From Fibrobacterota bacterium (GTDB taxonomy: Bacteria > Fibrobacterota > Fibrobacteria > UBA11236): a stretch of DNA of 39,784 nucleotides. The stretch covers positions 1-39,784 of the forward strand of contig JAHFCH010000035.1 in the NCBI GenBank assembly GCA_023249635.1. Direction: 5' to 3'. A program made the position numbers and the translations under genes. A model generated the notes under the pieces. It saw only the letters and a program-made list of their open reading frames with translations. It made no database searches and had not been told where the DNA came from. Below are positions 1 through 39,784 of this stretch, piece by piece (the stretch's first letter is position 1; each line of letters opens with the position of its first letter).

Positions 1-476
1 ACGCCCACCTGCTCCTGGTTGCGCATGAAATCCCACATCACCTGGAAGGTATCCTGGCTCACCAGCGTGTCGGGATTGAGGAACAGGATCAGGTCCTGGG
101 TGGCCAGCGCCGCGCCGCGATTGCAGCCGGTGCCGAAGCCCAGGTTGCGATCCGATTTGAGCCAGGTGACTTCGGGATAACGGGGCTTGAGCAGCGCCAG
201 GGTCCCGTCGCGCGAATCGTTGTCGAAGACGATCACCTCGATGGCGCCGGCGAAGGTTTCCGCGGCATGATGGATGCTTTGGATGCATGCGTCCAGGTAT
301 TCCCGCACGTTGTACGAGACGATGACGATGGAGATGCCCGGGGTGGTGGGCGGTTCCGGCGGCCGCGCCGATTCCGGATCGGTGCCCTTGTCGGTAGCCT
401 CCGCGGCCGCGTCGGCCGGGAGCCTTAAAGGCGGCTTCACGCGGTGGCCGGGCAGGTTCCGCAGGAAGGAACTCAT
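1..476 (-). CDS. Family 2 glycosyltransferase, partial (C-terminus beyond window)
   Basis: The 3' end lies beyond base 1, so only about 158 N-terminal residues are visible. After a Pro/Ala-rich lead of about 45 residues comes a GT-A fold start: ISIVIVSYNVREYLDACI, then an acidic loop VIVFDNDSRDGT, a conserved GFGTGCNRGAAL segment and the metal-binding region LFLNPDTLV. The NxGFgxgxNxG and NPD patterns are those of the rhamnosyltransferase-like (WbbL type) branch of GT2, which transfers sugars onto lipid-linked or polysaccharide acceptors at the cytoplasmic face. The ATG at 476 overlaps the stop of the upstream gene as ATGA, so the two are probably translationally coupled. The acceptor and donor cannot be told from the sequence; rhamnose is possible because an rfbD homologue lies nearby. 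Confidence 0.85.
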   Translation of the reverse strand, partial: MSSFLRNLPGHRVKPPLRLPADAAAEATDKGTDPESARPPEPPTTPGISIVIVSYNVREYLDACIQSIHHAAETFAGAIEVIVFDNDSRDGTLALLKPRYPEVTWLKSDRNLGFGTGCNRGAALATQDLILFLNPDTLVSQDTFQVMWDFMRNQEQVG

Positions 477-1183
477 GCCGAGCCGCCGAAAAAGCGCAGA
501 CGGATCAGCAGGAACAGGGCTTCCTTGATGATGCCGCCCGACATCTTGGAAGTGCCGGCGGTGCGGTCCCGGAAGATGATGGGGATTTCCTTGATGCGGA
601 AGCCCTTCTTCCACAGCTTGTACTTCAGTTCGATCTGGAAGCCGTAGCCGCTGGAACGGATCTTGGAAAGGTCCAGCGTCTTGAGCGCGGCGACCCGGTA
701 GCATTTGAAACCGGCGGTGGCGTCCTGGATGGGCATGCCGGTGGCCCAACGGGCGTAGACGTTGGCGAAGTAGCTGAGCAGCAGGCGGCTCATGGGCCAA
801 TTGACCACGTTGACGCCGTTGATATAACGGCTACCGATGACCAAATCGTTGGCTTCGATCTCGCGCAGGAACTGGGGCAGGTATTCCGGGTCATGGGAGA
901 AATCGGCGTCCATCTCGAAGACGAATTCGTACCCGTTCTCGATGGCGTAGCGGAAGCCGCGCACGTAGGCGCTACCCAGGCCCTGCTTGCCTTCGCGTTG
1001 GATCAGGTGGAGGTTTTTGCGTTTCGCCGTCTGATCCTTGACCCATTGACCGGTTCCGTCCGGGGATCCGTCGTCGACGATGAGGACATCCAGTTCGAGA
1101 CCGGTCGTGTCGAGGCGGTCCAACATGCGCGGCAGGTTGTCCATCTCGTTATAGGTCGGGATGATGACTAAGGTCTTCGCCAT
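473..1183 (-). CDS. Polyprenol-phosphate mannose synthase type GT2
   Basis: This 236-residue protein is a single GT-A domain with no C-terminal membrane anchor. It carries LVIIPTYNEMDNLPRML at the N-terminus, the nucleotide-binding VDDGSPDGT loop, the metal-binding DADFSHDPEYLP and the later GSRYINGVNVVNWP and DATAGFKCYR blocks. These blocks match soluble polyprenyl/dolichyl-phosphate mannose synthases (Dpm1/Ppm1 type), which make the lipid-linked mannose used by extracytoplasmic GT-C enzymes. That fits the DUF2723 GT-C-like protein at 5385-8324. The ATG at 1183 follows AAGG four bases upstream. A TATATT box at 1238-1243 is a possible -10. The sugar specificity (mannose versus glucose) is inferred from family resemblance only. 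Confidence 0.85.
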   Translation of the reverse strand: MAKTLVIIPTYNEMDNLPRMLDRLDTTGLELDVLIVDDGSPDGTGQWVKDQTAKRKNLHLIQREGKQGLGSAYVRGFRYAIENGYEFVFEMDADFSHDPEYLPQFLREIEANDLVIGSRYINGVNVVNWPMSRLLLSYFANVYARWATGMPIQDATAGFKCYRVAALKTLDLSKIRSSGYGFQIELKYKLWKKGFRIKEIPIIFRDRTAGTSKMSGGIIKEALFLLIRLRFFGGSA

Positions 1184-1320
1184 GGGCCTTGCCGTCGATG
1201 GCTTAAGCGCAAGGCAAGCCGCGTCGGTGTGGGGGTGAATATAGCAAAAGGCCCCGATCGGACCCGCCGATTCCTGGGAAATCCGTGGGATTTTGCGGTT
1301 TTATGGCGATTCCAGCGGGT
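1184..1320 (-). promoter_or_regulatory. Intergenic leader with possible -10 box (TATATT, 1238-1243)
   Basis: This 137-base spacer is the only sizeable gap within the minus-strand glycan block. Read on the minus strand it holds TTTTGCTATATTC, whose TATATT (1238-1243) could be a -10 element for the polyprenyl-phosphate sugar synthase gene about 55 bases downstream. No convincing -35 hexamer lies 16-18 bases upstream, so the call is weak. No terminator with a T tract is visible after the rfbD-like gene. Confidence 0.25.
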
Positions 1321-2196
1321 CTAGGCGGCGCTATCGACGCGTAAGATCTGCCCGGCCACGTCGCGGGGACGGAATCCCGTATCGCGGACCAGCTTGTCGA
1401 TGCGCAGGCCCGACTTGAGCGGACGGCGGGCCGCCTGCTTCAGATCCGCCGTCAAGCAGGATTGGATAAGGCCTTTATCCAATCCATAATGGTCCGCGAT
1501 CCCTTGGGCCCATTCGAAGCGGCTGTTCCATTCCGATCCGACCACGTGATAGATCCCGTGGCGGCTGTTCCCGACCAGCTTCCAGATCCCCAGCGCCAGG
1601 TCCTCGGCCAGGGTGGGATTGCCGTATTGATCGGTGACGATTTTAACGGTCTTGCCCGCCTTCAGGCTGTCGCGTACGAAGTCGACGAAACTGGTCTTGG
1701 CCCCCTTGCCCCGACCCCACAGGGTCATGGTACGGGCGATGAGGGACTTGGGCGAGGCGGAGAGGACAAGCTCTTCCGATTCCAGTTTGGTTGTTCCGTA
1801 TACGCTCAGGGGATTGACCCCGTCATCTTCCGCGTAAGGTCCGGATTCGCCGTCGAAGACGTAATCGGTGGAGATGTGCACCATGGGCTTCCCCGCCGCC
1901 GCCATCCACCCTACGGTGTCGCGGTTGATGAGGGCCGCCAGGGCCGGATCGCGTTCGCATAAATCCACATCGGTGATGGCGGCCGAGTTGAAAATCCAAT
2001 CCGGCGCCCATTCCGCGATGGCGGACTCGAGGTCGGTGCGTTTGGAGATATCCACGCTCTTGTACGCGGTAAGCAGATCGGGCAGGGCCGGAGCCGCTTC
2101 GATGCCGATGCCGCGCACCGTCCAACCGGCGGCCGGCTGGCTGCGCAGCAGATTCTGCCCCAACAAACCGTTGCAACCAACTACCAGAACATTCAT
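1321..2196 (-). CDS. rfbD: dTDP-4-dehydrorhamnose reductase
   Basis: The 291-residue protein is a short-chain (extended SDR) reductase of the RmlD family, which catalyses the last step of dTDP-L-rhamnose synthesis using NAD(P)H. It begins MNVLVVGCNGLLGQNLL, a Rossmann GxxGxxG-type loop. It has HISTDYVFDG, the RmlD signature around the catalytic Thr/Ser, and the catalytic YxxxK as VYGTTKLESEE. The length is usual for RmlD. The ATG at 2196 has GGAGG eight bases upstream and lies 3 bases after the stop of the GT2 gene at 2200. The other rml genes are not in this window, so they must sit elsewhere if rhamnose is made. Confidence 0.9.
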   Translation of the reverse strand: MNVLVVGCNGLLGQNLLRSQPAAGWTVRGIGIEAAPALPDLLTAYKSVDISKRTDLESAIAEWAPDWIFNSAAITDVDLCERDPALAALINRDTVGWMAAAGKPMVHISTDYVFDGESGPYAEDDGVNPLSVYGTTKLESEELVLSASPKSLIARTMTLWGRGKGAKTSFVDFVRDSLKAGKTVKIVTDQYGNPTLAEDLALGIWKLVGNSRHGIYHVVGSEWNSRFEWAQGIADHYGLDKGLIQSCLTADLKQAARRPLKSGLRIDKLVRDTGFRPRDVAGQILRVDSAA

Positions 2197-2199
2197 GGC

Positions 2200-3141
2200 T
2201 CAGGCCTCCGGCAGGCCGGCGGTGCGGGCCACGGGATGGTTGCGGTCGGCCATGCGATGGTTGATCATCTCGCCCAGCAGGCCGATGGAAACGAATTGGA
2301 TGCCGACGATCATGAAGGCGACGCCCGCCAGCATCAAGGGGCGCACATGGCCGTTGCCGGTCACGGCCCATTGCACCGCGAAGCCCGCCAGGATCAGGAA
2401 GCCCACCACGCTGAAGAGGAGGCCCACGAAGCCGAACAGATGCAAGGGCCGGCTGGTATACCGATGCAGGAATACCAGGGTGATCAGATCGAACATGCCG
2501 TTGTTGAGGCGGGCCCAACCGTACTTGGACACGCCGAACTTGCGCGCCCGGTGCTCCACGATTTTCTCCTCGACCTTGAATCCGTTCCAATGCGCCAGCA
2601 CGGGGATGTAGCGGTGCAATTCGCCGTATATGTCCAGGCTCTTGACCACTTCGCTCTTGTAAGCCTTGAGGCCGCAGTTGAAATCGTGCAGGCTCACGCC
2701 CGAGACGCGCGAGGTGACGCCGTTGAAAAGCTTGGAGGGCAGGGTCTTGTGGATGGGGTCGTAGCGTTTCTTTTTCCAGCCCGACACCAGATCGGCGCCG
2801 TTCTCCAGCATGCGGATGAGGTCCGGGATTTCGCTGGGATTGTCCTGCAGGTCGGCGTCCATGGTGATGACGTACTTGCCGCGCGCACGCGCGAAACCCT
2901 CGGACAAAGCCGCGGCCTTGCCGGAATTCTGGCGGAACTGCACCCCGCGCACGCGGCCGTCCTCGGCCGAGAGCTTTTGCACGCAGGCGAAAGTCCCGTC
3001 TTTGCTGCCGTCATCGATGATGATGGCTTCGTAATCGATTTTCCCGCGATCGCATACTTCGCGGATTTCGCGCGTCAACTCCGGAAGGCTTTCAACCTCG
3101 TTGTAGGCGGGGATGATGATGGAAAGGGTCGGTGCGCTCAT
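2200..3141 (-). CDS. Membrane-anchored GT2 (polyisoprenyl-phosphate glycosyltransferase type)
   Basis: About 313 residues: an N-terminal GT-A domain with LSIIIPAYNEVESLPEL, IIIDDGSKDGT and TMDADLQDNPSEIPDL, followed by two C-terminal membrane helices at roughly residues 232-256 and 265-290. This architecture is that of the DPM1-like/GtrB/ArnC group, which loads a sugar from a nucleotide donor onto undecaprenyl phosphate at the inner membrane. Two in-frame ATGs lie at 3147 and 3141. The second is preferred because AGGA lies five bases ahead of it; at the first, the AGG abuts the start codon. It sits between a flippase-like gene and rfbD in a compact run. The sugar attached cannot be assigned. 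Confidence 0.88.
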   Translation of the reverse strand: MSAPTLSIIIPAYNEVESLPELTREIREVCDRGKIDYEAIIIDDGSKDGTFACVQKLSAEDGRVRGVQFRQNSGKAAALSEGFARARGKYVITMDADLQDNPSEIPDLIRMLENGADLVSGWKKKRYDPIHKTLPSKLFNGVTSRVSGVSLHDFNCGLKAYKSEVVKSLDIYGELHRYIPVLAHWNGFKVEEKIVEHRARKFGVSKYGWARLNNGMFDLITLVFLHRYTSRPLHLFGFVGLLFSVVGFLILAGFAVQWAVTGNGHVRPLMLAGVAFMIVGIQFVSIGLLGEMINHRMADRNHPVARTAGLPEA

Positions 3142-3168
3142 GGCCATCCTATTTTCTTTCGGCGGGGT

Positions 3169-4212
3169 TCATTTTGCAACGGCCTTTTCCTGTTTCTGCC
3201 CACGGCCCACCACAAAGTACCCTCCTCCTCCCAGCATGACAACCAGCCCCACGACGGAAGGCAGGAAGGCGAGCGCCACCGCGGTGGCCTTCAGGTCATC
3301 CGGTCCGCCGGGAAACCCGCCCACGCCCGATTCCAGCACGCCGGGCAAGGTATACAGGTAGGTACCGATGCTCTGGGGGATTCCCCATCCGCCGACATTG
3401 AGGGGGACCACTCCGGCCAGGGCGATGACGGGGATGAAGCAGAAGAAGAACACGGGCGAAATACGCACGTCCAGCGCCAACGCCGAGAACCAGTGCACAT
3501 CGATGCGCAGGATCTGCACCCCGCAGGAAATAACGGCCACCCACAGCAATTCGGGCCAGCGCGCCCGGTACACCAGCAGGATCCCCTGCATGCGGGTATG
3601 CGCTTCGGCGAGCCATTTCATGCCCGCCCAGCCGATGAGGGCATGTACCAGCGAAGCGATGCGGCGGCTGAGGAGCAGTATCAGGACGAGCATGAAGATG
3701 CCGAACACGACCCCGACCGCGTACAAGAGGTGGCGGAATACCGCCTGATCCAAAGTGCGCCGCAGGAGCGTGATGGCCACGGCGATCACGGAGAGCAGGG
3801 ACAGGGAAAAGAAACCGATGAGACGATCGAGGAAGGTGGCCGCCACCGCGCGGCCCCAGCCGTCATCCCCCTGCTTGGCCTCATAGACGCGTAAGGCGTC
3901 CCCGCCCACCGTGCCCGGCAGGAAATTATTGAGGAACATCCCCGAATAATAGGCGCGGAAACATGCGCGGTACCCCATGCCTATCCCTTGGATGCGCAGG
4001 AGCAGGTACCATTGGTAGGCGCCCCCCACCACCGAGAGGAAGAACATGGCTGCGGCCGCCAAGACCCAAGCGATATGCGCTTGGCGGAATTCCTCCAGGA
4101 TACGTCCCTGGCCGTTCTTCTGCACCACCCACCACAGCAAGCCCACCGCTGCGAGCAGGCGCAGCCAAAACCAGGTCTTCTTCTTGCGCGCGCGGCCGTC
4201 GGAGGCAATCAT
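3169..4212 (-). CDS. Lysylphosphatidylglycerol synthase TM-domain / flippase-like membrane protein
   Basis: About 347 residues with roughly eight hydrophobic segments. It resembles the LPG_synthase_TM/UPF0104 (AglD-like) family: FLNNFLPGTVGGDALRVYEA in the first third, an internal ATFLDRLIGFFSL block, and GVVPLNVGGWGIPQSIG near the end. It lacks the cytosolic aminoacyl-transferase domain of MprF, so lipid or glycolipid translocation is more likely than lysinylation; this is a family-level inference. The frame stays open upstream to 4392. The ATG at 4212 is chosen because it overlaps the GT4 stop as ATGA and has GGAAGAGG ahead of it. A second member of the family lies at 28252-29289. Confidence 0.85.
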   Translation of the reverse strand: MIASDGRARKKKTWFWLRLLAAVGLLWWVVQKNGQGRILEEFRQAHIAWVLAAAAMFFLSVVGGAYQWYLLLRIQGIGMGYRACFRAYYSGMFLNNFLPGTVGGDALRVYEAKQGDDGWGRAVAATFLDRLIGFFSLSLLSVIAVAITLLRRTLDQAVFRHLLYAVGVVFGIFMLVLILLLSRRIASLVHALIGWAGMKWLAEAHTRMQGILLVYRARWPELLWVAVISCGVQILRIDVHWFSALALDVRISPVFFFCFIPVIALAGVVPLNVGGWGIPQSIGTYLYTLPGVLESGVGGFPGGPDDLKATAVALAFLPSVVGLVVMLGGGGYFVVGRGQKQEKAVAK

Positions 4213-5366
4213 CGCGCCTCTTCCCACGCGGCCTGCAGCGCGTCGCGCGTCACTTCGAAAGCCTTCTCCCAGGTATGCCCGCCGGCCCATGCCAACGCGC
4301 GCTCGCGCATGGCTTCCGCCGCTTCGGCATCGCCCAGGATGCGCCGTAACGCGTTCGCGAAGGCGGGCGCGTCGCCGAAAGGCACCAGCCATCCCGTCTC
4401 CCCGTTGCGGACGCTATCGCATAGCCCCGGCACATCGGTGGCGACCACGGGGGTGCCGCAGGCATTGGCCTCGATGGAGGTAAGGCCCCAGCCCTCCTTG
4501 AGGGAGGAGTTCAAGGCCACGCGGGCTTCGCCGTACAGCTCCACCTTGCGCGCTTCGCTCACGAAGCCCAGGAATTGCGTCCAGCTTTCCATGCCCAAGG
4601 CTTTGGCGCGCTCCTTGAGGCGGGGCACGTCATCGCCGGATCCGGCAATTTTCAATTCCAAATCGGGGAAGGCCGGCTTGAGCGTGGCCGCGGCGTCCAG
4701 GATCACGTCCAGGCCCTTGTATTTCTTGATACGGCCCACGTACAGGATGATGTTGCCGCGCTTGGCGGCATCGGCGGGCGGCCGATAAAGCGCGAGATCG
4801 GCGCCTTCCGGGGCGATCTCCACGTTGCCGAAACCCTTGCGGATGAGCTCCGCCTGGCTACTAAGCGATCCCGTGAGGACGCGGGCGCGGCGATACGCGG
4901 TGGGCATCAGGCTCTCGAAGGCGAGCACGTATACCGCCATCGGCAAGGCGGTTTCGTGGAAAAGCACGCGGCCGAAAAGGTGGTGGATTTGCGCCACCGT
5001 CGGCGTGGCCGTGAACCAAGGCAACAGGAAGGGGATCTTGTTGGAATCGTCGAGCACCACATCGATGCGATGCTTGCGGATCCAGCTCCGGACACGCAGC
5101 CACACCGTGAAGTTGAACAGGAATTTCCCGCCGGTGCGATGCACCTCGACGCCGCCCACATCCTCGACTGGGGCGCATCCCTTCCAGGCATGCGAGTACT
5201 GGATGCAAGGGATACCGGCGCGCACCAGGCGCACCGCGACCTCATGGAGATGGACTTCCGCGCCCCCGGCTTCGGGATTGCGCATGTCCCGCCAATTGAC
5301 GAGCAGCACACGGGGCAGGCGCTTGTTCACCCCTGCGCTGGAAGCGGCGCCCGATGCTGGATTCAA
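4209..5366 (-). CDS. Family 4 glycosyltransferase
   Basis: A 385-residue GT-B retaining glycosyltransferase. The N-terminal Rossmann lobe has VLLVNWRDMRNPEAGGAEVH, the glycine-rich start typical of GT4. The C-terminal lobe has IILYVGRIKKYKGLD and the E-x7-E donor-binding motif in KEGWGLTSIEANACGTPVV. It probably acts at the cytoplasmic face on a lipid-linked or surface glycan; donor and acceptor are unknown. The start is a TTG at 5366 with GGGAAGG about ten bases upstream. A GTG twelve codons downstream is a less likely alternative. The gene begins 18 bases after the DUF2723 stop and ends in an ATGA overlap with the flippase-like gene, so it belongs to the same transcript. Confidence 0.88.
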   Translation of the reverse strand: MNPASGAASSAGVNKRLPRVLLVNWRDMRNPEAGGAEVHLHEVAVRLVRAGIPCIQYSHAWKGCAPVEDVGGVEVHRTGGKFLFNFTVWLRVRSWIRKHRIDVVLDDSNKIPFLLPWFTATPTVAQIHHLFGRVLFHETALPMAVYVLAFESLMPTAYRRARVLTGSLSSQAELIRKGFGNVEIAPEGADLALYRPPADAAKRGNIILYVGRIKKYKGLDVILDAAATLKPAFPDLELKIAGSGDDVPRLKERAKALGMESWTQFLGFVSEARKVELYGEARVALNSSLKEGWGLTSIEANACGTPVVATDVPGLCDSVRNGETGWLVPFGDAPAFANALRRILGDAEAAEAMRERALAWAGGHTWEKAFEVTRDALQAAWEEAR

Positions 5367-5384
5367 GGAGTCTGGGCCTTCCCG

Positions 5385-8324
5385 TCAGGATTTGCCCGCG
5401 GGCGCGGACGAACCTTTCAGGGCGGTGTCCTTCTGCTTCGCTTTGGCCTCGGCGGGTTTAGCCTTGGCCGGCTCAGGAGCGAGACCGGGAACGCCGCCGG
5501 GAACGGAAGCCTTGGCGCCGGACTTGTCCAGCGCGGGGGCGCTGTCGCCGGCCGGTACGGCAGGGCCGTTCTTGATCTGGGTTTCCAGGAACTGCAACTG
5601 CTGGCTGACCATACCCGCGTACTGGTGGCTGGGGTTTCCGCGCAGCCATTCCGAGAGAACCTCGTGGGCCTTCTTCAGTTCGCCGCGCTTCTGGTACAGA
5701 TCCGAAAGCCCGTACCACAATTCGAAGTCGTTGGGCGCGTCCTTCTTGAGCACGTTGAGCAAGGATTCGGCCTGGGCGAACTTGCTCTGCTCGATATACA
5801 ACTGGGCCAGGTTGGCGCCGAACAGGCGCGCGCTGGGCGCTTCGGCGATGCCCTTATGGTAATAGGCCTCGGCCTTGGGGTAATCCTTGATGGCCTGGTA
5901 CAATTGGGCGCCGTAGTAATTGTTGCGCCATTCGCGCGGCAGGATCTTGGCGTTGAGTTGCAGATAGCGCTCCGCGAAGGCCACCTTGTCGTCCCGCTCC
6001 TTCTGCTTGGCGGCGATGGCCGCCTTGGCCGAATCGGAAGGCGTCGCGCCGGCGGCCTTCTTCAGATCCTCCAGCTGGTGTTCGATCTCGGTCAGCTTCT
6101 CTTGCGCCCACATCACCAACCGGAAATTGGTGGCGGAATAGTTGGTCAACAGGCCTTCGGTATTGAGATCCACGAACAGCTTGGGATCGCCCAGGCCGCG
6201 GAAGCGGTAGACCGAGTCCACCATGCGGGCCGTGACCGGCGCATCGATGTCCTTGTTCTTCTTGTCCTCGACCAGCGTATATACCATGCCTTCCATGATC
6301 AGGTATTTCTCGAGACCCATCATGTTGTCGTCCGAAACCGTGACCGCGAAGTGGATGGGCCGCGCGGGATAATTGTTCTGCACGATGTGCAGCACCATGA
6401 TGTCCTGCACCTTGAGGTAGGGGCGCGGTTCCAGTTCCACCGTGATGGAAGAATTGGGCACCTTGAAGGCGACGGCCTGCTTGAAGCGCCAGGGCTGGGG
6501 CTCGAGCGCGTTGATTTCCTCTTCGGTGAAGCCGATGTTCAGCTTGGGCTCATGGGTCTTGAGCTGCTTAACGTACCAGTTGGTGTTCACCAGCGAGAGG
6601 TTAACCACGCGCACGTCGTTGCGCACGTGCTCGACTTCCTGGATGAACCACAAGGGGAAGGTATCGTTGTCGCCGTTGGTGAAAAGCACGCTGTTGGGCC
6701 GACACGATTGCAGCAGGTTGTAGGCGTAATCCCAAGGGATATAATCTCCCGTTCGATCGTGCTCATGCCAATTGGAATAGGCCGGGACCGCCGCCGACAA
6801 GGTCAGCATGGCCAGACCCGCGCCGGTCAGGCCACCGGGGCCTCCCCAGCCCTTCTGCTTCATCTTGTTCAGCAGGAAGGCCGAAGCCACGCCGAACAAT
6901 ATGCCCATGTAAATGAACCCGGGCGTGAAGAAATAGTCGCGATCGCGCACCTCGATGTGCACGTTCTCGGGCTTGGCCTGGGCGGTCTTGCCCTGGGACA
7001 CCCAATAATCGTAGTCCCGTTTCTCCATGCGGCTTCCGTCCGCGAAATTCATGTAGAAGATGAGGCCGTAACTGGTGGCGGCATACAGGATGAGTAGGTA
7101 GGCGCCGATATGCGGATTGCGCTTGTACAATAGGTAGCCGCCGTACACGAACGGGAGTTGGAACAACAGGAAGAGGAGCATCTGCAATTGCGGATGCGAG
7201 CCCACGTTCTGCCAGAGGGTATCGAACTTGTGCGGGATGATCGCATTGCGGATCACCGGCTCGTTTTCGTCGCCGCGGGTCTCCCCCACCTTCCAGGGGA
7301 AATACTGCCCCAGCATGTAGCCGCCGTATCCCATATGGGGATAGACCATCAACTGGTGGGCCCAGGAACCGCGGCGGTGGAAGGCGCGCTCCAGCATGCC
7401 TTCGGAGCCGTACTGCTTGCGCTCCAGGTATTCCTTGAAATTGGTCCAGGTGCGGGGCTCGTTCTCATCGATCTTGGGCTCAACCATGGACCGGACGGGA
7501 ACGTAGATGTAGCTGGAGAATCCCAGCAGCGCTACGATGCACATGGCCATGGAGAAGTTCCAGCGGGATTTCCATTCCGGGGTGGAAACCAGCAGGCGGC
7601 AAATGCCGGCCACGACCAGCATTCCCGACGCGTACCAGATGAAATTGCCGATGGCGAAGATGATGGACAACAGCGCGATGCCGGTGAGGATGAGGGGGAA
7701 ATCGGTGCGCAGATCCTTGTCCGCGTACAGGATGAAGACCGCCACCGCGGGGATGGTGATGAAAGAGAAGGGATGCACGCCCATACCGAGGAAGCCCAGG
7801 TAGCAGATGAGGATGAGGTTGCGCTTACCCTTGTTGGTCCCGCGATGCTCGTACCAGTCCAGGGAGAGCCAGGAGATGATCATGACCAGGAGCATGGAGG
7901 TGCCGTACACTTCGGCTTCCACCGCGCTGAACCAGAAGGTATCGGAGAACATCACCAGGGTGGCGCCGATCAAGGCGGGGACGTAGGTGACGAAGCGGCC
8001 AAGAGTACGGTTGAATACGATTTCCAGGATTTTGACCGTGAACAGGAAGCACATCATCACCGTCAGCGCGCTGGTGAGCGCCGAAATGAAATTGACGCGG
8101 GTGGCCGCTTCCTTGAAGGGAGCGAGCAGGATGAACACGCGTGCCATGGTGGTGAATAGCGGATTTCCGGGGGGATGGGGATTTCCCAGGATGTTGGACG
8201 CGCCGACCAGCTCGCCGCAGTCCCAGAAGGAAACCGTTGGCGCCATGGTCAGCATGTAGACGATGAAGGCTACGGCGAACATGCCGAGGGCCAATATGGT
8301 TTTGAGCTGCTTTTCACTCAGCAT
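5385..8324 (-). CDS. DUF2723 multi-membrane protein with C-terminal TPRs
   Basis: A 979-residue integral membrane protein. The N-terminal half matches DUF2723 (TMEM260-like, GT-C-like fold): APTVSFWDCGELVGASNIL followed by the NPHPPGNPL loop, then many hydrophobic helices to about residue 530. A large extracytoplasmic region follows. Residues about 780-930 form tetratricopeptide-like repeats (for example AIKDYPKAEAYYHKGIAEAP and SKFAQAESLLNVLKKDAP), and the tail is rich in Ala, Lys and Pro. Relatives are putative protein O-mannosyltransferases using lipid-linked sugar; the polyprenyl-phosphate mannose synthase type gene downstream fits that role. The ATG at 8324 has AAGGA nine bases upstream and overlaps the nusB stop by 11 bases. 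The substrate proteins are unknown. Confidence 0.88.
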   Translation of the reverse strand: MLSEKQLKTILALGMFAVAFIVYMLTMAPTVSFWDCGELVGASNILGNPHPPGNPLFTTMARVFILLAPFKEAATRVNFISALTSALTVMMCFLFTVKILEIVFNRTLGRFVTYVPALIGATLVMFSDTFWFSAVEAEVYGTSMLLVMIISWLSLDWYEHRGTNKGKRNLILICYLGFLGMGVHPFSFITIPAVAVFILYADKDLRTDFPLILTGIALLSIIFAIGNFIWYASGMLVVAGICRLLVSTPEWKSRWNFSMAMCIVALLGFSSYIYVPVRSMVEPKIDENEPRTWTNFKEYLERKQYGSEGMLERAFHRRGSWAHQLMVYPHMGYGGYMLGQYFPWKVGETRGDENEPVIRNAIIPHKFDTLWQNVGSHPQLQMLLFLLFQLPFVYGGYLLYKRNPHIGAYLLILYAATSYGLIFYMNFADGSRMEKRDYDYWVSQGKTAQAKPENVHIEVRDRDYFFTPGFIYMGILFGVASAFLLNKMKQKGWGGPGGLTGAGLAMLTLSAAVPAYSNWHEHDRTGDYIPWDYAYNLLQSCRPNSVLFTNGDNDTFPLWFIQEVEHVRNDVRVVNLSLVNTNWYVKQLKTHEPKLNIGFTEEEINALEPQPWRFKQAVAFKVPNSSITVELEPRPYLKVQDIMVLHIVQNNYPARPIHFAVTVSDDNMMGLEKYLIMEGMVYTLVEDKKNKDIDAPVTARMVDSVYRFRGLGDPKLFVDLNTEGLLTNYSATNFRLVMWAQEKLTEIEHQLEDLKKAAGATPSDSAKAAIAAKQKERDDKVAFAERYLQLNAKILPREWRNNYYGAQLYQAIKDYPKAEAYYHKGIAEAPSARLFGANLAQLYIEQSKFAQAESLLNVLKKDAPNDFELWYGLSDLYQKRGELKKAHEVLSEWLRGNPSHQYAGMVSQQLQFLETQIKNGPAVPAGDSAPALDKSGAKASVPGGVPGLAPEPAKAKPAEAKAKQKDTALKGSSAPAGKS

Positions 8325-8751
8325 CTTCGGGATTCCTTTGGCTTGGATTTTGGAAAGTCTTGGCGATGGCGTCGAGGACGCCGTTCACGAACCGGCTGGA
8401 TTCGCCGGTGGAGAATTTCTTGGCGATGTCGACCGCTTCGTTGATGGCGACTTTGAGGGGTACATCGGAAATGAACATGAGTTCCGCTACGGCACAGCGG
8501 ATGATGAGCTTATCGACGATGGCGATGCGCTCCAGGTCCCAATTACTGGCGGCCGCCGTGATGCGCGCATCCAAATCTTCCTGGTGCTCAAGCACGTGGC
8601 GGGCCAGCCTTACGCCGTATTCGCGGGCCTCGAGGGAAATTTCGGGATCGTCGGAGAGGGCCTTGACGGCATCGGCGAACGCCTCTTTGCCCACTTCCAC
8701 CGAATACAGGAGCTGCATGGCGAACTCGCGGCCACGCCGTCTGGAGATCAT
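8314..8751 (-). CDS. nusB: Transcription antitermination factor NusB
   Basis: 145 residues, the usual length, all-helical. It has the N-terminal RRRGREFAMQLLYSVEV block that marks the NusB family and the C-terminal PLKVAINEAVDIAKKFSTG and SSRFVNGVLDAIAK blocks used for NusE (S10) and boxA RNA binding. It takes part in antitermination at rRNA operons. The ATG at 8751 overlaps the ribH stop as ATGA. The ribH-nusB pair is common across bacteria and supports both calls. Downstream it overlaps the DUF2723 gene by 11 bases. Confidence 0.96.
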   Translation of the reverse strand: MISRRRGREFAMQLLYSVEVGKEAFADAVKALSDDPEISLEAREYGVRLARHVLEHQEDLDARITAAASNWDLERIAIVDKLIIRCAVAELMFISDVPLKVAINEAVDIAKKFSTGESSRFVNGVLDAIAKTFQNPSQRNPEDAE

Positions 8752-9290
8752 TTCCGGGTTCCCTTCCGCTTCGCGCCGCCCTTGATTTTTTCCAAAAGGT
8801 CGGCCATTTCCAGCGCGCCGAGGGCGGCTTCCCAGCCCTTGTTGCCGCGCTTGGCATCGGCCCGTTCCAGGGCTTGCTCCAGATTCTCCGTGGTCAGTAC
8901 CCCGAAGATGACGGGCACACCGGTGGTCATGGCCGCCTGCAGCACTCCGTCGGCCGCGATGGAGCATACATAGTCATAGTGGCTCGTGTCCCCGCGGATG
9001 ACGCAGCCAAGGGCGACCACAGCCTCGTACCTGCCAGTAGCCGCCAAAGTCTTGGCCGCCAGGGGAAGTTCCACCGCCCCCGGGACCTTAACCACGGTTA
9101 TATTCGCGGCCGCCGCGCCATGCGCCTGCAGGCAAGCCACGGCCCCCGCCTCCAGCTGGTCGGTGACGACGGAGTTGAACCTGGCCGTTACGATGGCCAC
9201 CTTACGCAGGCGCGCATGCGGATCTCCGACGAGGGGAACCAATCCCTTCGCGATCTTCCGCGCGCCGCCGGTCTTGCTCTTACCCGCCAT
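8748..9290 (-). CDS. ribH: 6,7-dimethyl-8-ribityllumazine synthase
   Basis: About 180 residues, some 25 longer than typical, because of a basic N-terminal lead. Lumazine synthase condenses 5-amino-6-ribitylaminouracil with 3,4-dihydroxy-2-butanone 4-phosphate. Visible blocks are VTARFNSVVTDQLEAGA, VPGAVELPLAAKTLA, the active-site loop GCVIRGDTSHYDYVCS (His of TSHYDY as the family's catalytic His) and VPVIFGVLTTENLEQALERA. The ATG at 9290 is preferred over a TTG two codons upstream; AAGAG precedes it and the ribBA stop lies at 9293-9295. It is the penultimate gene of the riboflavin run. Confidence 0.96.
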   Translation of the reverse strand: MAGKSKTGGARKIAKGLVPLVGDPHARLRKVAIVTARFNSVVTDQLEAGAVACLQAHGAAAANITVVKVPGAVELPLAAKTLAATGRYEAVVALGCVIRGDTSHYDYVCSIAADGVLQAAMTTGVPVIFGVLTTENLEQALERADAKRGNKGWEAALGALEMADLLEKIKGGAKRKGTRK

Positions 9291-9292
9291 CT

Positions 9293-10498
9293 TCAACTCT
9301 TATTTCGACGCGGCTGCGCCGCGTTGCGGGCCGGCTTCGCCGCGGGTCGGGACTTCTTCGCTGCCGTCCCGGACTTCTTCGCCGCGCCTTCCAATGGCGA
9401 TTGCCGCGTGATCTTCAAGCCGTATCCTTCCAGGCCCCGGATGGGCTTGGGATGGTTGGTCAGCAAGTGCAGATGGCGCACGCCCAAGTCGAAGAGGATT
9501 TGGGCGCCGATGCCGTAGGTGCGCGCGTCCATGGACGAAGCGTGGTGGTCGCCTTTCCTGGCGGCCTGGCCCTTGCCCATCGATTCGATCTTGCGGGCGA
9601 AGGCGGCTTCGGAATCCACCTGGCGCATGTACAAGAAGATGCCGCCTTCCTTGGCTATCACGTCGAGACCCGTATGCAGCAGGCGCCCGCAATCGCAGCG
9701 GGAGGTGCCGAACACGTCGCCTACCACGCATTCGGAATGCACGCGCACGTTGGTGGGATGCTTGGGCGAGATCTCGCCTTTGACCAGGGCCAGATGCCGG
9801 CGGCCGTGGATCACGTCTTCGTAGACGTAAGCCTTGAAATTGCCGTGGGGCGTGGGGAAATCCGGAGCGGCCACCTGGCGCACCAGCTTCTCCTGCGTGC
9901 GGCGATAGCTGATGAGATCCTCAACCGAGATGATTTTAAGCTTGTGCTTGCGGGCGAAACGCTGGCAATCCTTGAGGCGGGCCATGGAGCCGTCCTCGTT
10001 CATGATTTCGCAGATGACTCCGGATGCGCCCAACCCGGCCAGCTTGGCCAGATCAACGGCGGCTTCGGTATGCCCCGCGCGCACGAGCACGCCGCCCTTA
10101 CGGGCCTTGATGGGGAAAACGTGGCCGGGTTTGATGAAATCCTCGTGGCCGTAAGACTCGTCGGCCAGGGCCAGGGCCGTAGCGCTGCGGTCCGCCGCCG
10201 AGATGCCGGTTGTGGTACCTTCGCGCACTTCCACGGAAACCGTGAAGGCGGTATCGTGCCGCGAGAGGTTGGCCTCGGCCATGGGCGGCAAGCGCAGATC
10301 CTCTACGCGTTCCGAAGTCAGGGCCACGCAAATGAGCCCGCGGGCATGCTTGGCGAGGAAATTTATTTTCGCGGGCGTCGATTTCGACGCGGCGAACACG
10401 ACGTCGCCCTCGTTCTCGCGATCCTTGTCGTCGACCACGACGATGAGGCGGCCTTTCTTGAGATCGGCCACGGCTTCGGGGATGGTATTAAACTCCAT
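9293..10498 (-). CDS. ribBA: RibBA: DHBP synthase fused to a degenerate GTP cyclohydrolase II domain
   Basis: 401 residues. Residues about 1-205 are a well-conserved 3,4-dihydroxy-2-butanone 4-phosphate synthase with DDKDRENEGD, RHDTAFTVSVEV, TGISAADRSATA and RAGHTEAAVDLAKLAG. Residues about 206-370 are GTP cyclohydrolase II-like: VHSECVVGDVFGTSRCDCG keeps the zinc cysteines (C257, C268, C270), and YGIGAQILFDLGV and GLEGYGLKI are intact. However, the usual RQEGRGIGL block reads RQVDSEAAF and the DTVEAN block is absent, so GTP hydrolysis is doubtful. The Asp and Arg of MDARTYG are kept. The last 30 residues are Lys/Ala/Arg-rich. The start overlaps the end of ribE by 11 bases. Confidence 0.93.
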   Translation of the reverse strand: MEFNTIPEAVADLKKGRLIVVVDDKDRENEGDVVFAASKSTPAKINFLAKHARGLICVALTSERVEDLRLPPMAEANLSRHDTAFTVSVEVREGTTTGISAADRSATALALADESYGHEDFIKPGHVFPIKARKGGVLVRAGHTEAAVDLAKLAGLGASGVICEIMNEDGSMARLKDCQRFARKHKLKIISVEDLISYRRTQEKLVRQVAAPDFPTPHGNFKAYVYEDVIHGRRHLALVKGEISPKHPTNVRVHSECVVGDVFGTSRCDCGRLLHTGLDVIAKEGGIFLYMRQVDSEAAFARKIESMGKGQAARKGDHHASSMDARTYGIGAQILFDLGVRHLHLLTNHPKPIRGLEGYGLKITRQSPLEGAAKKSGTAAKKSRPAAKPARNAAQPRRNKS

Positions 10499-11108
10499 GG
10501 CCCCTATTCCCCAACAGGGACTCGACGTACTTGCCGAGGATATCCACTTCGAAATTGAGCTTGTCCCCGGGGGACTTTGATGCGAGGTTGGTGGCGCTTA
10601 AGGTATGCGGCACCAAGGCGAAACGCAATTCGGCTTCGGCCTTGGCGGCGATGGTCAAACTCACCCCATGCAAGGTGAAGGATCCCTTTTCCACGCAGTA
10701 GCGCGCGTAGTCGGCGGGGATGCGCACGGTAAGTTCTTTGCCCGCGTCCTTGCCGTCCGAACCCTGTAAGAGGCGCCAAGCCGACACTTCGGCCACGCCA
10801 TCGATGTGGCCTTGTACGATGTGGCCGCCCAAGGGACTGCCGGCCTTGAGGGCGGCTTCCAGATTGAGGCGGTCGCCGGGTAGGGCGGAACCGAGGCAGG
10901 TACGGCTAAGGGTTTCGGGCACCGCGGCTGCGGTGAACCCGTCGGGGAGCACGGTTTCGGCAGTGAGGCAGACGCCGTCGCAGGCGACGCTATCCCCGAC
11001 CTTCAGGGTCTTGGCGATGCCGGGCGCGCCTACACGGAAACGGATCGCTCCGCCTGCGGGAGTCTTTTCCCGGATGACGCCGACTTCCTCCACGATTCCG
11101 GTGAACAT
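10488..11108 (-). CDS. ribE: Riboflavin synthase (alpha subunit)
   Basis: 206 residues made of two lumazine-binding repeats, the standard architecture for the enzyme that dismutates two lumazine molecules to riboflavin. It starts with the diagnostic MFTGIVEEVGVI. Repeat 1 has GDSVACDGVCLTAE and GGHIVQGHIDGVAEV. Repeat 2 has KGSFTLHGVSLTIA, VPHTLSATNLA and GDKLNFEVDILGKYVESLL. The ATG at 11108 follows CAGGGGAATC, a good ribosome site. It lies 121 bases after ribD, with a tandem repeat in between, and overlaps ribBA. Confidence 0.97.
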   Translation of the reverse strand: MFTGIVEEVGVIREKTPAGGAIRFRVGAPGIAKTLKVGDSVACDGVCLTAETVLPDGFTAAAVPETLSRTCLGSALPGDRLNLEAALKAGSPLGGHIVQGHIDGVAEVSAWRLLQGSDGKDAGKELTVRIPADYARYCVEKGSFTLHGVSLTIAAKAEAELRFALVPHTLSATNLASKSPGDKLNFEVDILGKYVESLLGNRGHGV

Positions 11109-11165
11109 GATTCCCCTGCGCCATTCGCGCGTACTCTAGTTCGAAGCATGCCTCAACCGCCGAAC

Positions 11166-11243
11166 CCGCTCTTGGCCGGCGAACCGGTTCTTAGCTGGCG
11201 GTATCGGCTTTCAGCCGGCGAACCGGCTTTTAGCCGGCGGATT
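11166..11243. repeat. Four-unit 19-20 bp tandem repeat forming UUCG hairpins between ribD and ribE
   Basis: Four imperfect units lie end to end at 11166-11184, 11185-11204, 11205-11223 and 11224-11243. The unit resembles CGGCTTTTAGCCGGCGAAC. The last unit runs into the 3' end of ribD, including its TAA stop. In the minus-strand mRNA, 11213-11228 reads AGCCGGTTCGCCGGCT, a perfect six-base stem with a UUCG tetraloop, and 11176-11187 gives a four-base version of the same hairpin. No T tract follows, so a terminator is unlikely. An intercistronic mRNA-stabilising or processing element is a guess. Confidence 0.7.
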
Positions 11244-12339
11244 CGGATCGGCCGAATTCCGACAGAAAATCGCTCCCAAGGGGTGTTAAATTACGAAATT
11301 TGAGGGATTTTCCCCAGTCCTGGGCCAATCCGGCATCCCAACGTTCGCCGTCTGGAAGGAATCGGGGGGCGGTGATGATGTTCAATTCGTCCGCGGCATC
11401 GGCATTCAGGAACAGGCCCCAGAGTTCGCGGCCCCCTTCCACCAGCACCGAGTGATAGCCCCTTTTGGCGAAAAGGGCCAATAATCCGGCCAGGACATCG
11501 GACTTGGTCGAGAATTCCCCCAGACGGATATGCTCAACCCAAGCCGGTAAATCCTCGCCGGACTCGCCGATGACCAGGGTTTTGGAAGTACGCCCCTGGG
11601 CAAAGAGATTGGCATGCTGGGGAAACGGTCCGCGGCGGCTGAGCACGATCGCATCCGGCGCGGCGGCGCCTTTGACCAAACGGGGGGTGAGATCGGGATT
11701 ATCCGCCCGCAAGGTTTTGCCCGAAACCAGCACGGCGTCGACCAGGGCGCGGCGGCCGTGGGTCCATGCGCGCGCTTCCTCACCGGTGATAGGCGTCTCT
11801 TCGTCCGGACCGTGGTTGATGCGGCCGTCCAGGCTCTGGGCGATCTTGAGGATGATCTTGGGGCGGCCCTTGCGGATGGAGAAGAAGAATCCGCCGTAGA
11901 AGGCTTCGGCTTCCGCCGCCATCAAGCCCACGCTGACCTTGATTCCCGCTTTCTCGAGGGCGCGGATGCCCTTGCCGCCCACCAAAGGGTTGGCGTCCCG
12001 CGCGCCGATGAATACGGCCTTGATGCCGGCGGCGATCAGGGCATCGACGCAGGGTGGGGTCTTGCCATGGTGGCTGCAGGGCTCCAGGGTAACATACAGG
12101 GTACTCCCCTTGGCTTTGGCGCCCGCGGCCTCCAGCGCAACGATCTCGGCGTGGGCCTGGCCCGCCGGACGGGTGCCGGCCTTCCCCACCACCTTGCCGG
12201 CCTTGACGAACACGGCGCCTACGGCGGGATTGGGCAGGGTCTTGCCCTTGACCTTGTTCGCTTCGACGAAGGCCAGGGCCATGAAACGGAGATCATCGGG
12301 GGAGAATTTCGCAGTGCGGGGAGGTCGGGGCTTGGGCAT
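11230..12339 (-). CDS. ribD: Bifunctional deaminase/reductase RibD
   Basis: 369 residues, normal for the fusion of the pyrimidine deaminase and reductase that perform steps two and three of riboflavin synthesis. The deaminase zinc site is visible as GQAHAEIVALE (His63, Glu65) and EPCSHHGKTPPC (Cys88, Cys97). The reductase half shows KIAQSLDGRINHG, DAVLVSGKTLRADNPDLTPR and SVLVEGGRELWGLFL. The ATG at 12339 has only a weak ribosome site (CCGGG directly before it) but has CATATT at 12347-12352, seven bases upstream, so a leaderless start is possible. Translation runs on into the repeat at the 3' end. No FMN riboswitch is visible in the 66 bases upstream. Confidence 0.95.
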   Translation of the reverse strand: MPKPRPPRTAKFSPDDLRFMALAFVEANKVKGKTLPNPAVGAVFVKAGKVVGKAGTRPAGQAHAEIVALEAAGAKAKGSTLYVTLEPCSHHGKTPPCVDALIAAGIKAVFIGARDANPLVGGKGIRALEKAGIKVSVGLMAAEAEAFYGGFFFSIRKGRPKIILKIAQSLDGRINHGPDEETPITGEEARAWTHGRRALVDAVLVSGKTLRADNPDLTPRLVKGAAAPDAIVLSRRGPFPQHANLFAQGRTSKTLVIGESGEDLPAWVEHIRLGEFSTKSDVLAGLLALFAKRGYHSVLVEGGRELWGLFLNADAADELNIITAPRFLPDGERWDAGLAQDWGKSLKFRNLTPLGSDFLSEFGRSESAG

Positions 12340-12405
12340 CCCGGTGAATATGGTAACCCGGGGGGCTTTTGGCCAGCCATGGGCGGCCCCGGGCCCGTCA
12401 AATGC

Positions 12406-13788
12406 CTAAAAGAAGTAGGCGATCTTGGTCATCCAGTACCAATCCTCGGGCGTGGACGTGGCCGTCTCGTACGTGGCCGGGGAATTGGCGATTCCGAAGG
12501 GGCGGAAATGATCATTGGCTATTTGGCCGCTGATCTTGAAATGCCCTTCGATGGTCTTGGCGACATGGAAGGCCCACTTCACGTTATCGCGAGCGTAATG
12601 GCGCGGGGGCTTACCTTCGTCGCCGGCCTTCACGAGATCAAAGGGGATAGGCGATACGATGCGATTGATCTCCGGCTCGAGCCTCCACAAATCGTCGCGG
12701 AATTGCGCGCCGTACCATTCCACTTCCAAGGATGCATGGTCGAGCCAACCGAAAGCGGGGAGGTTGAAACCCGCCATCATGGGCATGCGCTGGGCCAGGC
12801 CCCCGTACACGGCCTTGTGCGCTTTGTCGAAGTTCAGTCCCATCACCGCGACTTCGCCGTAGAGCTTCAAGTCCTCCGCGCCCAATGCGGCAGGCGAGCC
12901 GAACCAGGATTTCGGATCGATCTCGAAATCCGCCATCAGCTTGGTGCCGTCGAAACCGAGGTAGGTGGTGTCGGGCTTGCCTCCCACCGTGTCCACGTAG
13001 ATGGTCTGGCGCTGCCAAACGTTGGGATGCACCTCGTCCTTGGTCTCCGAAGTGGAATCGTAGGGATGATGGCTGATCTTCCCATCATTGGGGACGACCC
13101 GGTACAGGTTCACGCCGGCTCCCACGGTGATCGCTTGCGAGAGTCGGGCGCGCCCGATGTAGGCCGCGGACAGATCGAAGTACGGCTTAAGCTGCGTTTC
13201 CGAATTCACCACCACATCGCTCGTGAGGATTCCGGTCTGGTTGCGGAACCACAAACCCAGCACGTTGGCGAGCGGGACCACATCGGCGGTTTCGAAGCCC
13301 GAAATAAGGAACCCGGGATAGACGGATCCGCGCAGCAGGTACAGGCCCAGGTCCTTGATGTTGGGGTCGTAATTGTAATGGAACAGGCCACCCGTGGCCT
13401 GCAGCCTGGGGCTGGCCTTGTCGCCCAGGGTATAGGTGAAATTGGCCGCGGCGATGTAAGGGCTGGCGGATACCATCACGCGGCCGCCTGAGGCGATCTG
13501 GCCCGCCAGGGCGTGGCCTTCGTAGACCCCCAAACCTACCGCACCGCTCAGGCGATCGTTGATGGAGGCGGTTGCGGTAATTTGCGCGCCGGAATTCTGT
13601 ACCGGGTTGCCGTTGTAATTATTGGCGAGGGTATCCGAGCTCTTCTCGACCTGGCCGTACTGGACCTAGCCCACGCCGCCGAAACCTACGCCCGCATCCT
13701 GCGCGGACACGCTCGACGCGGCAACGCCCGCCAAGGCCATGGCCAGGGATGCCAAGGTAACGCGCGGGTTGATGAAGATACGGTTCAC
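12406..13788 (-). pseudogene. Outer-membrane barrel protein interrupted by one in-frame TAG
   Basis: Read from the GTG at 13788 (GAGG ahead of it), the frame encodes 460 residues with one internal stop, TAG at 13666-13668, codon 41. The N-terminus is a signal peptide ending near SSVSA. Downstream of the stop the frame is intact for 420 codons, with YNYDPNIKDLGLYLLRGSVYPG, QRMPMMAGFNLPAFGWLDH and the C-terminal ISGQIANDHFRP and WMTKIAYFF blocks of the family; the final Phe is the usual barrel-assembly signal. In paralogues the TAG position is Trp (SWAQYGQI at 18201-19514, here stop-VQYGQV), so one G-to-A change explains it. It may be a recent nonsense mutation or a sequencing error. Closest partner: 18201-19514, sharing KAHKAxYG and QRMPMM. 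Confidence 0.75.
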
Positions 13789-13798
13789 TACGGCATCC

Positions 13799-15208
13799 TC
13801 AGAAGTAATAAGCCACTTTGCACATCCAATACCAGTCGAAGGTATCGCTCAGGGTCTCGGATTGCGCGGGGCGCAGGTAGAAACCGCCCGTACGCAGATG
13901 ATCATTGGCGACCTGGCCCGAGAACTTGAGATGACCGCCCACCACTTTGGAAGCGTACAAGGCCCATTTCCAATTGTCGCCGCGGGTATCGGTATGGAAG
14001 GTGTCTACCACCGCTCCGGATGCGTTGGTGATCTCCAGGCCCGCCTTGGGACGGGGAACCCAGGAAATATCCTCGAGCTCTTTCTCGTAGTCGGTGGTAT
14101 TGCGATTGGCGTAGTACTCCACCTCCAGGCTCAACTCATCCAGGTGGCCGAAAACCGGCAGATTGAATCCCAACATCACCGGCATCCTGCGCAGCGCGTT
14201 GTCGTAATACTTCTTGTAGCTCTTGACGCCCAGGAGCGCGACTTCGCCGTAGATGAGCAAGTCCTTGGGACCGAACGGACCGGAGATGCCCAGCAGGGAT
14301 TTGGGATCGATGGAGAAGCGGCCCATCAGCTTCACCCCGGAAAGCGAACCGGTGATGGTATCCACGCTCGCGGCGGAATCGGCGCCGCCCGCGGTCTTCA
14401 CGAAGGCCGTATCCAGGATATAGCACACTTCATGGTCGCCGGGATCCACGCCCAAAACGCTCACGGTATCCTTGCAATCCTTGCCGGGCGAATTGCGTTC
14501 GGAAACCTGGGGCAAGGCCCGGTACCAGTTCGCGCCGGCGCCGATCTCGATGCCTTCGCGGATGCGGTACCGCATTATGTAAGCGAAGGAGAGATCGAAG
14601 TAGGGATTGATATCCGTCTCGGCGTTGACCAGGAAATCGCCGCGGTAGCCCCCCATTTCATGGCGCGCGTCCAGGCCGAAAACATTCGCGATGGGCAGCA
14701 CGTCCTTGGTCTCGAAACCGGAGATGACGATGCCGGGATAGACCATGCCGCGCAGCAGGTATAGGCCCAGATCTTTGCTGTCAGGGTTGTAGTTGAAATG
14801 GAAGGAACCCGCCGTGGCCTGAAAGGCGGGATGCCCGGCATCGCCGACGGTATAGGTGAGACGCGCTTCGGTCACGTAAGGCGACCAGGCCAGGTAAGGG
14901 GCGTTGTCATGATCCGGCGATCCACGGTACCAGCGCGGGATCTGGATGGCGCCTAATCCCAAACCGCCTTCCCATCCGCCGCCCAGATCGGCAACCGCGG
15001 TGATCTGCCCGCCGGTGTTCTGGGTCCAATTGTCGTTGAAGTTCTGGCCCTTGCCGTCGGTCAGGGTATCGGACGATTTCCCGATACGACCGCCTTGGAT
15101 CCATCCGGCTCCATGATACTGGATCTTGATTTCCTCCGCTCCCTGCGCAACGCAGGCCAGCGCGGCGGCGAAACCGAAGGCGAGGGCGATGCCGGGCAAC
15201 GCGCGCAT
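13799..15208 (-). CDS. Outer-membrane beta-barrel family protein (type E/B)
   Basis: 469 residues from the ATG at 15208, which overlaps the upstream stop as TGATG. That overlap decides the start, and the resulting N-terminus MRALPGIALAFGFAAALACVAQGA is a clear signal peptide. The mature protein begins with YHGAGWIQGGRIGKSSDTL, has the family core FNYNPDSKDLGLYLLRG followed by MVYPGIVISGFETKDVLPIAN, and ends WYWMCKVAYYF with a terminal aromatic typical of barrels inserted by the Bam machinery. Alternating hydrophobic strands throughout suggest a barrel of about 16 or more strands. It pairs with 19530-20861, sharing GKDC, a CYI segment and the YYDxxLRRxPVM block. I do not recognise a named family; a porin or receptor role is a guess. 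Confidence 0.85.
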   Translation of the reverse strand: MRALPGIALAFGFAAALACVAQGAEEIKIQYHGAGWIQGGRIGKSSDTLTDGKGQNFNDNWTQNTGGQITAVADLGGGWEGGLGLGAIQIPRWYRGSPDHDNAPYLAWSPYVTEARLTYTVGDAGHPAFQATAGSFHFNYNPDSKDLGLYLLRGMVYPGIVISGFETKDVLPIANVFGLDARHEMGGYRGDFLVNAETDINPYFDLSFAYIMRYRIREGIEIGAGANWYRALPQVSERNSPGKDCKDTVSVLGVDPGDHEVCYILDTAFVKTAGGADSAASVDTITGSLSGVKLMGRFSIDPKSLLGISGPFGPKDLLIYGEVALLGVKSYKKYYDNALRRMPVMLGFNLPVFGHLDELSLEVEYYANRNTTDYEKELEDISWVPRPKAGLEITNASGAVVDTFHTDTRGDNWKWALYASKVVGGHLKFSGQVANDHLRTGGFYLRPAQSETLSDTFDWYWMCKVAYYF

Positions 15209-16800
15209 CAGAAGAAGTACCCCATGCGCAACATCAGGTACCAATCCTGAAGCGAAGATGAGAATTCCGCCGCTCCCGAACCGTCGAGATCGGCGTACTG
15301 GGTCCGCGTCGCCGGCGGGCGGAAATGATCATTGGCGATTTGCCCGGTAAAGCGGATGTGTCCGCGCACCGTCTTGCGGAAATACAGGGACCATTTCCAG
15401 TTATCCTCGGTGAGTCCCTCGATATCCAAGGCGGTTCCCGTGATTTGCAGGGGACCGGGAACCTTGATGACGTTACCGCTGCCATCGATGACGGGATTGC
15501 CGCCCGCATCCAGGCTGTCCTTCAACAATCGTCCCGTAGCCGGATCCACGCCGCCCTTGGCGTTGATGGGATCGTAGGTCTTGTAGGAGACGGGAATGGG
15601 CGAAGGCAGTTCCGAATATTTCTGCTGGGTAAGTTTGGAGACGCTGTTGCGGTACCGGGCCCCGTACCATTCCGCCTCCAGGGACACCACGTCGAGCCAA
15701 CCGAAGGCCGGCAGGTTGAATCCGATTACCACCGGGATGCGCTGGCCGCGATCGGAGTAGACGGAACCGTAATTCTGCACTCCAATCAGAGCGCACTCGG
15801 CGTATAGCTTGAGATCCTCGGGCCCCATGTTCCCGCCGATACCGAATACGCGCTTGGGATCCAGGCTGGCCATGGCCATCAGCTTGATGCCGCGATGGGT
15901 GTATTCCACCGTGGGCGTATACTTGAGCAATGGCTTTCCGCTGGCGGTGTCGATGCGGACCACGCCTTGCGCATCCCGCAAGGTATCGATGCGGCCCTCG
16001 GTATAATAATGATCGTAGGCATGCTTGTCGCCGGCGGCCGTGAGCGCCGAATCGCGCGAATAATAGGCGGGATCGTTGGGGGTTGTGAGCTTGCCGTTGG
16101 CGGGAAGCAAACGGTATAGGTTCATACCGGCCCCGATCTCCACGCCGTCTACGGGCCGGTATTTGGCGACGTATCCCAGGGACCAGTCGAAGGTGGGCGG
16201 CAAGGCGCGCTCGTTCGAGAAGACCACATCATGGCTGAAGCGCCCCAGGGACTGATGGAACTTGAGTCCGAGGATATCGCCCTTGGTATCGTCGACCGCG
16301 GGATCGATAAAGCCGGAAACCAGCAGCCCGGGATAGACCGCGCCCCGGAACAGGTACAGCCCCAGGTTTTTCACGTCCGGGTTGTAGTCGTAATTGAAAT
16401 TGCCGAAGGTGACGCTCAGGGAGGGATCCGCCTTGTCGCCGCGGAAGTAGGTCATGCGCGATTCGGTGATGAAGTTCTTGAAGAAGAACTGCATGCTCTT
16501 GAAGGCCACATCGCCGCTGCCCAGCATGGAATGCGCCTGGTAGCCGCCGATGCCGAAAGCCCCTTCCCAGTTCGTTCCGATATCCGCATAGGCCGTGAAT
16601 TGGGCCCCGGCGCTGATCATGGGATTGCCGTTCAGGTTCGCCAGCAAGGTATCGGTGGAATGGCCTATACGCCCGGCTTCGGCCCAGCCTTGCCCGCTGA
16701 TGCGGTAGGCCACATCGCCGCCGCGCGCGGCGGAGAACGCCAGGCCCAAGGCCAGCGCCCAATTCGCCGTGGCGTTCCGCATGTGGGGAAAAGCGTTCAA
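15208..16800 (-). CDS. Outer-membrane beta-barrel family protein (type F/C)
   Basis: About 530 residues, the longest of the six paralogues. The start is uncertain: TTG at 16800 has AGGA eight bases ahead and gives a signal peptide (NAFPHMRNATANWALALG and on); an ATG at 16782 is the alternative. The frame is open further upstream, but that stretch contains a hairpin. The body has GQGWAEAGRIGHSTDTL, FFKNFITESRMTYFRGDKAD, YNPDVKNLGLYLFRGAVYPG, ALPPTFDWSLGYVAKYRP, GQRIPVVIGFNLPAFGWLD and the terminal FTGQIANDHFRP and YLMLRMGYFF. It pairs with 20887-22350 through FITxSRxT and PPTFDWSLxYxAK. A long loop (about residues 400-470) rich in Gly, Asp and Pro may be surface-exposed. Function unknown. Confidence 0.83.
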   Translation of the reverse strand: MNAFPHMRNATANWALALGLAFSAARGGDVAYRISGQGWAEAGRIGHSTDTLLANLNGNPMISAGAQFTAYADIGTNWEGAFGIGGYQAHSMLGSGDVAFKSMQFFFKNFITESRMTYFRGDKADPSLSVTFGNFNYDYNPDVKNLGLYLFRGAVYPGLLVSGFIDPAVDDTKGDILGLKFHQSLGRFSHDVVFSNERALPPTFDWSLGYVAKYRPVDGVEIGAGMNLYRLLPANGKLTTPNDPAYYSRDSALTAAGDKHAYDHYYTEGRIDTLRDAQGVVRIDTASGKPLLKYTPTVEYTHRGIKLMAMASLDPKRVFGIGGNMGPEDLKLYAECALIGVQNYGSVYSDRGQRIPVVIGFNLPAFGWLDVVSLEAEWYGARYRNSVSKLTQQKYSELPSPIPVSYKTYDPINAKGGVDPATGRLLKDSLDAGGNPVIDGSGNVIKVPGPLQITGTALDIEGLTEDNWKWSLYFRKTVRGHIRFTGQIANDHFRPPATRTQYADLDGSGAAEFSSSLQDWYLMLRMGYFF

Positions 16801-16829
16801 CGAGGGATTCCTGCCGCAAGGGATGCCGA

Positions 16830-16849
16830 GGCCGCGCGCAAGCGCGGCC
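16830..16849 (-). other. Perfect hairpin between DUF1080 and first barrel gene (copy 1)
   Basis: An eight-base perfect stem (16830-16837 with 16842-16849) closes a four-base loop. It lies in the 81-base gap between the DUF1080 stop and the barrel start. No T tract follows on the minus strand, so it is not a standard intrinsic terminator. A hairpin occupies the equivalent position in copy 2 (22444-22471), which suggests a role in mRNA processing, stability or attenuation. Confidence 0.5.
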
Positions 16850-16881
16850 GCGAATCCGGACCTGAAAGTTAACAACGAAGT

Positions 16882-18006
16882 TTACAAGGGAACGGCGCGC
16901 GCGAACCGGCTTACATGGCCCGAGCGCACTTCGATGAGGAGAACGCCTTTCGCGGAAACGCCAAGGGACCGCGCCAGTTCGCCTGCGGGAGCGCGGAATC
17001 CCGCCAACCGCTTGCCCGCCAGATCGGTCACCGTGATTTCGCAGGCCTGATCCAGGCGGCCGCGCAGCACTCCGCCGGCGAAGCTGAAGACCGGAGCCGG
17101 GCGGTTGGCCGCGCCCATCGCGGTAGTCACCAGGGGATTGCCGGCATTATCCAACTCGCGCACGCGGATGTTGCGGTACCAGTCACCTGCCGTGGTCTTC
17201 TGCCAATACCCGTTCCCGTGCACCTGGAGAGCGGTATAACCGGTCGCGGTAATCACCTTGTTGTAGTACGAAGGCCAGGTCACGTCCAGGGTCTTGACCC
17301 ATTTGGCCCCATTCAGCTTGCGCATCCAAGCCTGGTGCTTGGGCGGGTTTCCGAAAATCTTGACTCGAAGTTCATTCCAGCCATTGGGGTCGAACATGTC
17401 GGCCGGGACCAGCGAAGCCTTATCGGTAATGCCCGCATTGCCCTGGGTGCCCGTGAATGGCGAAGTCTCGGAGCCGCCGAACTTGTAGGAGCAGTTGTAG
17501 AAGGAGGCGCCTTGGTTCTCCATCTCCTGCGGGTAGCTGCCGCCGATGCAATTGTCCGCTTTGTAGTCGAGCACCGTCTGGTAGGCGTAGACCTGCTCGG
17601 TGGTGCGATGGTAGATGCCGGCGTCATTTCCGAAATCCGCCCAATACTCGAGGATGATTTCCTGGTTGCCGTACTTCTTGTTGGTGCAGAGGGCCGAACC
17701 GCCCGGGGCGGTGGCGCGCTGCTGGGTGTAAATCGCATGCAGGGCCGGATCCACCTTGTAGATGCCGCCCTTGGTGGAGTTGCTGTGGTTGGCATCTTCG
17801 CCGTGGCAGTTGTTCCACCAGCCCTTGAGATCGGTGCCGTTGAAGATGCTGACGAAACCGCTGTCGCCTGGGATGCTCACGTCGTCGGTGCCGGCATTGT
17901 CGACGCAGGGCGCTTCCGCCGTAGCGGGAACGGGCCCGGGTTGGGCGTTCACAGCCGAAGCCGCCGCCGCGATGAGACCCGCCAATACCACATGAACTCG
18001 TGCCAT
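16882..18006 (-). CDS. Secreted DUF1080 protein with C-terminal sorting-like domain (copy 1)
   Basis: 374 residues. A signal peptide covers about residues 1-21 (ending AVNA). Residues about 49-285 match DUF1080 (3-keto-disaccharide hydrolase / concanavalin-like fold): FVSIFNGTDLKGWW, FGNDAGIYHRTTEQVYAYQT and LQVHGNGYWQKT. Residues about 303-374 are a small beta-sandwich-like module with ITVTDLAGKRLAGF and SAKGVLLIEVRSG, resembling the C-terminal sorting domains of type IX secretion. Two halves with several Cys suggest disulphides. The ATG at 18006 has GGGGAG seven bases ahead. The family often acts on or binds sugars, but catalysis here is unproven. It leads copy 1 of the cassette and pairs with 22485-23744. 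Confidence 0.85.
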   Translation of the reverse strand: MARVHVVLAGLIAAAASAVNAQPGPVPATAEAPCVDNAGTDDVSIPGDSGFVSIFNGTDLKGWWNNCHGEDANHSNSTKGGIYKVDPALHAIYTQQRATAPGGSALCTNKKYGNQEIILEYWADFGNDAGIYHRTTEQVYAYQTVLDYKADNCIGGSYPQEMENQGASFYNCSYKFGGSETSPFTGTQGNAGITDKASLVPADMFDPNGWNELRVKIFGNPPKHQAWMRKLNGAKWVKTLDVTWPSYYNKVITATGYTALQVHGNGYWQKTTAGDWYRNIRVRELDNAGNPLVTTAMGAANRPAPVFSFAGGVLRGRLDQACEITVTDLAGKRLAGFRAPAGELARSLGVSAKGVLLIEVRSGHVSRFARAVPL

Positions 18007-18140
18007 AATCAGCTCCCCGACCGGTAATGATCCAATTTAATCGGGAGCCGGTGGGGCGTAAGGGCGTTTGGATTAATTTCTGTCATTTTGAGGACAAACA
18101 ATCCAATTAAAAGTCGCTAATTACAGTGTTTTCTCATTAA
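18007..18140 (-). promoter_or_regulatory. AT-rich upstream region of DUF1080 copy 1
   Basis: This 134-base stretch is clearly richer in A and T than the surrounding genes and lies between a strong terminator and the DUF1080 start. It is where a promoter for cassette copy 1 must sit if the terminator at 18141-18173 works. Several TTG-type and TAAT-type hexamers are present, but no pair with good match and spacing stands out, so no exact box is called. Confidence 0.45.
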
Positions 18141-18173
18141 AAACAAAAAAACGGACCCCATTCAGGGGTCCGT
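18141..18173 (-). terminator. Rho-independent terminator after barrel gene 18201-19514
   Basis: Read on the minus strand, a perfect nine-base stem (18165-18173 with 18151-18159; ACGGACCCC/GGGGTCCGT) with a five-base loop is followed by seven T, a G and more T. It lies 28 bases after the stop codon at 18201. It closes cassette copy 2 and separates it from copy 1. Confidence 0.92.
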
Positions 18174-18200
18174 TGCAGGTAGGGTTAAAGCGTTTCGGGG

Positions 18201-19514
18201 TTAAAAGAAATACGCGATCTTGCCGGTCCAATAGAACTCGCTCGGCGAAAAGAAGGGCACGTTGTTCAAGGGCGGGTTGTTATCGCCATATCCCTGGAAG
18301 ATGCCGGGCCGGAAATGGTCGCTCGCGACTTGGGCGCTGATCTTAACGTGACCGGCCAAGACCTTGGCCGCGTACACGGACCACTTCAGGTTGTCCTTGG
18401 TGGTATTGGTATCAAGCGCGCTGATCTTCGGGATGGGCGTGACCTGCGGACCCGAAGTGTGGTTGTAGATGGAGGGATCGTCGACCCAAGGGGCCTTGTA
18501 CATCTCGAATTCGACGTTGAGGCGATCGAGTAGGTGGAAGGCCGGGAGGTTGAACCCGATCATCATTGGCATGCGTTGGGAGATGGGGCCGTACAAGGCC
18601 TTGTGCGCCTTGTCGCCATCGAGGCCGAGCACGGCCACTTCGCCGTAGATCTTCAAGTCCTCGGCGCCTAGCGCTTCCACTCCGCCCATCAAGGCCTTGG
18701 GGTCGAACGAGAAATCGCCCATGAGCTTGGTGCCCTTGAACGAGATGTAGGTGGTGTCATGCGCGGTGGTGTCGATGTACATCACTTCCGGAGTTTTCTT
18801 CGAGGTGAGCTTGGAATCCATGGGGATCCAATGGTACAGGTTCACGCCCGCGCCCAGCCGGAACGCCGAGCCGAGCTTGACATGGGCCACGTAGGTGGGC
18901 GAGATGTCCCAATAGGGGAACCAATCGCCGTCGAAGGTGAAGAGCAGGTCATGCTCGAACATGCCGGACTGGTGATGCAAGGCCAGGCCCAGCGTGTTGG
19001 CCACCGGCAGCACGTACTTGGTCTCAAAGCCCGAGGTCAGAAGCCCCGGGTAGACCGGCCCGCGCAGCAGGTAAAGTCCCAGGTTCTGGGCGTCCGGCGC
19101 GTAATCGTAAGGGAAGAGGCCCACCTGCACATTGAGCTTGGCGGATTCCTCATCCCAGAACGAGTACTTCATGTTGGCGTTGGCCACATAGGGACCCACG
19201 CCATAGGGAGCGTAATACCCTTGGATGTTGCGGGCCGCGATATTGTGCCCCGCGCCTACGCCCAATCCGGCGTTGACCTGGAGTTTCTCGTTGGCCTGGT
19301 AGTTGATCGCGAATTGGGCGCCGGTGCCGATCATACCCTTGCCATCAAGGTCCTTCTGCTCGGCGGTGTCGAGGCTTTTCACGATCTGTCCGTATTGGGC
19401 CCAGCTCGCGGCGCCCAGGGTAAGCTTGCCTTCGCCATGGGCCAGGGACAGGCAGCCGACCGCACCCAGCAGGGCCAGGGCGGAACGCATCGTATTCTTG
19501 ATGAACGGGTTCAT
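18201..19514 (-). CDS. Outer-membrane beta-barrel family protein (type D/A)
   Basis: 437 residues from the ATG at 19514, chosen because AGGA lies five bases upstream; an ATG four codons earlier has no such site. A signal peptide ends near SLAHG. The body shows LGAASWAQYGQIVKSLDTA (Trp38), YAPDAQNLGLYLLRGPVYPG, SGFETKYVLPVANTLGLALH, GAGVNLYHWIP, KAHKALYGPISQRMPMM and the end FYWTGKIAYFF. The pattern is a secreted, C-terminal-Phe barrel of unknown function. It is the intact partner of the interrupted gene 12406-13788. It begins 15 bases after the previous barrel gene and is followed by a strong terminator, so it is the last gene of cassette copy 2. Confidence 0.86.
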   Translation of the reverse strand: MNPFIKNTMRSALALLGAVGCLSLAHGEGKLTLGAASWAQYGQIVKSLDTAEQKDLDGKGMIGTGAQFAINYQANEKLQVNAGLGVGAGHNIAARNIQGYYAPYGVGPYVANANMKYSFWDEESAKLNVQVGLFPYDYAPDAQNLGLYLLRGPVYPGLLTSGFETKYVLPVANTLGLALHHQSGMFEHDLLFTFDGDWFPYWDISPTYVAHVKLGSAFRLGAGVNLYHWIPMDSKLTSKKTPEVMYIDTTAHDTTYISFKGTKLMGDFSFDPKALMGGVEALGAEDLKIYGEVAVLGLDGDKAHKALYGPISQRMPMMIGFNLPAFHLLDRLNVEFEMYKAPWVDDPSIYNHTSGPQVTPIPKISALDTNTTKDNLKWSVYAAKVLAGHVKISAQVASDHFRPGIFQGYGDNNPPLNNVPFFSPSEFYWTGKIAYFF

Positions 19515-19529
19515 GCTGTTCCTCATGGC

Positions 19530-20861
19530 CTAGAAGAAGTAGGCGATCTTGGTGGTCCAGTACCAGTCAGAGCGGGTACGCATCGCTTCCTTGCCGGCAT
19601 CCTCGTCGTGGTTGCCGCCCAGGCGGAGATGGTCGTCGGCGATCTGGCCCAGCAGGATGAAGTTGCCGGCGATCACCTTGGAAGCGTTGAGCGAGTACTT
19701 GAAATCATCCCGCTTGTTGTCGAGCTCGTTGTCGTTCGAGGGTATCGGCGAACCATTGCGGGCCGCCAGATTATTGTTCGAGTTTTTCTGGGCGTAATAC
19801 TCGACTTCGACCGACCAATTCAGGAAGTTGAAACCGGGCAGGTTCAGGCCCACCATCACCGGAATGCGCCGCAGCAGCTTGTCGTAGTAGCGGGGATAAT
19901 CCTTCACGCCCAGGATGGCTACCTCGGAGTATATGGAAAAGGCGCCCGCGCCCATGCTCTCGGGGATGATGCCGGCGGCGGAAGGATCGAATTTTAAGCG
20001 ACCCACCACCTTGGTGCCCGCCAGCGAGGCCAGCACCGTGTCCTTTGCGGCGCCCGTAGCGTCGAGCTCGATGATGTAGCAGGGGCTCTCGGTGGCGGTG
20101 CCGCTGCCTGCGTACACGCCGAGACGCCCGGGGTCGCAATCCTTGCCGGGATTGGTGGCCTCATCGTTCGCGGCGAGCAAGCGGTAGAAGTTCACGCCCG
20201 CGCCGATCTCGAAGGCCGCCGAAGGCTTCCAGGTAAGGATGTCCGAGACGGAAATATCGTACAGAGGCTTGTCGTCGGTCTCTATCTGCACGATGAGGTC
20301 GTTGCCGATACCGCCATTATGGTAAGAGGCCATGGCGCCCGAGATGGCCTGGGGCACGCCCAAGGGGCCGGTCAGGTTCGAGACGATGGCGCCCGGGTAC
20401 ACGTAGCCGTGCACCAGGTAATTGCCGAAATTCTTCGGGTCCGGATTGTAGGCGTAATGCCAGGTGCCGAAGGTGAGTTCGAGCTTATCGTCGCCCGTGA
20501 ACAGGTTGCCCGTGCGCGTGAGACGCGCCTCGTCGACGAATGAGACCCAGAAGGGATACCACTTGTTGGAAATACCCTTGGAGCCGCGCGCCAGGTGGAC
20601 GAATATGGAGCCCAGCCCGAGGGAGCCGTCCCAATGGGAATCGACCTGGGAATGCACCGTCAGCAGACCGCCCGCGTTGCCGAGGTAGTTCTTGCGGTAA
20701 TTGTTGCCCGCGCTTGGGTTGCCTGCGCTGGCCTCGACGCGGCCGCCTTGCAGCCAACCCGCGCCGTGAAAATCGAGCTTCAACTCATCGACGCCTTCGG
20801 CGCGCGCCGCGGCGGCGGCGAACAGGAGGGCGGATGCGAGGTGGAGTTTCTTGTTCATCAT
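19530..20861 (-). CDS. Outer-membrane beta-barrel family protein (type E/B)
   Basis: 443 residues. Two adjacent ATGs (20861 and 20858) follow AGGA; the second has the better spacing and loses one residue. The signal peptide ends near AARAEG. The body begins FHGAGWLQGGRVEAS, has YNPDPKNFGNYLVHGYVYPG (a looser version of the family core), FEIGAGVNFYRLLAAN, GKDCDPGRLGVY, CYIIEL and YYDKLLRRIPVMVGLNLPGF, and ends WYWTTKIAYFF. It is the partner of 13799-15208 and the middle barrel of cassette copy 2. Deviation at the LGLYLLRG core (FGNYLVHG) sets it apart from the other five. Function unknown; location in the outer membrane is inferred from the signal peptide, strand pattern and terminal Phe. Confidence 0.85.
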   Translation of the reverse strand: MMNKKLHLASALLFAAAAARAEGVDELKLDFHGAGWLQGGRVEASAGNPSAGNNYRKNYLGNAGGLLTVHSQVDSHWDGSLGLGSIFVHLARGSKGISNKWYPFWVSFVDEARLTRTGNLFTGDDKLELTFGTWHYAYNPDPKNFGNYLVHGYVYPGAIVSNLTGPLGVPQAISGAMASYHNGGIGNDLIVQIETDDKPLYDISVSDILTWKPSAAFEIGAGVNFYRLLAANDEATNPGKDCDPGRLGVYAGSGTATESPCYIIELDATGAAKDTVLASLAGTKVVGRLKFDPSAAGIIPESMGAGAFSIYSEVAILGVKDYPRYYDKLLRRIPVMVGLNLPGFNFLNWSVEVEYYAQKNSNNNLAARNGSPIPSNDNELDNKRDDFKYSLNASKVIAGNFILLGQIADDHLRLGGNHDEDAGKEAMRTRSDWYWTTKIAYFF

Positions 20862-20886
20862 ATCCTGCTGTCCCCGGCCTCGCGGC

Positions 20887-22350
20887 TCAGAAAAAGTACC
20901 CTATGCGGAACATGTAATACCAATCCTTCGGGCTGGCGAAGGCTTCAGCCGTGCCGCCCCAGGATTTGATCAGGCCCGAAGCGACCGGGCGCGGGCGGTA
21001 ATGGTCGTTGGCGACCTGGCCGATGAACTGGATATGCCCGCTGACGACCTTTTCGGCGAACAGGGACCACTTCAGATCGTCCTTGGTCAGGTTCTCCTTG
21101 TCCATGGCCGTGCCGCGTACCGAAACGCCCGCCGTATCCGTCGACTTCTTGAATACGCCGGCGGTATCGATCCCGTAATCGGCATTGGTAAGGGGCTTGG
21201 GCGTGGCGATCGGATGCGCTTTTACGGTCCAGGGGGCGACCTCGTCGTAGACGTAGCCGGTACCCGCCAAATCGTTGCGGTACTTGGCGCCGTAATGCTC
21301 CACCTCGATGGAGAGGTGGTCGAGGAAGCCGAAGGTCGGCATATTCACGCCAACCATGATGGGGATACGCTCGCCGATCTTTCCGTAGATTTTCCCGTAG
21401 CTCTGGACCCCGATGATTCCCGCTTCGCCGTAGATCTTGAGGTCGTCGGGATTGCCGGGCAGCTCCATGCCGAACAGCTTCTGCAGGCTCAGGGAGAACT
21501 GACCCACCACCTTTTGGCCCTGCATGGTCAGCACCGTGGTGTCCGGCGCAGCAGGATTGGAATTGTCGATGTCGAGAAAGCGGCGGCGGGCGCTGCCGTT
21601 GACCAGGGAGGTATCATCGCCGGGCGATTCCAGCATGGAGTTGTAGGGGATGAGTCGGTATAGGTTGATGCCCGCGCCGATCTGGACGGCACCCAGGTCC
21701 AGCTTGGCCATGTAGGCAAGGCTCCAGTCGAAGGTGGGCGGGATATCGCGCTCGTTGTTCAAGATCAGATCCTGGCTGAACATGCCCATGGAGTGGTGCA
21801 GCTTAAGGCCGAGCAGGTTGGCCTTGGTGGTATCGGCGCTGAAGTCCTGGAAGCCGCCCATAAGGATGCCCGGGTACACCGGGCCGCGCAACAGGTATAG
21901 GCCCAGGTTCTTCACGTCCGGATTGTAGTTGTAGTTGAAGCCGCCCACCGTCAGCGACAGGTTGGGCGCGGCCTTCTCACCGGAATACCAGGTGAGGCGC
22001 GATTGGGTGATGAAGTTCTGGAAAAGCGAGATGGTGAGGTATTGGAACTGGCCCGAACCCAGGGCATGCGAGGCCTTATAGTAGCCGAAGCCGAAACCGC
22101 CTTCGAGGTGTTCGGAAAGATCCGCGACCACGGTCACCTGCGCGCCGATGCTCTGCAGGGTGTTGCCGTCGTAGTTCAGGATATCGTCGGGCGAGAGCGC
22201 GTTCACGATGGTGTCTTCGGCATGCATGATGCGGCCGTAATCGAGCCAGCCCTTGCCATGCATCTGGTATTTGACCTCATCGCCGTTCGCGAGCGCGAAG
22301 GCCGAAGCCGCCGCCGCCAACCAAATCGGATTCATTCTCATTGTGGCCAT
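20887..22350 (-). CDS. Outer-membrane beta-barrel family protein (type F/C)
   Basis: 487 residues from the ATG at 22350; ATGs at 22341 and 22335 are also possible, and no ribosome site decides among them. The signal peptide ends near FALANG. The body has HGKGWLDYGRIMHAEDT, LFQNFITQSRLTWYSGEKA, YNPDVKNLGLYLLRGPVYPG (residues about 142-161), IPPTFDWSLAYMAK, GERIPIMVGVNMPTFGFLD, HYGAKYRNDL and the end FIGQVANDHYRP and YYMFRIGYFF. It pairs with 15208-16800. It is the first barrel gene of copy 2, 134 bases after the DUF1080 stop with a strong hairpin in between. Function unknown. Confidence 0.85.
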   Translation of the reverse strand: MATMRMNPIWLAAAASAFALANGDEVKYQMHGKGWLDYGRIMHAEDTIVNALSPDDILNYDGNTLQSIGAQVTVVADLSEHLEGGFGFGYYKASHALGSGQFQYLTISLFQNFITQSRLTWYSGEKAAPNLSLTVGGFNYNYNPDVKNLGLYLLRGPVYPGILMGGFQDFSADTTKANLLGLKLHHSMGMFSQDLILNNERDIPPTFDWSLAYMAKLDLGAVQIGAGINLYRLIPYNSMLESPGDDTSLVNGSARRRFLDIDNSNPAAPDTTVLTMQGQKVVGQFSLSLQKLFGMELPGNPDDLKIYGEAGIIGVQSYGKIYGKIGERIPIMVGVNMPTFGFLDHLSIEVEHYGAKYRNDLAGTGYVYDEVAPWTVKAHPIATPKPLTNADYGIDTAGVFKKSTDTAGVSVRGTAMDKENLTKDDLKWSLFAEKVVSGHIQFIGQVANDHYRPRPVASGLIKSWGGTAEAFASPKDWYYMFRIGYFF

Positions 22351-22443
22351 CTTTTCGAGGGGAAAGAATTTGCAAGCATCCGTTACGTCACGACTTTGCG
22401 TAAGACTAGAAAAATGGGGTTTTTTTGGAAGGGAAAATCCCGT

Positions 22444-22471
22444 GCCGCCGGATCAGATTTGATCCGGCGGC
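22444..22471 (-). terminator. Strong hairpin after DUF1080 copy 2 (possible attenuator/terminator)
   Basis: A perfect 12-base stem (22444-22455 with 22460-22471) closes a four-base loop, starting 14 bases past the DUF1080 stop. The minus-strand sequence that follows has only four T in a row after six other bases, so termination is likely to be partial. It could reduce expression of the barrel genes relative to the DUF1080 gene, or protect the 3' end. Confidence 0.6.
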
Positions 22472-22484
22472 CCAGGGAATCGGT

Positions 22485-23744
22485 CTATCGGGAAGGACGA
22501 ACGATACGCACGGTTTCCGTGCTGCGCGCGGTCTTGATGTCGACGAACATCACGCCGTGAGTGCTCGTGGCGAAATCATGATGGAACGCGCCGGGCTGGC
22601 CAGCGAAGGATTCCAACGTACGTCCCGTCACGTTTTTCACGGTAACCTCGTACCGTTGATCGATCTTGCCGATGAGGGCGCCTTCATCCGCGTAGACCGA
22701 GTACTTTACGCGGTCGATGGGATTGACGGCCACGATGTCCTTGGGCTTTTGCGGAATGACCACGCCCAGGTCGTCGAGGGGCTTCCAGCGGATATTACGG
22801 TACCAGGTTCCCTTGGCGCCGCCGAAGCGGCCGCCACCGTGGACCTGGAGTCCGATATAACCCTGGCCGACGGGACCGGGCAAGGTGGTGTCTTGCAGGA
22901 CCGGAACCCAGACCGTGCTCCCGATCTTCTTGAACCAGGATTTCATGTGCACGTAGTTCTTATGGTCATTCGCGTCGACGGGCTTATTCAAACCACCGTA
23001 GAATTGGACCTTGATATCCATCCAACCGTTGAAATCCCACAAATCTCCCGACGCCCACTTTTCCTTGGTGCAGCCGGTGGCGTCGCAGGGAAGATTCGGC
23101 TCCGTAGTGGCCTTCAGCTTCTTGGTGATCAGAGTCCAGTCGTTAAGCTCATTACCGCCGGTAAGGCCGGGAATCCCAATGGCCTGCTCGCTGCCGCCGA
23201 ACGAATAGGGCCGGAAATCACGGCCGGTGAAACCGCCCTCGCCCCAAGTGCCACCGACCGCCGCGCCGCCGATGTAGTCGAGCACGGTCTGGAAACAACG
23301 CCCGTTCATGGTGGTGCGATTGAAAAGACCGGCGTCATTGCCGTAATCGGGCCAAGTCTGGAAGGTGATTTCGTAGTTGGTGTGATACCGCTTGCTCATC
23401 AGCAAACCACCGGTACCGGTACCGCGCTGGGTCGAATAGATGGCGGGCTTGCCATCGGCCTGGCCGATGCGGAAGATGGCGCCTTGGCGGGAACCGCCGG
23501 AGTGGCCGGTCTCGCAGCTATGGAACCAGCCCTTGAAGGTGCCATCGAAGAGCGGGAAGTATCCGTCGGGATCCACGCCGCCACCCGAATTAACCGTATC
23601 GGTGTGTACGACGAGCTTTTCATCCGAATCGGCGCAGGGCTCATCACCCGTGGTGGGCGCCGGAACGGGCTGCGCCCATGCCGAAAACGCCGAGATAGAA
23701 CCCAAAACCAGTGCCGATTTTACGGCGTTCCTGAACCAAGACAT
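22485..23744 (-). CDS. Secreted DUF1080 protein with C-terminal sorting-like domain (copy 2)
   Basis: 419 residues from the ATG at 23744, which has GGAAG five bases upstream and starts a good signal peptide (ending SAWA); the frame is open further upstream but without a secretion signal. Residues about 60-320 match DUF1080: YFPLFDGTFKGWFHSC, YGNDAGLFNRTTMNGRCFQT and LQVHGGGRFGGAKGTWYRN. The last 80 residues form a small beta-rich module with EVTVKNVTGRTLESF and HGVMFVDIKTA, like a sorting or carrier domain. Several Cys, including CDATGC, suggest disulphides. It is the first gene of cassette copy 2 and pairs with 16882-18006. Ligand or substrate unknown. Confidence 0.85.
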   Translation of the reverse strand: MSWFRNAVKSALVLGSISAFSAWAQPVPAPTTGDEPCADSDEKLVVHTDTVNSGGGVDPDGYFPLFDGTFKGWFHSCETGHSGGSRQGAIFRIGQADGKPAIYSTQRGTGTGGLLMSKRYHTNYEITFQTWPDYGNDAGLFNRTTMNGRCFQTVLDYIGGAAVGGTWGEGGFTGRDFRPYSFGGSEQAIGIPGLTGGNELNDWTLITKKLKATTEPNLPCDATGCTKEKWASGDLWDFNGWMDIKVQFYGGLNKPVDANDHKNYVHMKSWFKKIGSTVWVPVLQDTTLPGPVGQGYIGLQVHGGGRFGGAKGTWYRNIRWKPLDDLGVVIPQKPKDIVAVNPIDRVKYSVYADEGALIGKIDQRYEVTVKNVTGRTLESFAGQPGAFHHDFATSTHGVMFVDIKTARSTETVRIVRPSR

Positions 23745-24171
23745 ATTAACTTCCATTTTTCTCCCACACGATTGACCCATGGCGCCCCCGATTGGATTTT
23801 GCAAGCTACGGAAATGTAAAACGATCAAAGGATTACACCTTTCGATTCATAGGGAAATGCAGAAAGATGAGCATTGCGGCTCCCCTTTTAACCCCTCCCT
23901 AAGACCGTCGCTCGCCCCCACGAACGAGTAGCAATGTAGCCTCCCCATACCCCGCAAACCGGGCAATGATGGAAAACCCCAGGGGCCGCTATGGCCCCAC
24001 CTATGCCACCAGCCTGAAAGGTATTCTAGAAAACGCCATTTGGGCGTAGGATTTTTAAAAATCTTTCGGCCTTTTCGTTTTCCCCACGAGAACGCTGTAA
24101 ACGCCTTTTGAACCCATTTCCCCAAAAAAGCGGAAAGTAGGCAGGAACGGTTTGGCCTTCGATGAGACGTA
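23745..24171. other. Long divergent intergenic region with several short hairpins
   Basis: No credible gene is seen; short open frames here lack ribosome sites and recognisable content. The region is AT-richer than its surroundings and holds inverted repeats: GGGGCC/GGCCCC at 23982-23998 and ACGCC/GGCGT near 24033-24047 followed on the plus strand by a five-T run. It must contain the promoter for DUF1080 copy 2 on the minus strand. A structured leader or small RNA is possible but not demonstrated, and no known riboswitch class was recognised. Confidence 0.4.
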
Positions 24172-24201
24172 TTGATTCGTTCCGTCATGGGGGAGTAAAA
24201 T
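24172..24201 (+). promoter_or_regulatory. Candidate sigma-70-type promoter for the histidine kinase gene
   Basis: TTGATT at 24172-24177 and TAAAAT at 24196-24201 are separated by 18 bases. Transcription would start near 24208, giving a leader of about 26 bases that includes the GGAGG ribosome site. Confidence 0.5.
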
Positions 24202-24233
24202 GACAGGACTTGTCACGGCTTGGAGGCCAACCC

Positions 24234-26270
24234 ATGGGCACATCCCGGATCCTGGTCATTGAGGACGAAAGCGTCGCTGCCCGCGATTTACAAGAGCGCC
24301 TGCGCGAGCTGGGCTTCAGGGTAAGCGCGTATCAGGAAACCGATTGGGGCATCAGCGTGGAGAACGCGCTGCAACGCCATGCCATGGAGACGAAACTCCA
24401 GGAAAGCCAGGAATGGTTTTTCACCACCCTCCGCAGCATCGGTGACGCGGTAGTGGCCAGCGACGAAAAAGGGCGGGTCACCTTCCTCAATACGCAAGCG
24501 GAAGCGCTCACGGGTTGGCCGCAATCCGAAGCTTGTGGACGGCCGCTTGGGGAAGTATTGCAATTGGAGCGCAGCGCAGCCGATGCGGAAACCGAATCGG
24601 AAGAACAATCCCAAGGCGCGCTGCTTTCCGCCTCGAACGTGCTCACCGCCGAAGTGATTGCCCGGGACGGGGAGCGCACCCCGGTGGAAGCGAAATCCGC
24701 CCTCATCCGCGAAAGCGAAGGGAAGGTGCTGGGTGTGGTCCGCATCCTGCGGGACGTAACGGAACGTAAGCGCGCGGACGAAGTGTTCCGCCGCTCCGAA
24801 AGGCGCTACCGCAACCTGGTGGAGAAATCCCAGGACATCATATTCACCCTCTCGCGCGAAGGCATCATCACCTCGCTCAATCCCGCATTCGAAAAGTGCA
24901 CGGGCTGGCCCGTGCGTGACTGGCTGTTCCGACCGTTCGCCGATCTCCTCAACCCCGCCGACGCCGCGCCCGCCTGGGAATCCTTCCGCAAGGTGCTCCG
25001 GGGCGAATACTTCTCTCCCCAGGAAATGCGCCTCAAGGCCAAGGCCGGAGGGGAAATCGTGGTCGAGTGCGGATGCGCCCCGGCGGTGCAGGACGATCGT
25101 CCCGGAGGCATCTGGGGCATCGCGCGGGACATCACCCAGCGCCGCAACCTGGAACAGCGCGTGCTGCAGACCCAGAAGATGGAGGCGGTAGGCCGCCTGG
25201 CCGGCGGCATCGCGCATGACTTCAACAACCTGCTCACCACGGTCAACGGTCACGCCGATCTCATGAACCAGGCCCTGGAGTCGCATAGCCCCCTGCTCAT
25301 CAACGTAAAGGGCATCTTGGGGGCGGTGGACAAGGCTGCCGCGCTCACGCGGCAATTGCTCTCCATCAGCCGCCAGCAAACCGTTTCCCCCCGTAACTTG
25401 GATGTCAACAGCGTCATCACCAGGGCCCTGCACGGCCTGAATGGACTGGCGGACGAGAACATCGAGCTCATCGCGGATCTGGCCGAAGGGTTGCCGCCCA
25501 TCTTGGCCGATGCCAACCAAATCGAAAGGGTGGCTTCCATCCTCATCGCGAACGCCAAGGACGCCATGGCCAAGGGGGGCCGCCTGGGCATCTCCACCGG
25601 GTTCGGCGCCGAGCCGGGAGGAGCCCTTCGCGTGTTCCTGAAAGTCTCGGATACCGGCGCGGGCATGAACGACGAGGTCAAGGCCCGCCTGTTCGAACCC
25701 TTCTTCACGACCAAGCCCGTGGGCAAGGGCGCCGGACTGGGCCTCTCCACGGTTTACGGCATCGTCAAGACGGCCGGCGGGGAAATCCAGGTGCAAACCG
25801 AACCGGGGCGAGGCACATCTTTCCGGCTCAGCTTTCCCTGCCTGGAGCCGGCGGAAACCGTCGCGCCTTCCGCGCCCGCGGTGGCCGCCGAGGGACCCTC
25901 CGGCGCCGAAACGATTTTGCTGGTCGAGGACGACGACGATGTGCGCTTCTTGTTGCTCAGCATCCTTAAGGCCGATGGGTACTCCGTGCTCGAAGCCAAG
26001 GACGGGGAGCAGGCATTGAACCTGGCCGCGGGCCACGATGGCCCCATCAACATGGTGTTGACCGATTTGCAGATGCCCAAGCTGGGCGGCCGCAAGCTGG
26101 TGGAAAAGCTTTTCCTGACCCATCCCGGCATGCGCGCCATGTTCATGTCCGGATTCGGGCGCGAAGATTTCCCCGACGCGCAAGCCAACGGTTTGCCGGT
26201 GAGCTTCCTGGAAAAGCCCTTCATGCCCAAGTCCTTGGTACGCCAGATACGTCGGGTCTTGGATTCGTGA
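24234..26270 (+). CDS. Hybrid sensor histidine kinase with truncated N-terminal receiver
   Basis: 678 residues from the ATG at 24234 (GGAGG eight bases ahead). Residues 1-32 (RILVIEDESVAARDLQERL) are the start of a receiver domain, but the sequence then jumps to ENALQRHAMETKLQESQEWF, the linker normally found after it, so the phospho-acceptor region is missing. Two PAS domains follow (about 60-175 and 187-300). The kinase core has the H box GGIAHDFNN (His328), N box IANAKDAM (Asn440), SDTGAGM and GLGLSTVYGIV. A second, complete receiver at about 558-678 has EDDDD, Asp611 in LTDLQMPKLGG and Lys661. No membrane segment, so sensing is cytosolic. No partner regulator is adjacent. Confidence 0.92.
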   Translation: MGTSRILVIEDESVAARDLQERLRELGFRVSAYQETDWGISVENALQRHAMETKLQESQEWFFTTLRSIGDAVVASDEKGRVTFLNTQAEALTGWPQSEACGRPLGEVLQLERSAADAETESEEQSQGALLSASNVLTAEVIARDGERTPVEAKSALIRESEGKVLGVVRILRDVTERKRADEVFRRSERRYRNLVEKSQDIIFTLSREGIITSLNPAFEKCTGWPVRDWLFRPFADLLNPADAAPAWESFRKVLRGEYFSPQEMRLKAKAGGEIVVECGCAPAVQDDRPGGIWGIARDITQRRNLEQRVLQTQKMEAVGRLAGGIAHDFNNLLTTVNGHADLMNQALESHSPLLINVKGILGAVDKAAALTRQLLSISRQQTVSPRNLDVNSVITRALHGLNGLADENIELIADLAEGLPPILADANQIERVASILIANAKDAMAKGGRLGISTGFGAEPGGALRVFLKVSDTGAGMNDEVKARLFEPFFTTKPVGKGAGLGLSTVYGIVKTAGGEIQVQTEPGRGTSFRLSFPCLEPAETVAPSAPAVAAEGPSGAETILLVEDDDDVRFLLLSILKADGYSVLEAKDGEQALNLAAGHDGPINMVLTDLQMPKLGGRKLVEKLFLTHPGMRAMFMSGFGREDFPDAQANGLPVSFLEKPFMPKSLVRQIRRVLDS

Positions 26271-26340
26271 AGGATTCCTGAGCGTCGCCGGCGCGAGGGC
26301 CGCCGGGACCGCCCGCGCGCCAAATGCTAGATTGGTTGGC

Positions 26341-27219
26341 ATGCCTCCGAAGGACCCCGGGCTGCGCCGGGAACAATCGAACCACCCCCGCGAATTCGCC
26401 GGTAACGTGTACGCCTATCCGGTGGTGTCGCGTCGTTCCGGCGGCGTATCCATCGGTGTCAACCTGAACCTGGACAAGGCCTGCAATTTCGATTGCCCTT
26501 ATTGCCAGGTCGATCGCACGCTGCCCAAGCCGCGCCAGGCCATCGTGGTCCCGGCCATCCGCGCCGAGCTCGAGGCCATGCTCGCGGCCTGCGACGCCAA
26601 CGGGGTTTGCCGCCTGGCGAAATTCGCCGCGCTCCCCGATGCCGACAAGCGGCTCAAGGATATCGCCGTGAGCGGCGACGGGGAGCCCACCATGGTTCCC
26701 GAATTCGCCGCGGTCTGCGCCATGCTCGCCGAACTGCAAGGATCGCGCCCCGATCTCGATTTCAAGCTGGTGCTCATCACCAATTCCACCTTGCTCGATC
26801 GCCCGACGGTGCGCGAAGGCATCGCCAGCCTGCTGTCACGGAAAGGCGAAGTGTGGGCCAAACTGGACGCCGGCACCGAAGCATGGTACCAGCGGGTGAA
26901 CATATCCCGCATCGGCCTCGATCGTATAGAAGCCAACCTCATCGCCCTGGGCCGCGAGCATCCCTTCAAGATCCAATCGCTGTTCTGCGGCCTGGATGGC
27001 GAGACACCGCCGCGCGATGAACTCGATGCCTACCTGGCGCGCCTCGGGAATATCCGCGCGGCCGGGAGCGATATCGCCGAAGTGCAATTACACACCTTGG
27101 CGCGGAAGCCCGCCCAGGCGGCCTGCACGCCGGTGGATGCGGCCTTCCTGCGCGATCTCGCGGACCGCATCCAGGCCGAAGCGGGCCTTAGCGCGCGCGT
27201 ATACGGAGTGGAGGATTAG
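26341..27219 (+). CDS. Radical SAM protein, COG0731-like
   Basis: About 292 residues. The cluster motif C-x3-C-x2-C is visible as ACNFDCPYCQVDR (Cys48, Cys52, Cys55), preceded by VSIGVNLNLDK. Later blocks are AVSGDGEPTM (SAM-binding GxGE-type motif), LITNSTLLDRP and KLDAGTEAWYQRVN, all of the COG0731 group of Fe-S oxidoreductases related to the tRNA-modifying TYW1. The substrate is unknown. The ATG at 26341 has no ribosome site but a TAGATT box at 26327-26332, so transcription may start at or near the ATG. The gene abuts the next one (TAG then ATG) and is followed by rsmE. Confidence 0.85.
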   Translation: MPPKDPGLRREQSNHPREFAGNVYAYPVVSRRSGGVSIGVNLNLDKACNFDCPYCQVDRTLPKPRQAIVVPAIRAELEAMLAACDANGVCRLAKFAALPDADKRLKDIAVSGDGEPTMVPEFAAVCAMLAELQGSRPDLDFKLVLITNSTLLDRPTVREGIASLLSRKGEVWAKLDAGTEAWYQRVNISRIGLDRIEANLIALGREHPFKIQSLFCGLDGETPPRDELDAYLARLGNIRAAGSDIAEVQLHTLARKPAQAACTPVDAAFLRDLADRIQAEAGLSARVYGVED

Positions 27220-27543
27220 ATGCCGCTCACCTTCGTGCTCCTGCAATTGGTGAATACCGTCCTGGCGGCGGCCACCCTGTGGATCCATTTCCGCAACCCG
27301 TTCCTGTGGGATGATCAGGCCATCATTTACTCCACCTGCGGCGGCACCCTGGTCGCCTGCCTCACCGCCATCATCCTCGGCATCTCCTTGATGCTGCGCG
27401 AGGACGTGAAATTCGGCGCCGCCTTCCTGAACCTTGTCCTCACGCTCGCCTTCGCCGGCATGCAGGGATGGTTCCTGTACCTTACCGGCCGGGACATGGG
27501 GGTGATGGAAATCCTCAAGGCCAAGCTGGGGCAGGGTGGCTGA
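27220..27543 (+). CDS. Small three-helix membrane protein, unknown
   Basis: 107 residues with three hydrophobic stretches (about 3-20, 40-62 and 68-90) and short polar ends. I recognise no family. Its ATG directly follows the stop of the radical SAM gene, and its end overlaps the GTG start of rsmE, so it is translated as part of the same transcript. The tight packing and membrane pattern support a real gene; no function can be proposed. Confidence 0.65.
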   Translation: MPLTFVLLQLVNTVLAAATLWIHFRNPFLWDDQAIIYSTCGGTLVACLTAIILGISLMLREDVKFGAAFLNLVLTLAFAGMQGWFLYLTGRDMGVMEILKAKLGQGG

Positions 27544-28255
27544 GACCTTTTCCGAATCCTGGTTCCATGCCCCCGGGCTCACCGCCATCGGGGAAACCTA
27601 CGCGTTACCCGAAGACGAAGCCCATCATCTGCGGAAAGTGCTGCGTATCGAGGCCGGCAGGCAGGTGATCGCCAGCAACGGCGCTGGAGGGGTTTTCCTG
27701 TGCGCGACCCGGATGCGCGCAGGCGCATTCGAATTGGAAGCGCAGGAAATCCATGGCCGCCCGGCTCCCGCTCCGCGCCTGCACCTGGCCCTGAGCCTGT
27801 TGAAAGGCCGTGATCTGGAAGAGCCCGTGGATGCCCTGTGCCAGTTGGAGGTGGCCTGCATCCATATCCTCACCACCGAGCATACTTCGGAATTCAAAGG
27901 CCAGGATCATGCCCGCTTGCTGGAACGGCTGCGCGCGAAATCCTTGGTGGGTCTGAAGCAGGCGAAGAAGGCCTGGCTTACCGCCATCGAGGCTCCGCGG
28001 CCCCTTGAGGCCTGGCGCGGGGCCCATTCCGATCTCGATGTGGTGGTGCTGCATCCCGGCCCCGATCGCCTACCTCCCCCGTCGGACCGCGGTTTGGCCC
28101 TTCTATGCGGACCCGAAGGCGGTCTCTCCGATCGCGAACTGGAACGGCTGCATACCGCGGGCGCCTATGCCATGGGGCTGGGCGACACGCGCATCCGCGC
28201 GGTGCATGCGCCTCTGCTGGCTGCCGGAAAACTGATGGGGCTGGGCCGGTCCTAG
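27536..28255 (+). CDS. rsmE: 16S rRNA (uracil-1498-N3)-methyltransferase
   Basis: 239 residues, the usual length for this SPOUT-class enzyme, which methylates U1498 of 16S rRNA using SAM. The N-terminal PUA-like part contains DEAHHLRKVLRIEAG. The C-terminal trefoil-knot part has LALLCGPEGGLSDREL, the SAM-binding signature, and a closing MGLGDTRIRAVHAPLLA block that corresponds to the family's LGxRILRxETA. The start is GTG at 27536, inside the end of the preceding small membrane-protein gene. It ends convergently with the flippase-like gene, sharing a CTAG. Confidence 0.9.
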   Translation: MAETFSESWFHAPGLTAIGETYALPEDEAHHLRKVLRIEAGRQVIASNGAGGVFLCATRMRAGAFELEAQEIHGRPAPAPRLHLALSLLKGRDLEEPVDALCQLEVACIHILTTEHTSEFKGQDHARLLERLRAKSLVGLKQAKKAWLTAIEAPRPLEAWRGAHSDLDVVVLHPGPDRLPPPSDRGLALLCGPEGGLSDRELERLHTAGAYAMGLGDTRIRAVHAPLLAAGKLMGLGRS

Positions 28256-29289
28256 CTCGGCTTGCCGGGCTTTCCGGGATGCTTGACCCGGTACAGGAAA
28301 TAAAAGGGCGCGCCCGCCAACGATGTGATGATGATGATGAGGTGTACCAGCACCAGGATTTCGCCCCCGCCCAGGTTGATACCCAGCTTCCCGTAAATGA
28401 CCTTGCCGGCCGCCTCTCCCAACCCCAACCCCGACGGAAAAAGGGGAATGCCGTTGATCATGGTCAGGGTGGGAACTACGAATCCATGTACGCGCAGGGG
28501 TAGATCAAGATCGAGGGAGAGCGCGCTGAACCAGTACAGCAGGATGAGGCCGCAATCGACCACGATGCCCAAAGAAAGCGGCAGCAGCAGGGCGTAGGGC
28601 CTTTTGCGGTAGACCAGCAGGGATGCGGCCAGGGATTTGAAAAAGCGCCCTCCCGGTAGCTTCGCCATGCGGGGATGTTCCAGGAAAGGCCCCGACCAGG
28701 GCGAAAAGAAAAAAGCCACCCCGGCGGTGAAGGCCGCGAAGACGCATGCGTAGAAGATGCTGTTGGCGCGAAGCGCAGCGTCCGATTTCCAGAGGTTCAC
28801 GTTGACGGCCGTCATGGCCATGGCCACGCATAGCAGCGCGTACAATCCGACGAACCGATCCATGGCGATAGTGGTCAGCGCCAGGGCGCGATCCTTGTCG
28901 TCATGTTCCTGGAACAGGTAGTAGCCCTTGATGAGATCGCCCCCGGTGCCGCCGGGGATAAGGCTGTTGAAGAAGAGGCCGATCATGTGCAGGCTGAAGA
29001 CGCGCCCCGGCCGCGGCCTGAGACCGGCGAGGCGGATAAGCAGGAACCAGCGGGCCCAGGCCAAGGAGATAACCAACCCCAGGTAACTCGCGAAGGCAAT
29101 CGCGAGGATGCCCGGATGCATGCGCAGGGCCTTGACGACCTTATCCGGTTCCAAAGCGCCGGAATGGATCAGCGCCCAGATGGCGGCCCCGCCCAACATG
29201 AACTTGAGCAGATGCTGGACGGCGGTAGGAATCCGGAATCGCTTGGGCGCGGGAGCGGGTGCGGACGATCCGCCGGAAGCAACGGTCAC
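28252..29289 (-). CDS. Lysylphosphatidylglycerol synthase TM-domain / flippase-like membrane protein (second copy)
   Basis: About 345 residues, mostly hydrophobic, with roughly eight membrane segments. Family blocks include IGLFFNSLIPGGTGGDLIKGYY, TTIAMDRFVGLYAL and NGIPLFPSGLGLGEAA. As with 3169-4212 there is no aminoacyl-transferase domain, so lipid or glycolipid movement is the likelier role. The GTG at 29289 is preferred over the open frame to 29358 because AAGGATAGG precedes it and it begins 5 bases after the rnhB stop. The gene ends by sharing CTAG with rsmE on the opposite strand. Confidence 0.82.
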   Translation of the reverse strand: MTVASGGSSAPAPAPKRFRIPTAVQHLLKFMLGGAAIWALIHSGALEPDKVVKALRMHPGILAIAFASYLGLVISLAWARWFLLIRLAGLRPRPGRVFSLHMIGLFFNSLIPGGTGGDLIKGYYLFQEHDDKDRALALTTIAMDRFVGLYALLCVAMAMTAVNVNLWKSDAALRANSIFYACVFAAFTAGVAFFFSPWSGPFLEHPRMAKLPGGRFFKSLAASLLVYRKRPYALLLPLSLGIVVDCGLILLYWFSALSLDLDLPLRVHGFVVPTLTMINGIPLFPSGLGLGEAAGKVIYGKLGINLGGGEILVLVHLIIIITSLAGAPFYFLYRVKHPGKPGKPS

Positions 29290-29294
29290 GGCGC

Positions 29295-29954
29295 CTATCC
29301 TTCCGTTTCCGCGTAGCCGGGGGCGAACAAGTCTTCCGGCTGTTGGGGATCTTCGCAAAAGGTACGGCGATGGAGCGGGGTAAGTCCGTGCTTGCCGATG
29401 GCATCGCGGTGGATTTGGGTCGCGTATCCCTTATGGGCGTCGAACCCGTATTCGGGATGGGCCGCGTGCAAGACCAGCATCTGCCTATCGCGCGTCACCT
29501 TGGCCAGAATCGAAGCGGCGGCGATGGAGGCCGAAAGCCCATCCCCTTTCACCACGGTTTTCTGGGCCCAGCGCACGTCCGGGATGCGCTGGTTGCCGTC
29601 GACAAGCAGCAATCCCGGCGGGACGCCCATGGCCTCCAGGGCCCGGCGCATGGCCAACAGGGAAGCGCGCAGGATGTTGAACCGATCAATCTCCAGTGGG
29701 CTGCACTCCCCCACTCCGTAGGCCACCGCGCGGCCGCGGATCTCGATGAAGAGTTCTTCGCGCACCGCCTCGGAAAGTTTCTTGGAATCGTTGAGGCCTT
29801 GGATGGGCTTGGCCGCGAAGTCGAGGATTACGCAAGCCGCCACCACATTTCCCGCCAGCGGGCCCCGGCCCACTTCGTCCACGCCGCACAGGATCGGGAA
29901 CTCGGGCAGCAAAGCGCAGTCGAATTCCCACAACGGGTCGCGCTTCTTGGGCAT
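29295..29954 (-). CDS. rnhB: Ribonuclease HII
   Basis: 219 residues. It has CGVDEVGRGPLAGNVVAA with the catalytic Asp-Glu pair, LNDSKKLSE, LLVDGN with the third acidic residue, and the C-terminal block HPEYGFDAHKGYAT that completes the type 2 RNase H active site. It removes RNA from RNA-DNA hybrids and excises misincorporated ribonucleotides. The ATG at 29954 lies 13 bases after the purN stop; a TATCAT box at 29961-29966 is close upstream. It is followed by the flippase-like gene 5 bases later. Confidence 0.96.
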   Translation of the reverse strand: MPKKRDPLWEFDCALLPEFPILCGVDEVGRGPLAGNVVAACVILDFAAKPIQGLNDSKKLSEAVREELFIEIRGRAVAYGVGECSPLEIDRFNILRASLLAMRRALEAMGVPPGLLLVDGNQRIPDVRWAQKTVVKGDGLSASIAAASILAKVTRDRQMLVLHAAHPEYGFDAHKGYATQIHRDAIGKHGLTPLHRRTFCEDPQQPEDLFAPGYAETEG

Positions 29955-29967
29955 GGCTTAATGATAA

Positions 29968-30642
29968 CTATTCGGCCGGTAGCCCGGCCAGGAAGGCGGA
30001 AGCATCGACAGCGCGGCCGGGGTTGGCATCCTGCGTCGGCCGGATCTCGCCGATCGCGAAGCCGCGCAACACGCGCCAATACCAAGCATGCTCCCGCTTG
30101 AGCACTTCGGCCCCCACCTCGTCGGGACCGCTTCCGGGCGCCACCGGTACGATTCGTTGCAGGATGATCTGCCCTTCGTCATACGCTTCGTTGACCATAT
30201 GGATGGTCACGCCGGTGTACTGGCAACCCCGCGCCACTACGCCTTCGTGCACCTTATGGCCGTAGAAGCCTTGGCCTCCGAATGCGGGCAGCAGGGCCGG
30301 ATGGATGTTGACGACGCGGTTCTTGAGGCGGGTGAGCACCGGGGCGGGAACCGGTTTCATGTACCCGGCCAGCGCGAGCAAATCGATGCGGTGTTCGTCG
30401 CAGAGGGTCAGCATACGCGCAGCGGCCTTATCCTCGCCGCCTTCACTCACGGCGCTTACATGGTAGGCCGGTACGCCCGCGGCCCGCGCCTTTTCCAGGG
30501 CCACTGACTTGCTGTTGTTGGAAACCACGAAGGCCACAAGCGCCGGCAGTTCGCCCGCTCGGATGCGGTCCAGGATGGCCTGAAGGTTGGAACCCCCTCC
30601 GGACGCGAAAACCCCGATACGATAGGTGCCCACGGGTTTCAC
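29968..30642 (-). CDS. purN: Phosphoribosylglycinamide formyltransferase (folate-dependent)
   Basis: 224 residues. It starts RIGVFASGGGSNLQAIL, the phosphate-binding loop of PurN. The catalytic Asn and His lie in VVNIHPALLPAFGG, and the catalytic Asp in NEAYDEGQIILQR. The enzyme transfers formyl from 10-formyl-THF to GAR in purine synthesis. The usual PG of the substrate loop is GGQGFYG here, a variant I have seen described in FCB-group-like proteins but did not verify. The start is GTG at 30642 with no clear ribosome site. It lies downstream of a strong terminator, so it needs its own promoter. Confidence 0.93.
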   Translation of the reverse strand: MKPVGTYRIGVFASGGGSNLQAILDRIRAGELPALVAFVVSNNSKSVALEKARAAGVPAYHVSAVSEGGEDKAAARMLTLCDEHRIDLLALAGYMKPVPAPVLTRLKNRVVNIHPALLPAFGGQGFYGHKVHEGVVARGCQYTGVTIHMVNEAYDEGQIILQRIVPVAPGSGPDEVGAEVLKREHAWYWRVLRGFAIGEIRPTQDANPGRAVDASAFLAGLPAE

Positions 30643-30726
30643 GGTACTTTTATCCCGGGATTCCGTAAAGGCCCGCTAAGCCGGGTAAAGCCCGTATGGC
30701 ACGTAACGAGGCCCCGGCCGGTCCAG

Positions 30727-30760
30727 AAACAAAAACGGCCCTCCCGAGCGGGAGGGCCGT
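30727..30760 (-). terminator. Rho-independent terminator after the B12 radical SAM gene
   Basis: On the minus strand a near-perfect stem of 12 complementary bases (30749-30760 with 30735-30746) around a tiny loop is followed by five T and then GTTT. It lies 25 bases after the stop at 30785 and separates that gene from purN. Confidence 0.93.
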
Positions 30761-30784
30761 ATGCATCAGGAATGGAAAGCCGGT

Positions 30785-32398
30785 TCAGGCCTTGATGGCT
30801 TCGGCGCTGGGAGCCGCGGTGGGTTTAGTCTCCCGGACGGTTTCCTGGGGCGTATGGCTATGCGACGAAGCCGCGCGCGGTTTGGCGTTGGCCGAATAGC
30901 CGCTCGACTGCTGGGGCGCGCCGTGGCGCTTGAACAAATGCTTGACCAGCGTACCCGCGCCGCGCAATACGCGGTAGCGCTCGCGGCTGTTGAGCAATGC
31001 CATCTTCGCCTGCTTGGCGATATAGGCGGGTCGCAGGTAGAACTCGCGGCGGGCGCGATCGCAGAAATCCACCAGGTCCTGGGAGCTGAGCCCCTTGCGG
31101 ATGACGGTGGTGTTGTGCTGCCCGTCCTTGTCCAGCCATTGATCGTAATCTTCGCTGGCGAGCTCGCCGCGGGTGCGCGCCTCGTCGTAGGCGGTGGTGC
31201 CCGGGTAGGCCATGATGGGATAGAACTGCGCCGTGTTGGGGTTCAGCTTCTTCGCCATCTCCAATGTGCCTTGCAGGGTGTCCTTGGTATCGCCAAGGTT
31301 ACCCACCATGAAGCATCCGTGGATGAGGATGCCTGCCTTGTTGGCTGCGTCCATGAACTTTTCCGACATTCCGCCGGCGAGTCCCTTCTTCACGTTTTTC
31401 AAGACTTCCATCGAGCTCGACTCGAAGCCGACGCACAATTCGCGGCAGCCGGCCTTCTTCATCACGTCCAAGACTTCGTACTTCACGTCCGCGCGGGCAT
31501 TGGCGGACCAAGTGACCTTGAGGCCGCGGTTGATGACTTCCTGGCACAGCTCGGCAGTGCGGGAAGGGTGCGCGGTGAAGGTATCGTCCTCAAAGAAGAT
31601 TTCGCCCAGGTCCGGGAACTCGGCCTTGATGTAGGCCATTTCGTCCACCACGTCCTTGATGCTGCGCTTGCGGTAGGTATGCCCGGTCAGGGTCTGCGGA
31701 ATGACGCAGTAGGTGCAGCGGAACGGGCAGCCGCGGCCGGAGAGGATGACGATGAGGGGATTGATGTTGGCGCCGTAGAAGTAGCGCTTGTAGCACGAGA
31801 ACAGGTGTTTGCGGTAGACCTTGCTGACCCAGGGGAGCGTATCGAGGTTCTCGATCTTGGGGCGCTCGGGATTGCGGACCATCTCTTCGCCTTTGCGCCA
31901 GGAGATGCCGAGGATCTTCTTCTTCTCATCGGGGCCTTTTTCCCCATCGGCGCGTAGGAAGCGCACGAGTTCGCGGGCGGTATAGTCGGCCTCGCCGGAG
32001 ATAACGTAGTCGACGGCCATTTCGCGCTCGAGGATTTCCAGGGGCTCGGCGGTGGCGTGGGTCCCCATCATGGAGATATCGCAGTTATACCCGTCGGCGG
32101 CTGCGGCATCCTTGATGGCCTTGCCCACGCGCATGTCATTGTTGATGGAAGGGGTGCTGGTATTAAGGACGGCGAGCTGGGGGCGGAAGGATTTGATCTT
32201 GTCCAAGGTGCCTTGGAGATCGAGGTCCATGGCGGGCGAATCGATCACGAGGATTTCGTTCCCGTCCTCCTCAACGCAGCCGGCGGCGTAGGCCATGAAC
32301 ATGGGCCAGTACAGGGTGCTCGACTTGGTGACGCAAGGACTCCGCGATTCCCGTGAAAACATCGGGAAATAAGGAGGGTTCAGGAACAGCACCTTCAT
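30785..32398 (-). CDS. B12-binding-domain radical SAM protein
   Basis: 537 residues from the ATG at 32398 (GGAGG eight bases ahead). Residues 1-150 are a cobalamin-binding Rossmann-like domain (KVLFLNPPYFPMFSRES, MMGTHATAEPLEIL). The radical SAM core has GRGCPFRCTYC (Cys224, Cys228, Cys231), FFEDDTFTAHPSRT and GCFMVGNLGDT. Members act in methyl transfer or in lipid, hopanoid and pigment pathways; the substrate here is unknown. The last 50 residues are low complexity, rich in Ser, Ala, Pro and Lys, and probably disordered. It has a candidate promoter and its own terminator, so it is likely monocistronic. Confidence 0.9.
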   Translation of the reverse strand: MKVLFLNPPYFPMFSRESRSPCVTKSSTLYWPMFMAYAAGCVEEDGNEILVIDSPAMDLDLQGTLDKIKSFRPQLAVLNTSTPSINNDMRVGKAIKDAAAADGYNCDISMMGTHATAEPLEILEREMAVDYVISGEADYTARELVRFLRADGEKGPDEKKKILGISWRKGEEMVRNPERPKIENLDTLPWVSKVYRKHLFSCYKRYFYGANINPLIVILSGRGCPFRCTYCVIPQTLTGHTYRKRSIKDVVDEMAYIKAEFPDLGEIFFEDDTFTAHPSRTAELCQEVINRGLKVTWSANARADVKYEVLDVMKKAGCRELCVGFESSSMEVLKNVKKGLAGGMSEKFMDAANKAGILIHGCFMVGNLGDTKDTLQGTLEMAKKLNPNTAQFYPIMAYPGTTAYDEARTRGELASEDYDQWLDKDGQHNTTVIRKGLSSQDLVDFCDRARREFYLRPAYIAKQAKMALLNSRERYRVLRGAGTLVKHLFKRHGAPQQSSGYSANAKPRAASSHSHTPQETVRETKPTAAPSAEAIKA

Positions 32399-32473
32399 AG
32401 GCAAAGCCTCCGCAAAATTTGGCCAAAAACAGGAAATACCCGGACCCGACTACCCCTAATCGAGGTCGGGTGC

Positions 32474-32502
32474 AAAGTACGATGTTCGTTCGGCAAATTC
32501 AA
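32474..32502 (-). promoter_or_regulatory. Candidate sigma-70-type promoter for the B12 radical SAM gene
   Basis: On the minus strand TTGAAT (32497-32502) and TACTTT (32474-32479) are 17 bases apart. The leader would be about 70 bases and includes an inverted repeat ACCCGAC/GTCGGGT (near 32444-32471), which overlaps the expected start region. Confidence 0.45.
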
Positions 32503-32523
32503 ATATACCCCCCGGCTTTCCAT

Positions 32524-33879
32524 TTAGCGGGCCCTAAATCGTTGCACATCGGCCTTATCGAGGAGTCCGAGATCCCATTGCAAATCGAATTTAGCGAATT
32601 TTGAACCGACTTCGAAACGGATCCGATCGGTGCCCGCGAGCACCAAATCCAGGCCCAGGAAGCCGCCTTGGCGGAAATCCCCTTCCAGGAGCGCATTATG
32701 GTCCCACAGGCTCGCGGCCTCCCATCCCAAAATGCCCTGTAAGGCGTAAAATCCCCCCCAACTCCAGAAGGAGAAGTTCCGTTTGCGTACCAGATCGATG
32801 CGGTTTTCCAGGGTCAGAATGCACTCGCTTTTTCCCTGCAGGGCATCATGGGCGTAACCGCGCAAGGTATTGGCGCCTCCGGCATGGAACTGATCGTACC
32901 GTCCGAAGCCCTTTCCGGATTCGCCATCCCGGTATTGCCACAGCGCGCCGGCGGCCAGGTTCTGACGCTCGGCCCAGGGGTAATAGGCGCGCGTATCGGA
33001 CAGCCACTCGCGGTAATCGGCGGGCCCGCCCAGGAATCCGCCGTTCTGCATGAGCCGGAGTTCCTGGTACAGCCCGCGCCGCGGAAGATGCCGCCGGTCC
33101 CGCCCGTCCCAACGTAGGCCGACCGCCATTCTCGGGACCCAATCCCCGGATGAATCCAGGAGGATGCCCGAGGCCCCCGGCACGCCGCCGGCCAAATGGA
33201 ACAGTTCGGCCCCATATAATATATAGGCGGGTTCGGGCCAACCGTATTCCCCCATCCCCAAGGCGAGGTCGAGCTTGGTGCGCCACGACTCCTCGCGGAA
33301 CGCTTCGAAGGTGTTGTAGCTATCCACCCGCAGCACGGCGAAATCGTATTGCAATGGGACGATCCAGATGCGTGAGGAACTCACGGAAGCCTGGGCTTCG
33401 GTGGTGCCGCCGAAACGGGTAATGAATTCGGCGCGTATCCCCTGCCCCAGGAAATTCACGGAGGCCAGCGCCGGCCCCAGACTCAACCCATCCTGTTCGG
33501 TTTTCGCCACCGCGACGAACGGGATATAAGGCGGCAGTTCCTTGAAGCGATAGGTCAAGGCCACCTGGTTATCATGGACATCGGTCTCGAGAAAGACTTC
33601 CGAAAAAATGTCCAAGTCCTCGAGCTTGGCCTGTTCCAATTCCCATTTCGCGCAGGTGAACGGATCGCCGGGATGGTTGCGCAACTCGCGCGCCACCACG
33701 CCTGCGCTCGTAGTGCGCAGTCCCTGAAAATCCTGGAAGGTGACGTTGCGCCCTTCGGCCTCCCGGCAAACATCCGCGGATGCGGTGACGGAGGAAGCCA
33801 GGGCCAGGCAGGCCATGGATGCCAGGCGGGCCAAACCAACGAGGCCGGTCGCTGAATACCGGTAGGATCGGGATCGCAT
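32524..33879 (-). CDS. Omp85-family outer-membrane protein with one POTRA domain
   Basis: 451 residues. A signal peptide (about 1-35) precedes a single POTRA-like domain (about 43-118; NVTFQDFQGLRTTSAGVVARE and LEDLDIFSEVFLET). The rest is a barrel with GLRWDGRDRRHLPRRGLYQEL and the surface-antigen motif ANTLRGYAHDAL (RGF/RGY of the Omp85 L6 loop). Length and one POTRA set it apart from BamA (five) and TamA (three), so it is probably an accessory Omp85, for insertion or transport of a specific client. The terminal residues end in Arg rather than Phe, unusual for a barrel. ATG at 33879 has a TAGCTT-type box nine bases upstream. Confidence 0.83.
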   Translation of the reverse strand: MRSRSYRYSATGLVGLARLASMACLALASSVTASADVCREAEGRNVTFQDFQGLRTTSAGVVARELRNHPGDPFTCAKWELEQAKLEDLDIFSEVFLETDVHDNQVALTYRFKELPPYIPFVAVAKTEQDGLSLGPALASVNFLGQGIRAEFITRFGGTTEAQASVSSSRIWIVPLQYDFAVLRVDSYNTFEAFREESWRTKLDLALGMGEYGWPEPAYILYGAELFHLAGGVPGASGILLDSSGDWVPRMAVGLRWDGRDRRHLPRRGLYQELRLMQNGGFLGGPADYREWLSDTRAYYPWAERQNLAAGALWQYRDGESGKGFGRYDQFHAGGANTLRGYAHDALQGKSECILTLENRIDLVRKRNFSFWSWGGFYALQGILGWEAASLWDHNALLEGDFRQGGFLGLDLVLAGTDRIRFEVGSKFAKFDLQWDLGLLDKADVQRFRAR

Positions 33880-33968
33880 GCGGCGGGAAAGCTAGCAAAA
33901 CGGCACCCTGGGGCTTCCCGCAGCCGTAGCCCGCCTATGTATCTTTCGGGTCCAACCCGGGAGCATCC

Positions 33969-34397
33969 ATGCGCGAAGCCTTGCTTTTCATCCACTTCAT
34001 CGGCTTGGCCTTGGGACTGGGAACCGGCTTCTCCTATATGGCCTTGGGGATCGCCACCAAGAACATGACCCCGGCGGAAAAGGCGCCTTTCTTCCTGCGC
34101 GCCTTCGTGCTGAGCAAGAACGGGAACATCGGGCTGGCGCTGCTGCTGCTGAGCGGACTCGGGCTTTTTTTCCTGGAAGGGCCCGCCAACCTAATGGCCG
34201 CGGGCGGCGTCTACTTCAAGATCAAGCTGGTCCTCTTCGGCATCCTGGTTTGCCTCATCGGTTACCTGAGCATGCTGCTGGCCAAGATCAAGCGCGCCGG
34301 CGGCGGTCCCCTGATGGCCAAGATCCCCAAGATCAGCCCCTTCTCGCTGATGACCACGATCCTCATCGTGCTGATGGCGGTCTTGGCATTCCGCTGA
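33969..34397 (+). CDS. Four-helix small membrane protein, unknown
   Basis: 142 residues with four hydrophobic segments (about 4-24, 52-70, 78-100 and 122-140). There is a His in the first helix (FIHFIGLALGLG), as in some DUF2269-like or CopD-like proteins, but I cannot assign a family firmly. The ATG at 33969 has GGGAG seven bases ahead. It is followed after 37 bases by the WYL regulator gene on the same strand. Confidence 0.75.
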   Translation: MREALLFIHFIGLALGLGTGFSYMALGIATKNMTPAEKAPFFLRAFVLSKNGNIGLALLLLSGLGLFFLEGPANLMAAGGVYFKIKLVLFGILVCLIGYLSMLLAKIKRAGGGPLMAKIPKISPFSLMTTILIVLMAVLAFR

Positions 34398-34434
34398 CCC
34401 CGGCCACCGTCCCCAGGTAACCCGGAAGCTACCC

Positions 34435-35121
34435 ATGTCCCGCGCCCGCCGCCTGCTCGAACTGCTGGAGATCCTGCGGCGCCATAAATACCCTGTGACG
34501 GGCGCCGCCCTGGCCGCCGAGCTCGGCATCAGTCCGCGCTCCCTGTACCGCGATGTCGCGACCCTGCAATCCCAGGGCGCCCGCATCGATGGGGCCGCGG
34601 GCCTGGGCTACCTCCTCAAGCCGGGATTCACCCTTCCGCCCCTGATGTTCCAGGAGGAAGAGCTGGAAGCCCTGGCTCTGGGCGCCGAATGGGTACGCGA
34701 ACGCGGGGATGCCAAGCTGGCCGAAGCCGCGGGCCAGGCTCTGGCCAAGATCGCCGCTGTGCTGCCGCCCCAACAACGCGGGGACCTGGATGCCTCCACC
34801 CTATTGGTCCCCACCTTCGCGGCCAAATCCCGCACCGACGCGCATGTCCCCGCTTTGCGCAAGGCCATCCGCGGGGAAAAGAAGGTAAAGCTCATCTACC
34901 GCGATGCCGAGGGGCGCGGATCGGAACGCGTCATCTGGCCTTTCGCCCTGGCCTATTTCGACTCGGCCCAGGTGGCCGTGGCGTGGTGCGAAATGCGCCA
35001 AGGCTTTCGCCATTTCCGCACCGACCGGATGGAAGGGCTTACAGTCGTCGATTCCCGCTACCCCAAGGGCCGCCAGGCTTTGCTGGAAGAATGGCGGACC
35101 CTGGAAGGCATCCGCGATTGA
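34435..35121 (+). CDS. YafY-type HTH/WYL-domain transcriptional regulator
   Basis: 228 residues. An N-terminal winged helix (about 2-60, ARRLLELLEILRRHKYPVTG and ELGISPRSLYRDVATLQSQG) is followed by a WYL sensor domain (about 130-215, with VKLIYRDAEGRGSERVIWPF and WCEMRQGFRHFRTDRM). WYL proteins of this type sense a small ligand or nucleic acid and control nearby stress genes. A perfect inverted repeat lies just downstream, before a VOC gene, and is a likely target. ATG at 34435 has GGAAG ahead. Confidence 0.9.
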   Translation: MSRARRLLELLEILRRHKYPVTGAALAAELGISPRSLYRDVATLQSQGARIDGAAGLGYLLKPGFTLPPLMFQEEELEALALGAEWVRERGDAKLAEAAGQALAKIAAVLPPQQRGDLDASTLLVPTFAAKSRTDAHVPALRKAIRGEKKVKLIYRDAEGRGSERVIWPFALAYFDSAQVAVAWCEMRQGFRHFRTDRMEGLTVVDSRYPKGRQALLEEWRTLEGIRD

Positions 35122-35142
35122 TGCCTCGCTTCGGGGATTCCG

Positions 35143-35170
35143 GCGACTGCTGACAGGATCTGGCAGTCGC
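35143..35170 (+). promoter_or_regulatory. Candidate operator: 8-base inverted repeat before VOC gene
   Basis: GCGACTGC (35143-35150) and GCAGTCGC (35163-35170) are perfect inverted copies around a 12-base spacer TGACAGGATCTG. The spacer extends the dyad with CTGACAG/CTGGCAG-like half-sites. It lies between a WYL regulator and a VOC gene. No T tract follows, so an operator is more likely than a terminator. Confidence 0.45.
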
Positions 35171-35229
35171 GGCGCTTATCCTTATCCCATGCCGGCGGAA
35201 TTTTCCCCCGGCCGGAAAAGGAAAATGCC

Positions 35230-35595
35230 ATGAGCGAGCCCACTACCATCATCCTGTATGTCGAAAACGTCGCCAGCAGCTGCGGATTCTATACGACCCT
35301 GCTCGACAAGGCTCCGGTGGAGCAATCCCCCAACTTCGCCATGTACGCGATGGCTTCCGGCGTAATGCTCGGGTTATGGGCGGGCCATGACGTGCAGCCC
35401 CGACCCAAGGGGGCCGGCGGCGGATGCGAGCTGGCCATCACGGCACCGGACGATGCGACGGTCGATCGCATGCACGCGGAGTGGAGCGGCCGCGGCTGGG
35501 GTATCGCGCAGAAACCGGTAAAGATGGATTTCGGGTATACCTTCACCGCCCTGGATCCCGACGGCCACCGGTTGCGGGTGATGGCGCTGGCCTGA
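35230..35595 (+). CDS. VOC-superfamily (glyoxalase/bleomycin-resistance-like) protein
   Basis: 121 residues in one vicinal-oxygen-chelate fold: TTIILYVENVASSCGFYTTLL at the N-terminus, then LDKAPVEQ, and a closing YTFTALDPDGHRLRVMAL, which is the family's C-terminal signature (DPDGHRLR). Such proteins can be metal-dependent isomerases or drug-binding proteins; the substrate is unknown. ATG at 35230 has AAGGAAA ahead. It is preceded by the WYL regulator and a candidate operator, so it is probably the regulated target. Confidence 0.85.
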   Translation: MSEPTTIILYVENVASSCGFYTTLLDKAPVEQSPNFAMYAMASGVMLGLWAGHDVQPRPKGAGGGCELAITAPDDATVDRMHAEWSGRGWGIAQKPVKMDFGYTFTALDPDGHRLRVMALA

Positions 35596-35657
35596 TCCGC
35601 GCGAGCGGCCCTGGGCGCCTCGGCCGGTTCAGAATCGACCGCCGGGGGCGCCGCCGT

Positions 35658-36026
35658 TTATTTCGAAGGGAGGGTGGAGACGTACTCGACGGATTTCTCC
35701 GCCAGGTCGCTCCATTTGGCTTGATGGGAGGCCGGGATTTGCACCCATTCCTTCATGGCGCGCCCTTGGCCGGAAGGATCCCACAGCTTGGAGCCCTTAA
35801 GTTTGAGCGCATCCTCACGGGCCTGACCGCTCAGCTTGAGCACGAGATCGCCTTCGAAGAGGGCCATGAAGCCGTTGCCCTTGTACTTCATGCAATCCTT
35901 GCCGAACATTTTGGATCTCTCGGCCTTGCGGCCGCGCGCCAACTCCCCCGCCAGCGCGTCGAAGGCACCCAAAGATTGGGCGGCCCCGGGCTTCACAGTA
36001 TCTTTCGCGTTACGCGTATCAGACAA
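35658..36026 (-). CDS. TfoX N-terminal domain-like protein
   Basis: 122 residues. The central block SKMFGKDCMKYKGNGFMALF and DLVLKLSG resembles the TfoX/Sxy N-terminal domain, and the end has GRAMKEWVQIP, as in small stand-alone members of that family. A competence role should not be assumed for these short forms. The start is TTG at 36026 with GGAGG four bases upstream. It lies 61 bases downstream of gnd on the same strand; a GC-rich inverted repeat in the gap has no T tract. Confidence 0.75.
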   Translation of the reverse strand: MSDTRNAKDTVKPGAAQSLGAFDALAGELARGRKAERSKMFGKDCMKYKGNGFMALFEGDLVLKLSGQAREDALKLKGSKLWDPSGQGRAMKEWVQIPASHQAKWSDLAEKSVEYVSTLPSK

Positions 36027-36087
36027 GTTACCTCCGATGCGGGTTAACCGGCCCCCTCCGGACGCGAAGAGGGCCGGCCCGGTAGGG

Positions 36088-37509
36088 CTAAGGCTGCATC
36101 CACTCGGTGTGGAATACGCCCGGCTTGTCGATGCGTTCGTAGGTATGCGCGCCGAAATAGTCGCGCTGCGCCTGGAGCAGGTTGGCCGGCAGCGAGGCGC
36201 TGCGGTACTGATCGTAATAGGAAAGCGCCGAGCTGAAGGCCGGGATGGCGATGCCGTTTTTGGTCGCCTCGGAAACCGCCAGGCGCCAGTTGGCCTGGCT
36301 CTTACGGATCACTTCGGTGAAGTACGGGGCCAGGATCAGGTTCGCCAACTTGGGATCGGTATCGTAGGCCTTCTTGATCTCGTCCAGGAACTGGGCCCGG
36401 ATGATGCAGCCGCCGCGCCAGAGCATGGCGATTTCGCCGTAGTGCAGGTCCCACTTGTACTCCGCGGCCGCGGCGCGCAAAAGCTGATAACCCTGGGCGT
36501 AGGACATGATCTTGCTTGCGAAGAGCGCGTCGTGGATGGCGGGCAGGAACTTGGCCTTGTCGAGATTGAAGGTCATTTCCGGGGCAGGCAGCTTGGCACT
36601 GGCGGCCACGCGTTCATCCTTCATGGAACTGAGGGAACGCGCCACTACGGCTTCCATCATGGTCGGGATCGGGATGCCCAGATCGAAGGCGTTCTGGGAA
36701 GTCCACTTGCCCGTGCCCTTCTGGCCGGCCTTGTCCAGGATCACGTCCACCAGCGGCTTGCCGGTATCCGGATCCTTCTTGGCGAGGATGTCGCGGGTGA
36801 TTTCGATGAGGTAGGAGTTGAGCGGGCCCTTGTACCATTCGGCGAAGACCTGGCCGATCTCGGGCGCCGACATCTTGAGCAAAACCTTCATCATGTAATA
36901 GGCTTCGCAGATCAGCTGCATGTCGCCGTACTCGATGCCGTTGTGGACCATCTTCACGTAATGGCCCGCGCCGTCGGCGCCGACCCATTCGCAACAAGGG
37001 ATATCGTTGTTGGGGCCGACCTTGGCGGCGATGGCCTGGAAGATGTGTTTGACTTCGGGCCAACCCGAAGTGGAGCCGCCGGGCATGATGGACGGGCCCT
37101 TGAGCGCGCCCTCTTCGCCGCCGGATACGCCCACGCCCATGAAGCGGAAGCCCTTGGCATCCAAATCCTTGGTGCGGCGGATGGAGTCGGGGAAAAAGCT
37201 GTTGCCGCCGTCGATGAGAATGTCACCCTTGTCGAGCAGGGGCACCAACTGGTTGATGAGATCGTCCACGGCAGGACCGGCCTTGACCATCATCATGATC
37301 TTACGGGGGGACTTGAGCGAGCCTACGAATTCCTTGAGGGTGTGGGCGCCGACCAGCTTCTTGCCCTTGCCGCGACCGTTGACCAATTCGTCCACCTTGG
37401 ACGTGGTACGGTTGAACACCGCCACGGTATAGCCGCGGCTTTCCATGTTGAGTACGAGGTTTTCCCCCATTACCGCCAGGCCGATAAGTCCGATATCCGC
37501 TGTCGCCAT
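36088..37509 (-). CDS. gnd: 6-phosphogluconate dehydrogenase, decarboxylating
   Basis: 473 residues, standard for the long-chain Gnd type. The N-terminal Rossmann loop is [19 protein letters not shown] with the NADP-specifying NRTTSKV. The substrate site has [20 protein letters not shown] and [20 protein letters not shown], including the catalytic Lys-His-Asn set; the C-terminal tail has [14 protein letters not shown]. It catalyses oxidative decarboxylation to ribulose 5-phosphate in the pentose phosphate pathway. The ATG at 37509 is chosen for its AGGAG six bases upstream over a longer open frame to 37629. Confidence 0.97.
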
Positions 37510-37880
37510 GTTTTTCTCCTGAAGTCTTGGTCTCCCGCCGGCGCGCCGCCGGGAGGCCGTCGGACGAACCGCCCCGCGGGGTTCTACCCCGTCCCAAGAG
37601 CGGCCCTTGTCCTGCCGCGGTCGCGGCAATCGCCGTTAACCGTGACAGTCGTGAAAGTTAGCTAAGATCGCGTTGAGTGCGGCCGGCCCGCGTCCGAGGG
37701 CAACCCTTCGCGCCCGCCGGCGGTCTAAGCGCTCCGACATGGTGCATTGGGCCTTCCCCCGCCTTACGGAAGACCCGGCGGATAAGGGTTTCGGAAAGTC
37801 CGGTTTTGTAATTTCCCCCGTATGAATTCACAGCCTGCCGGGTCCCGACCCTCGGCGAAACCTTCCGAAAGGACCGTGCC
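37510..37880. other. Divergent gnd/degP intergenic region
   Basis: No gene is seen in this 371-base gap. It must contain promoters for gnd (minus) and the protease (plus), but no strong -35/-10 pair stands out. A near-perfect palindrome at 37532-37555 (CTCCCG, C, CGGCG mirrored) lies in the gnd leader about 23 bases upstream of its ATG. A TTAGCTAA palindrome sits near 37659-37667. Ribosome sites are AGGAG for gnd and AAGGA eight bases before 37881 for the protease. Confidence 0.4.
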
Positions 37881-39434
37881 ATGAAGGCCTTCCGTATTCC
37901 GCTGACCGTATTCTCGTTCCTGCTCGCCGGCTCCCTGGCCGCGACTTCCGTAGCCGCCAAGGACTCCAAGGACGATCCGCGCCCCAAGCGCGGCAGCCTC
38001 GATCTGGGTAAGGGCAAACCCGCAGCCACCGACCCGGCCAAGATCGAACTCCTGAACGGCACCTTCGGAAAGGTGGTCGAGGCCGTCGCCCCATGCGTGG
38101 TCGCGGTCAACACCGAGAAGAAATGGTCGGAGCAGGATAAGCAGATGCAGCATCCTTTCTTCGAATTCTTCGGCATGCCCAACCAGCAGGAACCGGAGGA
38201 CAATTCGCCCAAGCGTAACGTGCCGCTGGGCGGCGGTTCGGGTTTCATCGTCAACAAGCAGGGCTACGTATTCACCAATGCCCACGTGGTGGAGGGCGCC
38301 GACATCGTAAAGGTGAGCCTGGTGAACAAGAAGACCTACGTGGCCAAGGTGGTCGGCGTCGACAAAAAGGCCGACGTGGCCGTTCTCAAAATCAAGGCCC
38401 CCACCGAGGATTTGCCCGTCATCGCCTTCGGCGATTCCCGCAAGCTCGTCATCGGCGAATGGGTCATGGCCATCGGCAATCCTTTCGGTCTGCAGAATAC
38501 CGTGACCAGCGGCATCGTGTCGGCCAAGGGCCGCCGCGATCAGGGCGGGCAAGGCGATGCCTACCAGGATTTCATCCAGACCGACGCCGCCGTGAACCCG
38601 GGCAATTCGGGTGGACCGCTGGTGAACCTCAAAGGCGAAGTGGTGGGCATCAACTCCAGCATATACACCCGCACCGGCGGCTACATGGGCGTGAGCTTCG
38701 CTATCCCGATCAACATGGCCGTGAAGGTGGCCGAGGATCTGATCTACGAGGGCAAGGTGACGCGCGGCTACCTGGGCATCGGCATCGACAATGTCTCCGA
38801 GAACCTGGCCGAGGCCATGGGCCTGCCCAACACCGACGGTTGCCTGGTGCGCGAAGTGATGAAGAACGGCCCCGCCGCCAAGGGCGGGCTCAAGGAAGGC
38901 GACATCATTCTAAAGGTGGAAGGTATCGCGGTACAGGACGCCGCGGACCTGCGCAATCGCGTGGCGGATCTGAAGCCCGGCGACAAGTACGATTTCGAGG
39001 TCCTGCGCGACGGGAAGCGAAGCGGCATCGGCATCAAGATCGGCGCCAAGCCCGAGGACGCGGAGAACACCGGGGACGATGCCGTGTCGGCGCCGGAGCC
39101 CGATGAGGAGAACGGAAGCTTCTTCTCCAAGAAACTGGGAATCCATTTCGGGACCTTGGACAAGGAAGCCCGGGTGAAATACGGCATCCCCAATGATCAG
39201 GGTGGAGTGGTGATTACGGGAGTATCGGACGGATCCAGCGCGGCGGAGAATGGCCTGATTGAAGGCATGGTGCTGTCCAATTACAAGCGCCAGGCCGACG
39301 GCGGCTTCCTGAAAATCGAGGATCCCAAGAAACTGCTGGCAGCGGTAAAGAGCCTGAAACCGGGCGAGAAGATCGCATTCAAGGTATTCTTCAAAGGCCG
39401 GACCGATTTTATCGCTTTGCAGTCCGAAGAGTAG
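37881..39434 (+). CDS. degP: Periplasmic Do/HtrA-type serine protease
   Basis: 517 residues. A signal peptide (1-26, ending SVAA) gives periplasmic location. The trypsin-like domain shows the catalytic triad: His135 in FTNAHVVEGAD, Asp165 in KADVAVLKI and Ser243 in NPGNSGGPL. PDZ1 covers about residues 293-395 (GYLGIGIDNVSENLAEAMGL, AKGGLKEGDIILKVEG) and PDZ2 the last 95 residues, with a less usual GVVITGVSDGSSAAENGLIEG. It degrades or refolds damaged envelope proteins, useful with so many outer-membrane barrels nearby. An acidic Pro/Glu linker separates the PDZ domains. ATG at 37881 has AAGGA ahead. Confidence 0.95.
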   Translation: MKAFRIPLTVFSFLLAGSLAATSVAAKDSKDDPRPKRGSLDLGKGKPAATDPAKIELLNGTFGKVVEAVAPCVVAVNTEKKWSEQDKQMQHPFFEFFGMPNQQEPEDNSPKRNVPLGGGSGFIVNKQGYVFTNAHVVEGADIVKVSLVNKKTYVAKVVGVDKKADVAVLKIKAPTEDLPVIAFGDSRKLVIGEWVMAIGNPFGLQNTVTSGIVSAKGRRDQGGQGDAYQDFIQTDAAVNPGNSGGPLVNLKGEVVGINSSIYTRTGGYMGVSFAIPINMAVKVAEDLIYEGKVTRGYLGIGIDNVSENLAEAMGLPNTDGCLVREVMKNGPAAKGGLKEGDIILKVEGIAVQDAADLRNRVADLKPGDKYDFEVLRDGKRSGIGIKIGAKPEDAENTGDDAVSAPEPDEENGSFFSKKLGIHFGTLDKEARVKYGIPNDQGGVVITGVSDGSSAAENGLIEGMVLSNYKRQADGGFLKIEDPKKLLAAVKSLKPGEKIAFKVFFKGRTDFIALQSEE

Positions 39435-39507
39435 CCATCCGTGCGGGTCTGTCCGACCGGGTGATCCGGGCGGACGGATCCCCCGGCCGTTTACTACACT
39501 GGGGATC

Positions 39508-39784
39508 ATGAGCGCCCCGATCCGCTTCGCCCTATCGTTCGCCGCTACGCTGGCCGCCGCTTCGGCGGTTCCGTCGGCGGCCGACATCCCCTTCACGAAG
39601 ATTACCATCGACGCAGCCAGCCCTCCCGATCCGTGGATGAAAACCGCCGGGGATTTCACCGGAGACGGATTCGCCGACGTAGTGGTGTGCGGCTCGAAGG
39701 GCCCGCTGATCCTCTACGCTTATCCTGATTGGAAAAAGACGCAGCTGGCCTCCTCGGCCTCGAGCGAAAGCGGAAGCGCCGCCG
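39508..39784 (+). CDS. Secreted FG-GAP/VCBS-repeat protein, partial (C-terminus beyond window)
   Basis: The first 92 residues are visible, running off the window end. A signal peptide (about 1-25, ending PSAA) is followed by AGDFTGDGFADVVVCG, the calcium-binding DxDGxxD-like core of FG-GAP/VCBS repeats, and LILYAYPDWKKTQL. Such proteins form beta-propellers with ligand or carbohydrate binding at the surface. The ATG at 39508 lies two bases after GGGGA and 7 bases after a TACACT box (39495-39500). The full domain count cannot be seen. Confidence 0.75.
   Translation, partial: MSAPIRFALSFAATLAAASAVPSAADIPFTKITIDAASPPDPWMKTAGDFTGDGFADVVVCGSKGPLILYAYPDWKKTQLASSASSESGSAA

Follow-up and report, generated by a model that had tools for sequence, protein, structure and literature searches.

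Ordered triplets of porin-type genes with a DUF1080 partner in Fibrobacterota: candidate heterotrimeric porins

Heterotrimers of paralogous porins have been documented for OmpC/OmpF of E. coli and Por39/Por41 of R. rubrum (PMC5056734, PMC11369160). These proteins mix facultatively, whereas the Fibrobacterota barrels described here, for which a heterotrimer is suggested by the genes, are co-inherited in a fixed order. A limited search of the open-access literature returned no description of an obligate heterotrimeric porin. A second point of comparison is provided by the SusC/SusD polysaccharide-utilisation systems, which likewise pair a channel in the outer membrane with a presumed partner protein on its outer side. 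The Fibrobacterota barrels are accompanied by a partner of the PF06439 family, formerly named DUF1080. Among the DUF1080 proteins that have been characterised is BT2157, a 3-ketotrehalose hydrolase, and the family includes 3-ketoglycoside hydrolases; a further member, CCNA_01705, is proposed to be periplasmic and adjoins sugar-oxidation genes (PMC9007349).

Two tandem cassettes and their relatives

The window, i.e., the whole stretch of 39,784 nucleotides analysed, had been described in an earlier note as holding two adjacent four-gene blocks, in each of which a DUF1080 gene is followed by three barrel genes in the same order. This description holds: all eight genes were recovered, each on the minus strand, as two tandem blocks of a D gene followed by barrels A, B and C:

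22485..23744, minus strand: D1, secreted protein of the DUF1080 / 3-keto-disaccharide hydrolase family with a predicted C-terminal Ig-like beta-sandwich (PF06439 and AlphaFold2 model)
20887..22350, minus strand: A1, barrel, position A, upstream cassette (family alignment and position clade A)
19530..20861, minus strand: B1, barrel, position B, upstream cassette (family alignment and position clade)
18201..19514, minus strand: C1, barrel, position C, upstream cassette; modelled as a 16-strand porin (family alignment, model and position clade)
18150..18174, minus strand: intrinsic-terminator-like hairpin with a T run at the end of the upstream cassette
16882..18006, minus strand: D2, DUF1080 protein, downstream cassette (PF06439, E 5e-19)
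15208..16800, minus strand: A2, barrel, position A, downstream cassette (family alignment and position clade)
13799..15208, minus strand: B2, barrel, position B, downstream cassette (family alignment and position clade)
12406..13788, minus strand: C2, barrel, position C, downstream cassette; in-frame TAG near 13666 (homologue comparison and position clade)

Since the in-frame TAG of C2 stands where its homologues have W, C2 is a pseudogene or an assembly error. All six barrels are mutually homologous, and like positions are 41% (A1/A2), 38% (B1/B2) and 42% (C1/C2) identical over nearly their full length. However, B2 and C2 are also 42% identical; hence, pairwise identity alone is no proof of the pairing of each barrel with its counterpart in the other block (A/D, B/E and C/F in the labels of the earlier note). 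The pairing is proven by the tree, which groups A, B and C each across cassettes; no grouping of barrels within cassettes was seen.

The two blocks are part of a wider set. Six barrel triplets in the window's genome adjoin a DUF1080 gene, and these are two of them. Thirty triplets were mapped; in 27 of the 28 that could be assessed, D immediately precedes the barrels on the same strand, bearing out the expectation that the order would be conserved in related genomes. The exceptions are one triplet (own62) with D downstream and two triplets that start at a contig end. Tandem D-A-B-C-D-A-B-C arrangements are also found in four other genomes (G002, G005, G008 and G009) and partly in G007. In one G009 cassette (L134 3706-5144) the third barrel is split into two reading frames.

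Terminator-like hairpins were found after C in 7 of the 30 triplets, the window's upstream cassette among them, and in none of the 60 spaces between barrels; G2 and G5 have hairpins like that at 18150-18174 in the corresponding place. Each D-A-B-C cassette would thus be read as one transcription unit. An Rfam search of the window gave no match. Elsewhere in the window lie genes for an Omp85-family protein and a trypsin/PDZ (DegP-like) protease (32524-33879 and 37881-39434), and for a TMEM260-like protein O-mannosyltransferase domain with TPRs (5385-8324).

The barrel family and its predicted fold

The window's genome, a 6.75 Mb Fibrobacteria MAG from a phylum known for plant-polymer degradation, encodes 43 barrels, and ten further genomes of the same order encode 12 to 30 each. 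Genome contigs were scanned with a profile made from an 11-member subset of the barrel alignment. Named relatives with the family include Fibrobacteres/Fibrobacteria MAGs such as RYN_348 and RYN_349; in the phylum's other classes the matches number 1 to 48 per genome, and a different family of the same class, probably the Fibrobacteraceae, has at most one or two weak ones. No Pfam porin family was matched among 42 barrel members, no NCBIfam model matched the window's barrels, and no sequence match was found in the PDB. The barrels are a large uncatalogued porin family.

One member, C1, was modelled with AlphaFold2 from a 42-member alignment (pLDDT 84.8, pTM 0.85), and the model has 16 strands by its DSSP listing. 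Its best PDB matches in Foldseek are trimeric porins, namely Veillonella OmpM1 and the Rhodopseudomonas (Rh. blastica) porin, followed by OmpF/OmpC, with E-values down to 5e-13. TM-scores are only 0.4-0.5 when normalised to the query and 0.55-0.65 when normalised to the target, the lower values being due to the greater length of C1, and they are therefore to be read as fold-level likeness and not as close relationship. The predicted fold is of the 16-strand trimeric-porin type, with the short periplasmic turns and long loops of the general porins. In classical porins, strands 5 and 6 are joined by the constriction loop L3. In the predicted model, the best-conserved motif of the family, YNPDxxNLGxYLxRxxxYPG (C1 residues 137-171), sits between strands 5 and 6 and so falls at the L3 position. 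The cassette barrels further share with general trimeric porins a signal peptide and a C-terminal aromatic residue. In contrast to those porins, they show no detectable sequence relation to them, are larger (437-530 aa in the window) and are encoded as fixed arrays of two or three paralogous genes.

The DUF1080 partner and the genomic context

All 28 of the cassette D proteins match PF06439; in the window, D1 scores 27.7 bits (E 3e-6) and D2 69.5 bits (E 5e-19) against a gathering score of 26.8. They are thereby allied to 3-keto-disaccharide hydrolases such as BT2157 and CCNA_01705, from which they differ in being attached to porin triplets and, in many cases, in having a C-terminal domain of the type associated with the type IX secretion system (T9SS). 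A T9SS type A tail (TIGR04183) was detected in 16 of the 28. The HMM found none in D1, whose AlphaFold2 model (pLDDT 84.8) combines DUF1080-type PDB matches with a C-terminal beta-sandwich domain of seven strands. The window's genome also encodes SprA (TIGR04189, 635 bits) and has about 30 T9SS sorting-tail matches. Fibrobacter has been proposed to use the T9SS (PMC6851124). The sorting tails, together with SprA, make it plausible that D is at the cell surface, as the earlier note had supposed. The triplets from outside the order (in G051, G053, G070 and G033) have no adjacent DUF1080 gene detectable by profile; triplets as such thus do not require D. Genome G000 as a whole has 53 DUF1080-family matches, far above what its cassettes need, some of which adjoin single barrels.

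A surface-type partner next to a barrel might recall SusC/SusD-like active glycan uptake with the DUF1080 protein in the role of SusD, all the more as its family includes 3-ketoglycoside hydrolases (PMC9007349). However, the barrel was modelled as a 16-strand porin, unlike the TonB-dependent channels of the SusC type, and the searches matched neither a plug or TonB-receptor domain nor any Sus family, SusD included. Moreover, the neighbours of the cassettes in the window are riboflavin genes, a hybrid histidine kinase and a radical-SAM gene, with RibD as the 3' neighbour both here and in G001-G004; a glycan-locus context was looked for around the window, and no CAZyme neighbourhood was found. 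We therefore regard this explanation as highly improbable. The analogy with a glycan-uptake locus drawn in the earlier note is not supported by this context, and a glycan-uptake role of the cassettes is hypothetical. Two cassettes elsewhere have a GH17-matching gene and a GSDH gene in their vicinity.

Inheritance, copy number and a possible heterotrimer

When 90 triplet barrels were placed in one tree, 4 changes of position label (A, B or C) sufficed, as against 43 in shuffles. The D tree recovers the same cassette groups as the barrel trees. A, B, C and D also agree in their patristic distances across cassettes, with correlations of 0.84-0.94 that were reached in none of 2000 permutations. 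The position clades and congruent trees indicate that the cassette has been inherited whole, as a unit. The large copy number and variable loops of the family could be taken as surface diversification against phages or predators, in which tandem paralogs are retained for variety in their exposed loops; yet clades that follow position and trees that agree with one another are the reverse of what shuffled variation would give, and we consider this explanation very improbable.

The duplication of a whole cassette, as claimed from the window alone, is strongly supported by gene order, position clades and congruent distances, but it was not recent. Two other genomes of the same genus, G002 and G005, have matching blocks: the window's upstream block clusters with their upstream ones and its downstream block with their downstream ones. 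As each block clusters with its match in other genomes, a recent duplicate is ruled out. The upstream cassette is not paired with the same partner in every genome, the order of the tandem cassettes in G009 being reversed relative to the tree; the tandem pairing may therefore have formed more than once.

Triplets across the phylum fall into five sets (I-V), each a single clade; III comprises G070, IV comprises G051 and G053, and V comprises G033. When singles and doublets were added to the tree, triplet clades I and II remained separate, and an approximately unbiased (AU) test rejected one clade of I and II (p 1.3e-6). Each of the six pairings of I-IV was tested likewise, and a joint clade of A or first-position barrels was rejected every time (p 3.2e-7 or lower). 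For these pairs, the tests exclude that all triplets share one origin. I and III could nevertheless be sister groups, as could II and III, which has no effect on the separate triplications. Doublets also arose several times and have been retained as ordered pairs across genera. All trees come from quick searches under a simple model. The pattern of repeated triplication could also be produced by ancient gene conversion within arrays; ongoing conversion is disfavoured, since the position clades span genera.

The arrays in the 11 genomes comprise 82 singles, 41 doublets and 31 triplets, with none longer, some singles and doublets being arrays cut by contig ends. Nor do the expanded arrays that were retrieved from other classes exceed three genes. 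From the rate in single-gene lineages, about 2.9 (per array) or 8.6 (per gene) fourth copies would be expected, and none was seen. Taken alone, this ceiling of three is moderate evidence, being only moderately improbable by chance.

Repeated tripling in place that stops at three suggests one pore per cassette built from three different, dedicated subunits instead of three copies of one. The predicted trimeric-porin fold, the ceiling of three in every independent expansion, the strict co-inheritance and the putative single transcription unit together fit a heterotrimer of this kind, and the heteromeric outer-membrane complex raised in the earlier note is plausible in view of the predicted fold and of arrays that never exceed three. 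The many single-gene loci count against it. The sequences at the presumed trimer interface did not discriminate: divergence between A, B and C there is higher in clade I and not in clade II and mostly tracks general variability, and single-gene barrels do not differ significantly from triplets (p 0.21).

Those single-gene loci, common throughout the family, would suit three separate homotrimeric porins of different solute preference or gating, co-transcribed since the same condition needs all three, and the extracellular loops L5, L7 and L8 do differ between A, B and C. This account, which we consider less likely than a heterotrimer, leaves unexplained both the stop at exactly three in independent expansions and why cassettes have neither lost nor reordered one member. 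More doubtful still are facultative mixed trimers, in which random mixing would make the triplet a source of dosage and variety only: there is precedent in the documented heterotrimers of OmpC/OmpF and Por39/Por41 (PMC5056734, PMC11369160), but random mixing is not expected to fix the copy number at three or to keep three position clades.

In the heterotrimeric arrangement, A, B and C would each contribute one copy as dedicated subunits of a 16-strand porin, having arisen by triplication in place of a gene whose ancestor formed a homotrimer. Single-gene loci would then encode homotrimers and two-gene loci 2:1 trimers. D would be exported via type IX secretion to the cell surface, where it would probably work with the pore, with which it may be in contact, by binding or cleaving (3-keto)glycosides. 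That each cassette makes one heterotrimeric porin of three dedicated subunits with a T9SS-type secreted DUF1080 partner, as suggested by the copy-number ceiling, the fold and the co-inheritance, falls barely short of an even chance in our estimate, because the ceiling alone is moderate evidence and the interface comparisons are uninformative. The broader proposition, that an uncatalogued porin family of Fibrobacterota has repeatedly and independently replaced homotrimers by obligate 2:1 and 1:1:1 trimers, encoded by ordered gene arrays in which the trimer sets the limit on copy number, is slightly more tentative.

If right, these would be, to our knowledge, the first obligate heterotrimeric general porins. 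One membrane protein would have been triplicated independently about five times and duplicated several times, stopping each time at its oligomer number, and would constitute a natural replicate experiment on the change from homo-oligomer to hetero-oligomer. The reading would also fill an annotation gap of dozens of unannotated outer-membrane proteins per genome.

Follow-up and report, generated by a model that had tools for sequence, protein, structure and literature searches.

Organization of the locus

The window, a stretch of 39,784 nucleotides from a Fibrobacterota MAG (6.75 Mb in 341 contigs), contained two genes for predicted exported PF06439 proteins, P1 and P2, each followed by three genes for predicted barrel proteins, with all eight genes on the minus strand. 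PF06439, formerly named DUF1080, is the family of 3-keto-disaccharide hydrolases. P1 (16882..18006; 374 residues) matched the full PF06439 profile (positions 1-187) over residues 50-283 with 69.5 bits and thus passed the Pfam gathering score of 26.8. The divergent P2 (22485..23744) scored 27.7 bits, barely above the same cut-off, and had an orthologue in RYN_348, a Fibrobacteres bacterium MAG; its start was taken as the ATG at 23744, while the ORF list starts at a TTG at 23828. P1 revealed a hydrophobic signal region, and no lipobox was found in P1 or P2. Anchoring as a lipoprotein was also considered for the family and rejected, since among 53 listed DUF1080 frames only 2 matched a crude lipobox pattern, a tailed one and an untailed one. 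A comparison of P1 with PDB sequences returned 4hxc as the best match at an E-value of 0.027, with the remaining matches being chance hits to cytochrome c. No dehydrogenase was seen in the locus.

The three barrel genes after P2 were located at 20887..22350 (barrel 1), 19530..20861 (barrel 2) and 18201..19526 (barrel 3), the latter two placed by a barrel alignment, A2. The genes after P1, which were also placed by A2, were located at 15208..16782 (barrel 1, from an inferred ATG start, the ORF being listed from a TTG at 16875), 13799..15244 (barrel 2) and 12406..13758 (barrel 3); the first two were also taken from the ORF list. Barrel 3 after P1 contained one in-frame TAG at 13666-13668, in the alignment column of an invariant Trp, and would be either a pseudogene or the product of an assembly error. 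Additionally, a hairpin resembling an intrinsic terminator, with 10 pairs (7 G-C) and a T run, was found on the minus strand between barrel 3 of the first set and P1 (18150..18174), where it separates the locus into its two units; over the whole region, terminator-like sites were no more common than in shuffled sequences (8 versus 11.6).

The five intact window barrels showed no Pfam match below an E-value of 0.09 and no NCBIfam match, and neither a TonB-dependent SusC barrel nor a SusD lipoprotein was matched by Pfam among these five proteins or P1 and P2. An AlphaFold2 model of barrel 1 after P2, built with nine sequences, revealed 16 strands, the last of which (residues 477-486) closed the barrel before the C-terminal F487, with a mean pLDDT of 57. 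The closest solved folds were OprB (Z-score of 19.6), OmpM1 (18.8) and the chitoporin VhChiP (18.6), and sugar-selective and general porins (OprB, chitoporin and OmpF) were the top matches overall. We predict a 16-stranded porin fold for this family with moderate confidence, on the basis of the model. A rough merge of 75 segments yielded about 43 paralogues in the genome, and at E≤1e-5 the family was present in 33 of the 167 Fibrobacterota genomes.

The C-terminal module of P1 and P2

The original prediction had described a β-rich module with the motifs ITVTDLAGKRL/VTVKNVTGRTL and KGVLLIEV/HGVMFVDI at the C-termini of both PF06439 proteins, and such a module of approximately 70-75 residues, with these motifs, was indeed present in P1 (residues 307-370; 16897..17088, minus strand) and P2 (22497..22661, minus strand). 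We compared both proteins with a profile made from 42 short C-terminal tails of non-DUF1080 proteins in the same genome, from which five matches far from the stop codon, ten NPNP-type tails and nine tails of DUF1080 proteins had been left out. The full P1 and P2 proteins scored 20.2 and 21.2 bits, respectively, and the matches ended 4 and 3 residues before the stop. When the last 90 residues alone were used, the scores rose to 24.6 and 25.8 bits, and none of the 5000 shuffled sequences made for each tail reached the real value (best shuffles, 11.1 and 6.9 bits). Among the 267 ORFs of at least 150 codons in six frames of the window, the SprA, PorU and PorV loci and the RYN_348 locus, ten reached at least 13 bits (the lowest being 13.1), all of them tail-like, and the next scored 4.9 bits. 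Because the profile was derived from tails of non-DUF1080 proteins and nevertheless found P1 and P2, the likeness is beyond chance. In their position, their length and their homology to further tails encoded in the genome, they agree with T9SS C-terminal domains (CTDs), which are about 70-100 residues long.

Upon alignment of 47 tails, the Gly of a DxxG[KR] motif was the sole invariant column (47/47), and a second Gly in a GxY/GVx motif was nearly invariant. The passages on RgpB in PMC11285876 place G699 in the L-β3-β4 motif and describe G699R as blocking secretion in Porphyromonas gingivalis. By our own mapping, the invariant Gly would correspond to G699. A profile of the 47 tails, searched against PDB sequences, matched the CTDs of RgpB (E-values of 1.4e-4 to 0.0013), mirolase and NucA, with an overall range of 1.4e-4 to 0.004; RgpB ranked below two non-T9SS chains in this search, one from an NHL-repeat protein and one from a repeat adhesin.

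Tails of the type described by the curated CTD model TIGR04183 were common in the genome, where the model matched 99 times at E≤10, with 26 matches above the cut-off, and 61 of the 66 best matches examined ended within 26 residues of the stop. The window tails themselves were not among these matches and missed the 23-bit cut-off: TIGR04183 did not match the P1 tail alone at E≤10, and it scored the P2 tail alone at 13.7 bits (E-value of 0.047). Six related tails scored 11.9-20.7 bits, all below the cut-off, such that sub-threshold matches were found in seven of the eight tails of this locus type (P2, two from RYN_348, one from contig C308 and three from a second genus). The CTD families of Pfam and NCBIfam did not match the full P1 and P2 proteins at E≤10, PF18962 did not match the window tails, and a Pfam scan of the tails alone gave nothing relevant.

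P1 was also modelled with AlphaFold2 using four sequences, and the model was compared with solved structures by VIA-align. The tail formed seven strands between residues 307 and 373, with a pLDDT of about 70-80 over most of residues 311-360, while the pLDDT of the DUF1080 part was under 50. The best matches included T9SS CTDs, namely RemA-CTD (8gl6; Z-score of 8.9, 2.2 Å over 71 residues) and RemZ (8gl8; 8.7, 2.0 Å over 69 residues), both in complex with the SprA translocon, as well as PorZ (5m11; 8.4), NucA (8glk; 8.3), mirolase (8qb1; 7.9) and RgpB (5ag8; 7.5). DUF3244, Ig-like domains of GH2 proteins and middle domains of pilus ushers tied with the T9SS CTDs in Z-score, so the predicted fold agrees with the seven-stranded Ig-like 3+4 sandwich of a T9SS CTD but does not decide the matter. 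A match to an unrelated sugar-binding domain had been named as evidence against the sorting role, and no carbohydrate-binding module was present among the best 50 structure matches listed, which does not by itself exclude a sugar-binding fold.

Type IX machinery and the repeated module

The homologues that the original prediction had proposed to look for, SprA, PorU and PorV, were all found in the genome above the curated cut-offs. SprA scored 635 bits with its neighbours (cut-off, 200), PorU 449.5 bits (cut-off, 420), with a second PorU-like neighbour on contig C210, and PorV 154.9 bits (cut-off, 90). SprA was matched in 161 of the 167 phylum genomes at E≤1e-20. The models of GldL (TIGR03513) and GldM (TIGR03517), which are named after proteins of gliding Bacteroidota, found no match in the genome at E≤1 and none above the cut-off in the control-panel genomes; the known T9SS motor was thus not found, and the training of these models on Bacteroidota may be the cause. 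A T9SS was proposed earlier for Fibrobacter succinogenes, as stated in the relevant part of PMC6851124, and the statements on its distribution describe it as possible in Fibrobacterota (PMC11285876) and as present in the superphylum (PMC11205867). Taken at the level of sequence, the reading of the P1 and P2 tails as type IX-type sorting tails that would direct secretion by this system is well supported. The original prediction was right about the tail, and the checks that it had named spoke for it, with reservations as to the TIGR04183 scores of the window tails and the GldL and GldM searches.

The genome contained 55 matches to PF06439, of which 22 bore a tail (at least 10 bits at the C-terminus), and 34 matches to ThuA (PF06283). 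Of the 23 porin clusters examined, 20 had a tailed gene no further than 500 nt away, and 19 had a DUF1080 or ThuA gene within the same distance. In this count, the clusters on contig C308 were merged, and the cluster at C319:16463 was left out, its barrel lying beyond the stretch examined. The tailed neighbours were mostly PF06439 or ThuA proteins, with ThuA and one GSDH being identified by Pfam on the tailed proteins near barrels, and the three clusters without a tailed neighbour were those on C167, on C205 (a 3.4 kb contig) and at C319:53650. DUF1080 genes were present within 8 kb of 26 of the 43 merged barrel segments, for which a binomial value of 1e-12 is indicative only, as clustered genes were counted as independent. 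In the DUF1080 clusters, a common order was a single tailed gene with three barrels behind it. From the gene order, the window pair appears to be one of more than 20 copies of such a module in the genome.

We also surveyed the barrels of other genomes in 20 regions picked from the best matches, together with the locus in RYN_348, which was the nearest named record and showed 67% identity in one barrel. The order of a tailed DUF1080 gene and three barrels, repeated twice, was present in the window, in RYN_348 and in a genome of another genus (G163); a further locus (L186 of genome G159) was not independent of the RYN_348 locus because it apparently lies on the same contig. PF06439 was found in 21 of the 167 phylum genomes at E≤1e-6, and a comparison of the two lists placed 19 of these within the 33 barrel genomes. 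The difference between 21 and 33 genomes indicates that the barrel is not dependent on DUF1080 in every case. In distant genomes, the barrel was found near other tailed proteins, e.g., ThuA, FG-GAP, α-galactosidase and GH5 proteins.

Interpretation and comparison with known systems

We interpret the locus as a PUL-like module that pairs passive porins with a surface-displayed protein acting on glycans or ketoglycans. P1 and P2 would enter the periplasm by means of a Sec signal peptide, and the seven-stranded CTD would be recognised by the SprA/PorV translocon and carry the DUF1080 domain over the outer membrane, where PorU would probably remove the tail and leave the protein anchored on the cell surface. 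Outside the cell, the DUF1080 domain may then act on (3-keto-)glycosides or β-glycans, and the co-encoded 16-stranded barrels, as passive pores similar to OprB and chitoporin, would allow the products to diffuse in. Sequence establishes the kind of tail, the T9SS genes and the pairing of genes together with its conservation. Secretion, cleavage, anchoring, enzyme activity, substrate and uptake, like the surface display beside the barrels that the original prediction had put forward and the partnership of pore and enzyme, are what we infer. We give the reading as a whole, with P1 and P2 as T9SS cargo acting on glycans at the surface alongside passive porins in a repeated module, a probability of roughly three in four. 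In a more elaborate form, the three tandem paralogous barrels would assemble into a hetero-trimeric 16-stranded porin with the T9SS-delivered DUF1080 or ThuA protein as its cap, a new type of nutrient machine in a SusCD-like role that would place 3-keto-glycan chemistry at the surface; this form is speculative and rather improbable.

The alternative that survives best accepts the tail as a sorting domain and regards the barrels as docking partners that keep the cargo at the surface, rather than as sugar pores. PorP/SprF is known to hold type B cargo at the surface in this manner. The close association between barrel genes and genes for tailed cargo agrees with docking, as does the presence of OmpM1, an attachment porin, among the structures resembling the barrel, but the top matches were sugar-selective and general porins, and a comparison of lists revealed many tailed proteins of the genome without a nearby barrel; we consider this explanation unlikely. 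It is more doubtful still that the tail is a plain Ig-like accessory domain of periplasmic enzymes, making contacts with proteins or sugars and unrelated to secretion. Ig-like folds occur widely, many unrelated examples tied with the T9SS CTDs, and the curated CTD models missed the window tails, but the module was nearly always last in the protein and accompanied catalytic domains of unrelated families (DUF1080, ThuA, GSDH and GH5) in a genome that also encodes SprA, PorU and PorV. Local duplication alone, with no functional link between DUF1080 and barrels, is very improbable: both families have indeed expanded by duplication, with six barrel genes in the window cluster alone, but the 20 paired clusters lie nearly all on separate contigs, their partners come from different families (DUF1080 and ThuA), and the pairing recurs in other genera.

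In the literature searched, sugar uptake in Fibrobacterota beyond the cellulolytic rumen group is poorly known, and the open-licence literature yielded no report on DUF1080 with ThuA, on 3-ketotrehalose with ThuA, on Fibrobacterota porins in polysaccharide utilization or on a 3-keto-glucoside lyase in B. theta. The module suggests an undescribed mode of sugar handling in these Fibrobacterota, and the combination of T9SS cargo with a dedicated porin family in a repeated locus would be a concrete and testable system. It would also add 3-keto-sugar proteins to the polysaccharide hydrolases already counted as T9SS cargo, and annotators would gain a porin family that lacks a Pfam or NCBIfam model.

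The tails resemble the T9SS type A domain (TIGR04183 and PF18962, Por_Secre_tail) in their C-terminal position, their length of 70-75 residues, the prediction of seven strands, a DxxG[KR] loop with a GxY/GVx motif further on, and the presence of SprA, PorU and PorV in the genome; they differ in scoring below the TIGR04183 cut-off, as a divergent Fibrobacterota branch. A similar tail of the same phylum is the BTD/Fpm-1 CTD of F. succinogenes, which, in the part of PMC6851124 that treats it, is TIGR04183-like, is located on secreted glycan enzymes and is proposed as a T9SS signal. In that account the tail is found on cellulases, whereas the window-type tail belongs to porin-associated PF06439 and ThuA proteins.

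The module is also similar to 3-keto-glycoside pathways in its DUF1080 family and in having ThuA (trehalose utilisation) as an alternative partner. According to the sections of PMC9007349 on DUF1080 proteins, these include BT2157, a 3-ketotrehalose hydrolase, as well as an endo-xanthanase/lichenase, and a periplasmic 3'-ketolactose hydrolase is proposed for Caulobacter (LacABC with DUF1080). The Caulobacter protein would thus be periplasmic (PMC9007349), in contrast to P1 and P2, which are predicted to be surface cargo.

As for the pores, the barrel model shares 16 strands and Z-scores of 18-20 with OprB and VhChiP but no Pfam or NCBIfam sequence family. The SusC/SusD loci of Bacteroidota, which consist of a TonB receptor and a lipoprotein, co-encode a surface glycan protein with an outer-membrane barrel in many copies. 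The module found here appears to share this arrangement and its repetition; in contrast, its predicted 16-stranded porin had no Pfam match to TonB receptors, and a putative T9SS cargo protein would take the place of the lipoprotein.

Barrel and kinase genes of the window

The sixth of the tandem predicted porin (barrel) genes (12406-13758, minus strand) contained a single in-frame TAG (13666-13668, minus strand), which fell on a column with an invariant Trp in the barrel alignment and represents either a nonsense mutation or an assembly error. Additionally, a gene for a PAS-PAS-histidine kinase-receiver protein (24210-26270, plus strand) was transcribed divergently from the second DUF1080 gene (22485-23744, minus strand), and its product could be a regulator of the locus.

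C-terminal motifs across the genome

ThuA was found at 34 places in the genome, the family being expanded together with DUF1080, and several ThuA copies, which adjoined barrels, carried a sorting-like tail. We also found five near-identical NYPNPFNP-type C-terminal domains (two on contig C145 and one each on C251, C319 and C120), the carriers of which differed greatly in length. Among the 31 DUF1080 proteins without the sorting-like tail (for example, at loci L126, L104 and L095), 20 had a second, shorter motif, [DNSTA]xxG[RK] (as in DAxGR), within the last 50 residues, whereas internal windows contained it in 1-6 of 31, a comparison to be read in light of the post hoc choice of motif. This short motif is possibly a truncated sorting domain.

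Type IX secretion components

Two PorU-like sortases adjoined on C210 (4900-14500, locus L065), one above the cut-off and the other at 356 bits; further PorU-like matches were present on C337 and C186. Although the genome has SprA, PorU and PorV, the known motor components GldL (TIGR03513) and GldM (TIGR03517) were without a match at E<=1 in the whole genome; this bacterium may have a diverged motor or use a substitute for it.
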